A stretch of DNA of 64,000 bases from the NCBI GenBank assembly GCA_921293015.1, contig OV121092.1:33735764-33799763 (forward strand), given 5' to 3'. The notes beneath the pieces are model-generated. The model did not search any database. It saw nothing but the letters and a program-made list of their open reading frames with translations, and was not told the origin of the DNA. The DNA is from Phorcus lineatus (lineage: Eukaryota > Mollusca > Gastropoda > Trochida > Trochidae). Position numbers and translations under genes: made by a program. Shown here piece by piece: positions 1 to 64,000 of the stretch (within the stretch, counting starts at the first letter, position 1; each line of letters begins with the position of its first letter).

Positions 1-78
1 TCACCAAAATGGTGTTTTAACCGTAAGCAAACCATTTATACTTAAGGGTCCTTAATTTTCAATGGAACGTAAAGTAAA

Positions 79-138
79 TATACTTTTACTCCTAGGAGTA
101 TATTTGCTCCTAGGAGTAAATATACTCCTGGGAGTAAA
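79..138. repeat. Triple palindrome CTCCTAGGAG cluster
   Basis: Three spaced copies of the 10-bp palindrome CTCCTAGGAG (the last is CTCCTGGGAG) sit about 20 bp apart, separated by AT-rich spacers. Neighbouring copies can pair with each other as well as fold on themselves. No function is known to me. Confidence 0.6.
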
Positions 139-1895
139 GAGTGCATGTAAAAAGGGCATTAGACTAACACTTATCATGTAAGTGAATCAACGGTATTTTT
201 GTTATTCTGCTCTTATATTAATATTAATAATTATCATTAATAATCATCGTGATCGTTTATCCCTGCTGCTGGCGTCACTCAATTGTGTTTTCAGTTGAAT
301 ATTTCGTGCTCTTTGACTGTCCCGCTTATCAGGTTTTGAAAGTTTCATGGATAAAGCAGAGTAAACTGATATGCTTCAAGAATGAATCCGATAAGTCACA
401 AATATGAAATCAAACTTCTGAAATTATGTCTTGATACTCTAACATACAACCTCCCAAGATGTAACTCAGCTGTTTTATCAATTCGGCTATGGAGAACTTA
501 CAAATAACGAGAGCTATTTAGTTTGAAGAATTTGTTGGAAATATGGGCAATGTATTTTTGGACTAGTTACACAATAAAGAATGAATGAATGTATCAGTTA
601 GTGAATGAATTTTTTTATTCTTAACTTTCCTATTTTGCTCTTCTTGTTTCCTTTTATATTATATACGTCCTTAAAATAACGTATCAAGATAATGTACCAA
701 GATGTCAGGAATAAAAAAAAAAGGAAAAAATATATATTGTTTCGAAAGTGAGGGTTGAGGACGGTTTAAGAACAGATTGAATATAACTCTTTCAAATGAA
801 ATAGTTTACGTTGATAATGAATAGTAAAGGACTTCAAGACAAGTAAACAGTCGCAAAGTAGAATATATCATGTGTTTACATCATCATATGTCATCTTCTT
901 GTTTTAACTGGTGAGGTAATGTGATTTGGGGTTTAACGCTGCCTTCAAGAGTATTTCATTTATATCACGACTGCTTGCAGCAGGGAGAAAGCCCGAGCCA
1001 ATGTTACGGCTAAAAATTGCGGTGAAACCGGCAAGTATCTGCTTGAATGAGCGAACCATGGCTGGTACTGCGGTGAAATTCAGTGTAGCATTGCACCCAA
1101 TCATACTGCATGTAGAACATTTCTCTACATCAGAGAAAAATACCGAGACCCCAGGGAGTTTCGAAGCCCGGTGACATTGCTGTCGTTATGTATGTGTCAT
1201 TTCAGTTGTTTGTGAATGGAATGTTTAGTATTACAGTAATGGGTTACATATAAAAAGTACCGCTGGAAGATGCTGATAAAAAAAGCCGCTAGATACATAC
1301 AGCTGCTGAACGAAGGTTTGTTTCACTGTGGAAGAATTCCTATGAAAAATACTTTTTTGAAAATTTGAATAAGTGACCATCTCTTAGCAAATTACTTTAC
1401 AGTCAAACCTTAAGATCTTTTCGTGATGGAGTATGTTTACATTACATTTACAAGGGGCAAATGTGTGGCTACTAGGAACAATGTTGACATTCCCCTATTG
1501 CCGTTAGGTAGAACTTTGAAAATTTAGATTATTTTATATCTTCATTAAAATATTTTGGTCGAAATAGGCAACATGAGTAGACATTAAGATATCTTTCGTT
1601 TTTTTAAAAATGATATTTATTTGTGTGTTTTTTCATTTCGGACCCCAGTGTTACATAAATCCCAGCCATATATGTCCATGAAGTTCTATTTGTATCATCC
1701 TAAAGAATGCCTTAGGAATATGTTTTCTTCTTCTTTTTATCCAAAAATTGATAACTTTCAGATGAATGGAAGTCCATCTTAAGTGAACACCATTTTACAT
1801 ATTTGCACTAAATTTGAAAGTAATGAAACAACGTTTTCTTAAAGTGTAAGTAGCATCGTTTAGAGCTAAGTGAAGTGGTCTCATGAAGACCTGAA
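139..1895. other. AT-rich intergenic DNA, no gene seen
   Basis: Both strands hold only short overlapping reading frames near 900-1175 with no family resemblance and no convincing splice sites. The region also contains small A/T tracts and a GAATGAATGA stretch near 580-608. Confidence 0.5.
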
Positions 1896-1896
1896 A

Positions 1897-2260
1897 TTAT
1901 TAAAGGTGTCACGCAAAAATGGCCGCCAGGTTTTTTACATTCTTCTTGATTATTACCTCAACGACAACAAATGGTCGGTTTGAGCATAGAGATGTTTTGA
2001 CAATTATATTTGTTATAAACCAAAGTTTATATGGGAAAATTGTATTTATGATAACACTAATAAACAATGTCATGTAATGCCGTATCAAGGCTTTTTACGC
2101 TCGAAGCGTCGATGACATTGCCTCACTTTACACTTTTGTTTCTCGTAACGAGTAAGTTGTCAAATCTAAAACAACCAAACTGTTACCCTGAATGTGTTGA
2201 GTTATAATCATCGATTAGCAAGTCCTCTAAAAAAGGAAATTAAATTAGTTCGATTTTCAA
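1897..2260. repeat. Dispersed repeat, TTAAAGGTG family (copy 1)
   Basis: The start (ATTAAAGGTGTCACGC, then AAAATGGCCGCCAG) matches the start of the repeat at 27069. The 2070-2220 part matches 49790-49940 and 56945-57100: a 'GGCTTTT' block, then 'TTCACTTCTC', 'GAGTGTGCGCTC'-like and 'GTCAAATCTAAA' blocks. It is decayed, and its ends are uncertain. It is probably a non-autonomous DNA element. Confidence 0.45.
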
Positions 2261-3282
2261 CTGGTAATCAAACTGAATATCAAAAAATTATAAACAGTGT
2301 TAAGATACACTTTTGAATGGATTCCTGATTGATATAAGTTTAGAATATTTTCTTTCAAAATAGAAAGTGATATAATCAAAAGTAATCACATTTAAATTTT
2401 TGCTAAACGCTTTTTACTGCTTTTGCTTTGTATTTTGCACCCTAACTTTCTACTCTTCTATCGGGTATTGGCCAACTTTCAAAAGGCCCCATATTTGAAT
2501 AAATCTGCCCCTTTAGCCTCCAAAATGCTTACTTATCAGAAATTATCAGTAAATTTACAAGGCTATAATTAATGTCTATCCTCTCTGAAAAATATACACA
2601 GCAGGGTGTCCTATTTGAATGTGAAAAGCTTTATAATCTTGATGTATGCCCTGCCTTCAGGCAATATAGATCTACATACACAGGAATTAATCGATTCCTA
2701 TGCAAAGGAATGCAACGGCTTTTCACTTGGGACATCTGTTACGCTAGCTGAGCAATCTCCACATCAAACACGAATCGTTATATGTTTCTCAGAAAACACG
2801 AATCGTTAATTAATTCTCAGAAAACCCCTTCTCCGACGCATTAATATTTTTTGTTTTCAGATAAACACAAGTATTGTCATCCAAAACAGTTAAGGGCCTC
2901 AAAATATTAGATATTCATACATTGCAAAAATCCTAAATATTTAAACATTGTATAACTATAGAATATCTCAATGTCTAAAATAGGTTGGTCCTTAACTTGT
3001 TTTGTTTGGTATATACAAACGAATTAAAATTCTAAGGTTTCGAGTTTTTTAAAAATATTTCAATATAAGTAACAAATAGGTATATGTTAAACCCTAAGTG
3101 TAGGTTACCTTTAAATTACGTTTAAACATGTTATTTTAAATACCATCCTCTCCATGGGAAAGAATGTCAACACAGTTTCAATGGCAAATATTGGCAATAT
3201 TTTTAAGATTTGATACTCAAAGTTTAGTTTTATCCAAATATTTCAATTTTGAATATCACCTGGTACGTATTCTTTAGACCTT
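2261..3282. other. AT-rich intergenic DNA, no gene seen
   Basis: A 67-codon frame at 2606-2809 has no recognisable motif and ends in a local near-duplication ('AACACGAATCGTTA' twice). Nothing else stands out. Confidence 0.5.
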
Positions 3283-3558
3283 AGGTGTTTGGGATAAATA
3301 TGAATTATGCGTTTGGGATAAATATGAATTATGCGTTTGTTATAAATATGAATTATGCATTTGGGTTAAATATGAATTATGCATTTGGGTTAAATATAAA
3401 TTATGCGTTTGGGATAAATATGAATTATGCGTTTAGGTTAAATATGATTTATGCGTTTGGGATAAATGTGAATTATGCGTTTGGGATAAATATGAATTAT
3501 GCGTTTGGGATAAATATGAGTTATGCATTTGGGTTAAATATGAATTATGCGTTTGGTT
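3283..3558. repeat. 24-bp minisatellite, about 11.5 copies
   Basis: Head-to-tail copies of a 24-bp unit, GGGATAAATATGAATTATGC followed by GTTT, with a few substitutions (GGGTTAAAT variants, GCATTT for GCGTTT). Because 24 is a multiple of three, the array reads as one open frame of an eight-residue repeat (GINMNYAF). This follows from the unit length and is not evidence of a protein. Confidence 0.9.
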
Positions 3559-4754
3559 AAATATTAATGAATACTTTTTATTTGACATTTTTCATTCATG
3601 TTCATTTTTGACCTTGCTCCTTTCAATAGTATGCTGTCCAATGAACTACTGTAATCTCTTTATCCTTTCTTGTTTATTATGAACTTGTAAAAATGATGAA
3701 ACTGAATGAATTAGCTGTGCGTTAAGAGCATTTACTTTTCCGTCGGCAAAAACAATTATTATTGGTCGAAAAGCATAAATTTTCGCGCTCAAATTGGTTT
3801 TTCTATGGCATGTGACGAAATATGTACCCTCATGAACTTTCTATTAACGCATATTCTTAATACTCACAACTCATCTGCAGTCGATTAGAAAAAAACTAAT
3901 ACATCCGTCACTAGTGATACAAAATCGTTGAGTCGTTGATGCATAAAATGGGAAGTATTGATTTTTTAAAACGGCTGAATAAAGAATGTTTGCAGCTTTT
4001 TTTACTAACCTTTACCCTTTACCCAATCTCTGGACTGAGAATAGGTGCAATATTTTTCATAACGGTTTATCTGTTCAGCGACCTATCATAGTTTAACAGT
4101 ATTGTTCTATTAACCATAGCAACACCGTTTTTGGTTTTCAAAATTTGAATATTGCCTTTATCGTTTCTCATGCAGATTTAATGCCAAATTGCACGTAAAT
4201 CTTCCGATATTTTAGGATTTACTTTAATACCTGAATACGTTGATTTTCCGAAACATCTTCTATATGTGTGCATCAGCGCTTTTAAGCTCCAATTGAACAG
4301 ATCAAAGACTTTTATTCAATGTTAGTAATTTCTCTGTAACTTCCATACCAGCGTAATTTTACACAATAAACATTGATTACCTGTGAAAAAATGTTTACTT
4401 GACAAAACTTGAATCGAAAGAATTTTAAGCTGCCCATGCCGATCGTACGTACGTTATGTGGATACCTACCCTATAAAAATCTAAATGCTATTAGTTGAGA
4501 AGGAATGAATGCGTTCTTTCAATACAGATGAAAACACGTGTTACCAATGCTATTGAAGTGCCTATGAAATATTGCTGTCTTAACGCTTTTGTAATTCCTA
4601 TTCCCGTCATAAGCGCACAAGGGCTGCCACCAGAAATTGACCATGCGCCATGTGTCGCCCTATCGTCATTACTGCACCCATCATTTCTCTTCAGTGGCGT
4701 GCCAATAGGTTCCAGTGGTCTTTTATTTCAATGCCTTTGTTTGACACTTTATGA
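3559..4754. other. Intergenic DNA, no gene seen
   Basis: An 89-codon frame at 4495-4764 has no recognisable domain and runs into the satellite array. No RNA gene or element ends were recognised. Confidence 0.45.
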
Positions 4755-5812
4755 CACTATGTAAACGAGATCTTAAAACGTAAATTGTCGTTACAATAGC
4801 TTTAGAGGAAACTATTTATTTTTGATATTTTTTTTCACAAGAAATGTACATGTGTAATTCATTTTATATTGACATATTTACATAAAAATATGTAAGTTAT
4901 GTAAACCTGATTTTTTTCCAGTTATTGACACAATATAAAATGTAAATAGTCGTTACAAAGCTTTAGAGGAAATTATTTATTTCAAAAAATATTTTGTCAC
5001 AAGTAATGTACATGTGTAATTTATTTTATATTGACATATTTACATATAAATTGGTAAGTTATGTAAACCTGATTTCCCAGTTATTAACACTATGAAAACA
5101 GGATCTTAAAATGTAAAAGGTCGTTACAAAGCTTTAGAGGAAATTATTTATTTCAAAAAATATTTTGTCACAAGTAATGTACATGTGTAATTTATTTTAT
5201 ATTGACATATTTACATAAGAATGGGTAAGTTATGTAAACCTGGTTTCCTAGTTATTGACACTATGAAAACGGGATCTTAAAATGTAAATAGTCGTTACAA
5301 AGCTTTAGAGGAAATTATTTATTTCAAAAAATATTTTGTCACAAGTAATGTACATGTGTAATTTATTTTATATTGACATGTTTACATAAGAATGGGTAAG
5401 TTATGTAAACCTGATTTCCCAGTTATTAACACTATGAAAACAGGATCTTAAAATGTAAATAGTCGTTACAACGCTTTAGAGGAAATTATTTATTTAAAAA
5501 AATATTTTGTCACAAGTAATGTACATGTGTAATTTATTTTATATTAACATATTTACATATAAATTGGTAAGTTATGTAAACCTGATTTCCCAGTTATTGA
5601 CACTATGAAAACGGGATCTTAAAATGTAAAAGGTCGTTACAAAGCTTTAGAGGAAATTATTTATTTCAAAAAATATTTTTTCACAAGAAATGTGCACATG
5701 TAATTTATTTTATTTTGACATATTTACATAAAAATGGGTAAGTTATGTTAACCTGATTTCCCAGTTATTGACACTATGTAAAGAAGATCTTAAAATGTAA
5801 ATAGTCTTTGTA
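4755..5812. repeat. 171-bp satellite-like tandem array, six copies
   Basis: The anchor CGTTACAA recurs at 4789, 4951, 5122, 5293, 5464 and 5635, so the period is exactly 171 bp for five intervals and about 162 bp for the first. Each unit contains CTTTAGAGGAAATTATTTAT, AAAATATTTT, AATGTACATGTGTAATTT, TTATGTAAACCTGATTT and GGGATCTTAAAATGTAAA. The middle copies are almost identical and the end copies are diverged. This is typical of unequal-exchange homogenisation of a satellite. Confidence 0.92.
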
Positions 5813-6395
5813 TTTCTTTAGGAGTAAATAACAGTTATTTATAATGTAACACTTTCAGTCGTGTCAATGCTTTAAAAGGCAATAACAATCAATTCATAAA
5901 AATTGAAATTTCACCTGTTATGCAAATTTATAATTTAAGGTAGGGGAGATATTGGTATTAACCGTTCATAATCTTTTCAATAAGAGATGATCATAGGTTA
6001 GTTTAATGAAGTGTAATGAAAGATTGTCAAGTTCAGATGATATTAAAATTAAGTGTTTATTATAATTTGTCATGGTAGATATGATAAATGTAACAGTGAT
6101 GTGCAAATAATAATGATATCTACTTTAATGTCTTCAATTGAAAATTTGAATAATATTTTGATAAAGATATAATATACAATTGTCATCCTCACCCTGTTTA
6201 TAAAACAATGTTCAAACTGAAAAATATGAAGATCTTCATATGCAAATGTATAAGTGGATACTTTACCTAGATGAATGACTTGTTTGAAACTGTGGGAAAT
6301 AAAAATAGGGGGGGGGGGGGATATTGGTATTAAAATGTTTTAGTTATGTAAGCCTCAAATTTTCAGGAAACATAAAACGTAACTCAGTTTACAGA
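5813..6395. other. AT-rich DNA with a 13-bp G tract
   Basis: No gene is seen. A pure run of 13 G lies at 6308-6320, directly before GATATTGGTATTA. The phrase GATATTGGTATTAA also occurs at 5949-5962 after GGTAGGGGA, so the two sites are probably a short diverged duplication. Confidence 0.5.
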
Positions 6396-6800
6396 ACACA
6401 TAAAATGTAGAAATCCTCGCAACGCTTTAAGTGGCAATTACATTTGTTTATTAAAGTGAAATTTATTTTAATTTCAAGTAAGAGGCATTTTATATTCATA
6501 TGGTTTTAGTTATGTAAACCCGATATTTCAGCTTTTGACACAACGTAAACGAGATCTTAATATGCAAATATTCGTTGCTATGCTTAGGTACAATTCCAGT
6601 TATGTATAAGTAATGTAAGTATGAATTCAAGATAAGGCAATATTTAGTGTAACCATGATTAGTTGTTGTAAACCTCAGTTTCAGTTTTTGACTCAACGCA
6701 AACGGGATATTAAGATGAAAATCTTTCTCAGCATTGTTTAATTAAATTTAAGAGTCGATTTACCTGTAGTATGTTTTAATTATGTTAACCTGATCTTTTA
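6396..6800. repeat. Decayed outlying copies of the 171-bp satellite
   Basis: Pieces of the 171-bp unit recur in the same order: CGCAACGCTTTAAGTGGCAA, TTATGTAAACCCGATATTT, TTGACACAACGTAAACGAGA then TCTTAATATG, and again TGTAAACCTCAGTTTC, GACTCAACGCAAACGGGATA and TTATGTTAACCTGATC. Two to three heavily diverged units are present, separated from the clean array by about 600 bp. Confidence 0.7.
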
Positions 6801-7270
6801 AAAAAGGACCACCATAGAAAACGTTTGAAAGAGCTTTTTCAATTATCTTACTCCGAAATTTTCAAAATTTTCAACCCCTTCATATTAGCGAGATAGAGTT
6901 TTCATATATAACCTAAAACAAATATATCGCTTATAGATAGATTTTCCCACGATAAATATAAAACTACTAATTACATTTATGTGTCTTTCGTTACTCCAAA
7001 AAGAGAGATATTCAGTGTGTAATTCAGATTTATTTGTTGACGAGACACAGGTGACTGTATCACTTTTAATAATTTAGAAAACTAATGTTTCTTTAAATTA
7101 AAAAATCTTGATCTTAATGAGCTATCTGGTTAAATCAGCTCTTGTATTGTATAATTCCTTTTTAAGTTACTGATAAACTGACAAGACAAAAGGAGAAACC
7201 ATCTAACTAATATCTAGGGTTGTTTTGTTTTTAAAAAAACAACAAAAAACGTCTACGATTACTTTGATTT
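6801..7270. other. Intergenic DNA, no gene seen
   Basis: AT-rich sequence without recognisable genes, element ends or tandem structure. Confidence 0.45.
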
Positions 7271-7271
7271 T

Positions 7272-7450
7272 ATTAGGAAAACCATTCTCTCCCCAGAGAG
7301 GTAACTCCGGCATACATTCTCATACAACCTCTGTTCTCACACGACCTCTTTTCGAACTTCCGGCAGGTCCTGCAGCGGCAAAACAACTTGGGGGATTGGA
7401 TGATACCTTTTGAAACAGTGTCGCTGATTGCACAACTAAACGTGATTGAA
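7272..7450 (+). repeat. ACAACCTCTGTC repeat family, copy A (partial)
   Basis: Matches three other copies in the window (30838-31250 reversed, 38160-38562, 52055-52365). Shared blocks in order are CATTCTCTCCCCAGAGAGGT, AACTCCGGCATACATTCTCA, TACAACCTCTGTTCTC, CTTCCGGCAGG, CGGCAAAACAA, then TTTTGAAACAGTGTCGCTGA and TTGCACAACTAAACGTGATT. The middle and the far inverted end are missing, so this copy is internally deleted or truncated. Confidence 0.75.
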
Positions 7451-8165
7451 ACTTGTTTACGACATTATGTTAATGGCATATTAAATACAAAACCCAAACA
7501 TAATTGATATGTATGTATTGTGTATATTATGCTGTGATTTCATTTTACATTATGAAAGGTTTGTAAAGGACACTTTTATCAATTAACTTTTAGATAGACC
7601 GTTTGAAACATCAAAGAAATGTAACATAAATCCAATCAAATATATCAATTTTTAAATGTTATGTAATTTTGGAATAAAATTGTTTAAAGTGCAAGTGTAA
7701 ATATATTTTTTGCAGAGAGTCATAGGTGAAGTTAAAATGGATAATTATCCAAACCAAATGAGAATTTTGGTTATTTTCAATGTGTGTATATTTTTGGTTA
7801 TCCAACTTTCAAGATCTCTTCAGAACGTCTGGGTTACCCCGCATTCCAAACATACATGACATAAGGTTTCATTATCAGCTAGCCTTACAAAAACTACATA
7901 CTCTATTGTCAACAAATTTCATTTTAAAAATTTCTCTTTATTGATAAATAATTCTATGCAAAAAATTGAATTGAAAAATGAGGAGTTCAACATGTTTCAA
8001 ATTCATTCTGCAAGTATCAAAAATTATTTGCCAGTTCAAATAAGTATCATGAAATACATTTTCCTTCTTTTTGCAAATATAAGGCTTAACATTGTCAAAT
8101 AAGAGCTTATTATAAAATATCGTTGATCATTTTCTTAAATAAAAAAATTCCTTACGCAATAGATT
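7451..8165. other. AT-rich DNA, no gene seen
   Basis: No open frame of note. The part next to the LINE relic (about 7900-8165) may be its decayed downstream portion, but no motif confirms this. Confidence 0.4.
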
Positions 8166-8169
8166 TAAA

Positions 8170-8565
8170 TCCACATCATTGGCCTTAATATATCTTTGTT
8201 GTTTCGGGCAAAATATATAAAACATAATCAAGGTCCATATATGTACCTCTTATATAAAACTTTAAATTTAATTCTTCAAAAGACATAAATCCATTATCAT
8301 TACAAATATCAATAATTGTCACAACTCCACTAGTAGCACAATGTCTTATAAAATGAAATTGGTTTTTACCATTACTATTCAACCACAAGGACTGTGATAA
8401 TATTTCATAAATTTCTACTTCTTCTATAGTATTTCTTACTAAATATAGTTTCTATGCTGCCGATACATCTTTTCAGAAAGGGTTATCAGTTGTAACTATG
8501 TTTTGAAAATTTGCTCCATATTGTAAATAATCATTTAAAAGAGTATTTAAGGATACTTTTAAACG
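8170..8565 (-). pseudogene. L1/Tx1-like LINE ORF2 C-terminal relic
   Basis: Read on the minus strand, the translation gives NPF*KDVSAA*K, then SQSLWLNSN, FIRHCATSGVVTI, DICNDNGFMSFEEL and NLKFYI. This is the ordered signature of the region after the reverse transcriptase in L1/Tx1-type LINEs: NPFWxDVxxAW, QPLWxNxxI, FxxWxxxGI, D..G...SFEEL, Y. The two stops fall at the expected tryptophan positions (TGA and TAG for TGG), so the copy is dead. The family follows from motif order, which I recall rather than searched. Confidence 0.7.
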
Positions 8566-8918
8566 TATTGATAATGATTAAAGATAATAACAGCACGTAT
8601 GTATAAACATTTCATGTTTGTAAACTATCGTCCAAAAGAAACTATACCACCACTTTAAAAAGTAATCAGAAAAAAACAAAAACAAACATCAAAATTAGTG
8701 TAAAGCTTCATTGGATCATTCAATTTAGAATTCGATATTAACACTTCACTTAAATCATAAACATAATGAGTCAAATCGACAAGATCACATCAGTTGGATT
8801 TCACACCGGAGCCATACAAACAGAATGTTATCTACAATGAACTTTTACAAATGCAGACTTGTTATTTAGTAGCGAGTATGTCCTTCTTAAGCATCGATAC
8901 GTCGGCACATAGATGGCG

Positions 8919-9119
8919 TCATGTGAAAATGATTCCATGCACAAATAAGACCCTTCTACAGTTGTACAGGAACGTTTCCTCCGCTAAACTGCCTAATGAG
9001 TTGACCCACATATGGTCGATTGGGTGCATTTCAGGTGAACAGGCAGTCCACGTAGAAACGTCCACATTCATGTTGCACAATCTTGCGTCAGAAAAGAGGA
9101 AAAGTTTCGGCCTGCCCAC
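8919..9119 (-). pseudogene. Tc1/mariner-like transposase fragment
   Basis: The minus frame contains WTACSPEMHPIDHMW, which corresponds to the W(P)xxSPDxNPIEHxW block around the third catalytic acidic residue of Tc1-type DDE transposases. It is preceded by LFLFSDARLCN, which resembles the DNARxH block carrying the second acidic residue. The stretch between them is shortened and no longer intact. The block continues as VNSLGSLAEE (family: DxLGRRxxE). A 162-codon plus-strand frame over 8794-9282 is the antisense shadow of this relic. The parent element is dead. Confidence 0.65.
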
Positions 9120-9120
9120 T

Positions 9121-9725
9121 GGTGCATACCAGAAGTTTGTTCACATACCTGCATATCCTAGTGCAAATGTCATGTACTTTGGCATGTCTTTGAGGCCACG
9201 TAGCATTGCGAAAAAGAATCGCATAACGTTGGATTTTAAAGATCCAATGCATCTTACCGCAATTGTATGTCATCATATCTAGTTAAACGTAATTGTTTTT
9301 GGCAGGTCACTGAAGTGACTAGGGGTCAAAATTTCGAAAACAGTCATTTTTATTTTTCTCCATAAAATCCTTAATAAGAGTTCAACAGATTTAAACACAA
9401 GTCATGTTTGTTCGTTTGCATTAAGTCAATATCATTTGCTGAGTTTTTCTCAGAGGGTCTAAATGGAATATTTTAGTCGAAATTTAAGAAAATCGGAATT
9501 TCGAAAATGTGACCCCTTCTGTCTATTTGATCATGCCAAAATTCGAATTTTAGCACGAGAGACTAGACAATCTCCCAATACGTTAAAGAATGACTATTTT
9601 ACACATTGACAATGAAAATGCTTTGTCGGTTCTGCTGAAGTTATTTTATTGACGTTCAAACCAAACCAAAATTACATGATATTTGCACTAAGATACAATA
9701 GTAAGTGAACAAACTTTTGATATGC
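9121..9725 (+). repeat. 600-bp dispersed repeat, copy 1
   Basis: Matches 20512-21112 over its full length at roughly 80-85 percent by eye. Shared blocks include TTGTTCACATACCTGCATAT, AATTTCGAAAATGTGACCCC, TTCTGTCTATTT, ATCATGCCAAAATTC, TTATTTTATTGACGTT and CAAACTTTTGATATGCAGCT. It begins inside the Tc1-like relic, so it may be the rest of that transposon (tail and terminal region), but no inverted ends were found. Confidence 0.75.
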
Positions 9726-11635
9726 AGCTGTACTGTTCTTCGGTACACGGAATACGAACGTTTCGGCTATATTATAAATGTAGATTATAAGTATATGCCT
9801 CCATATCCAAAATAAATAATAAGACGTTGCATAAACCGCCCAAGCCCCATATTTTGATTAAAATAGGTTCCAGCAAATCCTATAACGTAACCTTTTGCAA
9901 AACTAGATACGTTCGCTACGATATGATGCTTAAGTGGGCCAATATATCAAAATAACTGTAAATGATATGTTTTTGGAAACAGATATTTTATATATATATA
10001 TATTTTATTTTTTTTATCTCAGATTTGTAATGTTCGATGTATACTATTTGAATTGGCTAGAATATGTAACAATACAACGTTTGCACAATATAAAAACCAC
10101 ACGAGAACATAATATCGAAAATAAATTCTCGTTGATACCCTATTCTATTGAGAACATTGATATATCATAAGATGAACAGTTCATTAACTAAAACAACAAG
10201 CACAAAATCCGCAAAATTTAAACTCAAGAAATTTTTATTTTTGCAATAATGTATCAATTTTATTTTTTGCGTTCAAAATAATCAATTTTGTTGTGCTATT
10301 GTGCTCTTAGAAAATGGTTTAACGTTTCTTTGGGTAGTGTGAACGAAGGAAAGCTAATGACAAAGGATTTTCGAAGCTCTCTTAGTGCTTAGATAGTCGT
10401 AAACCAATTTTAATGTATGGTACTTACGACTCTCTTAGCACTAAGAGAATTTAGAAAATCTAGGTCCAGGAGTCGAAAATTAGCAGAAGGAGAAGTCAGG
10501 AAAGAAACAAGTCCTTGTCTTGTTTGGAATGCTTTGACCAGTATTCGCTTGTTTGGACATTGTCCTCTGGCGTTATCTGTTTGTTACTTAGGATCATCTT
10601 TTGTAAATTTGGATTGAATTGAAGTTGTTTGCATTATGAACCTGTCTAACATTGTTCGCTGTTTCTCCCGCTTTAGCGCTAGGAACATCATACTTGAAAT
10701 GATCTGCTTGCATTGCTAGGTCCATCTTCGACAAAACCCTGGAAATATTTGTGTTCATAGAAAATTAGAGCGTCAAACACACTTGGTTCTGCACAGTGAG
10801 ATGGCATTAAACATTGCAGAAATATGTACTTGTCCACTTCGAAACATTTCATTTCCGTCTTTTTATTACTATTTCGTCCTCCGCGTTGTGTGGCAGACCG
10901 AGAGAAATCAGTGAGGATGATACTCACAAGCTTGAACGAGAAATGACCACTCGAGTAATATTGTAACGTTATTAATTTTCATGCGAACCACACAATAATG
11001 ATCATTTGATAGTCTATTAACATTTTTATTATACGAAATCCAATTAAACATATTTTCTGTTAGAATTTTGGTTACAAAAGATGACCCGTGACGTTGTCTA
11101 TGGAATTCATATCTATATTCATATAATTATTGACAAGAATGCACAAAATCGGTTGTGTTTTACAAAATTCTAAATTATCATTAACAATATGAATTACCCT
11201 ATTGCATGAATGTATGTTGACATGTCAGCTGAAAAGATATTTGGGACCAAACTTGTCATCATGTCTACAGTACATCGGTTAACGAAACACCTGTGCCGCA
11301 AAAATAACGGGAAGGATTACGAAATTGGCGTTTTTGTTTCAACTATGTCTTTTTGGACAGACATGAACACAGTGTTTGTAGGATCTTAAATATCTGCGCA
11401 GCGACGAAGTGAAAAAATTAAAGGATGTCAAATGTGTTTGTTGAAGAATTATTTTTCTTACAGTAGAATTGGCTGTTCTGAAGAACGAATAAACAACCAT
11501 ATGATTTGTGTCCGAAATCAAGATTTATAATTCTTAAATACGATCTACGTATGTTCATCATGTGTTATTAGATGATATTGAGATGTGATTAGATCAATCA
11601 ATTTACCAAGGAAGATGAACAACACGTAGGGTATT
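9726..11635. other. Intergenic DNA, no gene seen
   Basis: Several 60-80 codon frames (9934-10170, 10417-10617, 10688-10927 minus, 11339-11521 minus) have no domain resemblance, no paired splice sites and AT-driven composition. The only clear structure is the fold-back at 10379-10447. Confidence 0.45.
10379..10447. repeat. Imperfect inverted repeat (24-bp arms)
   Basis: The left arm, CTCTTAGTGCTTAGATAGTC then GTAA, pairs with the right arm, TTACGACTCTCTTAGCACTA then AGAG, with about three mismatches around a 21-base loop. It may be a foldback remnant of a small TIR element. Confidence 0.55.
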
Positions 11636-11639
11636 TTAT

Positions 11640-11935
11640 CTGCATCGTCGGGAAAATTTAGACTTGGGTGTTGCATAAGTCACTGCCAATTTGTTCTTGT
11701 TATATTTAATAATCGCCTGTTGAAAATACCGCCGATTAATAAATATACTAACGTATAACATCGCGTGTTGACTGACGTCATACTTAAACGTTACGTTACA
11801 TTTTCTTTTACACATTTTAGCGATGAATGAATAAATACTAAATACTCAGTCCCATTTAACAAGAATCGTCGGAGACAATAAGACTAAAGTGTTGAATAAA
11901 TCAATGCCAATTTTTTCTTGCTGATTACGTATATA
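11640..11935 (+). repeat. Diverged direct-repeat pair (GCCAATTTxTTCTTG module)
   Basis: Two modules, at about 11645-11705 and 11865-11930, share CGTCGG, GACT, GTGTTG, ATAA.TCA.TGCCAATTT and TTCTTG in order. The same phrase recurs at 29385-29460 and 51590-51655 as part of longer copies of one dispersed repeat, so these are two partial copies of that family. Confidence 0.5.
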
Positions 11936-11956
11936 CCATGAATATTATCTCTGAAA

Positions 11957-12317
11957 TTGTGGTGGTACGTGGTCCTGTGCGTGGCTCAGTTGACCGCTAT
12001 CAGTGAAGTTAAGCAACGTCTGGCGTGGCTCGCCGGATGGATGGGTACCCGATCAACTGAGAGTTCTGATCAACTGATCAACTGAGAGTTCAATGGTTAT
12101 TCCCTGCCCCACACTGAGGCATGAGTTGAGAAACTCCTCTCCTTAGGCAAGAGACTTCATTCAAATTGTGTCTCTGCTCACCCAGCAGTACTAATTGGGT
12201 ACCTGGTGTAGATTGTGTTGGAGGTGACCTTGCAGCTTGGGTTAGACCAGGGTAATAATGCAGGGTAGTGCATTGAGCATGCATTCGTGTGTGGATAACT
12301 TGCGCAATATAAATATC

Positions 12318-12377
<60 letters not shown>
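11957..12377 (+). mobile_element. SINE with 5S-rRNA-like head and (ATT)n tail
   Basis: The head contains AAGTTAAGCAACG, then GCGTGGCTCGC and GGATGGATGGGTACCC. These correspond in order and spacing to the internal pol III promoter of 5S rRNA (box A AAGCTAAGCAGGG, intermediate element, box C TTGGATGGGT). The body has CTTAGGCAAGAGACTTCATT and GTACTAATTGGGTACCTGG, resembling a conserved central block found in metazoan SINEs (Meta/Ceph type, from memory). The 3' end is TTGCGCAATATAAATATCC followed by about 19 ATT units, a LINE-like tail with a microsatellite. Length is about 420 bp. It is probably a single old insertion. Confidence 0.72.
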
Positions 12378-12380
<3 letters not shown>

Positions 12381-12436
12381 CATGTGACAATAGGCCCCTA
12401 TGGTTTTTTTTATTCAAATTCGAAACCAATCGTAAC

Positions 12437-12573
12437 ATTTGACAATAGATTTAACGTCTTGTGTAACCAAGAATTTGTGTTTAGGATACGGTCCGAAATT
12501 CACAATTTGACAATAGATTTAACGTCTTGTGTAACCAAGAATTTGTGTTTAGGATACGGTCCGAAAATTCACA
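12437..12573 (+). repeat. 68-bp tandem duplication
   Basis: Two adjacent nearly identical copies (12437-12504 and 12505-12573) of a unit starting ATTTGACAATAGATTTAACG and ending TTAGGATACGGTCCGAAA plus TTCACA. They differ by one inserted base, so the duplication is recent. Confidence 0.92.
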
Positions 12574-12577
12574 AGTG

Positions 12578-13635
12578 GTTCTACGATAATGATATGGATA
12601 AAGCTTAAGTAACTCAATTACATATGTCACTAAAACTGGATCCAACGCTTATCAATTCCATGGATGGTTTGACACTTTTATGTCTATTTCAATAACATGC
12701 CGGCAAGTTAAACGTTTTTTTCACAAACTTTGTTAATATGGTTGTTGATAAAATAAAGAGAAAAGGGGGTGAAACATTAGTTTTAAAAGCATGAGGAGTC
12801 ATGGGTTGTATTAGTGTTTACTACTTGGACTTCAGAAATATACTTTTAATGAAGTGATCTTTTAAATATCAAGCAATCTCATACTTATTTCAAGAGTTTT
12901 TCGCACAATTCACAGCTGTTGTGTGTTTGTCCCAGAGGTGGAATTTTCACTACTTACATATATTGACAAAGTTTTGTAGAATTCTTATATCCATCGAATA
13001 CATGCCGTTGAATTCTATGAAGATCGACCGCCGAATGTATATTTCATTATGAATCGAACCAGTTTATATGAATTCTTATACACAAGACAGCTGATATTGT
13101 TTGCTGTGCACTTTGTACACAAGCTGTTAACCAACGATTCTCACCATTTCAGTTACCTCCCTTTGCCCTTTGCTTTGTCCTTTAACTGAAACGTCGTAAT
13201 TCAGGTTTCGTCGATCTCATGTCCAGTTTGCTCTGTTATTTCAAGATGTCAATAAATTGCGTGGTCTTTCCATAGGTATTGGAGACCCGTCTGATAATTG
13301 AGTAATTAACTAATAATTGAATGCATTTTAAAGGTCTTTTTCAGGTAGTTTACATCCAAGTTTATTTTGAATGTATTTTGTAAATATTTTATTATACAAA
13401 TGATTGTTTATACTTACAATGCATTTCATTCAAAGGTGTTTATATAATTAGAAATTGGAAATAGTTTTCACTTAATATTTATGTTTCGATTTTCTTGACG
13501 TACCTGATCAAAAACTGAAAAGTAGTACGATAGTTTGAAATATTCATGGTGATAACGTGATTCTAGTTTTAATAGGGCATTAAGAAATGACATACATGAG
13601 AAAGGCCCTATTATCCCGATAGCAACTTGTGAAAA
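12578..13635. other. Intergenic DNA, no gene seen
   Basis: AT-rich sequence with no frames over 60 codons of interest, no RNA gene and no element ends recognised. Confidence 0.45.
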
Positions 13636-13639
13636 ACGA

Positions 13640-14410
13640 GACGTTTGGGTGTATGTTCTTAATAATATACTCCACTTAAGCTGATTCTTAGCACGTAGTC
13701 TGACAGAATCACGGCGCGTGTGCTTAAGTATATACTCCGCTTAAAATTATCCCTAGCATAAACTCTGACAGAATCACGATCACGACATGTGCATCTGTGC
13801 TTAAGCATATACTCCGCCTAAGTTTATCCCTAGCATAATCTCTGACAGAATCACGAATCACGACGCGTGTGCTTAAGTATAAACATCCACAACATCACGA
13901 CAAAGAGGAATGTGCTCCAGCATATACTCTCACAGAGTCACGAATCATGACGCATATACCTAAGCAAATATCCCGACAGAATCACGAATCAAGACGCATA
14001 TGTTTAAGCAAATATCCGACAAATTCAAGAGTCACGAATCGCGAACCAAAACGCATATGTTTAAGCATATATTCCGACAGAATCACGAATCATGACTCAT
14101 ATGTTAAAGCATATGTTTTGACAGAATCACGATACAAGACGCATATGCTTAAGCATATATTCCGACAGAATCACGAATCATGACTCATATGTTAAAGCAT
14201 ATGTTTCGACAGAATCACGATACAAGACGCATATGCTTAAGCATATATTCCGACAGAATCAAGATACAAGACGCATCTGCTTAAGCATATATTCCAAAGG
14301 AATCACGAGTCATGAATCACGATGCATATGCTTAAGCATATAAACCGACAAAATCACGAATACGATGCGTATGTTTAAGCCATATTTCGACAGAATCACA
14401 AATCAAGCTG
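13640..14410 (+). repeat. About 45-bp minisatellite with palindromic core
   Basis: Some 15-17 degenerate units follow the plan 'CCGACAGAATCACGAATCA, (A/T)GACGCATATG, CTTAAGCATATATT'. In the middle (about 14065-14250) two units alternate as a roughly 88-bp higher-order repeat, present twice almost exactly. Many units contain the perfect 16-bp palindrome ATATGCTTAAGCATAT or one-base variants. The left units (13640-13870) are more diverged (GCGTGTGCTTAAG, TACTCCGC). A 104-codon frame across it is a by-product of the period. Confidence 0.88.
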
Positions 14411-17400
14411 CTTAAACCGTAATTTTCACATTTAAGATGTTGTTATCAAGAAAATCTTATTTTTTCTTAAACAACCGCTAACCTCGACTTTATCACTTCT
14501 CGATTTTCGTTCAAAGAGTTTTCAACAAAATAAGAACTGGGCTTGATTATTGTTAATTTGTCCAATAAACACCTTTAATTAGCCTTTCATTAAGACGGCT
14601 TAATTATCGGCTGTGAAAACCCCAAACGGGCTAGAGGCCATAAGATTCGCGCGGGTATGACGTTATAAACAGACTGTGCAGAGTGGCGCATCATTATTTG
14701 AACTGAAATATCGCCTTAAATAATTGTTTAATTACCATTGATGTGGATATCTTTTTTACACTTGTGTTACATCGCCAAATGATTTATCTAATTGAGTAGA
14801 AACCATTCTCTGAAAATTGTTAATTATTTTTTCTGTGATATTGTTACGATAGATGTATAGATCACAAAGCAATGATTCTGTTTATGACGTCACAAAAAGG
14901 GCGTGTGACCAGTCATGCATTCACTGGTTTGTGCCGAAATAGATCTAAGCGGCCCATCAAAAGTGGCATTCAAAAACGGCTTCAGTACCAAACTGAACAT
15001 ATTTGATCATGAGTAGCGACCTTTGACGCACTATACAATAATGTAATAAGACATTCATTTATTCCAAAGAAAAAGTAAAATGTGTTTGTTGTTATGAAAA
15101 CTTTAATTTTAATCATGTTTTTCGGTTATAGCATCTTCACAAATTGACAGCATGAGGCGCTACCGGTTATACAGGTCATGATTTGTTAACTTTTCACCCT
15201 CTGAAGAATTATGTATGTCTGATCCTGCAGCACCTGAACCATTTCAACATTGAAATATTGTTGTAGATTTTTCGATAATGTTACCCAGTTGACAGCAATT
15301 TGGGGATTTTAGTTGTCCTAAATCTACTACAAAGTAAATGTCAGATTAGGATATAATTATCCCTTCGGAAGAATAGAGATTTTGTTTAAAACAAATTAAA
15401 GAATATTAATTTGTCTCACATTTTAATCATTTTAGCTATGAATTGATCTTCATTGATCCTCAATAATCCGATACAAATTATTCTCAAAAGCTGTTATACA
15501 TTTCACAGTTGTGATTCGTTTGACAAATAACAGGTTTATTTCATCGAGTTTTCATTAGTAAAATCGATATTTGGCGAAGCTTCGAGTGAAATACAATTTT
15601 ACCCATTTCCCGGGACGAAATAAGCAAGTTATTTAGCAAACTCCGCTAAATGTGCTATTCATGATAAAATCTAAGCAACAGCATCTAACAAAAATGACTT
15701 TGAAAGTTGCAAAGTAACTTTTTAAAAACAATGATTATTTCGTGATATGAAAATATAGAATATCGTCATTGAAGATCGATAGTATTTCATTTTACGGATG
15801 GATATAAAATTTTCGCTGCTTATTATGTAATAAAGTGGCTTACAAACCGGCGACGTCAACTAATGCCTACAGGAAGTAACGCCTATAGTCTCAAGCAAAA
15901 AACGTTATGCACCAGTGGTTTTTTCATTCACCTGCATTCAACCTTTCATCAGCGTATTATAACGTAACAAATAGCCCAATGGGGGTCCGGACAACCCCCC
16001 CCCCCCCCCCCCCCCCACCCGCCCCCTGTTGAAAATCAATGATGGATCAAAGTTAATAAAAAAAAATGAATAGTAAATCATTTATAACGTAACAAATAAT
16101 TCGACATGCTAATTACTATTAGATATTTCCATCAGATTTTGGAAGTCAATCAAATGTATTTAATTCTATTTATTCTCAAAGTACTGTTTTATGAAATGAT
16201 GTAAGCTTCTGACTTTATTGGAAAGCTTTAGTCGAACGCGTCTTCTAAATGAACCTGCTGTTGAATAGCTGATCTACACCTACAAATAAATAGCGTCCGC
16301 GGGTTGAGAAGTAAAATACTTCATTGTATTTGATTTTGATTTTCTACAACCGTGAATTTATTCCTTAATGTACACTTTATTTAATGAAAATCTTCCATAT
16401 TTACGCTTCAAAAATAGTTTTAGCCTACAATGCGTTGTCCAATGAAAAGACGCCCCGTGATGACATCTAACTTAGCCAATCAAGTAACGACTCATGTTAT
16501 AAACCGCAACTAACCCAATGGGGAAGGAGTGCTTCTTGTATAAGCCCCCAATATATATCATAAGCGCTACTATCGACAATCTGGCGACACGTGTTAAGTA
16601 ATGAGTACTTTACGCCCTTATCCATATATTCCTGCTGCCCTTGAATACAAATGCGTCCTCGGAGTCGTTTCAATCGATTGTAGGTCTTGTGTTCTCGTGC
16701 AATTTACTTAAGTTGCCTTTCAAGTCGATAATGCATTAGTGCTCATAAGTAAGAAAGTCGATTATCATTATATAGACATTTTAATACTCGGTATAAGTAT
16801 TTTCTTATGAAAAGCTTTTCATCATGCCTCGCACGTATCTGTTCAAATAGGTTAATTGGTTATGAAGTGTTAATTTCGTTTGTTTGTTGTTTATTATTAT
16901 TCTATTATCTTATTGCATCATTCTTGATTTACTTTACATTATATCAATGGCACTCTATATGCTGATGATTATAATGATGATGATGACGACGAAATTGATG
17001 ATAACGATGACGACGATGATGTTGATGATGATGAAGGTAATGACGAATACGACGACGTTGCTGATGATGATTATGAAAATTAACTTCGTAATAAATAATC
17101 AAACATGCCTGCAAAAAGCCTTTACATCTGCAATTATCGATTCAATAGAAGTAAGATCATATCTTAGATCTCACTCTAATTAAATGTCAAGTTCATTTAA
17201 AGAGGACCGACCAACGTACACAAACACATTTACCTTAAACGGATAATGTAGATCATGTAAATTATACCGACTCTCTGTATTGAAACGTTATTATACATAT
17301 AAAAAATTAAAAAACATTATACATGTAAAAGAAATTGCGTCTTCAAGTTTGGATAATTATTTTGATGAAATTTTAATCGTCTATCTATCTGAAAATTTAT

Positions 17401-17500
17401 GACAGGAAACTCTTGACTAAAAAGGTGTTATTTTGATTCATAAGGAGCATGTATCCATGTACATCACCGATTCTTCTCAACTTGTTTTGTTAAATACACG
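14411..17500. other. Intergenic DNA with C tract and GAT-rich patch
   Basis: No gene is recognised. A pure run of 22 C lies at 15995-16016, followed by a short ACCCGCCCCC stretch. An impure GAT/GAC microsatellite occupies about 16963-17068 and creates a methionine/threonine-rich frame that is not a gene. The phrase AACGTAACAAATA occurs at 15963 and 16086, and CCCAATGGGG at 15975 and 16513, suggesting old local duplication around the C tract. Confidence 0.5.
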
Positions 17501-17540
17501 CCGTGTGTTCTTGGTAAATGATACATTTAAACTCAACGTG

Positions 17541-17841
17541 GAGAAGCGCCGCTAAGAGTCGAGACAGGTCGGTATGTCGGTTGTCCTTTGAATGGAAGAA
17601 CCTGCTTTTACTGTATACGTTTTATTGAAAATGAATGTCATGTTTTATTTTATTGTCATTTGTGTGCCGATGAGCGACTACAACTTTTAATTGAATGTGC
17701 AAGTGTTTTAGATGGATTTTAAAATTTGGAGGATGGCGAAAAAGTTTTATTCTTAGTTGTCCAGATGTTTCGTTTTTATCTGCCCAAACCTATCTTAATA
17801 TTCTAAAAAAGCGTACTGCAAACTTGTATATATCTTCTTAG
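17541..17841 (+). pseudogene. LINE ORF2 extreme C-terminus relic
   Basis: Plus-strand translation, with frameshifts, gives VETGRYVGCPLNGRTCFYC, IENECHVLFYCHLCADER, EKVLFLVVQM and SAQTYLNILKKRTANLY ending in a stop at 17841. The order (ETGR..., Cys-x2-Cys, E.E.H.LF.C..., terminal basic tail) is that of the LINE C-termini at 25821-26403 (minus) and 63450-63762 (plus) in this window. It is 5'-truncated just upstream of the ETGR motif. Confidence 0.72.
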
Positions 17842-19655
17842 TATTTTAAAATCCTTTTTTGCATATCCCCTTTTATCTGTATTCATGTATATATTTTAGA
17901 CATAAGTTTCTCTCACAATTCCGAATGGAATGGCTCACCTTCTTACTGTGATTTGTTATTTATGTTTTTATTCGTTTTTTTGTAATATGTTGAAGCAAAA
18001 CTTAAATTTTAAAAATCTGTCTTTAAACTCAACCATGTTTTGTTCATCACAGAACGCTTTTGCCTCATCTTCTATAGCTAAAGCTTGAGAGAGAAGCCTC
18101 ATGGTTTGACATATACGCAAACTGTTTAAAATTAGGCCATTTTGCAAAACCAATGACGATTGAGTGACACCGTTTTCTTAACAATCATGTCGATTTCATG
18201 ATATTCTAACAAGTTTGTCACCATCTACATTTTGCCGTGGCAGAAAATCCTCAACCACCTCAAATTAGGTCTTGACACTATAGACTCGTCCAAAAATATG
18301 CAAGAATACCTTATTCAAAGTTGTTCTTTAACACTAAACAGTAAAACGGTTATTGAAAGGTTATTTAATTCACTGGGTCAAGACATTATTATAGATATGC
18401 AAGTTTATTTATGACTATATAATAATTATCTCTCTGAGTTCCAAGTACATTATTATTTACTTTACTCAGATGCACTAAATGAACTCAATGTATGTTTACA
18501 TTCATATAAAGAATCAACATCATCAATTTACTGGAAAATTAGAACACAACTGTTAACAAATCTCGATTCTAGTTATCAGCAATTAAAATCAATAAAGTGT
18601 TATAAAACGTTCAGAAATTAAAGACTACTAGGTTGAACTTGTTGGCATAACAGATGAATATGCACTAACTACAAATAATCCCAAATAAAGATGTTATAGA
18701 TAAAGATTGAAATGGTCGATGATGAATTGAATCTGCAAGACAAACTAGGAGGCAATTCTAAATGGCAGACCTTCGACCTTATCGACACCATCTTGAAGCA
18801 TTTCGATTATACTGCAAGTATAGTTAATGCTTCCAATAAGCCTCCTGCGGGAGTCCAAAAGGACACTAGTGTCAAGCGACGCCAGTGTCGTATGACTCTT
18901 GAATTATGACTCAAAGATCATATTGGTATAGGGAGAGGCCCAATCTCAAATAATTTTATCCAAAACATCCTTGAGTTTCTTGAGGCCTGCTCAATCATGA
19001 TAACGATTATCCATAAGGCATCGCCGTTGTTGACGTTGTTGAGTCATTTTATGCTATATAGAGTAATTTGAAGCAGTGGAAAATCAAGCTTCATTTAACT
19101 AAAGAGTCGGCAAGACTTGTCCATATTGACCCCAGTGTAATCTGAGACCAGCTCAAGTTGACCCTAGAGTCTTTTGCAGGTCGATACACCCATTAGAATT
19201 AGAGATATGTGCCCTTCAACATTGCAACATTTTTAATTTGGGATCCAATATGTGCAAAAGTAGCGTCCCTTCCATGATTGAAACACACCATCTCAGTGTC
19301 AGGCAATACCGCGAGCACTGACCATACCAGCAACTTGCCAACTCGGCTATCTCGCCTTCACATATCACAATGTTACATTTGAACCGGAATGATTCGATTA
19401 ATCATAACAACATTAGAACCCTTTTAGAAGTTAAACAAAAAATGGAGTAGAGAGTTTAACAACTTGTTAAGTATTCCGAAAATTATAATGATTGTACATG
19501 TTTTGTTGTTGATAAAAGTATTATATAAAAATAAAAATTCAAAGAATCAATACCCATGAGTTCATATACACGTTCAAGACCAAAGGCTGTATTCAATTTT
19601 CAAAAGTATTTCAAATTAAAGAATTGAGCCAATGTCTTTATTCTGGTATAGAGTT
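17842..19655. other. Intergenic DNA with short unidentified frames
   Basis: Frames of about 60 codons at 17968-18153 (minus), 18232-18414 (plus) and 18712-18909 (plus) have protein-like composition. None carries a motif I recognise, and none has splice sites giving a model. They may be decayed retroelement coding sequence. Confidence 0.4.
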
Positions 19656-19659
19656 TAAG

Positions 19660-20000
19660 GGTTGATTTTCGTTTTTTGGTCATTGTTTGTCAAAGGGCCA
19701 CAGAGTATTTTGCTGGAGACAAACATGTCTAACTTCATATGGTTATTTAATTGAGAAGAAGTGGTTGTTTCTTAAAATCAGTAACTTAATACTTATTAGT
19801 TTAGCATAGTGACAATAATCAGGTTAAAGTCGTGATTTGTGATCGAAAACACGACAATGGCGCTCGCCAATGACTCAAACCTAAATTTGGAAACTAATTA
19901 ACAGCAGACACAAAGACAAATATTTATTGGAGGTATTAATTAGGTCATTTAAATTGGGTGAAAAATTTCGACTTCCTTACATTTATATGGCTATTTTCCG
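19660..20000 (+). repeat. Dispersed repeat with GACAATAA.CAGG core, copy 1
   Basis: Aligns with 40225-40510: AAGGG(C/T)CACAG at the start, then ATGTC(A)AACTTCAT, AATAGAGAA.TAGTGGT-like, GTGACAATAATCAGGTTAAA, GTCGTGATTTGTGATCGAAA, ATGGCGCTCGCCAATGACT and AATTTCGACTTC. Both copies face the same way. Terminal repeats were not found. Confidence 0.65.
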
Positions 20001-20510
20001 TTTATCATTATAAAGAAGAAAATATAATTCGACATAAAGATAAAGATGCAAGTTAAAAAGGCTGATTTGAACTAAACAGGACATATGGTATTTGGCTCTT
20101 ATTTAAACCACATAAAAACTCATAAAACATACTCTGTGTCACTGAAATGAAGAAAAAGGGTAATATAAGTAAAATACGGAATATGTCTTGCAATAGGGCC
20201 ATCTCAGGCCAATACCTCAATTTACATTTGATTTGTTTAGAACACCATAATCATAATGATGATCTAAATCTGAAATCAAATTCTTTTGAATAATCATTCA
20301 AAATAAAGAGGTAATTTCAGCAGAGGGTAAACAATATCAAGTAGCTATAGAAATTTATTTTATCGACGTGTTTATTCATTCAAAAGTAAACATTATCACA
20401 GTACATTTTTATTTTCACTACCAAACGTTTTAAGACAAAAACGCAATGTATTTTTTCAAAGTACTCAAAGCTTTTTAAAGCTAAGAAATCGTCTTATGTC
20501 TTGTACAGCT
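20001..20510. other. Intergenic DNA, no gene seen
   Basis: AT-rich sequence between two dispersed repeats, with no features recognised. Confidence 0.45.
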
Positions 20511-20511
20511 G

Positions 20512-21112
20512 CATACCAAAAGCTTGTTCACATACCTGCATATCCTAGTGCAAATATCATGTAATTTAGCATGTCTTTAGGCATCGTAGTATTTCGAAAT
20601 CGAAACCGATAATTTTTAAATTTTCATACAGAAGTGAAGATCCATTGCACCTTAATGCAATTGTGTGCCATACCCAACAATTAACGGTATTAGTTTTGGC
20701 AGGTCAGGGGTCAACATTTCGACAGCAGTGATTTTTATATTTCTCTTCAAAATCCTTTCTATGTGGTCAACAGCTTTAACCACAAATCATGTTTGTACAT
20801 TTGAATCAAGTCAATGTCACCCAGCTAATTATGTCTCAGAGAGTCAAAATGGAATATTATAATCGAACTTTAAGGTAATCAGAATTTCGAAAATGTGACC
20901 CCTTCTGTCTATTTCATCATGCCAAAATTCCAATTTTTGCATGAGAGAATAAACAACGCCATAATGAGTTAAAGAAAGGCTATTTTACACAATGACAATT
21001 CAGTTCAACTGAAGTTATTTTATTGACGTTAAAACTAAAACCAAATTACATGATATTTTTACTAACATACAGAAGTAAGTGAACAAACTTTGGATATGCA
21101 GCTGTATACAGT
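20512..21112 (+). repeat. 600-bp dispersed repeat, copy 2
   Basis: Second copy of the repeat at 9121-9725. It starts at the equivalent of GCATACCAxAAGxTTGTTCA and ends at GATATGCAGCTGTA. It carries several small deletions relative to copy 1, and the Tc1-like coding part present next to copy 1 is absent here. Confidence 0.75.
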
Positions 21113-21785
21113 TAGTTCAACGTTTGTACTCAAAGACAAAAAGGACTTCTCAAAAATATATTGGTGAAAATTAGAGTAGTTTGCTGTCCTGAATATTTCA
21201 GACATTGTCTGTTTATTTGTCATATCAAAACACGAGCTTGTGTTTTCATTATTTTTAATAATTTATTTTAAATAATTTTATTTCACGTCAAGGTAGTCGA
21301 TAAAATAGCATTTGCTAAAAGGTTAATTAATCGTGAGAAGAACACATGTCAAAAATCAATCATTGTATTCAATGCTTTTTTAAACACCTCACACAAGTAC
21401 AATGTATCTGTATTTGATTGAAATTCGCTCACTAAATATACATCGAACGATATTGGATGTATTCATGTCAAAAAGTGCAGTTGTAAAAATATTGACAATG
21501 TGAATTTTGCATGAAGATCAACAAGTGATGTCTATCTGCTATAAATGTTTAGGAATCGATGAGCTTTACATAACCAACCCTTAAAACAGGACTTCCATTT
21601 GTGTGTTGATACGATTCATAAAGTATTGGCTTGTGCATTAAAGAGGGGAAAAGTTGATGGTGATGTTTATTTATTCGTCGCTGTTAATTAATTTCACAAA
21701 TTACGCTGCATGTACTGGTCACAGGGCCAATTGAACAGACTAGGCTGTTTCTTATGTTCTTGTGAAGAGAGAATGACTGAACCTC
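21113..21785. other. Intergenic DNA, no gene seen
   Basis: AT-rich sequence, no features recognised. Confidence 0.45.
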
Positions 21786-22348
21786 TTAAAGTCATAGTCT
21801 CATTTTTGTAAGGCAACTAAACCGAACTAATTATTCTTCACGAACAAAATCTGATCACTAACACAAATATTTCCACCGTTTTTCTGTTTTGGATGAAGCA
21901 GCTTATTGGCGTATGCCGTTTCAGACCGATGAGGTACCGAATCAAGTGCAATCCTATCGCGAGTACGAAACATCGGAAATCTAGTCATCGCAGCGCCGAT
22001 ACTTATGACCGACGCATTCTTCGCTGAGTTTACCACCTATTTGTTATTTCTGTATTTGAAAAAGCGTAAGTTATAAGCTATTTTCCTAGGATATTCAGCT
22101 AGGAAATTTTATGTGTTTTTTTTATCACGGCCTTAGCGAAATGACGTGGTAAGGACTAACGCTCGCAAAAAACATAATATTCGGGTAGGGTCGGGTAGTT
22201 TGAACTTCATTATTGAGGGCTATAGCTAGAATGCCTGCAGAGTTCTGAAAATTGTTGCAAACGTCAGGGGAAAGATTTCTGTGAGTGATGAACTATTTGT
22301 CCGGCATTTATTACAATTTGCCTTGCAAAAATGAGACTATGACTTTAA
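21786..22348. mobile_element. TTAA-flanked MITE, copy 1 (piggyBac-type)
   Basis: A 555-bp element (21790-22344) lies between two TTAA tetranucleotides. Its ends are inverted repeats of about 27 bp: AGTCATAGTCTCATTTTTGT with AAGGCAA on the left, and TTGCCTTG with CAAAAATGAGACTATGACT on the right. TTAA target duplication is the hallmark of piggyBac-type (and Kolobok-type) transposons. The TIR does not start with the usual piggyBac CCC, so the superfamily is inferred. There is no transposase, so it is non-autonomous. A short minus-strand frame inside is not conserved (see the second copy). Confidence 0.85.
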
Positions 22349-23329
22349 GGGACGTATATCTAAACCGAGTGCATACTTGTGCGGCTACTCCAATAGCTCT
22401 CGCTCGGGTAATACAAAAATTCGCACTCATTTCGTAAAAGTCATATGACACTCTTCCCCGGGTAATAATCTCTTTATCAAAGACTTGTTTATTTAATGTC
22501 ATAAGAGTGTCATTCGCTATATGACATAATGAGTATAGTCCTGTTTAAATGACTGGATTAAAGTTGTTGTAATTGTGTATGTGTAATCGCATTGAAGATT
22601 AAAGATTATATAGGAACGTTGATCTACATTCGGTATTTGCATGTGATAAAGTGAGCGTTGTATTCTTTTAAAGTGAGAAAGAGTTTATTTTAAAAAGTTT
22701 ATGCTGATTAATTTATTACCATTATATCATGTGTCTTCCGTAAAGTCTGAATCATGTCGTATAATTTCATATTTTTATCAGTTAAACACCAAAATTATTA
22801 TATTAACTTGTTTTCATTATTAATCGACAAACGGCAATATTAATATTGCGATGTGACATTCTAAGAACCATTTTCTTGTAGACTACTTATGTGATATGCT
22901 TAAAATTATCATCCCTGTTAATCATAACTGTTTACACCCCGAGATTGTTGCTTAACGGATTGTACTCTAAATGTATTCTAAAAATACTATGATTAGTCAC
23001 GCTTGTAAATGATTGTTGAAAATGGGATGTTAGTTTACTACTGTAATATTTTGGATGATAATAGTTTTTTTGATTTCTGAAAGTCCACTTCACAACAAGA
23101 TTGTTTAAGTTTACCACGTAGTTCTGGCACAAAATCATTCGTTATTTTATGCAGAAATTCAAGACAATCAAACTTTCAGTTGGAATTTATAAAAAAAATC
23201 CCAAATAATTATTTTCTTAACATAAATTGTGACAAAAATTACTAATGTTTATGTTTAAATCAGTAAATCTCACCTTTACTTCCTATAGGATCTCAGTTCA
23301 GCTAACACTGAAGGGGTGCAAAACTAATT
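22349..23329. other. Spacer between the two TTAA MITEs
   Basis: No gene is recognised. The spacer is unrelated to the MITEs, so the two copies arose by separate insertions rather than by tandem duplication of a larger block. Confidence 0.5.
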
Positions 23330-23898
23330 TTAAAGTCATAGTCTCATTTTTGTAAGGCAACTAAACTGAACTAATTATTCTTCACGAACAAAATCTGATC
23401 GCTAACACAAATATTTCCTGTCGCATTTGCAAAGATTTTCACTTTTATGCCCGTTTTACAGTTTTGGATGAAGCAGCTTATTGGCGTATTCCGTTTCAGA
23501 CCGATGAGATACCGAATCAAGTGCAATCCCATCGCGAGTACGAAACACCGGAAATCTAGTCATCGCAGCGCCGATACTTATGACATACGCATTCTTCACT
23601 GAGTTTACCACCTTTTTGTTATTTCTATATTTGAAAAAGCGTAAGCTATTAGCTATTTTCATTGGATATTCAGCTGGGAAATTTAATGTGTTCTTCGTCA
23701 CGGCGTTTCCGAAATGACGTGGTAAGGACTAACGCTCGCAAAACACATTATATTCGGGTAGGGTAGGGTAGAGGGCTAGAATGCCTGCAGAGTTCTAAAA
23801 ATTGTTGCAAACGTCAGGGGAAAGATTTCTGTGAGTGGTGAACTATTTGTCCGGCATTTATTACAATTTGCCTTGCAAAAATGAGACTATGATTTTAA
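23330..23898. mobile_element. TTAA-flanked MITE, copy 2
   Basis: A 561-bp element (23334-23894) in the same orientation as copy 1, also bounded by TTAA, with the same inverted ends (right end CTATGATT, one change). It differs from copy 1 by one insertion near 23418-23458 and a deletion of GTTTGAACTTCATTATTG-like sequence near the right third. In the shared minus-strand frame (about 50 codons) nearly every base change alters the amino acid, so the frame is not under protein constraint. Confidence 0.85.
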
Positions 23899-24850
23899 TA
23901 TGTTTAATTAATTATTTTAAATTTATGATATAGTGTTAACATTGAACGCGAAATATGACCATCAATTACGGAGGTTACAAGGGGTTAAATGAATGGACTC
24001 GCCTCTAGAGAGGGAACACTTTGATCGAAACGCAAAGCCGAATCACCAACTTTTAGGAGTTTCCTAAAATCATTAAAACATGTTCTTATACAATAGATAT
24101 GATTTGCCTTGTAAAGACCAAAGTCAATTTTGTATTGCATAAATTGAATCTCAAATACACAAAAACTATTTGAAATATCTGAAAAAAATATAACCGGGAA
24201 AACGTTCGAGCTATAGTTGTATTTTATTGCAAAAATTAACAATTCAAATAAAATCCAAAACACTTGATTAATATTCTTACATACATATGTATTATCTTTA
24301 TACGTAGAATAGCATATAAGTCAGATTTAAACAAACGTCAATTCAACGAGAGACAGTTGATGTCATTACTTCTGGAATGCAATTGTTATTTTTTAAACAA
24401 ATAATCATACCTTCTCTGATTTAAACACATTTATTTCTTGAAAGAATCGGATTGGCAAACAAGCTGCAATAGCTTATCTGAATACTGCTCCAGAATACAT
24501 GAACAAACATGTGTCATGGTGAATTTACAATACATGATAGATTTACAAAAGCCAACATAATACTCATATATCATAGTGAATTTACAGTAAATGATAAATC
24601 TACAAAAGCCAACTATAAATTATGGATTCATGATATTTACAATCAAAATATACTCACTATTTTAAGTAGGCTACAGTATTTCATAAGATATCTTCAACAC
24701 ATATCAATAGGGTTAATCAGCATATACCAGATGAAACATCTAGACAAGTTAATGGTCCTTTCTCTGGTTGATTTCTACTTTATAATCGTGATTAGAACAT
24801 TCACTCGCTGACAGTGTGTTGTGATAATGTACTATGTGCATAATGAATGT
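23899..24850. other. Intergenic DNA with a small 62-bp duplication
   Basis: A diverged tandem pair lies at about 24515-24625 (GTGAATTTACA, ATGATA, ATTTACAAAAGCCAAC twice). No gene is recognised. Confidence 0.5.
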
Positions 24851-24854
24851 GTTC

Positions 24855-24880
24855 AGGGGCGTAACTAGGTAATTTTCGGT
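24855..24880 (+). mobile_element. Single hAT-like terminus CAGGGGCGTAACTAGG
   Basis: CAGGGGCGTAACTAGGTAAT is a typical hAT-type terminal sequence (CAGxGGC...). No matching inverted end was found within the next few kilobases, so this is a solo end of a broken element. An 85-codon minus frame at 25017-25274 lies downstream. Its hydrophobic start could pass for a signal peptide, but nothing else supports it. Confidence 0.4.
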
Positions 24881-25715
24881 TGTAGGATGAGATAAATCAA
24901 ACTGACTCAAACAGCATACCAATCAAATGTAAAGGTACCATCAAAATCATCTATGGTAAGAATAACGCAATGAACAACTTGTAACTACTATTAAAACAAA
25001 CTTAGGATAGTTTTGTTCACGTGTTTTGGTGACGCATCTCTCCAATTGTTCCCCAATTTACTAAAAGTCTACAAACACGTTCAGCAACCGTTCCCGTCAG
25101 ATTGAATGCGCTCGAACGCAGCCGCTTGAATCCCGAGGAAAGTGGTGTAAAACAAAAGCTCGTGCAAAAACAAGGCGTAACTAACAGTTCTCGTTTAACA
25201 TTGGCTGATTGAACCATTAAGTGCATACACTGCAGTAAAAAGGAGAAAGTTACAATAAAGAACATACCACTCAAAACAAAAAGTTAGAAATATAAGCAAC
25301 AAATACCACATTACTAACCCTGTTTGGTTAATGATATCATCTCATTGCAACTAACATGGAAAGGCATACAAAAATCTAAGGAACGTTTTTATACGTAATT
25401 AACTTATTCATTCATATATAACATTTTGAAATAGGTGTAACTAACCATTTCTATACGATATTAAAACGTCCCCATGTTAGGAAGTCTAAAAATATTAGCA
25501 GATAATTTTTTTTCATTGTGACACATTTGGACATTCTTTTCTACCAATTATGGAAAATAAAATCATAATAAGTAAATACACATTCTCATGTCCTAATCAA
25601 AGGTATATTTAATTTGAAGATACTCCGTCCTCAGAAAGAGAATAAGATATAAGGCCATGCTCCTCATTATAAAATCTTATGTAATTGTGTCTTAATTAGT
25701 GTTCGCACTATTTAT
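24881..25715. other. AT-rich DNA, no gene seen
   Basis: It contains only the isolated minus-strand frame noted at the hAT-like end. No splice sites or element ends were identified. Confidence 0.4.
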
Positions 25716-25717
25716 TA

Positions 25718-26405
25718 CAGACAGACAGACAATTGTTTATTTCAGTCTCACTTCTGTACAGCAACATATTCAAATACATGGTAAATATACAGATAAAAGT
25801 ACAGAACCACTCAATATGAGTTATGAGAGACTATAATACAAATCATTTAAAACATTTTCAGCATTTTGACATAACAAAAGTTTTTCATAATCTGTTAAAA
25901 TATAAGCATTAATACAATGGGACGATATAAAAGTAAACAGATTATCTCTAACATCGGTATATATATCACAGTGAAACAATACATGTAGCTCGTCCTCGAC
26001 ACAGTCAATACAATTATAACATTTTCTTTCATTCACAGGTACATTTTCATAACGCCCAGTTTCAATTCTTATTTGGGCTACACCGCATCTAAACTTGGCC
26101 ATTGCAGAGCGATAACATCTGGGCATATTAGATGTAACATATAATTCAGGATAAAATTCATGTTTTAAAAGTCTGTAAGTTCTTAACTTATTTGAGCCAT
26201 TTCGTCCCTCCTCCTTGTTTAAAAGACATTTCCAATTTATAATATACTCCTCCATAGCTTTACTTTCAACTTCTGTACAGATAGTTCTCTTATCTAAAAT
26301 AAAAACCGGGTCTAGAACGTAGGACATACCAAGAGCGTGAAACTTACTCCTTACTCTAAAATTCCAGTTTCTTATATTCAATACAGGTATATCAAAACCT
26401 AGATA
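25718..26405 (-). pseudogene. LINE 3' fragment: ORF2 C-terminus and tail
   Basis: The minus-strand frame from about 26403 to 25821 encodes some 190 residues: GFDIPVLNIRNW, then GSNKLRTYRLLKHEF, MAKFRCGVAQIRIETGRYE, KCYNCIDCVEDELHVLFHCD and a terminal stop. The Cys-x2-Cys...H...C pattern after ETGRY is the putative zinc-binding C-terminus shared with the LINE at 62140-63762. The 3' UTR ends in ACAATTGTCTGTCTGTCTGT at 25732-25719, a short tetranucleotide tail. The element is 5'-truncated (stops appear upstream of 26403) but the C-terminal frame is still open, so the insertion is fairly young. Confidence 0.8.
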
Positions 26406-27066
26406 TGGGATACTTTCTCATAGTTGGATGTCCCATCTAAATACGGGTTTTGTCCCATGATGATTTCAGCTTCTTTTTAATCAACAATAAACTCAATAGA
26501 GAATTTTATATTGTCCTCCGAATTTCAAATAATCATATAAAGAATTATGATATTCTAGTTAGATTACTGATACATTTACTATGGTTGTAGTAAGGTTTCA
26601 AACCATCCGAATCACAGCAACTAATTTAAGATGAAATTTCGAATTAATCAATGACTATTCATTTTTATTATTATACACTTTGACAAAAACAACATATTTT
26701 CGACGAAGTTCGATAATCAAAATTATCATTCAATGAAATATTTTGTAAAAAGTACTCGCTTTATTGATTTACTCATTATTTTATCATTTAAATATGAATC
26801 CGCATGCATGGTGATTTTGAAATTTAATCATTCGGAAATATGTGTATTAGTATGACATTTCGAAATATTTTTCTCCGTTTCGCGTGTCCACTGCTGACGA
26901 CGATTTTACATGAATGAATTGTTAAGTTCATTTTAAAGAGGGTAGTAGCGAGTGATTACACCTTAAAGAGAATAAGCGTTCCATTTGCAGTACAATTTTT
27001 TTTAATCGAAAGAAGCAGTTCTAAAACGAACGTAACATGTAACACGTATTAATTTACCAACCTCAA
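26406..27066. other. Intergenic DNA, no gene seen
   Basis: AT-rich sequence upstream of the truncated LINE. Nothing recognised. Confidence 0.45.
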
Positions 27067-27068
27067 AT

Positions 27069-27265
27069 TATTAAAAGGTGTTCGCATAAAAATGGCCACC
27101 AGTGGTTTTAGCTTGATATATGATAATTTCTTCAACGACAACCCGATTAAAAATGAGATGTTTGACCCTCTGAAAAAAATATATTTGACATAAACTATTG
27201 TTTATTGGAATAAATGGAATGAAATAAAATTTTCAAAAAAACGTTTTACTGCCCCTTTAAAATGT
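27069..27265. repeat. TTAAAGG-ended short element (copy 2 of family)
   Basis: It starts TTAAAAGGTGTTCGCATAAA with AATGGCCACCAG, parallel to 1897. It ends ACTGCCCCTTTAA, so the two ends are short inverted repeats bounded by TTAA. At about 195 bp it is a compact derivative of the family at 1897, 49618 and 56786. Confidence 0.5.
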
Positions 27266-28318
27266 CTTTTTTAGCCAACCTCGTTAGTTTCTTGTTGATC
27301 TCCACAGAGTTTTGAAGTCTTCCGTATACTCGCACTGTGTAAATGAAATATTCCATTGAAAGAATAACCGCATCGCTGATTGGACTGAATGTAATAGCGT
27401 AGTTGCTGACAGATCGCACCCCCTGAAACATACGTAAAATCATTCATAGTAATTTTGGTAAATAAGTATAGTAAATGTGCAGTAAATGCAATAACAAACC
27501 AGGTCAAATGAACTTTAAAATATCCAAATTCTATAAGGAAATTTTCCGAAAAAAGACAATGTTTTAAATATAGGATATTTATAGAACACAATTTAAAGAT
27601 TACAATATAAAGGTGAGCGATGGAATTTTCATCAAGTAATCATGATACAAAAGTAAAAATTGTAAACATATCATATACTGATATCGAGTATCCATGTCAA
27701 TCAGGGTACATTTATTCACGAGTATTCTACAATACCCTGGTTTCCTTCAATAGATTTCCCTCCTGACCATTTGCCATAGTTGTTGATCTCATGAAGTCGT
27801 TAAACAATACTACCATCCCGGTTCTGCCAATGTTGACTTTTAATCAAATCTGAGGCAGGACATGAAAAGCATGAAATAACGTCTCGAACCTGTATATTTC
27901 AAATACCTCTTCACCATATTACGACGATTACACCTCATTACCACATCGCCTGAGCTGAAAGATATACAATTTTAGACCGTATCATAACGAAGGTTTTTTG
28001 GTCAAATCAATGTCATAATAATTTATTCATAGTCTACAAATTAGATAAAACATAAGTCGCCCCAACCCCTCAATATCACTTTCGCCCAACCAGTCAAATA
28101 ATTGTAATTATAATTAGTAGATGGTTCGTAGAAATGACAAATAATGATGGCTCACCACCACCATTCAGAAAGTACACATAGCACTAACACGTTATCATGG
28201 ACCAGCCTTGAAGTGTCGGAATGGGGAACAGAGGGATGAGAGGGCGTTTGAAATGAGTTTTATGTTTAATAGATTGCACTTTTGTAATTTCAAACCTGTC
28301 AACTTTCAATACAATAAT
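27266..28318. other. 3' flank of the C1GALT1-like gene
   Basis: No separate gene is recognised. On the minus strand an ATTAAA (plus TTTAAT at 28265-28270) lies about 50 bases after the stop codon at 28319 and could serve as the polyadenylation signal of the C1GALT1-like gene. A 106-codon frame at 27271-27591 has no motif. Confidence 0.4.
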
Positions 28319-29028
28319 TCAATGTAACGTTTGACACTTCATAAATTTACGACAGATTCTCACTTGGCTTGTCATGTTGTCGTAAGGGTCAAGGTCATGG
28401 AACCAGCTTTGGTAGTCATGTACCGCGATGGATTCCACGGAAATACCATGAAACCGACTGCGACCTTCAATATCTGTGGAATCGCCGAACTCGATACCAA
28501 GTGAGTTGAAACATTCGCCGATGTGCATTGACTCGGGTATATCTCGTAACCCGCACATCGGATCCTCGGATCCAAACTGTCCAAATATCTTTAACGCCTG
28601 TCTACTGAATACATAACCTCCAAATCCGAAAGGAAACAGCGTGTCCTTGTCTCGTAGCTTTTGGCCGAAATATATTGGATGGTTGGAATCTTCGTCCCTC
28701 AGAAAATATCGAAGATTTTCAAGAACAACGAACGTCATTGGATGAAGGCGGAGAAACCACTGGGCACCCTCTACATGATGTCGATGTAAATAGGAAAGGG
28801 CGTCAAGGGATGCCTTGGCGTCCTCCTCTATGTTGGTTGAGGTGTTCGAGTTCAAAACGACAGTTTCATCGTCTACTGCCTTATCGGAGAACAGAAGCAG
28901 ACGTGAACAACGTTTCCCCCATGTCTGCTTATAGACTTGTCTTTTGGCGGGAACGTTTGACGCTGGGACAAGGACATAACATAGGACTGTTACTGTTCTT
29001 TTAAGGTGATCTGCTTCCGCTAATTTAT
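28319..29028 (-). CDS. C1GALT1/COSMC-family protein, exon 2 (terminal)
   Basis: Second exon of a two-exon gene of the core-1 beta-1,3-galactosyltransferase family (GT31), acting in or chaperoning mucin-type O-glycan extension in the Golgi/ER. The acceptor TTTAATTTTCAG ends at 29029. Joined in phase 1 to exon 1 (ending 32028) it gives one 300-residue frame, against about 363 in vertebrate C1GALT1 and 318 in COSMC. Family blocks in order: VTVLCYVLVP (77-86), VYKQTWGKRC (96-105), WFLR (155-158), VVLENLRYF (165-173), IYFGQKL (183-189), GGYVFSRQALKIF (201-213), GECF (235-238), GDSTD (246-250), GRSRFH (253-258). The metal-binding acidic triplet expected after WFLKA reads HPM (160-162), and the ED of the later EDxxLG block reads ES (230-231). 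Catalysis is therefore unlikely. A COSMC-like chaperone or a degenerating paralog is my inference. The frame is otherwise open and spliceable. Confidence 0.82.
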
Positions 29029-29374
29029 CTGAAAATTAAAAAAAGTAATGTTTAAATGCTTTGAGTGGTGATTTTCTCCAATTTGCATAATGAAGCAGGT
29101 TTCACAACAGACCATACTCTGAATTAGGTTATTGATTTGTATTAGCGTTCCTTTTATATTTTCACATGTATAGGTGGATCAATTTCTTAATAAAACTCTC
29201 AGAGCTGCCTGTTATCTATTGGTTGTGTTTTCACGTGAATATTTGAAACAGAGGTAAAGAAGAATAAAGTTTGCTTTAAAAGTTAACCCTTTTTCTTAAT
29301 CTGCTACTACCCCCACCGAATAGAGCGGAACATTTCGTTTGCTTGAGATTGATCTTTCGCTTTAAAAATAACAT

Positions 29375-29800
29375 TGAGAAATGGAGCCACTCATCGGTGC
29401 TACGACTGTGAAAAGCCTTGCTAACGTAACAAGTCATTGCCAATTTTTCTTATCGTTGTTTGATTGTAAATTTGTGGATGATGTCACAATACACGTATCT
29501 TATCCTTGTTAGTAAAATTAACAGATGTACAGCTGGATTTGTTTTGGGTTTGTTTTTTTCTCAATATAATGCCAAAAACCAACAAGCCGACTTTATTCGT
29601 TCTATGCCGTTCTTTAAATAATAAGCCATTGCTGCATTGTTTAAGATGGCATTTTTAAACGAGGTTTAAATTAGAGTTTACACCAGTAAAGTGGCGTTAC
29701 GTTAAGAGGTACCCAAATGGTGCACCTCATAGCACAGGATGGCACTTTTCGACAAGGTTAAAATTTAAGTTAACACCGGTAGAGCGGTGTTACGTGAAGC
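29375..29800 (+). repeat. Dispersed repeat module with internal duplication
   Basis: The left part (CACTCATCGGTGCTACGACT, AACAAGTCATTGCCAATTTT) matches 51575-51660. The right part holds two diverged copies about 104 bp apart of 'ATGGCA(T/C)TTTT...GAC/GAGGTT...TTTACACC.GTA.AG.GG.GTTACGT.AAG', at about 29646-29706 and 29740-29800. The latter also matches 51690-51740 ('AAACTTAGCACAAGTAAAGC'). Confidence 0.5.
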
Positions 29801-30837
29801 AAATATCAGGATGCGGTTCAATACAAGCTGTCGCATTTTGAACAGGGGAACACAACAAATTTGTCGATATCAATTTTATGTTGGCGATAAAGCATTCCCG
29901 TGCCTTCAACATGATTGTTTGCTTCCAAATACGCATTTCACTGACGTCAGTCATGATTACCATATCTGCTCTCTACCGATTTTACTTATCAGTTAATCGA
30001 TGTTGTTTATTCGGCGCAAGAATAGTTTCCTAACGTTAAAGATTATATTTCTACAGAGTACCATGAAAATTATTTAGGACGGAACTAAAATATTTTAATA
30101 ACCTCGTAATTATAGATTATACAGAATTTCGGTGTATTTCTTAACTGACATTTTATGTCAGTGTGTAAAATAAGTGTAAAATTTATAATACTTTATCAAT
30201 CATATTTTTAGTTTTCGTCCTAATTAACCACAATCCGTTGATCATTTACCAAGACAAAAATATTATTTCTTTTGTGAATGTTATTAAGTTTGAAATTGCT
30301 TATTAACACATAGTTGATTTTCTTCTCTATTTTCCAATTTTACATACTCTTTCAAGTTTTTTCAAGTACTTTTTAAATTTTATACTGGAAATTATTTTTC
30401 AACGGAATCATGATATTTTTTTAATGAGGAAATTGAAATCGATTTAGTAAAACATTTTAATATGATAACCTTCTTGTCGGTTTTCCTCACAAATACGATA
30501 TACAAATAAGAATATCATATTTCATATTGTATCGATCTCAATCCTATAGATCACTTTAGCCATGCTCCACCGGCTACTGGAAAGCTGATTTTACATCGAA
30601 AACTTATTAATTGGTCCGTCAAAAAATTAAAGGAAACCAATTATACTTTACAGTTATAAAAAAAATCGGCATGAAAATCTAAAGAAACAATAACCTAGTT
30701 CGATAAATATACCATTTATTTAACATTTACGTAAACAGACATAAACTACAATTCTAAAAGGACTACAAAGAAAATCTAAAAACTTGTTCGGACTAGAAAT
30801 ACCGATACAATTTCCGCCTTTTAATACCGGGCGGTTT

Positions 30838-31250
30838 TGCATTTCTTTACAACCTCTGTCTTAATTCAAAGGTTTCTTGTGCACGAAATATAGAACGCTG
30901 ATTCGATGCAATCAAAGTTAGTTGTGCAATCAGCGACGCCGTTTCAAAAGTTATCATTCGAATCTTTCTGTAAGCTTCCCAAAAGCTAAACTATATTCGA
31001 GTCGAGTCGTCTTTACAGAACACAAACGCCTCATTTTCCGACTGTTTCATTGCACAGGCCTGTCTGACATCAAATATGCTATACATGCATTCGTTGTTTT
31101 CATTGGCTGAAAAATAGCCAGGTAGTTTAAGTTGCAATATTGTCCCGCTAGGGGAAAGTGCCAGAAGATCGAGAAACCTTCGCATGAAGACAGAGGTTGT
31201 ATAGAAATGTATGACGGAGATACCTCTGTTGGGAGTGAATGGCTGTTTTG
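30838..31250 (-). mobile_element. ACAACCTCTGTC element, copy B (both ends)
   Basis: Inverted ends are visible: CATTTCTTTACAACCTCTGT with CTTAATTCAAAGGTTTC on the left (30838-30875), and GAAACCTTCGCATGAAGACA with GAGGTTGTATAGAAATG on the right (about 31172-31208). One side extends further as GACGGAGATACCTCTGTTGG and GAGTGAATGGC, equal to the leading part of copies A, C and D. The interior is the reverse of 38250-38520. There is no coding capacity. It is a MITE-like element lying inside the C1GALT1-like intron. Confidence 0.8.
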
Positions 31251-32027
31251 ATGCCGTCAAGTAGAATTGTAAAATACGCCACAGACGAAAAAATACGAGA
31301 TGTCGCGTCAAACAAGAATTGCTAGGCAATATCGATATCTGTACATGTGCACATATGAAAAATATGTCACTGTGTTGTGTATAGTGAGAGATTATGCTGT
31401 AAGGGAAGAAAACATTGAACCCCTTCTTACCGAAATGAGTAAACTTTTACTTCAGTGCTTGACATAAATAAGTGCATTATACAGTAGTACACAAAATATG
31501 TTGTACAATTATACTTAACCAATCTGTGTATGAAGTAAATGGTCATTTACTTGTCAATCAATTTGATGTATACCTTTCTTTTTTACCAGTTTTTAAACAA
31601 TTTATATATACTTCTACCGCTCGGTTATATTAACTGCTGTCATATAAGCAACAATCTATTTCAGCAGCCTTAAACTCAAATCACTACAACCAAAATAAAC
31701 AAAATTGAGCAAACGTTTCGTAAACCAATTGAACTCAAAACGATTTTTATAAGTACCTCATATATACCGGTTTTAAATGAAAAATCGTAGCATGTAAATC
31801 AATAATAAGGCCATAACATGGATTTACAAAAATGAAAATGTTTCTGATCAAGCTTAGCATTAAAAAGGACATGTAAGTAACTCAATTTCTCATTAGCAGT
31901 CAAATACATGTATGTATATATATACGCAATGCTTTGCAATCAGAAGAAAGCACATCTTTATAAAATTATAATAATTAATAATTTTATAAATTGCATTAAT
32001 TAAGATATGTAACCGTCTCTCACTTAC

Positions 32028-32220
32028 CTCTATCCAGTCCTCTTTCAATCACGAAATTCTGCCGTGCTTTCTTGTACTCTCCCCCCCGGGCTCTGCTCAG
32101 CATCCGTTCAGGACCCACAGAGCGAGGTCCTGTGAGTAAAAAAGAAACCAGGACCCCTAAACAGATACCCCCTATCAAATACTGAACAGTGACAGCGTGT
32201 TGACGACGCCATTTTGTCAT
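32028..32220 (-). CDS. C1GALT1/COSMC-family protein, exon 1
   Basis: First coding exon: 64 codons plus one base. It starts MTKWRRQHAVTVQYLIGG, a short basic cytosolic tail followed by one hydrophobic segment (about residues 9-31), the layout of a type II signal anchor used by Golgi glycosyltransferases and COSMC. The stem follows (RSVGPERMLSRARGGEYKKA), then ERGLDR. The donor AGAG|GTAAGTG leaves one base, and with the first two bases of exon 2 it makes the Asp of 'GLDR-D-KLAEAD', so the frame is continuous. The start is the first ATG after stops in the minus frame. The 5' UTR and promoter lie beyond 32220, but no TATA box was assigned. Confidence 0.8.
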
Positions 32221-33185
32221 TCTTTAACTTTGAGTCGCTTGCTTGTGAAGGCAATATGGGTGTGATGGCGACATGTGGAACGCTGTCGATGCATGGCGTG
32301 GCAGGAAGGGTCTGGAGTAGGAGTTGGTACTTGCTGGATTAGCAACAGGTACCCGTCAAAGAGTTTCAGTGGGTCAGTGACTAGATAGAAATGACAGTTA
32401 AGACGAACATTGAATTGTTACCATACTGTGAGTTATATCACTGAATTTGTAATTTGCCTGGCGTTATTCTCAAATGAATGAATGAATGAATGAATGCTTT
32501 ATTCTATATACATACATCGCTGATTTTTCATTTACAATGCATTATATTGAGATTATTATAAGTGCTATTTAACACGCAGCACTTTGTTAAAGCAGTTACG
32601 TTTCTTTGCAGCCAGAAATACATAGTTCAGAAATTAACAGAGATATTGCGAGACGCGAAACGAGATAACAACATTTGGAGAGAAAAGAGTGGTGATATCG
32701 AGGGAGGAGGTGGACACGCAAATCAAAATAAAATGGGCACACCAAAAAAAGTTTAATTCATATTCGATAGTTGATAATATCCGTCAATACATCGCACCCA
32801 ATTACGATATTGAAAATTATCCTTAACTGCGGCGAACATTGCGAGTTTAGAACTAGATTGAATATAATCATGAGAAACATGAATTTCAATGAGAGAGAGA
32901 GTCACGTCGTTATTTAAAATGGATTTCAACTTTACAATGAAATGACTTCAAATCAATGATATCGACCGATATGCAACTTACAATTAGCTTTTTAGTCAAA
33001 ATGGCCTTACCGGACGAAAAGCAAAAGCTGTTGTGTTCACTGACGCGTAACATATCAATGCGTGACATACCAATTAGTGTAATTTAATCACATATCATAT
33101 CTCATCAATGTATATAATATTTTATATATATAGAACAACACATTTGTTGAAGACTTGAGAGGTGGAACTGCATGAACTGTTTATG
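32221..33185. other. 5' flank of the C1GALT1-like gene
   Basis: No coding sequence is recognised. At 32469-32515 a minus-strand AATAAAG followed by four to five ATTC units (plus-strand GAATGAATGAATG) looks like the 3' tail of a small retroelement. The AATAAA would be its polyadenylation signal and the ATTC repeats its end, but its body was not identified. Confidence 0.5.
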
Positions 33186-33186
33186 T

Positions 33187-33322
33187 ATATATAATATAAT
33201 ATAATATAATATAATATAATATAATATAATATAATATAATATAATATAATATAATATAATATAATATAATATAATATAATGTAATATAATATAATATAAT
33301 ATAATATAATATAATATATATA
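33187..33322. repeat. (TAATA)n microsatellite, about 27 units
   Basis: An almost pure run of the pentanucleotide ATAAT, with one interruption (GTAAT at 33281). It ends a few bases before the first LINE-like codons, so it abuts the 5' truncation point of the LINE at 33330. Confidence 0.95.
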
Positions 33323-33329
33323 AATAATG

Positions 33330-35045
33330 TATGCCCAGAAGTGTGGAGTAAAAGTATTATCTTCCAAGTCAAAATGGCGGATACAGATCCAACTGATCCT
33401 CTTGGTTATCGTGGCATATCTTTATTATCCATTCCCTGTAAGGTTTATTCTGATATCTTAAACGTAAGGTTCACTAAATGGTTCGAATATAATGATCTTC
33501 TGGCAGAGGAGCAAAACATCTTTCGTAGCAAGCGTAGTACAGTTGAACACATAAATAGTTTGTATAATGTTATTAATAACATGAAGGCTGTGAATCGTTC
33601 AACTTTTATCTGTTACATTGATGCTTTGAAGGCGTTTGATACAGTTAATAGAAATTGTCTATGGTATAAACTTTTAAAGTTTGGTGTAATTATTTTGCAG
33701 TAAGGTCCTAGTATGATGATAATAAGTCTTATTGGGTATTTTACAGATACTTTCTCAGTCAGTAGTGGTGTAAAGCAAGGCTGCGTGTTGTCACCAACTT
33801 TATTTTCTGTATATATTAATGATTTGGTTGAAGAAATTAACAATTTAGGATGTGCCATTGACCTGGACGGACGGATGGTTAGTTTACTTTTATATGCAGA
33901 TGACATTGCTCTGCTTGCTGTTGACGAAAATTCATTACAGCGTATGCCTACTGTGTTTCTTCCTGGTGCAGAAAATGGCGCCTAAAAATTAACAGTAACA
34001 AATCTAAAGTTGTTCACTACAGACCCAATTCTACAGCCAAATCACGTTTGGATTTCACTTGTGTCTCTGAAACAACTGAAATAAAAATGCATACTTGTGT
34101 ATTTGGTTACATGTAGACCTGAATTTAATTTTTCAGCCAAGGAAATTGCCAAGTCAGGAAGCAGAGCATTAAGTGTAATCATCAGTAACTTTAAGGCAGT
34201 TGGAGGAATATCCTATGTTTTACACTCATTGTATGATAACCTTGTGCAACCTATTGTATCTAATGGTTCAGCTATCTGGGGGTTAAAGAATTTAGATGTA
34301 TAAACATTGTTCAAAACAGGGCCAGTCGTTTCTTCCTTGGTGTGGGCAATAAGACTGCTAATCTTGCAGTTCGAGGCGAAATGGGATGGCTGTCCTGTAT
34401 CTCCAAACAACAAATTGAAATTATCCACTTTTGGAGGAAATTAAATATGGCTGAACCATCAAGACTGACAAGTTGTATTAAAACCTGGTCGTTAAAATTT
34501 AGAAAGCCCTGGGATAATTTAGTTTTAAGTTTCATTAGAAAAGTTAATTCTCCAATTCATAATGTGTTATCTGTTACCCATAGGGAGTTTCTCACAATTA
34601 GAGAGAAGGTAATTAGCATAGATCAGGAAAACTGGTTACGTGGCCTATGGAATGATGATAGACAGACTAATGGTAATAAGCTTAGAACATTTAGATTGTT
34701 TAAAAACACTTTGAAAGTTTCACCTTATGTTCGCTCAGTTTCTGACCGCTCTCAGCGAAGCATTCTAGCCAAACTAAATCAACGTATATGTAAATATTTC
34801 CTCTGAAGTAGAGGATGAGACACACTTTTTAACTACATGTGATTTTTATTCTGATGCCAGATTATATCTTTATGGTTAAAAGTCCAAGCTATTGATAGTC
34901 AATTGATTAATATGTCACCAACAGACCAAGTCATTTTTCTCATGTATTCTCCCCAACTCTCCCAACCACTTGCCGCTACAACAAGCACTATGTTTAGACG
35001 CAGAAGAAATGCCACCATTTAATTCAAACAGGGTTTTCATGAATT
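33330..35045 (+). pseudogene. LINE ORF2 (RT domain to C-terminus), broken
   Basis: A 5'-truncated non-LTR retrotransposon. Reading through frameshifts and stops gives, in order: GYRGISLLSIPCKVYS; EEQNIFRSKRSTVEHI; YIDALKAFDTVNR (RT motif with catalytic Asp); SSGVKQGCVLSPTLFSVYIN; LLYADDIALLA (YADD box); KSGSRALSVIISNFKAVGG; GSAIWGLKNLD; NRASRFFLGV; VRGEMGWLSCISKQQIEI; NKLRTFRLFK; then VEDETHFLTTCDFYSDAR and FRRRRNATI ending near 35022. The downstream TATATATATAT is the probable tail. The RT core is split by a stop at about 33703 and shifts near 33990, 34100 and 34300. The class is uncertain. It is the same broad family as 62140-63762. Confidence 0.85.
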
Positions 35046-35242
35046 AATGAATATATATATATATATGACATTTTAATTATTTTAGCGCTTACGCGCTTTT
35101 AGCTACTTTTAATGTGACTTATAATGTGATCTAGTGTCTCATTGGACATTCCTGGCCGGACAGTGTACTTTAAAATGTTGTTTTAACGCGCTCCATGAAT
35201 GTACAGTGTGACACCTAAATAAAAAATATTTTTTCTTCTACA

Positions 35243-35245
<3 letters not shown>
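35046..35245. other. Spacer with no recognised feature
   Basis: It contains the small hairpin TTAGCGCTTACGCGCTTTTAG. Nothing else was recognised. Confidence 0.4.

Positions 35246-35327
<82 letters not shown>
35246..35327. repeat. (CT)n microsatellite, about 40 units
   Basis: A pure CT run beginning after TACATTTT and ending at CTCTCTTCAAAATG. Confidence 0.97.
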
Positions 35328-35328
<1 letters not shown>

Positions 35329-35756
35329 AAAATGACTTATGGTGTTTTTGCAACCCTGTCATTTAAGTATTAAATAATAAAAGCGTGTTGAATTTACCCT
35401 TTAACACCATTTCTGACCGGGAATGTCACTGCGCAGTAGATCCTGAAATTAAAATACAGCAGTGACGTCATTGTATTGTTTCAATCATACATTATCCTAC
35501 AAGAATCTACTGCTTCTATGTGGACAATTGAGCAATAATAATTTTGAGATGGTCCCCGGAAGGGAACTGGTTTCACTATTTGATAACACAACATCTTCCT
35601 CTGAAGAAATGTCTTCGAAGTGTGGATACTCGGCCATGTCTTCCCACTCAACAACAAAATTGCAGTACATAATGTCTGAGTTGAATTAAGACCACCTTCC
35701 TTTTATACCAAATCCCAAGCTGATTGCGGTTTCAAACGTCTTTCACGTGAATTAAG
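35328..35756. other. Intergenic DNA, no gene seen
   Basis: A 75-codon frame at 35462-35689 (serine-rich, no domain) is not supported by splice sites or family resemblance. Confidence 0.4.
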
Positions 35757-35905
35757 CTGGTAACGTTGCACGTGCATTAAGAATGTACTAGCTAGATGGT
35801 TACATTGCACGTGCATTAAGAATGTACTGGCGAAATGGTAACGTCGCATGTGCATTAAGAATGTACCGGCAAGATGGTTACGTTGCACGTGCATTAAGAA
35901 TGACC
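35757..35905. repeat. 39-bp tandem repeat, about 3.8 copies
   Basis: The unit is 'GGTTACATTGCACGTGCATT, AAGAATGTACTGGCGAAAT' with small changes between copies. It includes TGCACGTGCA, itself a 10-bp palindrome with an E-box-like CACGTG. The period is a multiple of three, so frames stay open on both strands without coding meaning. Confidence 0.9.
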
Positions 35906-36063
35906 GGTGAACCAGTTGGGACCATCTCAAATTTTGTTAAAGGATTTTGTTTTATTGAAAAACGTTTTTTGTGTTATAATTATACAATGAAATACGAATG
36001 TTATTATCATAAACCAAAGCAGGTCATACAAAAAACACTTTAAACTAGGCTGTATTTTAAGTC

Positions 36064-36163
36064 AGATAACATACTCGTAACCGTACATTCGTGAAAACAA
36101 TGTCCTCGCCGCTTCGCGGCTCGTACATTCTTTTTCACGAATGTACGGTTACTTGTATGTTAT
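36064..36163. repeat. 33-bp inverted repeat around a GC-rich hairpin
   Basis: The left arm, GATAACATACTCGTAACCGT plus ACATTCGTGAAAA (36064-36096), pairs almost perfectly with the right arm, TTTTCACGAATGTACGGTTA plus CTTGTATGTTATC (36132-36164). The loop holds a second hairpin, GCCGCTTCGCGGC. The nested stems and abrupt edges suggest a tiny foldback transposon or a structured RNA/DNA site. Confidence 0.85.
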
Positions 36164-36164
36164 C

Positions 36165-36480
36165 CTTAACATAATCCATTGCGTACACAGGAACGTGACG
36201 TCATTACCATAGATTAGTCTCAAATAGCTTTGACAGAGATTCCTTTCCCCTCAATTCATAACACGAGTACTACTCCAATGCCATCCTTAAGTTCTCAATC
36301 GTTATTCAATTTGATTTCAATGTTACTATGAGTCGACTTAAAAATTACCGATATAGATCGATATACAAGATATTAACTGGTGTTTTTAAAACACAGACAA
36401 ATTTGCATAACTAGCCAAAATGGACTATCTGTTGTGTTCACTGAAGCGTATCATAACGCCGCATGGCATACCTTTATTTA
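36165..36480. other. Intergenic DNA, no gene seen
   Basis: Short spacer without recognised features. Confidence 0.4.
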
Positions 36481-36585
36481 CGTATTTGCGTGCGTGCGTG
36501 TTTGTGAGTGTGTGTGAGTGAGTGATGTGTGTGTGTGGGTGCGTGTGTGGGTGTGTGTGTGTGATGTGTGTGTGTGTAGGTGTAT
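36481..36585. repeat. Impure (GT)n microsatellite
   Basis: GT/GCGT/GAGT-interrupted tract. Confidence 0.85.
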
Positions 36586-36783
36586 GAAAAAGTATTTATA
36601 AAATATTCAGTTTTTATTTTCTTAAATTAGCAAAAACTTTTAAACTGTAACAATTTATTTCATCTTTACATGGATATATTAAACATTATATGTGATTTTA
36701 TTACAATGACTATTTAGTAGCATTTTGGCGGCTTGTACATGTGTATACCTCTTTGTATTTACAAGATGAGACAGCAATAAGCA

Positions 36784-37440
<657 letters not shown>

Positions 37441-38158
37441 AGAAATGCTGGTGTTAAGACGCTTTGGATGGAAAACTATAAGTTCTGTTCTATCGTCGTA
37501 TCTATAAGTTCTTAGACTTGATCAAGGCCGAACAAAATCGAATATGTAATAACGCAACTAGCATCTAGGGGGAAGACATGTTCCTAAGAGAAGAAAGTTC
37601 CGCCATCAAGAATTTCTGATGATAAGAACATGCTGGTCAATGGTGCCAAGGCCCCTATTGAATACTTCAACAACGTTTTGCCTTTACTGGAGTTTCATCT
37701 CTTAACCTGTAAATCTACATATCTGAGTGCAATATCCTAATAAGTGCTAGGTTAAGATTTCTAAATGCTGAGTGTTATATCTAATTGTGTATATGTTATA
37801 AAAAGTACTAGATGTTTTTATATATGAACTAATATATGTGTATGCATATAATATGTATATAAATTTATATCAAGTGCATGCTACATTAGATATCTATATT
37901 TATATTGATATATCTGTATTAGTTAATGTATTGAATAAATCAATATAAAGTGTTTATTTAACGTTCCTAGATTGAATAATTAAATGTTGCAAATATGTTT
38001 TTGATTTGGTGATTGTAGATTGTATGAAATAAAGTATGTCTATGTATAACTGTATATGTAATTTCGGTAAAAGAGAGAAAAAATAATTCATTCGAGTGTC
38101 ACGTAGTTGACAATAAAAAACAACTGTAGAAAGGAGCGGAGCTCACATACCCCCGCTT
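37441..38158. other. Intergenic DNA, no gene seen
   Basis: AT-rich sequence. The part nearest 37441 may be decayed upstream LINE sequence. Confidence 0.4.
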
Positions 38159-38159
38159 A

Positions 38160-38562
38160 CCCCTTAAGACATTCTCTCCTAACAGAGGTAACTCCGTCAT
38201 AAATTCCTATACAACCTCTGTCTTAATTCGAAGGTTTCCCGGTCTTCCGGCACTTTCCCCTAGCGGGACAATATTGCAACAATTGCGACCTGGCTATAAT
38301 TCAGCCAATGAAAAAAACGAATGCATGAATAACATATTTGATGTCACACAGGCCTCTGCAATGAAACAGTCCGAAAATGTGCAAAGTGCAAGGTGCATAG
38401 TCGAATAAAGTTTAGCTTTTGGGAAGCTTACGGAAATAACTTGAATGACTGAATGATAACTTTTGAAACGGCGTCGCTGATTGCACAAGTGACTTTGATT
38501 GCATCCAATCAGCGTTCTACATTTTATGCACAAGAAACCTTCGAATTAAGACAGAGTAAAAA
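38160..38562 (+). mobile_element. ACAACCTCTGTC element, copy C
   Basis: It starts ACATTCTCTCCTAACAGAGG, then TATACAACCTCTGTCTTAAT with TCGAAGGTTTC. It ends GAAACCTTCGAATTAAGACA with GAGT, giving inverted ends of about 24 bp and an interior of about 300 bp. The interior has TTTCCCCTAGCGGGACAATA, ATTCAGCCAATGAAAA, GGCGTCGCTGATTGCACAAG and GATTGCATCCAATCAGCG. It has no coding capacity. Confidence 0.82.
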
Positions 38563-40222
38563 AGAACCAGGGAACTTTCTGGGTTACATTTAGAAGTTAA
38601 TGCACAGGTTTTATTATGGTAACATAAGTGGGCATGGACGCATGCTCTCAAGCTGCGCTTTAAACTCAGAAGTTTTGTAGAAATATAGACAGAGGAATGG
38701 AAATTGATAGATATAGCTCATTAAATAAACTGGCTATGGATTATTTTCAGATGTGTTGATGTTGTTTTAGGGTTAGTCGAGGTAATTCGTTTGTAATTTC
38801 GTAATTCGTAATTCGAGATATGTTTCTTGCTTCTTTTGTGTTGTTTTTATTTGTTTTCAGTATTTAAAGGGTTTTTCTTTTTAACCATTTATGGTCATGT
38901 CCATGGATTAATGGCGAAGGCATTGAACTGGTAGCACTGACAATTACTGACTACCAAGTAGGTACAGGAAAATTTTTGAAGGTTTGAAAATCAATGGTCC
39001 ATTTGTCCCGACGAATTGATTTATCGACAGCTGTTACATCTTTTCCACTGTTGCGCTCAAAAAAGACAAATTGGAGAAAGAAAACATTTAGGAGAGTTGT
39101 TGTCTTGCTGACATCCTTAAATAACTGTCGTCGCTGCACATTTGCAACTCGCCATGCATGAAGAGAAAGGTTGGAAATACCTAATGAAGGTGCCATGCGT
39201 ATCATTTTATAATAAACTGAATAAGCGTAAACGTAAGCCAGAACAAAAAATGTTAACCTCATACCATTTAGACCGAAGTTGCGTGGACTTAAAACGATAC
39301 TTCACACTTTCAGTTATTTTGTAAGACAAAATTAGTTGGGATAATTCAGGTTTATAAAGCTATGTTTATGGTTAAGGATTTATGACAACAATCCAGTTGA
39401 AACATTTTACCGAATGTATTTCATTATTGGAATTGTAACTTGTATCCGTTGGTATAAATTTATATTGGATATAAGAACGAGTACGTGATGCACCTCTTAA
39501 AGCATGCCAAATGAATATCACTATATTTTGAACCGTAGAACACTTGACAACTTGAGATATGCATGTTTATTTGAAACCTTAACTTATATTGCTAATTTTA
39601 CAAATCTCGGATCATTTTTTCTACAAAGAAGTCAAAAGATTTTAAAAGGTATCGATTTTAAGCGAACGTCTTTCCTCTCTTGTGAGAGAGTTTATTTCCC
39701 GCCTTGAATATAAATTTCTAATTGTATATGTTGTGTATGTAATTATGCACTTGTACCATCAATTTTGTTTAGGAAAATAAAGAAGTAATTTAACCCAAAA
39801 GCACGCATTCAGTCAAGGGGGAAAACATCAAAAAATTTCAAAATTGAGGACGTTTTGTCAACACATATAGCTCATCTTTATCAGGCTGAGCAACTTCTTT
39901 TAAATACTCCCTTATTTCTCCGACTTTATGCATCACTATCAAAATTGTAGATTTGAAACTGATGTATCACTTTCTTTTAGGTTTGGTGCAGAGGTTCGTT
40001 GACAGGAAGTGCATTTTGCCCACACTCCAACCCATGGTTTTCTGGTATCTAGTACTGTAGCATTCGCCCATAGCGTAGCCTTGCCAAGCTTTAGATCAAA
40101 GGGGCGTAATCCATTCAAAGATATTTTATCAAATGCGGGCGTCTGTAGGTCTTTTTTGGCCCAACTTCGCCCTTAAATCCACCTACCTACCTACCTACCT
40201 TTAATCAAAGGTTTTGTATAGA
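38563..40222. other. Intergenic DNA, no gene seen
   Basis: Frames of 60-103 codons (38951-39262 minus, 39504-39707 plus) lack motifs and splice support. A short CTAC microsatellite lies at 40184-40201. Confidence 0.45.
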
Positions 40223-40224
40223 CC

Positions 40225-40510
40225 TTTATCCTTAAAGGGTCACAGTGTATGTCAAATATGTCAAACTTCATAAATGGTGTTATTCAATAGAGAAATAGTG
40301 GTAGTGCTTTTCAGTTCACCATGGTGACAATAAACAGGTTTAAGTCGTAATTTTTTATCGAAAACCGGACAATGAAGCGCGCCAATAACTGAAACGAAAT
40401 TTTGGAGTCTTGTTAACAACAGATATCACTACAAAAAGGGGGGTGATAGGTCATAAAACATAAAAAAAAGGAAATTTTGCGATGAATTTCGACTTCTTAA
40501 CATTAAATTG
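40225..40510 (+). repeat. Dispersed repeat with GACAATAA.CAGG core, copy 2
   Basis: Second copy of the repeat at 19660-20000. It starts CTTAAAGGGTCACAGTGTAT and ends near GAATTTCGACTTCTTAACAT. It carries an A-rich insertion near 40450-40475 relative to copy 1. Confidence 0.65.
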
Positions 40511-40689
40511 CCTTGATGAATGATGTTCGTCCTTCCCGTATACGGTAACAATGTGTGTGACTCTTTGAGCATGTCCTTGTGGTGTAGAGAAGGAGCAGTA
40601 TAAGAATCCTCATTATTATCATTATAATATAACTGTTACCTAAATTCAGAATGATGTTTGATAAATGGCTATGTATCAATATCAGGAAA

Positions 40690-41153
40690 TCAAAACATAG
40701 TGTCCTTTCCATAGTAAATAAACCTAAATATTTCTCCAAGGGTGGTGTTGAGTTTCGTAATTTCATCCGGGTTTTCAGGCACATGACCATGCCGATGCCA
40801 TATATGAATAGCATATTGTCTCCTCCAATCATATCCTGTCTGCTTCAACAGCTTTTTAGATTCAAACCAGTTGGGTCTGTAGATCTTAGATCCAATTTCG
40901 TTGACAGAGGTCCTGTTCTTGAACCAGAGTCGCTGTGCAGCGAAGAGAGAGTTTTCAAAATTTTTGGAACCTGTGTAATTGAGATAGCCTCGGTACCACT
41001 CCTTGACGAACCCCGAGTCCCTTTCAGATACTATGAAGGCGTTTCCCATCCCAGTGGCGTTGTCGATGTAGCCCATGCTGAGAGGGGCGTCCAAGAGGGC
41101 GTCTATTGGGTTCAGCACCAGCATATCCGTGTCCATGTAGATACCGCCATTCA
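40690..41153 (-). CDS. DXD glycosyltransferase (Gly_transf_sug/GT32-like), exon 2
   Basis: Terminal exon. The acceptor TGCCTTTTCCAG ends at 41154. The first two bases complete a Val codon begun in exon 1, giving 'TLI-V-NGGIYMDTDMLVL'. The DTD (residues 207-209) is the DXD nucleotide-sugar/metal site, preceded by the GGIY typical of the Gly_transf_sug domain. The rest (PIDALLDAPLSMGYIDNATG, NAFIVSERDSGFVKEWY, AIHIWHRHGHV, stop after GKDTMF) fits the C-terminal half of that domain. The full protein is 353 residues, a normal length for small type II Golgi enzymes of this group. The sugar donor and acceptor cannot be told. The group is large in invertebrates and includes alpha-1,4-GlcNAc/Gal-transferase relatives. 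The frame is intact and the catalytic motif is present. A plus-strand frame at 40651-41211 is its shadow. Confidence 0.87.
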
Positions 41154-42240
41154 CTGGAAAAGGCATTGTATTATTATGGTCAACTTACAGATGATATTCT
41201 GGAAAAAATAAGTAATGGATACGGGGGTTTGAATGTAAATGTAAAAGGCAAGATACATCGTTATTTATAATTTCAAAATTACAAATAAACGGAACTAAAT
41301 TGTTCAGAGAGAGTCACATCTTAATGATGTTTATTCTTAAATATCTCGCATTTCCCAAAAAATTTCTAAAAAGCTCTATACAGAGATTAACTCATCTGCA
41401 TAGCGGCAAGTGTCTACGAGTGCACACTACATTCAATTCATTTAAAATGTTTAGAAATGTTACCACCGAAACTACAGCTTTATATACCAATCTCTCAAAT
41501 AGTTGATACATTAAAAATACATTGCAAAATTATGAAGATTCTATCTTTTGGTAACTTTTTCTTTTCATAGCAAGTTGTAAGGCTCGTTTCATAGGGTTCT
41601 AACAAGAGTGCTCTGGGAGCAATACTCATCTCTTAATTGTACGGACATACTGCTGCTTGATTGTTTGCCTACAAAATTGGGTATTCTGTGAGGTATAATA
41701 TATTTCAAAACATTGGAATGCAATTAAGAAGAGATTGCCTGTGATTATTTTGAGCTCATTATGAATTCATCGGAAGTGTCGATTGACAAGGAATATACCA
41801 AGGTCATTAATGTTTTTGACGTTAGGGATACGTATGTAAAGTAAAGACCTTTGACTTACCAATCAAAGCTTGATTAAGGTTAAATTATTCAGAAAATAAT
41901 CGCTAGGGCAGGATTAAGTTAGGAAGATTAGATATGTCTTAAACAAATCATTTATCCAAGCTTTAGAACAGCCCCTGATAGAGTGCGTCCGAGTCAAATA
42001 TTCAAAAACTTTTATTCCTCGGAACATGGTCGATTTTCATCAGACTGAGTTTCAGAACTTATGAAGCACGTGTTTGAAGCAAGGGTCAAAGTTTAAGCTT
42101 TTAAAAAAAGGTTCATAGTAGTATATGACACACTGTGCAAGTGGGCGAAAAAGTCACGTGAATGCAACTGTGAATGTAATACATTTGTTAACTGATATTT
42201 GTTTGTTTCGCAACATCTATAATACGCTTTATAAACTTAC
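41154..42240 (-). other. Intron of the GT32-like gene (1,087 bp)
   Basis: Donor ATCG|GTAAGTTT at 42240 and acceptor TTTTCCAG at 41154 on the minus strand. AT-rich, with no element recognised. Confidence 0.78.
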
Positions 42241-42838
42241 CGATCAGAGTCTGCAGACGCACGATGTCACTCGCATGTTCAATGAATTGCAACGTGTTTG
42301 ACGTCATCACCGGAAATGGTCGGTAAACGTATCTGACACCAGCGATGTCGCTCAGCACGCGACTCCACCAATAGCCGCACGGTGTTGAGTCGGATATGAC
42401 GTATATCGCCCAGGGTGCTATGAACTTTCTAGCACTGAGAATGCTTAGGTAGTGTAAGAAAAGAAACGCTGGTGGTTTTCCAGGGGAAGGAGAAAATATG
42501 ACATAATACACTATACGAGGTACAATCTTTTCACGATTAGGCAGAATGCAATTGTCTTTGAATCTTAGGCCATTTTGACGACAGAACTGTCTACACATGA
42601 CGTCACTGTTTTTCCAATCTTTGTCACAGACGTCCCGGAAGTCTACTGTAGGTTCAACATGGCGTAAGAAGTCGTTCAGGCGGACACATGGTAAAGGTTC
42701 ATGCATTCTCGATGGGGTCGGGGTTCGAATTCTTAGAATTTGTTTTCCGTACATTGACCATGCAGGTATGTATAAAAACCAAATAAGGACCATTGATAAA
42801 AGTAGGTAATAAACATACAAACTGTATTGGATATGCAT
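42241..42838 (-). CDS. DXD glycosyltransferase (Gly_transf_sug/GT32-like), exon 1
   Basis: First coding exon: 199 codons plus one base. The chosen start (42838) gives MHIQYSLYVYYLLLSMVLIW, a short tail and one hydrophobic segment (about residues 8-27), i.e. a type II signal anchor. An in-frame ATG at 42916 would add 26 residues without a better anchor. A Cys-containing stem follows (Cys at 51, 71, 82, 86, 97), then VPRIVYYVIFSPSPG (106-120), FLFLHYLSILSARKFI (125-140), IYVISDSTPCGYWWSRVL (145-162) and FIEHASDIVRLQTLI (185-199). IPRIVHYVW, HxxSDIxRxxxL and the following GGIYxDTD form the canonical order of the family. It lies about 9.8 kb upstream, in minus-strand terms, of the C1GALT1-like gene on the same strand. 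Confidence 0.87.
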
Positions 42839-45800
42839 GATCAGTGTTAGTAATTTAAGTTCGACAAATAATAGGTTGTTATAGGTGGAATGATGTATGT
42901 TCAAGTTTCCAATCATGTTAATTTCATCGAATATACATTCTCTCCCGTGAACAGAAATCTAATGATATAGTGGGCAATAGCACACAGTACAAACTAGAGA
43001 CAGTTAGCATCCTTGCCATGTGTTGGTGCTATATTCTGAACAAGTCGACACGGCACATAGCTACAAAATTAACACTTCGAATCAGAACGAGAGTTCTGTT
43101 CAGGTCTATAGTGTCCTGATTTAAAGCTCGGAAAGAAGCACTCAGAAATTCATTGACATATATCAGTTTCCTTCGAAATCGCCAGTCCTCATAAGGAAAC
43201 ACCAGTCAGCTGTCCGTTCAAATGAAATCAGGATTCCAAGTGTGGCAACATGTTAAAGTCCAGTCAAATCAGCGACACTCATTTAAATTTCCTGGAAAGT
43301 CTACGAAAAGCGGCACATGAAGATGCCGTTTGAATCCTATTCATCAATTATGTTCCATTCTGTTACGGTCGTTCACTATTTGAAACCGTCCATACCGACT
43401 TTTTCATCAGTAGTTGGACTTCAGTTAGCTTCTTGAGATCAAAGATCAACTTCTCTCAAACTTAACTATTGACATGTTGTACAAAGCCACGTCGTTTATT
43501 CATTCGCATAAACCATTGAAACATGTAATGCGGACCCCCTTAGGACTCTCAACACCAGCTGTCGTTCCTTGTTTAATTCCTTTAGGTAAATACGGCGAAT
43601 TATAATGCAAACAAATCCTCACTTAACAAAGATGGATTAAATTGGTCAGAAATTGTGCTTATTCCACAGCGGACGATCAAATTACTCTTTTTACAATTCA
43701 TGTAAATCGCCCATTTTGGCATTTAATAAAGCTTCTGAAACTCATTAAACTAAATCTAACGATATTCAAGATTTTAAAAAACAAGCAAATTTTCTTCAGA
43801 AAATAATTATTTAATTATTTCAGCGAGTTTCTGAAATTTCTTCACTTACGTTCGTTACGCCAAGTTAATTCTGCATGCTTGGCGTCACGGATGAATGTGC
43901 TTCAAGTCACTGCAGTAGGTCGGATCTTGCTTCGTTATTTCAACTTTTATACCCACATTGCCGATTTTTTTAAAGTCAAGACGTTTGACTGTGTGTTTAA
44001 ATGAGTAACAGTTAGGCCTTATCTGTTATTCGGATAAGTATATGCTTTGTTTAAATGTTTGAGTGAAGATGATATTGGTTATTCGAGTTCCTCATATATG
44101 TCACATAATGTGAAGAGGTTAATTGTTTAATTGTATGTGTAAATCAGTTATTAGTTATACGATACGAATCCTGTGCTGCACAAGTTATGAGTTATTCGAA
44201 TATATTTTTTTAAGAAAAGGATAGGTTTAGTATCTTGATAACGTCTGAATACATTTTAAGTTAAAAAAGTATACGGCGCTATTGATCTCCAGTAGGCCTA
44301 CCTGTGTTTGATATTATGGATCTGTCACCGAATGGTGATGTTCGGTAGGAATAACAAAGTGTGGAAGTTACCAACAGACAAGTTTATTTACAATAGTTAT
44401 ATTTACAAATGTTCTACATGTTCAATATAGGATTCTGTTGACAAAGCTAACCTTTTCTAACACAGTGTATTTCACTCATGTCTAACGCTCTTCTAATTAA
44501 GTCCCTTTTGTTAATGTTTCTAACAGAATATTCTAATATATTTTAACGTGTTCATTTAAAGAAAGGTTTGAGCTAACTAGCGTTACCAAGCATAAGCATG
44601 TAAATTTCAAAATCCAAAATGGCGGTATTTGTGTTTTCCGCGAAGCAGGTTACGCTTTGGCGATACATTTTTTGGATAAGAACATGTTGTAAATTATGAG
44701 ACAACACAAATAAAACAAAAATCGTGTAATCTGCTTACCAGGCGAAATCACGTCTTTTAAGGAACTGGCGCACGTCAATATTTCGAAGACATAAATAATG
44801 TACAGATAATTTCTCCCTATTACTAACTATCTATATATAATAACTATATATATATATATATATATATGGTATAAGATATTCAGAACATGTGTACATATTC
44901 AGGTTATAAAGCAAAATTTAAAAGTCTGGAAACATTTAATGCAATCTTGCCTGGAAATACAAATTGAAGAATTTATTGAATATGGTTATATATTAATCAT
45001 AAAATCATAAACAGCTCTTTTCAAAGAAAAAATCGTATTTAAGTATACATATAAGATAATCTTCTGTGTTCTGTGACAAACATAGATCGACTAGTACCAA
45101 CCGTTGATGAAAACCCGAGTGCAAAATACGTATCTTTTAAATAAGCCTAGAATGACCAACTTACAAATAGCGAGCTGTTCACAAGTGTATGTGTGTACGT
45201 TTATCTATTAATGAATTTTTCATATTTTCCCATTCTTCGATATATCATAGTCTGCTGTCATGTATAAATACTAGTATTTGCTAGACTAAACTAATACTAA
45301 ATCTCTGAGAATTAGTTATCAAAAAAATGTATGTTATCAAATAAAAGAAGGGAGCATCGTAAAAAAATTAGCATATCAATAAAACCAAACTCTAAACTTG
45401 CTTTTCAAGTTCAAAATATTATTTACTGCAGTACAAAGATGTGTTTGAAGCTAAACCGAAAATTCAACATGTGAGGTCCTTTTCGTTGAGACGCACTGAA
45501 GTCGGAAAAGAGTATTATACGGCGCTTCGTCAGCGTAAAATTTCTCTCTGGAAATACTATTGAATCTTATCATAATTTTAGTTTAAAAGCAAGTTTAAAA
45601 CTTTTAACCTTATGCATTTAACAGGGACGTTTATTATAGTTACATGCCAGTTAGATAGTGAACACATGTAACATTGTAAAATGTTGGATCACACCTTTCG
45701 GATTCTAACCCACACCCTTATAATCAAGCAACAAGGACGGTCAACAAGCGAGAGTTATGCTGTATATAGTTGCATTCATTATCCTTCAGATGGATGTGAA

Positions 45801-46090
45801 TTGCCAAGGCTCCAGGCTGAATTTATTAAAGATACATACAATTTCGAAAGTGAACATTGTCATATTAGACACTCTGGGATTTTGGGAAAAGTCTATGCTT
45901 GAATTTGAATTCAAACCACTACCAAAATTATGTAACATGTTGGCGTCCACATTATCTTAGCCTATATTTTCCTATAAATCCACTGTGTTGGTTGATTTTA
46001 ACGTTACTTGAGATTTTTCATTCATTAAAGTTAATTTAAGGATTGTTTTTGTTATATAAATTTCAGCTTAATTTCTCACTTTCATAAAAA
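42839..46090. other. 5' flank of the GT32-like gene and intergenic DNA
   Basis: No further exon is recognised. An (AT)n microsatellite lies at about 44846-44868. Overlapping frames at 45681-45902 and 45757-45960 have no support. Confidence 0.45.
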
Positions 46091-46093
46091 ATA

Positions 46094-46453
46094 GTAAGGA
46101 TGGGTATCGCTCCTCATTTCCGTTTTGCAATACATTGCGATACAGAAGAGCGTATTGCAATATATTTGTACTTTTCATATTTAAGTTTTTCCATGCTCTC
46201 AGTCATTAGAACAGTGATCAATGCTCAACTGGTCGTCGTTTTGTAAAGAAAGATAATTCAGTGACTGCTTTCGGACTTTTAACGTGTCTTACTTTGTTTA
46301 CAAATTTCAGTAAAATCACGTTTTCTTAGTTACTTATTTCTGCAATTTTAAATCCTCCGATATATTTGATATTTTCGGAAGAGTGTACCGGTACGTATCA
46401 TGTTGTTTCTTTATTGCAAAATACCGATATACCGATAATAGCGCACACCCTTA
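46094..46453. mobile_element. Possible hAT-type MITE with TAAGGRTG ends
   Basis: The left end, TAAGGATGGGTATCGCTCC with TTTTGCAATA nearby, mirrors the right end, TTGCAAAATACCGATA then GCGCACACCCTTA (reversed: TAAGGGTGTGCGC). The length is about 360 bp and the interior is non-coding. Flanks are A-rich, so a target duplication cannot be judged. Superfamily assignment from the end sequence alone is tentative. Confidence 0.42.
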
Positions 46454-48650
46454 CAAAAAAACACTTCAAACAAATTAGGTTTATCATCAGACAATTTGAA
46501 CTTGAATAAAATGTATTTATATTGAATTAAAGGTTCACATCTTTTATCTGTGATATATATAAGAACGTGATATGTGGCACTGTGCATTTGGGTCGTTTGC
46601 ATTGAACGAGAAGATGTCATGGAAACGGAGGAACATCGAGTTCGAAGCTTAGAGAATAGTGAACCTGCAGCCACGCAATACAGAATTCACCGTGCGAAGA
46701 CGTTTTCCGTATTGCACGCCTGTATTACCATCCAGGTATATGATAAATACGATTATTGTATTTTAACTTGACGCAAAAGTTCAGTTTCTTTTACTAATGC
46801 AGAGAAGATTGTAATGTAAGTAGTTATAAGTCCCCAAGACAGGTCAGGGGGTACAACAAATAGCACCGCCATGACAGAACATCTGCGCACGCCTAGCACG
46901 TGCGCACGTGCCCTATATTGACATCTGGCTCGTGTTATTATCACATTTCAAAATAAAGATATTACAACTTGGCGACAATATTGCTTACAAAATCGAATGT
47001 TTTGAAAACAACGTCGGATGCCTCTAAGTTAAAAATGTTTGGACAAATGTTTTGGTTATCTTTTGATAAATCATTTCGTGGTATCATTTTATCTAGGTAT
47101 ATATAAAATATAAAATTATTTTAGTCCTATACTATCTAAATTTATTTCTAATATGGTATTCTCACTATCTATTTCATTAAGAGTTTCTTGGTAGAAATCT
47201 ATGCAAAGCTCCTCACATGAAAAAATCATTTTCTGAATTTCAATTAACGGACAACAATTTGAACAATACATTTTTTAAACTGTTTCAACGCAAATGCAAA
47301 TTTCATTCGGAATAAGTCTTACTCACAAGGCACAGTTGGACGTGTTTCAGAAAAGTTAATTTCTTCACAATTTCAACAAAATATATTACTTCATGAGGAA
47401 CGTTTTTTCTTCCTAGGGTCAAGAATCTCTTTACCCAACCCGATTATAATTAGGTCTACTTATTGAAGAAATTATCACTTATCTAGTGTAAACTGTATGC
47501 TGCCGTTGAAGTGTTATAACCATTTCAATGGTTTCATTCGGGAAATAAATTCGGTTATCTCAACAAAAGTTGGTTCATTCGTTAAAGGACCCCTTTTATT
47601 ATTTAAAAATGATTGTCTTGTAATCGTATATATTTGTATGTAAGGTAAAATACTTATAACTATAGTCAATGGTTAATACTTATAAAATATATACAGTTCC
47701 TAAACGAAACTTAAACTAATGCTAAGTGAATTGTATATATAATTGTATGCACAGGATTCAATGTCACTTTAGAACTCCTTTAATGATAAATTGCTTAAAA
47801 CAAAGTATGAAAAACTATTGATTGATATAAATATGTATACATAATGTTTTCTTTCATAGTCTTATGATCCGGCTATTCCTGACAAAAATTCAAATGAATT
47901 AGTACTGGATAGTAAACCACTGAAACAATAAACATATTGGAATCGTATCAATGTACATGTACAAATGTAACATTGTCATAGTTTCTACCAGATGGTCATT
48001 TATTTCGAAAATAATTGTCTGTAAAACAGCTTAAGCCGACGATCAAACACCTGTTACTATTTTTTAAAAAGGTAAAGGTATATAACGGGGTCGACCGAGC
48101 GTCTCTTTGAAAATTATTTTGAATAAATAATATTATCAAATTATGAAGAGAGCCAACATATTACTCAATCATGTGTCATTGATATCTTCCGGCCACAATA
48201 TTGTTTTTAAAGTGGAAACCCCCTAACCCGAGAAAAACACTTTTCAACGGAAGAAACAAAAATCCCCCTACACACATCATAGACTTTCCTTAAATCTAGA
48301 TTTAAAAATTATGACACATATCGGTATCAATCATATTTCTTTTCTCACAGATTATGTCCTCAATTCCTCAACCCTAAAAGGCCCCTTGAAACCTTACACC
48401 ATCGGCACGTGGCGCATCATCTGTTAGCGAGTGCAACCCGTGTTGAACTCCCGAGGGGCCATCTCAAAACAAATACATCTGACATAATATCGGGTGATAT
48501 GGCGCATTCGTAAATAGCTATGACATGTGCCCCTTTTACTTCGGTCACAACGTTACACATTGTATCTGTTGCATGTTACATGTTATCTTGTCGACAAAAC
48601 CCGGCTAACAACAGATGGAGGTATGACTATAGATCTAGAGTGTGCTCATA
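46454..48650. other. Intergenic DNA, no gene seen
   Basis: Frames at 46411-46674 (minus), 46574-46771 (plus) and 46753-46944 (minus) are mutual shadows without motifs. No elements recognised. Confidence 0.45.
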
Positions 48651-48652
48651 GG

Positions 48653-49023
48653 TACCGTAAATCCTTGCATATTATAACGCCCTGCAATCATTAATTGGAA
48701 ACATCGTTTGACCTGGCGGTTCTTCATAGCAAGGGACTATGTTTTTAAAAGCGGAAATAAGTGTATAGATTTAAGATAAAAACATAATTGTTGCACTTAA
48801 AATTGTAATAGCTAGTACTTAATTCGTACCACGAGATTTCATCTGCGCATATACAGGTTTTTAATTGAATGCCGAAAGTACTTAAAAAAGCTAGATATTC
48901 AAAAGTTTGTGCACATTGTTTATAAGTCCACCCGGGGATTAATCAAGGAAGGCTATTATAATTCCAACGAAGCCATAGACAGGCGATTATTCCAGACAGG
49001 CGATTATTCATGGATTTACGGTA
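48653..49023. mobile_element. TA-flanked MITE with CCGTAAATCC ends
   Basis: A 367-bp element between TA dinucleotides. The left end is CCGTAAATCCTTGCATATTA with TAACGCC, and the right end is GGCGATTATTCATGGATTTA with CGG, so the inverted ends are about 25 bp with small differences. The right part holds a local duplication (ACAGGCGATTATTCCAG / ACAGGCGATTATTCATG). TA duplication with short non-coding TIRs is the usual look of a mariner/Tc1-derived MITE (inference). Confidence 0.75.
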
Positions 49024-49617
49024 CCTTTTGTGCACTTACTTGTTACATGTATGTAAAGGTGAAAAAGCACTTGTAGTTACCTAAAATTCACAAGGAGTTA
49101 ATGCATTGGATTGGCAGCTAGTGAACGCTGACTATCTATATTTAACCCCTGGTGAACTTTTGACTGCCGTTGTTCGAGTCATCAACTTTTTGTTCTGATT
49201 GTTGAGGTAGTGGTTTCGCTTGTTCGGATTTTGTGTTGATATCGATAATCCAACATTAATATCAGAACGATACGATTGGATATGATTCTCGTTACCATAC
49301 CCTATTTCAGATTTTAAAAATGATGATAATAACAATAATAACTTTTGACAAATACCTTGATTATAGGTGAAATTAACAATTCAATCAACTAGACATAAAC
49401 GCTGAAGGGGACTTTGTATCGCGATACTTATATCACGATTTACGATATTCGTCGTGTTCATTATTATGTTTCATGGATTTTTAGTCAATTTCTTGCTTCA
49501 GTAGTTGTTTAGTCTGATTGTAAAGTGATCGTGATAGTGAGGACGGTACACTTTTTCGCCAAGATTTGCAAAAATTGAGAAACCAAAGTTATATGAAAGT
49601 AAGAATGAACCTTAAAG
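49024..49617. other. Intergenic DNA, no gene seen
   Basis: Nothing recognised. One 67-codon minus frame at 49132-49335 has no motif. Confidence 0.4.
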
Positions 49618-49996
49618 AGTCCGTCTTATCGGCAATCGGTCCGCCAAGTTGTTTTTTTTTTACTGGGAATGACATGACAAAATGCGTTGTACTTTAACTT
49701 ATCATTTTAAAACATTATAACAATAAAGTATATGAAAAAATTGAATATACAAATATTTGTAAATGATTTATGATAAGATTTATCGACAATGTAATTGTAA
49801 TGTCGTACAGGGCTTTTCACACGAAATAGCTTCACTTCTCACTCTTGTGTTTTATTTACCGAGTGTGCGCTCTTATGTATCATGTTATCAAATCTAAATC
49901 AACCAAATTGTCCCCCTCAGTAACATGTTCCAACTGTTTGCTACAAATATGTACTAATGATTGAGGCATAACAATTGACTGATTGATGTACTACTA

Positions 49997-50035
<39 letters not shown>

Positions 50036-50165
50036 TCCCTGAAGAGTAAATCGAAACATGTAGGAGAAAATGTTGTGTAGAATAGAATTGCCCCTTGAAG
50101 TTCTTTTCCACAAAAAATATCCCCAAAGGACTGTCCTTTTAAATGTTCATCCGATGATAGCGTTG
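49618..50165. repeat. TTAAAGAG repeat family, copy 3 (with TA microsatellite)
   Basis: It starts CCTTAAAGAGTCCGTC and ends AAAGGACTGTCCTTTTAAAT, short inverted ends bounded by TTAA. The interior matches 56860-57210: 'TTTATGATAAGA', 'GGCTTTTCACAC', 'CTTCACTTCTC', 'GAGTGTGCGCTCTTATGTAT', 'CCTTGAAGTTCTTTTCCACA', 'AAAAAATATCCCC', and 1897-2260 in part. A pure (TA)n run of about 34 bp lies inside at 49999-50032. Confidence 0.6.
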
Positions 50166-51562
50166 AGATGATAAACTCTCTTTTGTAGGCATATGGAATG
50201 TAAATACTTTGGTTCCAGTATAAAATCGGAGACGAAACTAAATAAATTTACTTATACTTGAAACATCAAGAAATTACCAGACATTAAGGAGAACCTACAC
50301 AGTCTACGTTGCTACAGTAAGGTGGTGGTTTGTAAAGATCATCGCAAGCTTGTCAGGCTGTCGCTCCAGAAGGCCATAACACAGCTGATCAGCTGTATCC
50401 ATTTCCAAGGGGAGAACGATGTGTGAGAGGAAAGGGGGAGGGGGTCGAAGGGGCGGAGTAACATCAGAGCATAGCTTTGATTTCAGATTGGGGATTCCCC
50501 GAGTTGGTGTTATATCATGCTGGGATCTGGAAGAATGACGCTCTGACTAATGGGAATATATGATTGCGTACCGGTATATTCATGTGTATCGATAAATATA
50601 CCATACGGATTTCGTTAGTACGTACATGTGCTCACCAGTCGTCTATAGATCTGAAGATGGAGCAAATGTTTTAAGAGACAGAACAAGGATGTACCTAATC
50701 AAACCTCATCTATCACAGTTACTTCGATTGTTAGAGTTTTACAAACTAATGTTGTTCCTTCAACATGGATCATGGGTGCTCATGTAATTTCAGTTGTGTG
50801 GCTATGAGCATTTGCAATGTTTTGGTCTCACTTTGCCGATTTCCCATTCACATATTAAACACTACACAGCGAACCCCGTTCATCTTAAACTAATACCTAC
50901 AACAACCGAATGTCACAAACAAATATCGGTTTCTAAAACAAATGACTACCCATCTAAACAAGATAAATACGCTTCTCTGTACCATTTTTAAACATCTAGG
51001 ATATTAAACCTCGAAACCTCGAAATTAAGGTAATTCAGAACTTACCCAATTAATTAAGTGATTTTTAAATGGGTTGGATGGAAAAATCGAACACCGAAAA
51101 AGGGAAATTAGGCTTTTAGTTAAAGGATGTTTTAAAAAACATCTTAATTTCACAATCTATTGTAGGTGATTGGTAATTTCACTTTCACTGTCTTTCACTA
51201 AAAGCTCTGTATATAGTCTAGACATCTCAATCAGTTATCAAGAAACACATATGGTAATAGAATAAGGAGAAATCGAAAAAAAAATAAGAAAAGAAAGTTA
51301 GAATAGAATTGTATTTTGGTCTTTATCGTAATTGGCGTCTTGTTAGTTTTGAAATAGTCACCTTACGCCGCAAATAACAGTCCTGTAGACTAACAATCGA
51401 AAAGAATATTTGATCAATAAATACAGAATCCAGAAAAACACTATTATTTTCTCGAATGGTCATATCCTAGTTGAAATATGTTATTGACGGTAACAATTTG
51501 TTGATTTAATTTGACATCTTAAAAAAATGATAGTTTACCCTCGGTAAAATGTCTAATGATAC
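50166..51562. other. Intergenic DNA, no gene seen
   Basis: A purine-rich patch (GAGGAAAGGGGGAGGGGGTC) lies near 50428-50460. No genes or element ends recognised. Confidence 0.45.
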
Positions 51563-51569
51563 AAGAATT

Positions 51570-51770
51570 AGAAGAGAAGCCATTCATCGGCGCTACGATT
51601 GTCATAACAAGGCATTGTTGAATAGTCTAATCAGAATTAATTTGTTATTGTTTGGATATTCTATCCATAATTATAGTTTATTTTCATAATGTAGTAAACT
51701 TAGCACAAGTAAAGCGCCTGTTTTCATGTCACTCCCTCAAAACAAGATGGCGCATCGATATAGGTCAGGC
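51570..51770 (+). repeat. Dispersed repeat module, second copy
   Basis: CATTCATCGGCGCTACGATT and AACAAGGCATTG...AATTTGTTATTGTTTG parallel 29388-29465. GCACAAGTAAAGCGCC and AAGATGGCGCAT parallel 29680-29700 and 29645-29655. Confidence 0.5.
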
Positions 51771-52054
51771 TATTATAGGTTAACGGTCATAAGCAGAATT
51801 TGGACCTCGATCTGCGATCTGAGGATTATAAAGTTATGATCTATAGAATCTATACTCTTAGCTAATGTTTAAATGTGGCCCTAAGTAAATGATTGATATT
51901 TTCTTAAAAAGAGAGCAAAATTACCATAAGTTCATTAAAGTTCAAACTCCAACCCCGAACAACTTTCACCGTTATCTCCCTAATGCCAAAATTCTGATAT
52001 TTTATTGTTTCTTGTGTTAAAAAGTCTGAAATCAGTGTTCGATTTCCATAGATA

Positions 52055-52365
52055 CTAGCATTCTCTCCCCGCAAAGGTAGCTCCATCATTAATCCCTTTA
52101 CAACCTCTGTTCTCATAAGAGCTGTTCAAGGGATACCGGCAGGTTCCCCTGGCGGCAAAATATTGCAACATAAACTTCCTTGCATTAAATTCAGCCAATG
52201 AAAACACCACATGCGTGTTTAACATATTTGTTGTCATAAGGCAGAGGCGTTTTGAATTCTTACGTTTGAAATGGCGTCGTTGATTGAACAACAAACTTTG
52301 ATTGCATCCAATCAAGCTTCTACAATTTAGACCAAGAAACACTCGTATTACGACTTAAGTTGGAT
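52055..52365 (+). repeat. ACAACCTCTGTC family, copy D
   Basis: Blocks are in the same order as copy C: CATTCTCTCCCCGCAAAGGT, TTTACAACCTCTGTTCTCAT, GGCGGCAAAATATTGCAACA, AAATTCAGCCAATGAAAA, CATATTTGTTGTCATAAGGC, GGCGTCGTTGATTGAACAAC, GATTGCATCCAATCAAGC and AAGAAAC at the end. It carries a small internal deletion. Confidence 0.78.
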
Positions 52366-52504
52366 AGGGATTTATGACATAGCTACTAGCTTTGTTAGGG
52401 GAGAATGATATACTAGTTAAATGACCTACTTAGCACATAACCAATTTGTTTTTGTGTCCTTTCGAAATGAGTTTTAATTGGGACATTGAATCATTGGCGC
52501 TTAC

Positions 52505-52717
52505 CATAGTCCGGTTTTCGATCATAAATACCGATTCTAATTATAGTCCCTATACTGAAATGATGAGCATGGAGATGTTGATTTTCCAAAATGATCACTA
52601 CTTCTCGATAGAATGACATCATGATTATGTCGAACATATTTGACTTCAACAACATACTCTCTGCCTCTCGATCTGTATGAACCGCAAGCATTTCAAGAGC
52701 GTGGGCACTGATCACTT
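52505..52717 (-). CDS. Candidate internal exon, unknown protein
   Basis: On the minus strand an open stretch runs from a possible acceptor (AATCAAG|AA, no good pyrimidine tract) to a good donor (CTATG|GTAAGC) at 52504. It encodes about 70 residues: VISAHALEMLAVHTDREAES, MLLKSNMFDIIMMSFYREVV, IILENQHLHAHHF, RIGIYDRKPDYG. The helix-like pattern 'ALEMLAVHTD...LLKSNMFDIIM' would suit an ARM-type repeat, but I do not recognise the protein, and neighbouring exons were not found. It could be chance or a decayed exon. Confidence 0.3.
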
Positions 52718-53640
52718 CTTGATTACATTATATTTGATTTGATGAAATATTTTTCTACATGCGATTTGAGAAGTACGACATTAACAAGATATTCAACTTA
52801 AAACACACTAAAATATTTTGAATTTGTTTATATTGTTCAGTACATTGAAACGCGTGTTATGTTGATAATCTCACTCAACATTCTTCGTGTTTAACTTGGC
52901 AACTTCCTATTTTCTAAACCTTACTTTAGCAATCTTGTTTTGCCATCTAAATGATATTATAATTATTCCCCACGTGGTGAACTAATATCCAAAACCAAAC
53001 TAACGCTTTCCGCCTACATAAACATCCGAAAACTGCGCGTATAGGCAGACGGTCATAATTCGTGCATTTCTGGTCCGCAGATGTATTGGCTGATACTTGA
53101 TATCAAAAGTAACCAACCGGCAAAAATCACTTTCTTATACCCCCTAGGCCTACACTATGTTAATAGTACGTGGATAAAACAGGTGCGCAGTGACTGGCTA
53201 CGCCTGATTGCACATATATAACTGCATTCGCGTAACAATTTATGAGCCAATATGAAATCCTGTGACGCGGTAACAAGTTTAATGTACTAACTGGTTGAAT
53301 ATACCACTGTTTGGTAAATATACGATGTTATTAAACATTGTATCAAACCTTCGCGTGCTGACCGATTGACGTGACGTCATTATCGTTAAGTGTGACGTCA
53401 CCATGATTGCTGCGCTTTCCTGGAGAGGTTCGAATAGTTTACTGGTGTTGTCTCTTATAAACCGAAACATGGTATTTATTTTGGTTTCTACCTTTGAAAC
53501 TCAGAATGGATGTGCAGTAGGGAAGAGATCACAATTCAGTGTTAAAGCTTTTGCTATCTATTTAATTTATCTAATGTCAATGCAGATTTACTCGTGTAAT
53601 CGATATCTAACGCCTTCAGGAAAAAGGGGCCAATTGCTTG
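52718..53640. other. Intergenic DNA, no gene seen
   Basis: A 106-codon plus frame at 53403-53723 runs into a MITE end and has no motif. Nothing else recognised. Confidence 0.4.
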
Positions 53641-53644
53641 TAAC

Positions 53645-53750
53645 TACCGTATTTCCTCGTATAGGGGCCGGGTCTCGAATTGACGCTGGGTCTCGGATAG
53701 ACACCTTGGGTACGACTGTTTAAAAAAAACGCCGGGTCTCGAATAGATAA
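53645..53750 (+). mobile_element. TACCGTATTT-type MITE end (fragment)
   Basis: TACCGTATTTCCTCGTATAG followed by diverged repeats of GGGTCTCGAAT (three, at about 53670, 53689 and 53733). A reversed end of the same type, GGGCGTTTATTCGAGGAAAT, lies at 57329-57349. The opening resembles the TA-CCGTA ends at 48653 and 63844. No matching second end is near, so it is a truncated copy. Confidence 0.5.
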
Positions 53751-54370
53751 ATATATATAATATATACATAAGCGAATCTCCCCTTATCGGAAATTATATG
53801 CAACAAGTTTGTAAACGTCCAATTTATGGATAATAGTTCATCCAAAAATAATATTATTTAAAGTGAGTTTGTCATGATTGCATTAATTTACATAGATTAA
53901 ACGATTGGGACGATTAACCTATATAAATAGAAAGAGGCCAGATTCAAGGGTGATTTAGGGGTTCGAACGCCTACTAAGGCCATAATTCGGTCCAAATCAG
54001 AATTCATCAGGCATATATGTGAAAATAGTGCCATGGGCTCTGCAGCTAATCAGCCTTTGTATTGTTTGATTTTGAATATCAACATACCTGTACATAGTTC
54101 CCCGCGTGAAAAATAACATAATCACAAAATAATTCCAGTGTCAGTGCATGATTACCCGAACACTTGACATTTAAAGAAAAATGACCCAACATATCATATT
54201 CCTTTAATCATGATTAGAAATATTGGAAACAAATCCTTAAAGACTAAATTGTTAGGAAGTATATACACGCATGTTGCCTAATTTCCACAAACTTAGATTC
54301 TTTCCTTCTAATTTTATACCTAGTGAAAATATTTTATGCTGCAAACAAACTTCAAAAAAGCAGCATGGCA
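53751..54370. other. Intergenic DNA, no gene seen
   Basis: Nothing recognised. Confidence 0.4.
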
Positions 54371-54374
54371 TTAT

Positions 54375-54560
54375 CAGTGGCGGATCCAGGATTTTTTAAA
54401 GGAAGAGGGGGGGGGGGGGGGTTACTATAAAACCATTCATATTTTCAAATGTATATTTCGTAAAGTTGAAGCACACAAAATAAGGAAAATGATTGAACAC
54501 TTGCATACACTATTAACTTGAATCTATAATTTATTTTCAAAAAGGGGGGGGGGGGGGGAG
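54375..54560 (+). mobile_element. hAT-like end CAGTGGCGGATCCAGG with two G tracts
   Basis: CAGTGGCGGATCCAGGATTT is a common hAT-type TIR start. It is followed by a run of 15 G (54407-54421) and, about 120 bp on, a second run of 15 G (54544-54558) plus AGGGG. The inverted partner end (expected ...CCTGGATCCGCCACTG) is not seen, so this is a partial copy. Confidence 0.5.
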
Positions 54561-55202
54561 GGGTCTCTCATCATAACCCCATTGAGGGTGGTTCGATATA
54601 CTTTATCTGTTATTTTCCTCACGGTGTTAATATTTCACTGTATATATGTATCGAGGTGAGACTTGAATGAAATATCTGTCTGTCTGTCTTCTGAATACAC
54701 ATCAGCTAGCCACGTGGACCACTGTAATCGCATGGTATCGGGTGTAGAGTTCCCTAACCACTGCCAATACACGGACCCGGGAACCTATCTTGCCGAGAGA
54801 ACTTTTCGTTGGTTATATTTTGCCTGTTACTTGTTGTGTAATAGACACGATATTGGGCTCATTGGAGAACTGATTTCTATACCAACGTTCTTATATCAAA
54901 CGCGTTATCATCAATTAATATAATACATGAGGGGTCATCTCTACACAGATATGATTAATTTTCTAAGAAGAATGAACCTTTCAAGAGGCAATACATTTAT
55001 AAAATTGAAACATTTAACAAAGCATTTTTTCAACCCTGCCACGCCATTTCACCGCTGCCATGCCCTTATATATAGGGTAGGACAATACAGTTTACACATC
55101 TACAAAGATAATATCAATATAATAATATATATTTGAGATTCGAAGCTTTCTGAACACAAGACAAGTGAAAAATTTAGGGCTGAAACCCTGCAACGCCTAA
55201 AA
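54561..55202. other. Intergenic DNA, no gene seen
   Basis: An 86-codon frame at 54663-54923 has protein-like composition but no recognised motif. No splice model was found. Confidence 0.4.
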
Positions 55203-55228
55203 GGGGGGGGGGGGGGGGGGGGGGGGGG
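55203..55228. repeat. 26-bp G homopolymer
   Basis: A pure run of 26 G, the longest homopolymer in the window. Its length should be treated as approximate, because such runs are error-prone in sequencing. Confidence 0.9.
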
Positions 55229-55855
55229 TCTAACTAAACCTACAATCTCTTGTCAAATGTCTAATGTAACAAAGATGTTATTCTGAGACCTTTAGCTTCC
55301 TACGCCAATGGATTTCGGAGAAATTTCTTCCAAATGTTTTAGAAGTAACTCCGGTTTTATGTCGTGACAGTCCGGAGGGGAAGAATAAAATGTGAATAGT
55401 TTACGGACGACGAACGCCGGACGACGGGGTATGACATGAAGTCTATCCGGATCCTGCATTATGAAGTTTTGTTTGTTTGTTTAAAACATATTCTAGTCAT
55501 GAGAAAAAGATTGGGTACATGTTATAAATACAACAGTAGGAAACCCTCTCCCTAGATGTACATAAGGTATTATTTATATTCTTTATACAAAATGGAAATA
55601 AGAGAACATTAAGAAGGAAAGGCAATCGAGCAACAGTAAGAAGAACCTCTTTGTTGGAGTAATGTAAGTTTGAACAACTTTAACTATGGTCTGATTACAG
55701 ATATGAGTTGGCATGCAAATTTAATCACATGTGATGTTCTTGTTGGTAACACTGCGTAAATTTGACATTATAAGAGTTCTATAGTGAAAAGAATTTTTAC
55801 AAGTATTTACACAGGAGCATCTTCGATGAGACCGGAACAGATGATAATTATATTG
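55229..55855. other. Intergenic DNA, no gene seen
   Basis: Possibly the decayed 3' portion of the LINE relic that follows (minus strand). No motif confirms this. Confidence 0.35.
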
Positions 55856-55859
55856 GACT

Positions 55860-56105
55860 ACACGTGTTTTTAGAATGATATTGACATTTCTGAGTCCCTA
55901 GTCAAAATATATTGGTGCAGTGTAACGTTTTATCATTATTTTGGATTTAAACGAGTTTAAGGATGAACTATCCCTCACTTCAACAGGAATTTCATTCCAC
56001 AGTCTTTTTGTCGATGGAAAATCGGAATCATACGAAAGTTTAAATCTTGAGAAACGAAAGGAAACATTATTTGAATTACAAGGTTATAGTTATATATATC
56101 AAGTT
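55860..56105 (-). pseudogene. LINE C-terminal relic (WNE(I/L)P..VR motif)
   Basis: Minus-strand translation gives NNVSFRFSRFKLSYDSDFP, STKRLWNEIPVEVRDSSSLN and SFKSKIMIKRY. This is the 'LWNxLPxExRxxxSLxxFKxxL' end of Jockey/CR1/L2-type LINE reverse transcriptases. Stops lie on both sides. A different sequence from the relic at 36892-37440, but a related class. Confidence 0.6.
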
Positions 56106-56785
56106 TGAAATGTTTATCGAATAGAAGAAGTTTTATTTGTAGCTGATAAACATCTTATGCTCAATAATGACATATCCTTATTCCACTGCAGCTGAGGACT
56201 CCTTAACTTTTAGTTTCTTTTGTAACCAACAAAGGCAGTGCTGATATCTCCTTTATATTGAGCTAGTCGAATCGCTACAACTTTCATTTATAACGTATCT
56301 ATTTCTGTCAAATCCCGCATCCAGAACCACGTATTTCTTTTCCAAGACTGTAAAAATTGATGTCTGATTTCATGTACAATTACCGTAAAATATTTTTGTA
56401 GGTCTTATGCTCAATATTTAGACCAGAAGCTCAGGTTTTAGATCGAGATTAAGGGGTGTTGATTTCTCTTCTGTAATAGTTGATAGCGATAAATGCTTGG
56501 TCTTACACTTACAAAGAGCTCTTTCTAGACTGTCGTTTTCGACAAAAGGCCTACGAGTCCGCGTGCACATAGGCCAATAGGTCTGTATTTTTAGTGTAAT
56601 ACTTACAACTTTATCAAAATACCGGTCCTGTAAAACCTTATTCCAAGGATAAAAATAAATGAAACACGAAATCCAATACTGGTATTTGATTAAATTATGC
56701 ATTTAGTCGGATAATATTTTATACGAAAAAACTAACTATCGAAATTCAACCAGTTCATAATTGAAAAGGCAAGACAATTTTCACG
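56106..56785. other. Intergenic DNA, no gene seen
   Basis: A 94-codon minus frame at 56418-56702 has no motif. The 56106-56300 part may be decayed LINE sequence. Confidence 0.35.
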
Positions 56786-57215
56786 AATTAAAGAGGGCCA
56801 CCTATCGACTATGGTCCGCCATCGTCTCTTGAAAGAAAATAGCATGGAAAAAGCGTTGTACTTTTACTAATTTTACAAAATCATGAAGATAATACCTATG
56901 CATGGACAAGATATATCCATATATTTACAAATAAGGTATGATAAGACATCAAACATGCCGAAGAAAGGCTTTTCAAACATCAAGCACAGATGAATGGCTT
57001 CACTTCTCTTTCCTATTATATTTTACAGAGTGTGCGCTCTCATTTATCTAGTCGTCAAATGTAAATCCTGGAAATTTTTACCCCCGTCACATGTTTCAAC
57101 TAGGCTATGTTACAATCATGTAATAACATAAATATAAACGGGGAAATCTCCCCTTGAACTTCGTTTCCACAAAAAATACCCCGATAAAGGACTGTTTATT
57201 AGTCTCCATATGTCC
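56786..57215. repeat. TTAAAGAG repeat family, copy 4
   Basis: It starts AATTAAAGAGGGCCACC and matches copy 3 (49618-50165) block by block: 'GGTCCGCCA', 'GCGTTGTACTTTTA', 'AAGGCTTTTCAAAC', 'GCTTCACTTCTCTTTC', 'GAGTGTGCGCTCTCATTTAT', 'CCCCGTCACATGTTTCAAC', 'CCTTGAACTTCGTTTCCACA' and 'AAAGGACTGT'. The TTAA at the right end is lost. Confidence 0.6.
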
Positions 57216-58060
57216 GCCAATGTTAGGACTTTTGTCTCGAAAACAGGTCAGTTCCGAAAAGAAGAGGAAGTACGTGTCCCTCAAATAGACGTTGTGGCTG
57301 AAGATGGGTGCAAAAATAGACGTGTACGCAAGGGCGTTTATTCGAGGAAATAAGGTCATTCACCACATAGTCGACAATTTAGCAAAACAGTGTTACACAT
57401 AATGGACTGAGGATTATCTTATTTTTAATAATTATATCATGGACTAACTTGGTAACAAAAACATTAGTTAACAAAATCGTAATGGTCAGTACAGTTTTCA
57501 GTTACAGCTTCACCTAATCGGTCTACCGCCATTTTTTAACTCAATGCCTTTGCCACTGAAGTGTTCTCACTGAAATCTCATTAGTTTTCGTCGTAATGAA
57601 CAATGTAACACATTTCAATTGATGGCGCGGATTTCTCGACGTTCACGTGGTCTAGGTCTGCACGGAAAGCAAGTGGCCCCGAATGTGCACCCCTTAAAAA
57701 GTTAATGTTTTATGTGCACGGATTTTGTCATTAATTCTTCTACAACAGTCGCAACTTTCAATTCAAATATTAGAACATGGGTTCTGTTATATCGTGCACA
57801 TAAATGAAATCTCATTAATTGTCAAAATCAAGCAGTTTCAATTACACAAGATAAGAAGGCCCTTCCGTGAGAGCTGGCGCGAAATGTTATCCTTAGCAGA
57901 CGAAGATTCTGGGCATGCTCATCTTTATTAGTCGGAAGGGGTGTGCAGGACGTTATTTTGTATATAAAAAGTCCAAGTTTTTCAAAATTTTAATGTTTTG
58001 GTGGCATTAGTAGTTAAGCTTATGAAATATTTACGTTGAAGGTATCTGAAGATTTGATAA
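57216..58060. other. Intergenic DNA with a reversed MITE end
   Basis: Contains a lone reversed GGGCGTTTATTCGAGGAAAT (57329-57348), the partner type of the end at 53645. No gene recognised. Confidence 0.4.
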
Positions 58061-58240
58061 GGTAACACCGGAAGCGGTGTGAACTTTTAGGAACTTATTG
58101 CACCCCTCTTGCTTAAATAGAACAAGCCGCCCGGGGTACTAGTGCTGTCTGAAAGTTGTCGGCTGCCAGTGTACCTCTTCTAGTTGTTGCATTTGTTTTG
58201 TTGTTGACTTATTGAATTTTCCCCCGTTGAATCATGGTAA
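58060..58240 (+). promoter_or_regulatory. Possible 5' exon: ATG directly at a splice donor
   Basis: A GC-richer stretch (AACAAGCCGCCCGGGGTACT, GTTGTCGGCTGCCAGTGTAC) leads to CGTTGAATCATG|GTAAGTAG: a start codon followed at once by a consensus donor. Short first exons ending right after ATG are known from housekeeping genes such as those for ribosomal proteins. No downstream exon was identified. An 86-codon frame at 58341-58601 has no known motif, so this is only a suggestion. Confidence 0.2.
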
Positions 58241-59080
58241 GTAGTTAAGCTTATCATATATTCAGTTACTATTGTTACAGTTTAATTTTCAGGTTCCTTT
58301 CATACAGTATGTTGCGTAGTTTTCATGAAAACAGCGATAATTGCGTGGCTGCCATCGTTCGAAAAGCATGCCAACGAGAAAGTTATCTCTGATCAAATGC
58401 GGTAAGCTCTTCACTTGGATCAGTTTTCTCCAAGAGCAGGCTATATATAGTGCAGCATGCGCCGAATCGTATCAAATTTCGCCTTCCGTAAACTTCTTCT
58501 TTGGTAAAAATGTCTTCCGTGTTTACCCTTTCCGTAAGTTTATGGCTGTCAAGGAATGGACACTTCTCGTTTGTCAGATTGCCTACCCTCCTTTTCCATA
58601 GATCGTAATTTTAAACTGTTTAGGGACCGAGTTTTTCAATGCCTTATTAATTGTTCAAGATTTCAAGTCTAATGCGTCGTTTGCCTGTGCAATGAATAAA
58701 AATAATGGCAAAGTTTGTTTAGCAAATGTAATATCCTCTTGGATCTGGGCCTAATGGAGTGGAAACATATTGGGGCCCACCATGTGGCTTTCAGTGGCCA
58801 GATTTGCTACAGCGCATATTATGTAACTATGGGCTATACCAGTTGAGTAGGCACTATCGTATTTTGAAAATTCAGAAATGAAAATATCTTTAGGTGTTTT
58901 TTAAATATTAAAATTCAGGAATCTCAAGATGCAAATTCTCTCCATAGTTATGTTGCAATTTTTTTTTTATTTCAATGTAATGCGATGGTAACTCATACAC
59001 ACACAATTTAGAATGATAACCTTTATACATATTATATAATCATGAATAAACAGTTTATTTGCACTTTCAAATATATTTTG
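58241..59080. other. Intergenic DNA, no gene confirmed
   Basis: Contains the unassigned frame at 58341-58601. Nothing else recognised. Confidence 0.4.
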
Positions 59081-59222
59081 GGAAAGACACCATTGACAAT
59101 GGGCCATTTTCAGGGCGTTGAGTCATTTTCAGAATTTTTGAATGGCATTATGGGCCATTCCCCTTAGAAGCAATCGTCATATTTTTTATTTGAATGGGCC
59201 ATTTTTTCATCCAATGTGCAAA
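59081..59222 (+). repeat. GGGCCATTTT MITE family, truncated copy
   Basis: TGGGAAAGACACCATTGACA then ATGGGCCATTTTCAGGGC through GGGCCATTTTTTCATCCAAT with GTGCAAA matches the MITE at 63011-63184. Both extreme ends (CAGGGATT on the left and the last 35 bp on the right) are missing. Confidence 0.8.
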
Positions 59223-59844
59223 GTAAATTCAATTTGAATAAATAGTTTGATGCAATCAATTTTATGGATGTAATTAGACTTGATGTGAAGTAAATTGGCT
59301 ATTTTGAAAAGGAAATTCATCTACAATGATTATTGCAACAATATTTTGCTGACAATCGTGATAGACTTTCACAATTTTTGGAGATGGGGAATTTCTGGTA
59401 TTTGGTAGAAAAAAACATTACAGTATAAAACAGTAGTAGTCTTGACTTCAAAGCAGATCATAACCAAGGGTCAGGTCCCTGAATGCATATATCAAAATAT
59501 TTAATGTAAGTAACATGAATGTTTTAAGTCGTCATTAACATTATTTTATAAATGACCTGATGTATCAATCAAGGCTTTTGTTATTGTCAAACTTCATGTT
59601 TATTTAATCCTAACGGCAGTTTTCTGAAGAAAAAAGTTGAAGGATATATCACAATTGTGATATTGATTGTTTTTTTGGCACAAGAATCAATATTAGGAAA
59701 CAAAATCATGCCTCACTGCCTCAAGTAACATTCTGTATTTTAAAAAATAGGTAACTTTGGGTGGCAAGGAGACCAAAAAAGAGATTACAATGCCGCACAT
59801 CGATACCTCACAAAGGTATAGGCAGGAATTCAAAAAAGGCCTTT
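59223..59844. other. Intergenic DNA, no gene seen
   Basis: Nothing recognised. Short frames near 59693-59943 overlap on opposite strands without motifs. Confidence 0.4.
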
Positions 59845-59942
59845 GACAGTCAGTCTTTTTCAGAAATTGTGAATAGGCCATACCATACCCCTTGTAGTAA
59901 GAGTAAAATTTGTAATTCTAATGGGCCAATTTTTCACTTTTA
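59845..59942 (+). repeat. GGGCCATTTT MITE family, diverged copy
   Basis: TTTTTCAGAAATTGTGAATA, GGCCATACCATACCCC, AGTAAGAGTAAAATTTGTAA and ATGGGCCAATTTTTCA parallel the right two-thirds of the MITE at 63011-63184. Confidence 0.55.
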
Positions 59943-60095
59943 GACTGTTGTGACCCACTAAAGCAAAGTGCTATTGCGATAGTTATTGATCCAAATAAAA
60001 ACACATTTCAGCAAAGGTTTTATATGGAACATTTTATTAAAAGGGATTTCTGAAATTTTACACTGAAGCAATCACTATTCGAGAAAATTTCTCAT

Positions 60096-61192
60096 GTTAA
60101 AGAGCCACTCCGTGATTTTCATAACATATTATTTACATTTGATACGAACCTAAACGACATATATGGTGATAAAAAATCAAAACATTTTAACTTTTTATGT
60201 CCATAATACATATATATGACAAATATTGGTTTTCCATGAAAATCTAAAAACAGCCTTATAGATGCACAAAGGTTCAGATATCACATCCAATATACATGGA
60301 CAGTGTTTCCGTTGTCCGGTAAATACCGGTCATAGGCCGATAAAAAATATGATTGTCCGGTATTTAAAAAACCTGTCGGACATGATGTCCGATTAAGTAA
60401 CAAGCTGTCAAACTCATTTCATAAACCTTTATTTGAAAAAAAAAAACACTCGTAACATCTATACTGATGCGATACCCCGATCGTATTTGTCTGGAAATCC
60501 CACTCGCTTCTGTAGCTTGAAATAGAACGCAACGAAGTGCGCATGACATAATCATTCGAATAACTGCAGCTGAATTTATTGACCTCAGTTTCAACGTATG
60601 CATGAAATGTATACGGAAATTATCGACTTATTCCAATCATTTACGAATGTAAACACGTTTTTTTCGACAATGAAAAAGCAGACGAATCTTTCTTCCTACT
60701 TTGGTGGCAAAAACAGTCATTTAAACGAAAGAGAAAAATGAAAGAGAAGATCAGAAGATGACGCAGGTAATATTAATAATGTAGCAAAAAATCAGCAAAT
60801 GAAACATTTATTAGCTACATTTATCTGACCGGTAAAAAATGTAAATGTCCGGTATTTTTCAAAGCCGTCGGACATGATGACCGGCTGTCAAAAATGCCAG
60901 CGGAAACACTGCATGGATACAAGTTATATAACCTAACAAACACTATCAACGCCTAACTGCCCTCCTGACTGTTTAAGATAATTCTCCAAAATTACGGTTG
61001 ACTATTTAATGCGTGCCACTGTCCTGTTTTCGATCATAATTGCGACGTTCTACCTTCATAATGTCACTGTAAAAACAACAATAAGCTTTAAAATGCGTCT
61101 TTTCAGTAACAGTCGATACTTCGTGATCAAATGACACCATTGAATAAGTTTGGCATATATGACTCGAACAACTCACGGAGTGGCTCTTTAAA
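60096..61192. mobile_element. TTAA-flanked element split by a hAT-like insertion
   Basis: Outer inverted ends AGAGCCACTCCGTGA (after TTAA, left, 60098-60116) and TCACGGAGTGGCTCT (before TTAA, right, about 61174-61192) are exact reverse complements. TTAA is present on both sides. Removing the 611-bp hAT-like insertion (60301-60911) and one copy of its 6-bp duplication leaves an element of about 475 bp. Its TIR differs from the TTAA MITEs at 21786 and 23330, so it is another family of the same insertion type. Confidence 0.8.
60301..60911 (+). mobile_element. hAT-like non-autonomous element, copy 1
   Basis: A 611-bp element with ends CAGTGTTTCCGTTGTCCGGT and ...GCCAGCGGAAACACTG. It is flanked by CATGGA on both sides (60295-60300 and 60912-60917), a 6-bp target duplication. 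Inside are repeated 'CCGGTATTT...CCGGACAT(G)ATG'-type subterminal motifs at both ends. A plus-strand start MKKQTNLSSYFGGKNSHL resembles the extreme N-terminus of hAT transposases of the ZNF862/KIAA1586 type, then breaks by a stop. It is internally deleted and not autonomous. Confidence 0.85.
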
Positions 61193-61198
61193 CATTAA

Positions 61199-61791
61199 CA
61201 GTGTTTCCGCTGGCATTTTTGACAGCCGGTCATCATGTCCGACGGCTTTGAAAAATACCGGACATTTACATTTTTTACCGGTCAGATAAATGTAGCTAAT
61301 AAATGTTTCATTTGCTGATTTTTTGCTAGTATTAATATTACCTGCGTCATCTTCTGATTTTCTCTTTCGTTCGTTTAATTGACTGTTTTTGCCACCAAAG
61401 TAGGAAGAAAGATTCGTCTGCTTTCTCATTGTCGAAAAAACGTTTTTACATTCGTAAATGATCGGAATAAGTCGATAATTTCCGTATACATTTCACGCAT
61501 ACATTGAAACTGAGGTCAATAAATTCAGCATCAGTTATTCGAATGATTATGTCATGCGCACTTCGTTGCGTTCTATTTCAAGCTACAGAAGCGAGTGGGA
61601 TTTCCAGACAAATATGATCGGGCTATCACATCACTAGATGTTACGAGTGTTTTTTTCAAATAAAGGTTTATGAAATGAGTTTGACAGCTTGTTTTTTAAT
61701 CGGACATCATGTCCGACAGGTTTTTTAAATACCGGACAATCATATTTTTTATCGGACTATGACCGGTATTTACCGGACAACGGAAACACTG
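61199..61791 (-). mobile_element. hAT-like non-autonomous element, copy 2 (inverted)
   Basis: A 593-bp inverted copy of 60301-60911, ends CAGTGTTTCCGCTGGC and CCGGACAACGGAAACACTG, flanked by CATTAA on both sides (61193-61198 and 61792-61797). The different target sites show two independent insertions. The minus-strand frame at 61127-61429 keeps MRKQTNLSSYFGGKNSQLNE, then KRKSEDDAGNINTSKKSANE, open for about 75 codons before running past the element end. This is the start of the lost transposase. It is in better condition than in copy 1. Confidence 0.87.
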
Positions 61792-61797
61792 CATTAA

Positions 61798-62138
61798 GAA
61801 GTGAAATGAGTTCAAATAAACTTGTCTGAAAAGCTTGTACAAGTCATCATGAATATAAATAATCCAGGAAAAATAACATTTTTGATACTTTGATCGATAG
61901 TTTCCATTACACTGGTTTATCACTAGTGTTTTCATTTTCCCCATCAATAGAATAAGATTGTAAAGATGATTATTACTGTCTACACACAGTACGGTTTGTG
62001 TGCAATGCTACACTGAATTTCAGCACAGTACTACCCATGGTTTGCTAGTTTCAGCTGTTGAATAGCAACGATAGTGTTGTGGGCTCCCTGCAATAATACT
62101 AGCAACTGTTGTATATGTTAAATACTCTTGAAAGCAGC
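61798..62138. other. Spacer, no gene seen
   Basis: AT-rich sequence between the hAT-like copy and the LINE. Nothing recognised. Confidence 0.4.
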
Positions 62139-62139
62139 A

Positions 62140-63762
62140 TTAAAGGGTAAAATATTCAATACTATCAAAACTCTGTATGAAAATAATTCATGTACTGTGA
62201 GAGTAAATGACTTTATGACACAATTTTTCTCTGTAAAAAGAGGAGTAAAACAAGGATGCGTACTATAGCCAACATTGTTCTCACTGTATATCAACGACTT
62301 AGCGGAGGAGATTCAGGGAAGTGAAAATGGTGTATGGAATGGATAGACAATATAAGTGTTGCTATTTTGCTTTACGCTGATGATATCGTTTTGATGGCGC
62401 CAAGTGAGACCAAACTGCAACAGATGTTAAATTTGGTATCCGAATGGTGCTCGAAATAGAGACTTTCAATAAACAAAGAAAAAACAAAAATTATTCATTT
62501 TAGAAATAGAAAGGTGCCCTTAACAAATTTTGACTTTTATTGTGGTGAAGCCGAGTTGGCCCATGCTACATCGTATAAATATCTCGGAATGTGGTTCGAG
62601 GAACATTTAGATATGAAGTATACTGTTCTAGAAATATCTAAAAGTGCAAACAGAGCTCTCTCTGTACTTACTACAAAATATCATCAATGTGGAGGTATGG
62701 CTTACGATGTTTTTACCAAGCTATTTGAAACTACTGTTGAACCTGTTCTCATGTATGGAGCACCTATCTGGGGACTTTCATCACAACGCCTAATTCACAA
62801 AATACAAAATAGAGCTTGCAGATTTTTCTTAGGAGTTCAACGGAATACTCCGAATGTTGCTGTGCAAGGAGAAATGGGATGGATATCATGCTTCACGAAA
62901 CAAAGGATAGCCGCAGTTCGTGCTTACATTAGACTTGACAGAACTGACAGCTCAAGATTGCCTAAGCAACTATTTGATTGGTCAAAACGCCGAAAAAAAT
63001 CATTTGTATTCAGGGATTGGGAAAGACACCCTGGACAATGGGCCATTTTTAGGGCTTTTAGTCATTTCCAGAATTTTTAATGGGCCATTCCCCATAGTAG
63101 CAATGGTAAAATTACTGATTTGAATGGGCCATTTTTTCATCCAATGTGCAAAATGGCCCATGGCCCTGCCTTTCCCAATCCCTGGTATGTAACGTTGAAA
63201 AGATGTGCAGACGGACAAATATTTTTAATTTACTCCATGCTCCTGGATCAGTTAATAACGTGATGTATGCTCTAAAGAAGAAACTAAGACAGCAGGTTAA
63301 GATGGAATGGTTTACAGAATTATGGAATGACAAGAATACAGAAAATGGAAATAAACTAAGAACATATAGACTATACAAGAAAGACCTAAAAACAGAAACT
63401 TATATTAGATGTATTACATCTCGACAAAAAAGAAAGACATTAAGTCGATTTAGATGTGGCTCCCTACCTCTGCATATTGAAACTGGACGTTTTTGTAAAC
63501 CCCCTACACCTATTCACTTGAGAACCTGCCCCTTTTGCGGAAGCGTTGAAAACGAAATACATTTCTTGTATGAATGCGATTTTTATAATGATTTAACATA
63601 CGAGTATTCAACTTAGTTCCTGAATTAAAAGATAGACCTATGAATGATGTTAATTACGTATTATGTAATATATTGAGCATTCATAACCCTGAGTTTATCA
63701 AAGTACTAGCTTATAGCATAACAAAAATGTTTTATGGACTCATTCTATTTACAAATGGGTAA
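62140..63762 (+). pseudogene. LINE ORF2 (RT to C-terminus), interrupted by a MITE
   Basis: A 5'-truncated non-LTR retrotransposon. In order: KIFNTIKTLYENNSC; VKRGVKQGCVL, a stop, PTLFSLYINDLAEEI; LLYADDIVLMAPSETKLQQM (frameshifted); LSINKEKTKIIHFRNRKVPL; ATSYKYLGMWFEEHLDMKY; SANRALSVLTTKYHQCGGM; VLMYGAPIWGLSS; KIQNRACRFFLGVQRNTPNV; QGEMGWISCFTKQRIAAV; then the 174-bp MITE (63011-63184); NVEKMCRRTNIF; ENGNKLRTYRLYKKDLKTE; FRCGSLPLHIETGRF; RTCPFCGSVENEIHFLYECD; FIKVLAYSITKMFYGLI and a stop at about 63762. The Cys-x2-Cys...His...Cys end matches the fragment at 25718-26405. Besides the MITE, it carries a stop in the RT core (about 62267), a TAG at about 62458 and a shift near 63600. Confidence 0.88.
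63011..63184 (+). mobile_element. 174-bp MITE, CAGGGATTGGGAAAG ends, inside LINE
   Basis: Inverted ends CAGGGATTGGGAAAG and CTTTCCCAATCCCTG are exact reverse complements. The flanks read GTAT(T) on the left (63006-63010) and GTAT(G) on the right (63185-63189), a 4-5 bp target duplication. Removing the insert plus one GTAT restores the LINE frame across the junction (SFV then CNVEK). The interior has no coding capacity and contains GGGCCATTTTT/ATGGGCCATTTTTTCATCC motifs. The CAGGG start suggests a hAT-like origin, but the short duplication makes the superfamily uncertain. Confidence 0.9.
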
Positions 63763-63843
63763 TTTTCAGCTTTTTATTATCACTATTTTAAGTTTTATGC
63801 TTTTAACTATAGCATATTTCATTCACATTCAACGCTTCAGGTA

Positions 63844-64000
63844 TACCGTATTCGACGTGATAAGCGCCCAGGGCGCTTAAAAAATTGGTAAAAGGGGGCG
63901 CTAATTAAAACGATAAAAATGTCCTCAAGTTTAGTCTTAAAAGTGTTTTCTTACGATACACATGTCTTTGAAATATGGTTTTGTAACTTTCATCATTTTG
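63844..64000 (+). mobile_element. TACCGTATTC-type MITE end, cut by window edge
   Basis: TACCGTATTCGACGTGATAA, GCGCCCAGGGCGCTTAAAA and GGGGGCGCTAATTAAAACG. The opening matches the TA-CCGTA ends at 48653 and 53645. GCGCCCAGGGCGC is a local palindrome. The element continues beyond 64000. Confidence 0.5.

Follow-up and report, generated by a model that had tools for sequence, protein, structure and literature searches.

The window analysed here, a stretch of 64,000 nucleotides of the Phorcus lineatus genome (contig OV121092.1), carries on its minus strand a gene whose full model comprises three exons and 344 amino acids and whose product is predicted to be a type II membrane protein (Table 1). 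A preliminary description had read a two-exon gene at positions 28319 to 32220; its first exon and the start of its second are retained here, but its end at 28319 is not, a third exon having been missed.

Table 1. Features of the three-exon gene, in positions of the window
Feature	Position	Strand	Remarks
Exon 1	32028..32220	-	ATG, short basic tail, hydrophobic stretch, stem
Hydrophobic stretch in exon 1 (likely transmembrane helix)	32187-32134	-	
Intron 1, phase 1, GTAAGT..TTTTCAG	29029..32027	-	
Exon 2, bulk of the GT-A domain	28364..29028	-	
HPM codons (CAT CCA ATG), DxD position, Dm D181-D183	28736..28744	-	Alignment; residue roles from PMC9065035 (excerpt)
ES codons, xED position, Dm catalytic base D255 to S	28529..28534	-	Alignment
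Intron 2, phase 0, GTGAGA..TTTCAG	27423..28363	-	Includes position 28319, where the 300-aa model wrongly stops
Exon 3, 58 codons and stop	27246..27422	-	HMM match E=2.4e-7; 7q4i alignment through chain residue 281
FSP codons, metal-ligand C-His position, Dm H324, Y325	27381..27389	-	Residue mapping
Possible polyadenylation signal (AATAAA), 40 nt beyond the stop codon	27201..27206	-	Motif only

Exon 1 is the least certain part of the gene model: it is the nearer of two candidates that combine an ATG, a hydrophobic stretch and a phase-1 GTRAG donor within 35 kb upstream, and by codon score its frame has no advantage over the other frames. The open frame and the phase-1 splice of the preliminary description were recovered, and both introns have usable splice sites in phases that agree with those of the paralogs found elsewhere in this genome. 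Among 26 paralog loci, 20 have, as one of their two top-ranked candidates for the acceptor of intron 1, a site in phase 1 that lies 35-50 nt ahead of the conserved xVLC block; in the window gene this distance, counted directly on the sequence, is 38 nt. A phase-0 donor candidate likewise stands at the end of exon 2 in 16 of 26 paralog loci, where the window gene reads CAA/GTGAGA (donor 28363). We built an HMM from 17 exon-3 pieces of paralogs and ran it on 3874 ORFs taken from the window, from the flanking L030 and from L028, the region around the paralog L014. A single clear match emerged, in phase and on the expected strand (E=2.4e-7; runner-up 0.027), and the score against Drosophila C1GalT1 (7q4i) rose from 104.9 to 122.6 bits once exon 3 was added. 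Because of the donor candidate, the exon-3 match and this higher score, we read the last 14 residues of the earlier 300-residue model (VRICRKFMKCQTLH) as intron read-through and reject that model with its C-terminus; the codon scores (tail -3.2 bits, exon 2 +60.9, exon 3 +9.4) point the same way.

The homology of the product to C1GALT1 is far beyond chance. Drosophila C1GalT1 was matched by phmmer with E=4.7e-29 before exon 3 was added, and by the full model with E=2.2e-34; the family blocks TWGKRC, WFL, ENLRYF, GGYVFS and GDSTD, noted previously, are all present. Conserved columns were defined from 25 DDD-bearing loci together with human and Drosophila C1GALT1 (letters in at least 16 of 27 required), and beyond the catalytic and ligand columns the window gene keeps 22 of 29, including four cysteines that presumably form two of the three family disulfides. 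The C-terminal helix MEYFIYTVRVYG, encoded in exon 3, is kept as well. The dimer-interface tyrosine (Hs Y321) is also Y here, but tells little, since that column varies among active-type paralogs. The Pfam Fringe model reached 18.1 bits, below its 21-bit cut-off, and single-sequence structure prediction for exon 2 alone gave a mean pLDDT of 32.5; this prediction being weak, the fold was assigned by sequence alone.

The columns that serve catalysis and ligand binding fared otherwise, 1 of 12 being kept against 22 of 29 of the others (Fisher p=1e-4). The two replacements already described, HPM for DDD at the DxD position and ES for ED, were both confirmed, and the D255A mutant of the Drosophila base is completely inactive (PMC9065035, excerpt). 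Furthermore, TFHY has become TFSP in exon 3, with S in place of the metal-binding C-His. CCSD has become SVSN; CCSD itself is dispensable, an active Pomacea enzyme carrying TMSD (PMC11005171, excerpt). The uridine contacts R140, L143 and K146 and the GalNAc contacts Y206 and S208 (human numbering) are replaced, too. The preliminary description had overlooked the C-His and CCSD replacements and the losses of UDP and GalNAc contacts. Compared with C1GALT1 (T-synthase; GT31, EC 2.4.1.122), then, catalytic-domain homology, an N-terminal hydrophobic stretch, four cysteines and the C-terminal helix are held in common, whereas the window gene has replacements at DxD, the xED base, C-His, CCSD, the uridine contacts and the majority of the GalNAc contacts. 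Judged from these residues, the encoded protein is predicted to be unable to perform the galactosyl transfer of its relatives. The proposal of a dead paralog in the C1GALT1 family whose frame is intact has good support.

A search of the genome returned at least 26 paralogous matches, 25 with DDD and one, L014, without; the census scored 30 candidates, and its 27 loci (window gene included) are a lower bound. Six family queries found no other match in the ~224 kb around the window gene, and its origin as a local tandem copy was rejected on this ground. L014, a second dead paralog on contig C19 near 43.69 Mb, is readable as an open gene with three exons (333 aa) and repeats the contrast (0 of 12 catalytic against 16 of 29 other columns). 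It shares the LGIxFGD and KL[RK]xKD stretches with the window gene, but has EAV for DDD, LG for ED and MT for HY, and its third exon alone matched the exon-3 HMM non-significantly (E=3.2). A sister relationship of the two is allowed, but not proven, by the topology tests given below. Outside the genome, no homolog was found in viral contigs, genome_contigs or phages, as expected for an animal gene.

We propose that this is a complete gene in three exons, belonging to the C1GALT1 branch of GT31, and that its protein presumably resides in the ER or Golgi. The conservation contrast and the open frame show that fold-defining residues were retained while those for the donor, the metal, the base and the acceptor were lost, and the simplest cause is selection for a non-catalytic role. 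By analogy with Cosmc and its client, vertebrate C1GALT1, the protein may use its GT-A scaffold and C-terminal helix to bind DDD-bearing paralogs, one or several, in the secretory pathway and so assist their folding, dimerisation or retention. We regard the pseudoenzyme step as very probable and the partner or chaperone step, which is drawn from analogy, as one that could go either way; on the whole, we lean towards a constrained pseudo-glycosyltransferase that probably serves C1GALT1-family enzymes as a non-catalytic partner or chaperone, Cosmc-like in function. Cosmc itself has lost DxD and is catalytically inactive (PMC7185993, excerpt); in vitro, its N-terminal domain by itself shows chaperone activity at the wild-type level (PMC5493369, excerpt). 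The need of a client for a chaperone is not evident, because the invertebrate T-synthases studied, molluscan ones included, are active without one (PMC11005171, excerpt).

In two papers on molluscan T-synthases, a Cosmc homolog was described as undetectable in the molluscs studied, or as not having been found in known invertebrate genomes (PMC11005171, excerpt; PMC9865085). Our literature search found no paper joining pseudoenzyme, glycosyltransferase and Cosmc and, among the papers listed on C1GALT1 expansion in molluscs or oysters, nothing on dead paralogs. We tentatively entertain, with more doubt than confidence, the thought that a mollusc lineage described as lacking Cosmc possesses dead-enzyme helpers for its own expanded C1GALT1 family, that these number at least two (the window gene and L014) and are kept under selection, and that they represent either an independent reinvention of Cosmc or a sign of a chaperone older than vertebrates. 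If constrained dead paralogs of C1GALT1 do exist in such animals, it would become testable when and how often a glycosyltransferase became the helper of its own family, with a shared scaffold, two or three losses to compare and, as potential clients, some two dozen paralogs with DDD.

Alternatively, the window gene could be a true ortholog of the vertebrate ER chaperone Cosmc, which would then predate the protostome-deuterostome split and survive here; we consider this unlikely. Both are C1GALT1-like, without DxD and C-His and with scaffold residues kept (human Cosmc keeps 3 of 12 catalytic against 21 of 29 other columns), and both have Pro in the middle of the triplet, HPM against RPT in human Cosmc. 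In the maximum-likelihood tree of 26 of the 30 rows (omitted were L009, a near-copy with a stop, and the incomplete L025, L026 and L027), Cosmc, L014 and the window gene fell outside the rest (SH-aLRT 86.8, UFBoot 76 for the rest), and the window gene with L014 was split from the rest plus Cosmc with SH-aLRT 75.1 and UFBoot 88. However, support for setting the three apart drops to 32 without the active-site columns, and long-branch attraction is likely behind the grouping. In the topology tests, for which 18 of the 30 rows were used and Cosmc was represented by one human sequence, none of eight constrained topologies fell below AU p=0.05 in either data set; sisterhood of the window gene and Cosmc had the lowest p tested on all columns (0.09), though only 2.5 log units from the best, and 0.215 without active-site columns. 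Identity to Cosmc is 24.6%, against up to 33.5% to active-type paralogs, and CCSD is absent from the window gene. A flatworm survey does list a C1GALT1C1 ortholog (PMC6076252, excerpt). Cosmc has one coding exon (PMC6097208, excerpt) against three here. Additionally, in our alignment the D of xED is retained by Cosmc and lost from the window gene, yet Cosmc is elsewhere stated to have lost xED (PMC7185993, excerpt).

It is likewise improbable that the protein is a lectin-like, non-catalytic glycan- or peptide-binding component of the secretory pathway, unrelated to chaperoning C1GALT1. The membrane-anchored scaffold is retained and the GalNAc/peptide contact W300 (Drosophila numbering) is still W. 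Other residues that bind GalNAc have changed (Y218F, S220F and Y304L), which makes it unlikely that the ancestral binding of the acceptor is what has been preserved.

We give still less credence to a young or unexpressed pseudogene with a frame open by chance. The family does hold a copy, L009, that is likely a young pseudogene, but of the opposite pattern, with one in-frame TGA and with DDD and ED intact. In the window gene, turning the catalytic codons into those for HPM and S takes changes at 10 or more of 12 nucleotides, yet the frame has stayed open, the scaffold retains 22 of 29 columns, and the splice sites of both introns are usable in the family phase. In a neutral simulation, 10 of 12 such changes required d of about 1 or more and 0 of 400 copies were open at d of at least 0.2; therefore neutral decay and a recent pseudogene were rejected. 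Although the window gene sits on a long branch (1.19 amino acid substitutions per site), its 344 codons are still open and spliceable, and the model bears no stops, frameshifts, lost splice sites or lost introns as signs of a processed or decayed pseudogene. Synonymous sites are expected to be saturated, because the paralogs are at most about 35-37% identical.

A glycosyltransferase with altered chemistry, either metal-independent or with another donor or acceptor, is highly improbable: some inverting GT-A families without DxD do work metal-free via basic side chains (PMC7185993, excerpt), but here no replacement base is obvious in the sequence, and the base position, C-His, the uridine contacts and the GalNAc contacts Y206 and S208 are all lost together. 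Oyster Cg1 (XP_011437048.2) is, like the window gene, a mollusc C1GALT1 paralog, and its core-1 activity was undetected; in contrast to the window gene, it has the conserved motifs, so that its inactivity is of a different kind (PMC11005171, excerpt).

The window gene, a minus-strand member of the C1GALT1 (core-1 galactosyltransferase) family, matches Drosophila C1GalT1 (PDB 7q4i) through its exon 2 at E=4.7e-29 and 33% identity. The two exons of the preliminary description are real: exon 1 spans 32220-32028, exon 2 begins at 29028, the intron between them has splice-site ends (see table), and the frame is open. The C-terminal tail of its 300-residue model is intron read-through. Among the 26 paralog loci, 16 have a phase-0 donor candidate closing exon 2 and 17 yielded a short exon 3 that covers the CCSD and FHY region; the window gene carries CAA/GTGAGA at the matching exon 2 end. 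We searched 3874 ORFs of the window, its flank and the region around L014 (a dead paralog described below) with a profile built from the 17 paralog third exons, and obtained a single convincing match (E=2.4e-7; next 0.027), 941 nt downstream of exon 2 and on the correct strand and phase. The joined three-exon protein has 344 residues, and its score against 7q4i rose from 104.9 to 122.6 bits once exon 3 was added, aligned as far as chain residue 281. Codon composition supports the frame used for exons 2 and 3 but gives a different frame the higher score in exon 1 (24.0 vs 17.8 bits).

Searching the 958-Mb genome with exon 2, with 30 candidates scored, gave at least 27 matches, i.e., the window itself and at least 26 paralogs, all about 23-37% identical to it. 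The Pfam Fringe model falls just under its cut-off of 21 bits on the window gene (19.8 for exon 2, 18.1 for the full protein) and scores 53 and 62 bits on the active-type paralogs L007 and L002, and 12 on L014. L007 (G000:C19:32717484-32718071), which shares a contig with the window gene at a distance of about 1 Mb, carries CCSD and groups with Drosophila C1GalT1 in the tree; judged by these features, it is likely the core-1 enzyme of this genome. Six other DDD-bearing paralogs (L002, L004, L005, L006, L009 and L010) retain FHY in exon 3 without CCSD, which is replaced by SMSD in L010 and by xxISD in the other five; L010 also has GD in place of ED. These six resemble the active Pomacea enzyme, reported to have TMSD (PMC11005171).

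A 30-row alignment gave 41 columns with conservation of 90% or more across the human and Drosophila enzymes and 25 DDD-bearing paralogs; 12 of these columns are catalytic or ligand columns and 29 are others. The human sequences in this count were checked by length and published residue numbers only. Residue roles were taken from the DmC1GalT1 structure paper (PMC9065035). The window gene retains only E239 (human numbering) of the 12 catalytic/ligand columns, having lost R140, L143, K146, D169-D171, Y206, S208, D240, H309 and Y310, vs 22 of the 29 others, including C91, C115, C232, C246, W111 and several glycines (Fisher p=1e-4). The replacement of DDD by HPM and of ED by ES, claimed beforehand, is confirmed. 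Among the four GT-A landmarks named in PMC9065035, DxD, xED and C-His are gone, and the glycine-rich loop, placed at GGAG by our own mapping, reads GFGG. Dimer-interface Y321 is also Y, which says little, the column being variable among active-type paralogs. With its active site gone and its scaffold retained, the window gene bears the mark of a pseudoenzyme, which it very probably is.

A second dead paralog, L014, lies about 10 Mb off on the same contig. It can be read as a gene of three exons with an open frame of 333 aa, in which DDD is replaced by EAV, ED by LG and HY by MT; it retains none of the 12 catalytic columns and 16 of the 29 others. Because its third exon by itself gives a non-significant profile match (E=3.2) and its first donor departs from the strict form, the losses of H309 and Y310 are less sure here.

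Human Cosmc (C1GALT1C1), with 3 of 12 catalytic vs 21 of 29 other columns retained, resembles the window gene in its pattern of loss, and in both the central residue of the former DDD is Pro. In a 26-row ML tree, where the window gene, L014 and Cosmc are all long branches, one split sets these three against all remaining sequences (SH-aLRT 86.8, UFBoot 76), and another sets the window gene and L014 against everything else, Cosmc included (75.1 and 88). In an 18-row data set that leaves out the active-site columns, support for setting the three apart is 32, and L014 and Cosmc are joined with support of only 36. None of eight constrained topologies was rejected (AU test, 18 rows): with and without active-site columns, p is 0.09 and 0.215 for the window gene and Cosmc (one human sequence) as sisters, and 0.69 and 0.55 for the window gene and L014. 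The coding sequence of Cosmc lies in one exon (PMC6097208), whereas that of the window gene is interrupted by introns in the family phases. The xED is also lost in Cosmc according to PMC7185993, at odds with which the human sequence in our alignment shows ED at that column. Given the tree tests, the exon structure and the xED column, we do not file the window gene as a member of Cosmc; by analogy, it may plausibly work like Cosmc.

The preliminary description had argued against simple decay, and we reject neutral decay of the window gene, since at least 10 of the 12 nucleotides in four acidic codons are changed (GAY to CAT, CCA, ATG and TCA needing at least 1, 3, 3 and 3 changes) and yet the frame is open. 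Neutral evolution would need roughly one substitution per site or more to make these changes, a distance at which about 18 stops are expected; simulated neutral copies were still open in 1.5% of cases at d=0.1 and in none of 400 from d=0.2 upwards, with ancestor codons assumed GAY, indels ignored and selection on the catalytic codons themselves outside the model. A recently broken family copy would look like L009 (G000:C19:43047358-43047978), a tandem copy whose exon 2 is interrupted by a single in-frame TGA while DDD and ED are intact, likely a young pseudogene.

For the window gene as a pseudoenzyme, the best explanation, we infer, is partnership: its product, a membrane-anchored dead GT-A scaffold, would partner at least one of some two dozen DDD-bearing paralogs. 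According to PMC9065035, C1GALT1 is an obligate dimer and Cosmc, a DxD-less relative, serves as its ER chaperone. The GT-homology region of Cosmc lies in its N-terminal domain, and this domain is reported to have wild-type chaperone activity in vitro (PMC5493369). Against such a partnership, molluscan, nematode and insect T-synthases reportedly work without one (PMC11005171). Two mollusc papers give a Cosmc homolog as undetectable in the molluscs studied or unfound in known invertebrate genomes (PMC11005171; PMC9865085), and a flatworm survey by reciprocal BLAST lists one C1GALT1C1 ortholog and 13 C1GALT1 paralogs (PMC6076252). An oyster paralog with conserved motifs was inactive on expression (PMC11005171). 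Within the portions of the open-licence literature covered, we met no account of molluscan C1GALT1 paralogs that lack DxD.

Upstream of the pseudo-C1GALT1 gene, two ORFs occupy 40690-42958 (-), one of them with a Gly_transf_sug DXD domain slightly below the Pfam cut-off (E=1.7e-4). This is perhaps a second, unrelated glycosyltransferase gene; that the two ORFs form one gene is our guess.

Features located in the window
Feature	Position	Strand	Remarks
LINE-like fragment	25821-26417	-	named by look, without Pfam support
Intron 1 of window gene	between 32028 and 29028		2999 nt, phase 1, GTAAGT..TTTTCAG
AATAAA	40 nt beyond true stop of window gene		motif
LINE-like fragment	33305-34806	+	reverse transcriptase domain at 33305 (PF00078, E=1.4e-9)
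LINE-like fragment	62460-63616	+	named by look, without Pfam support
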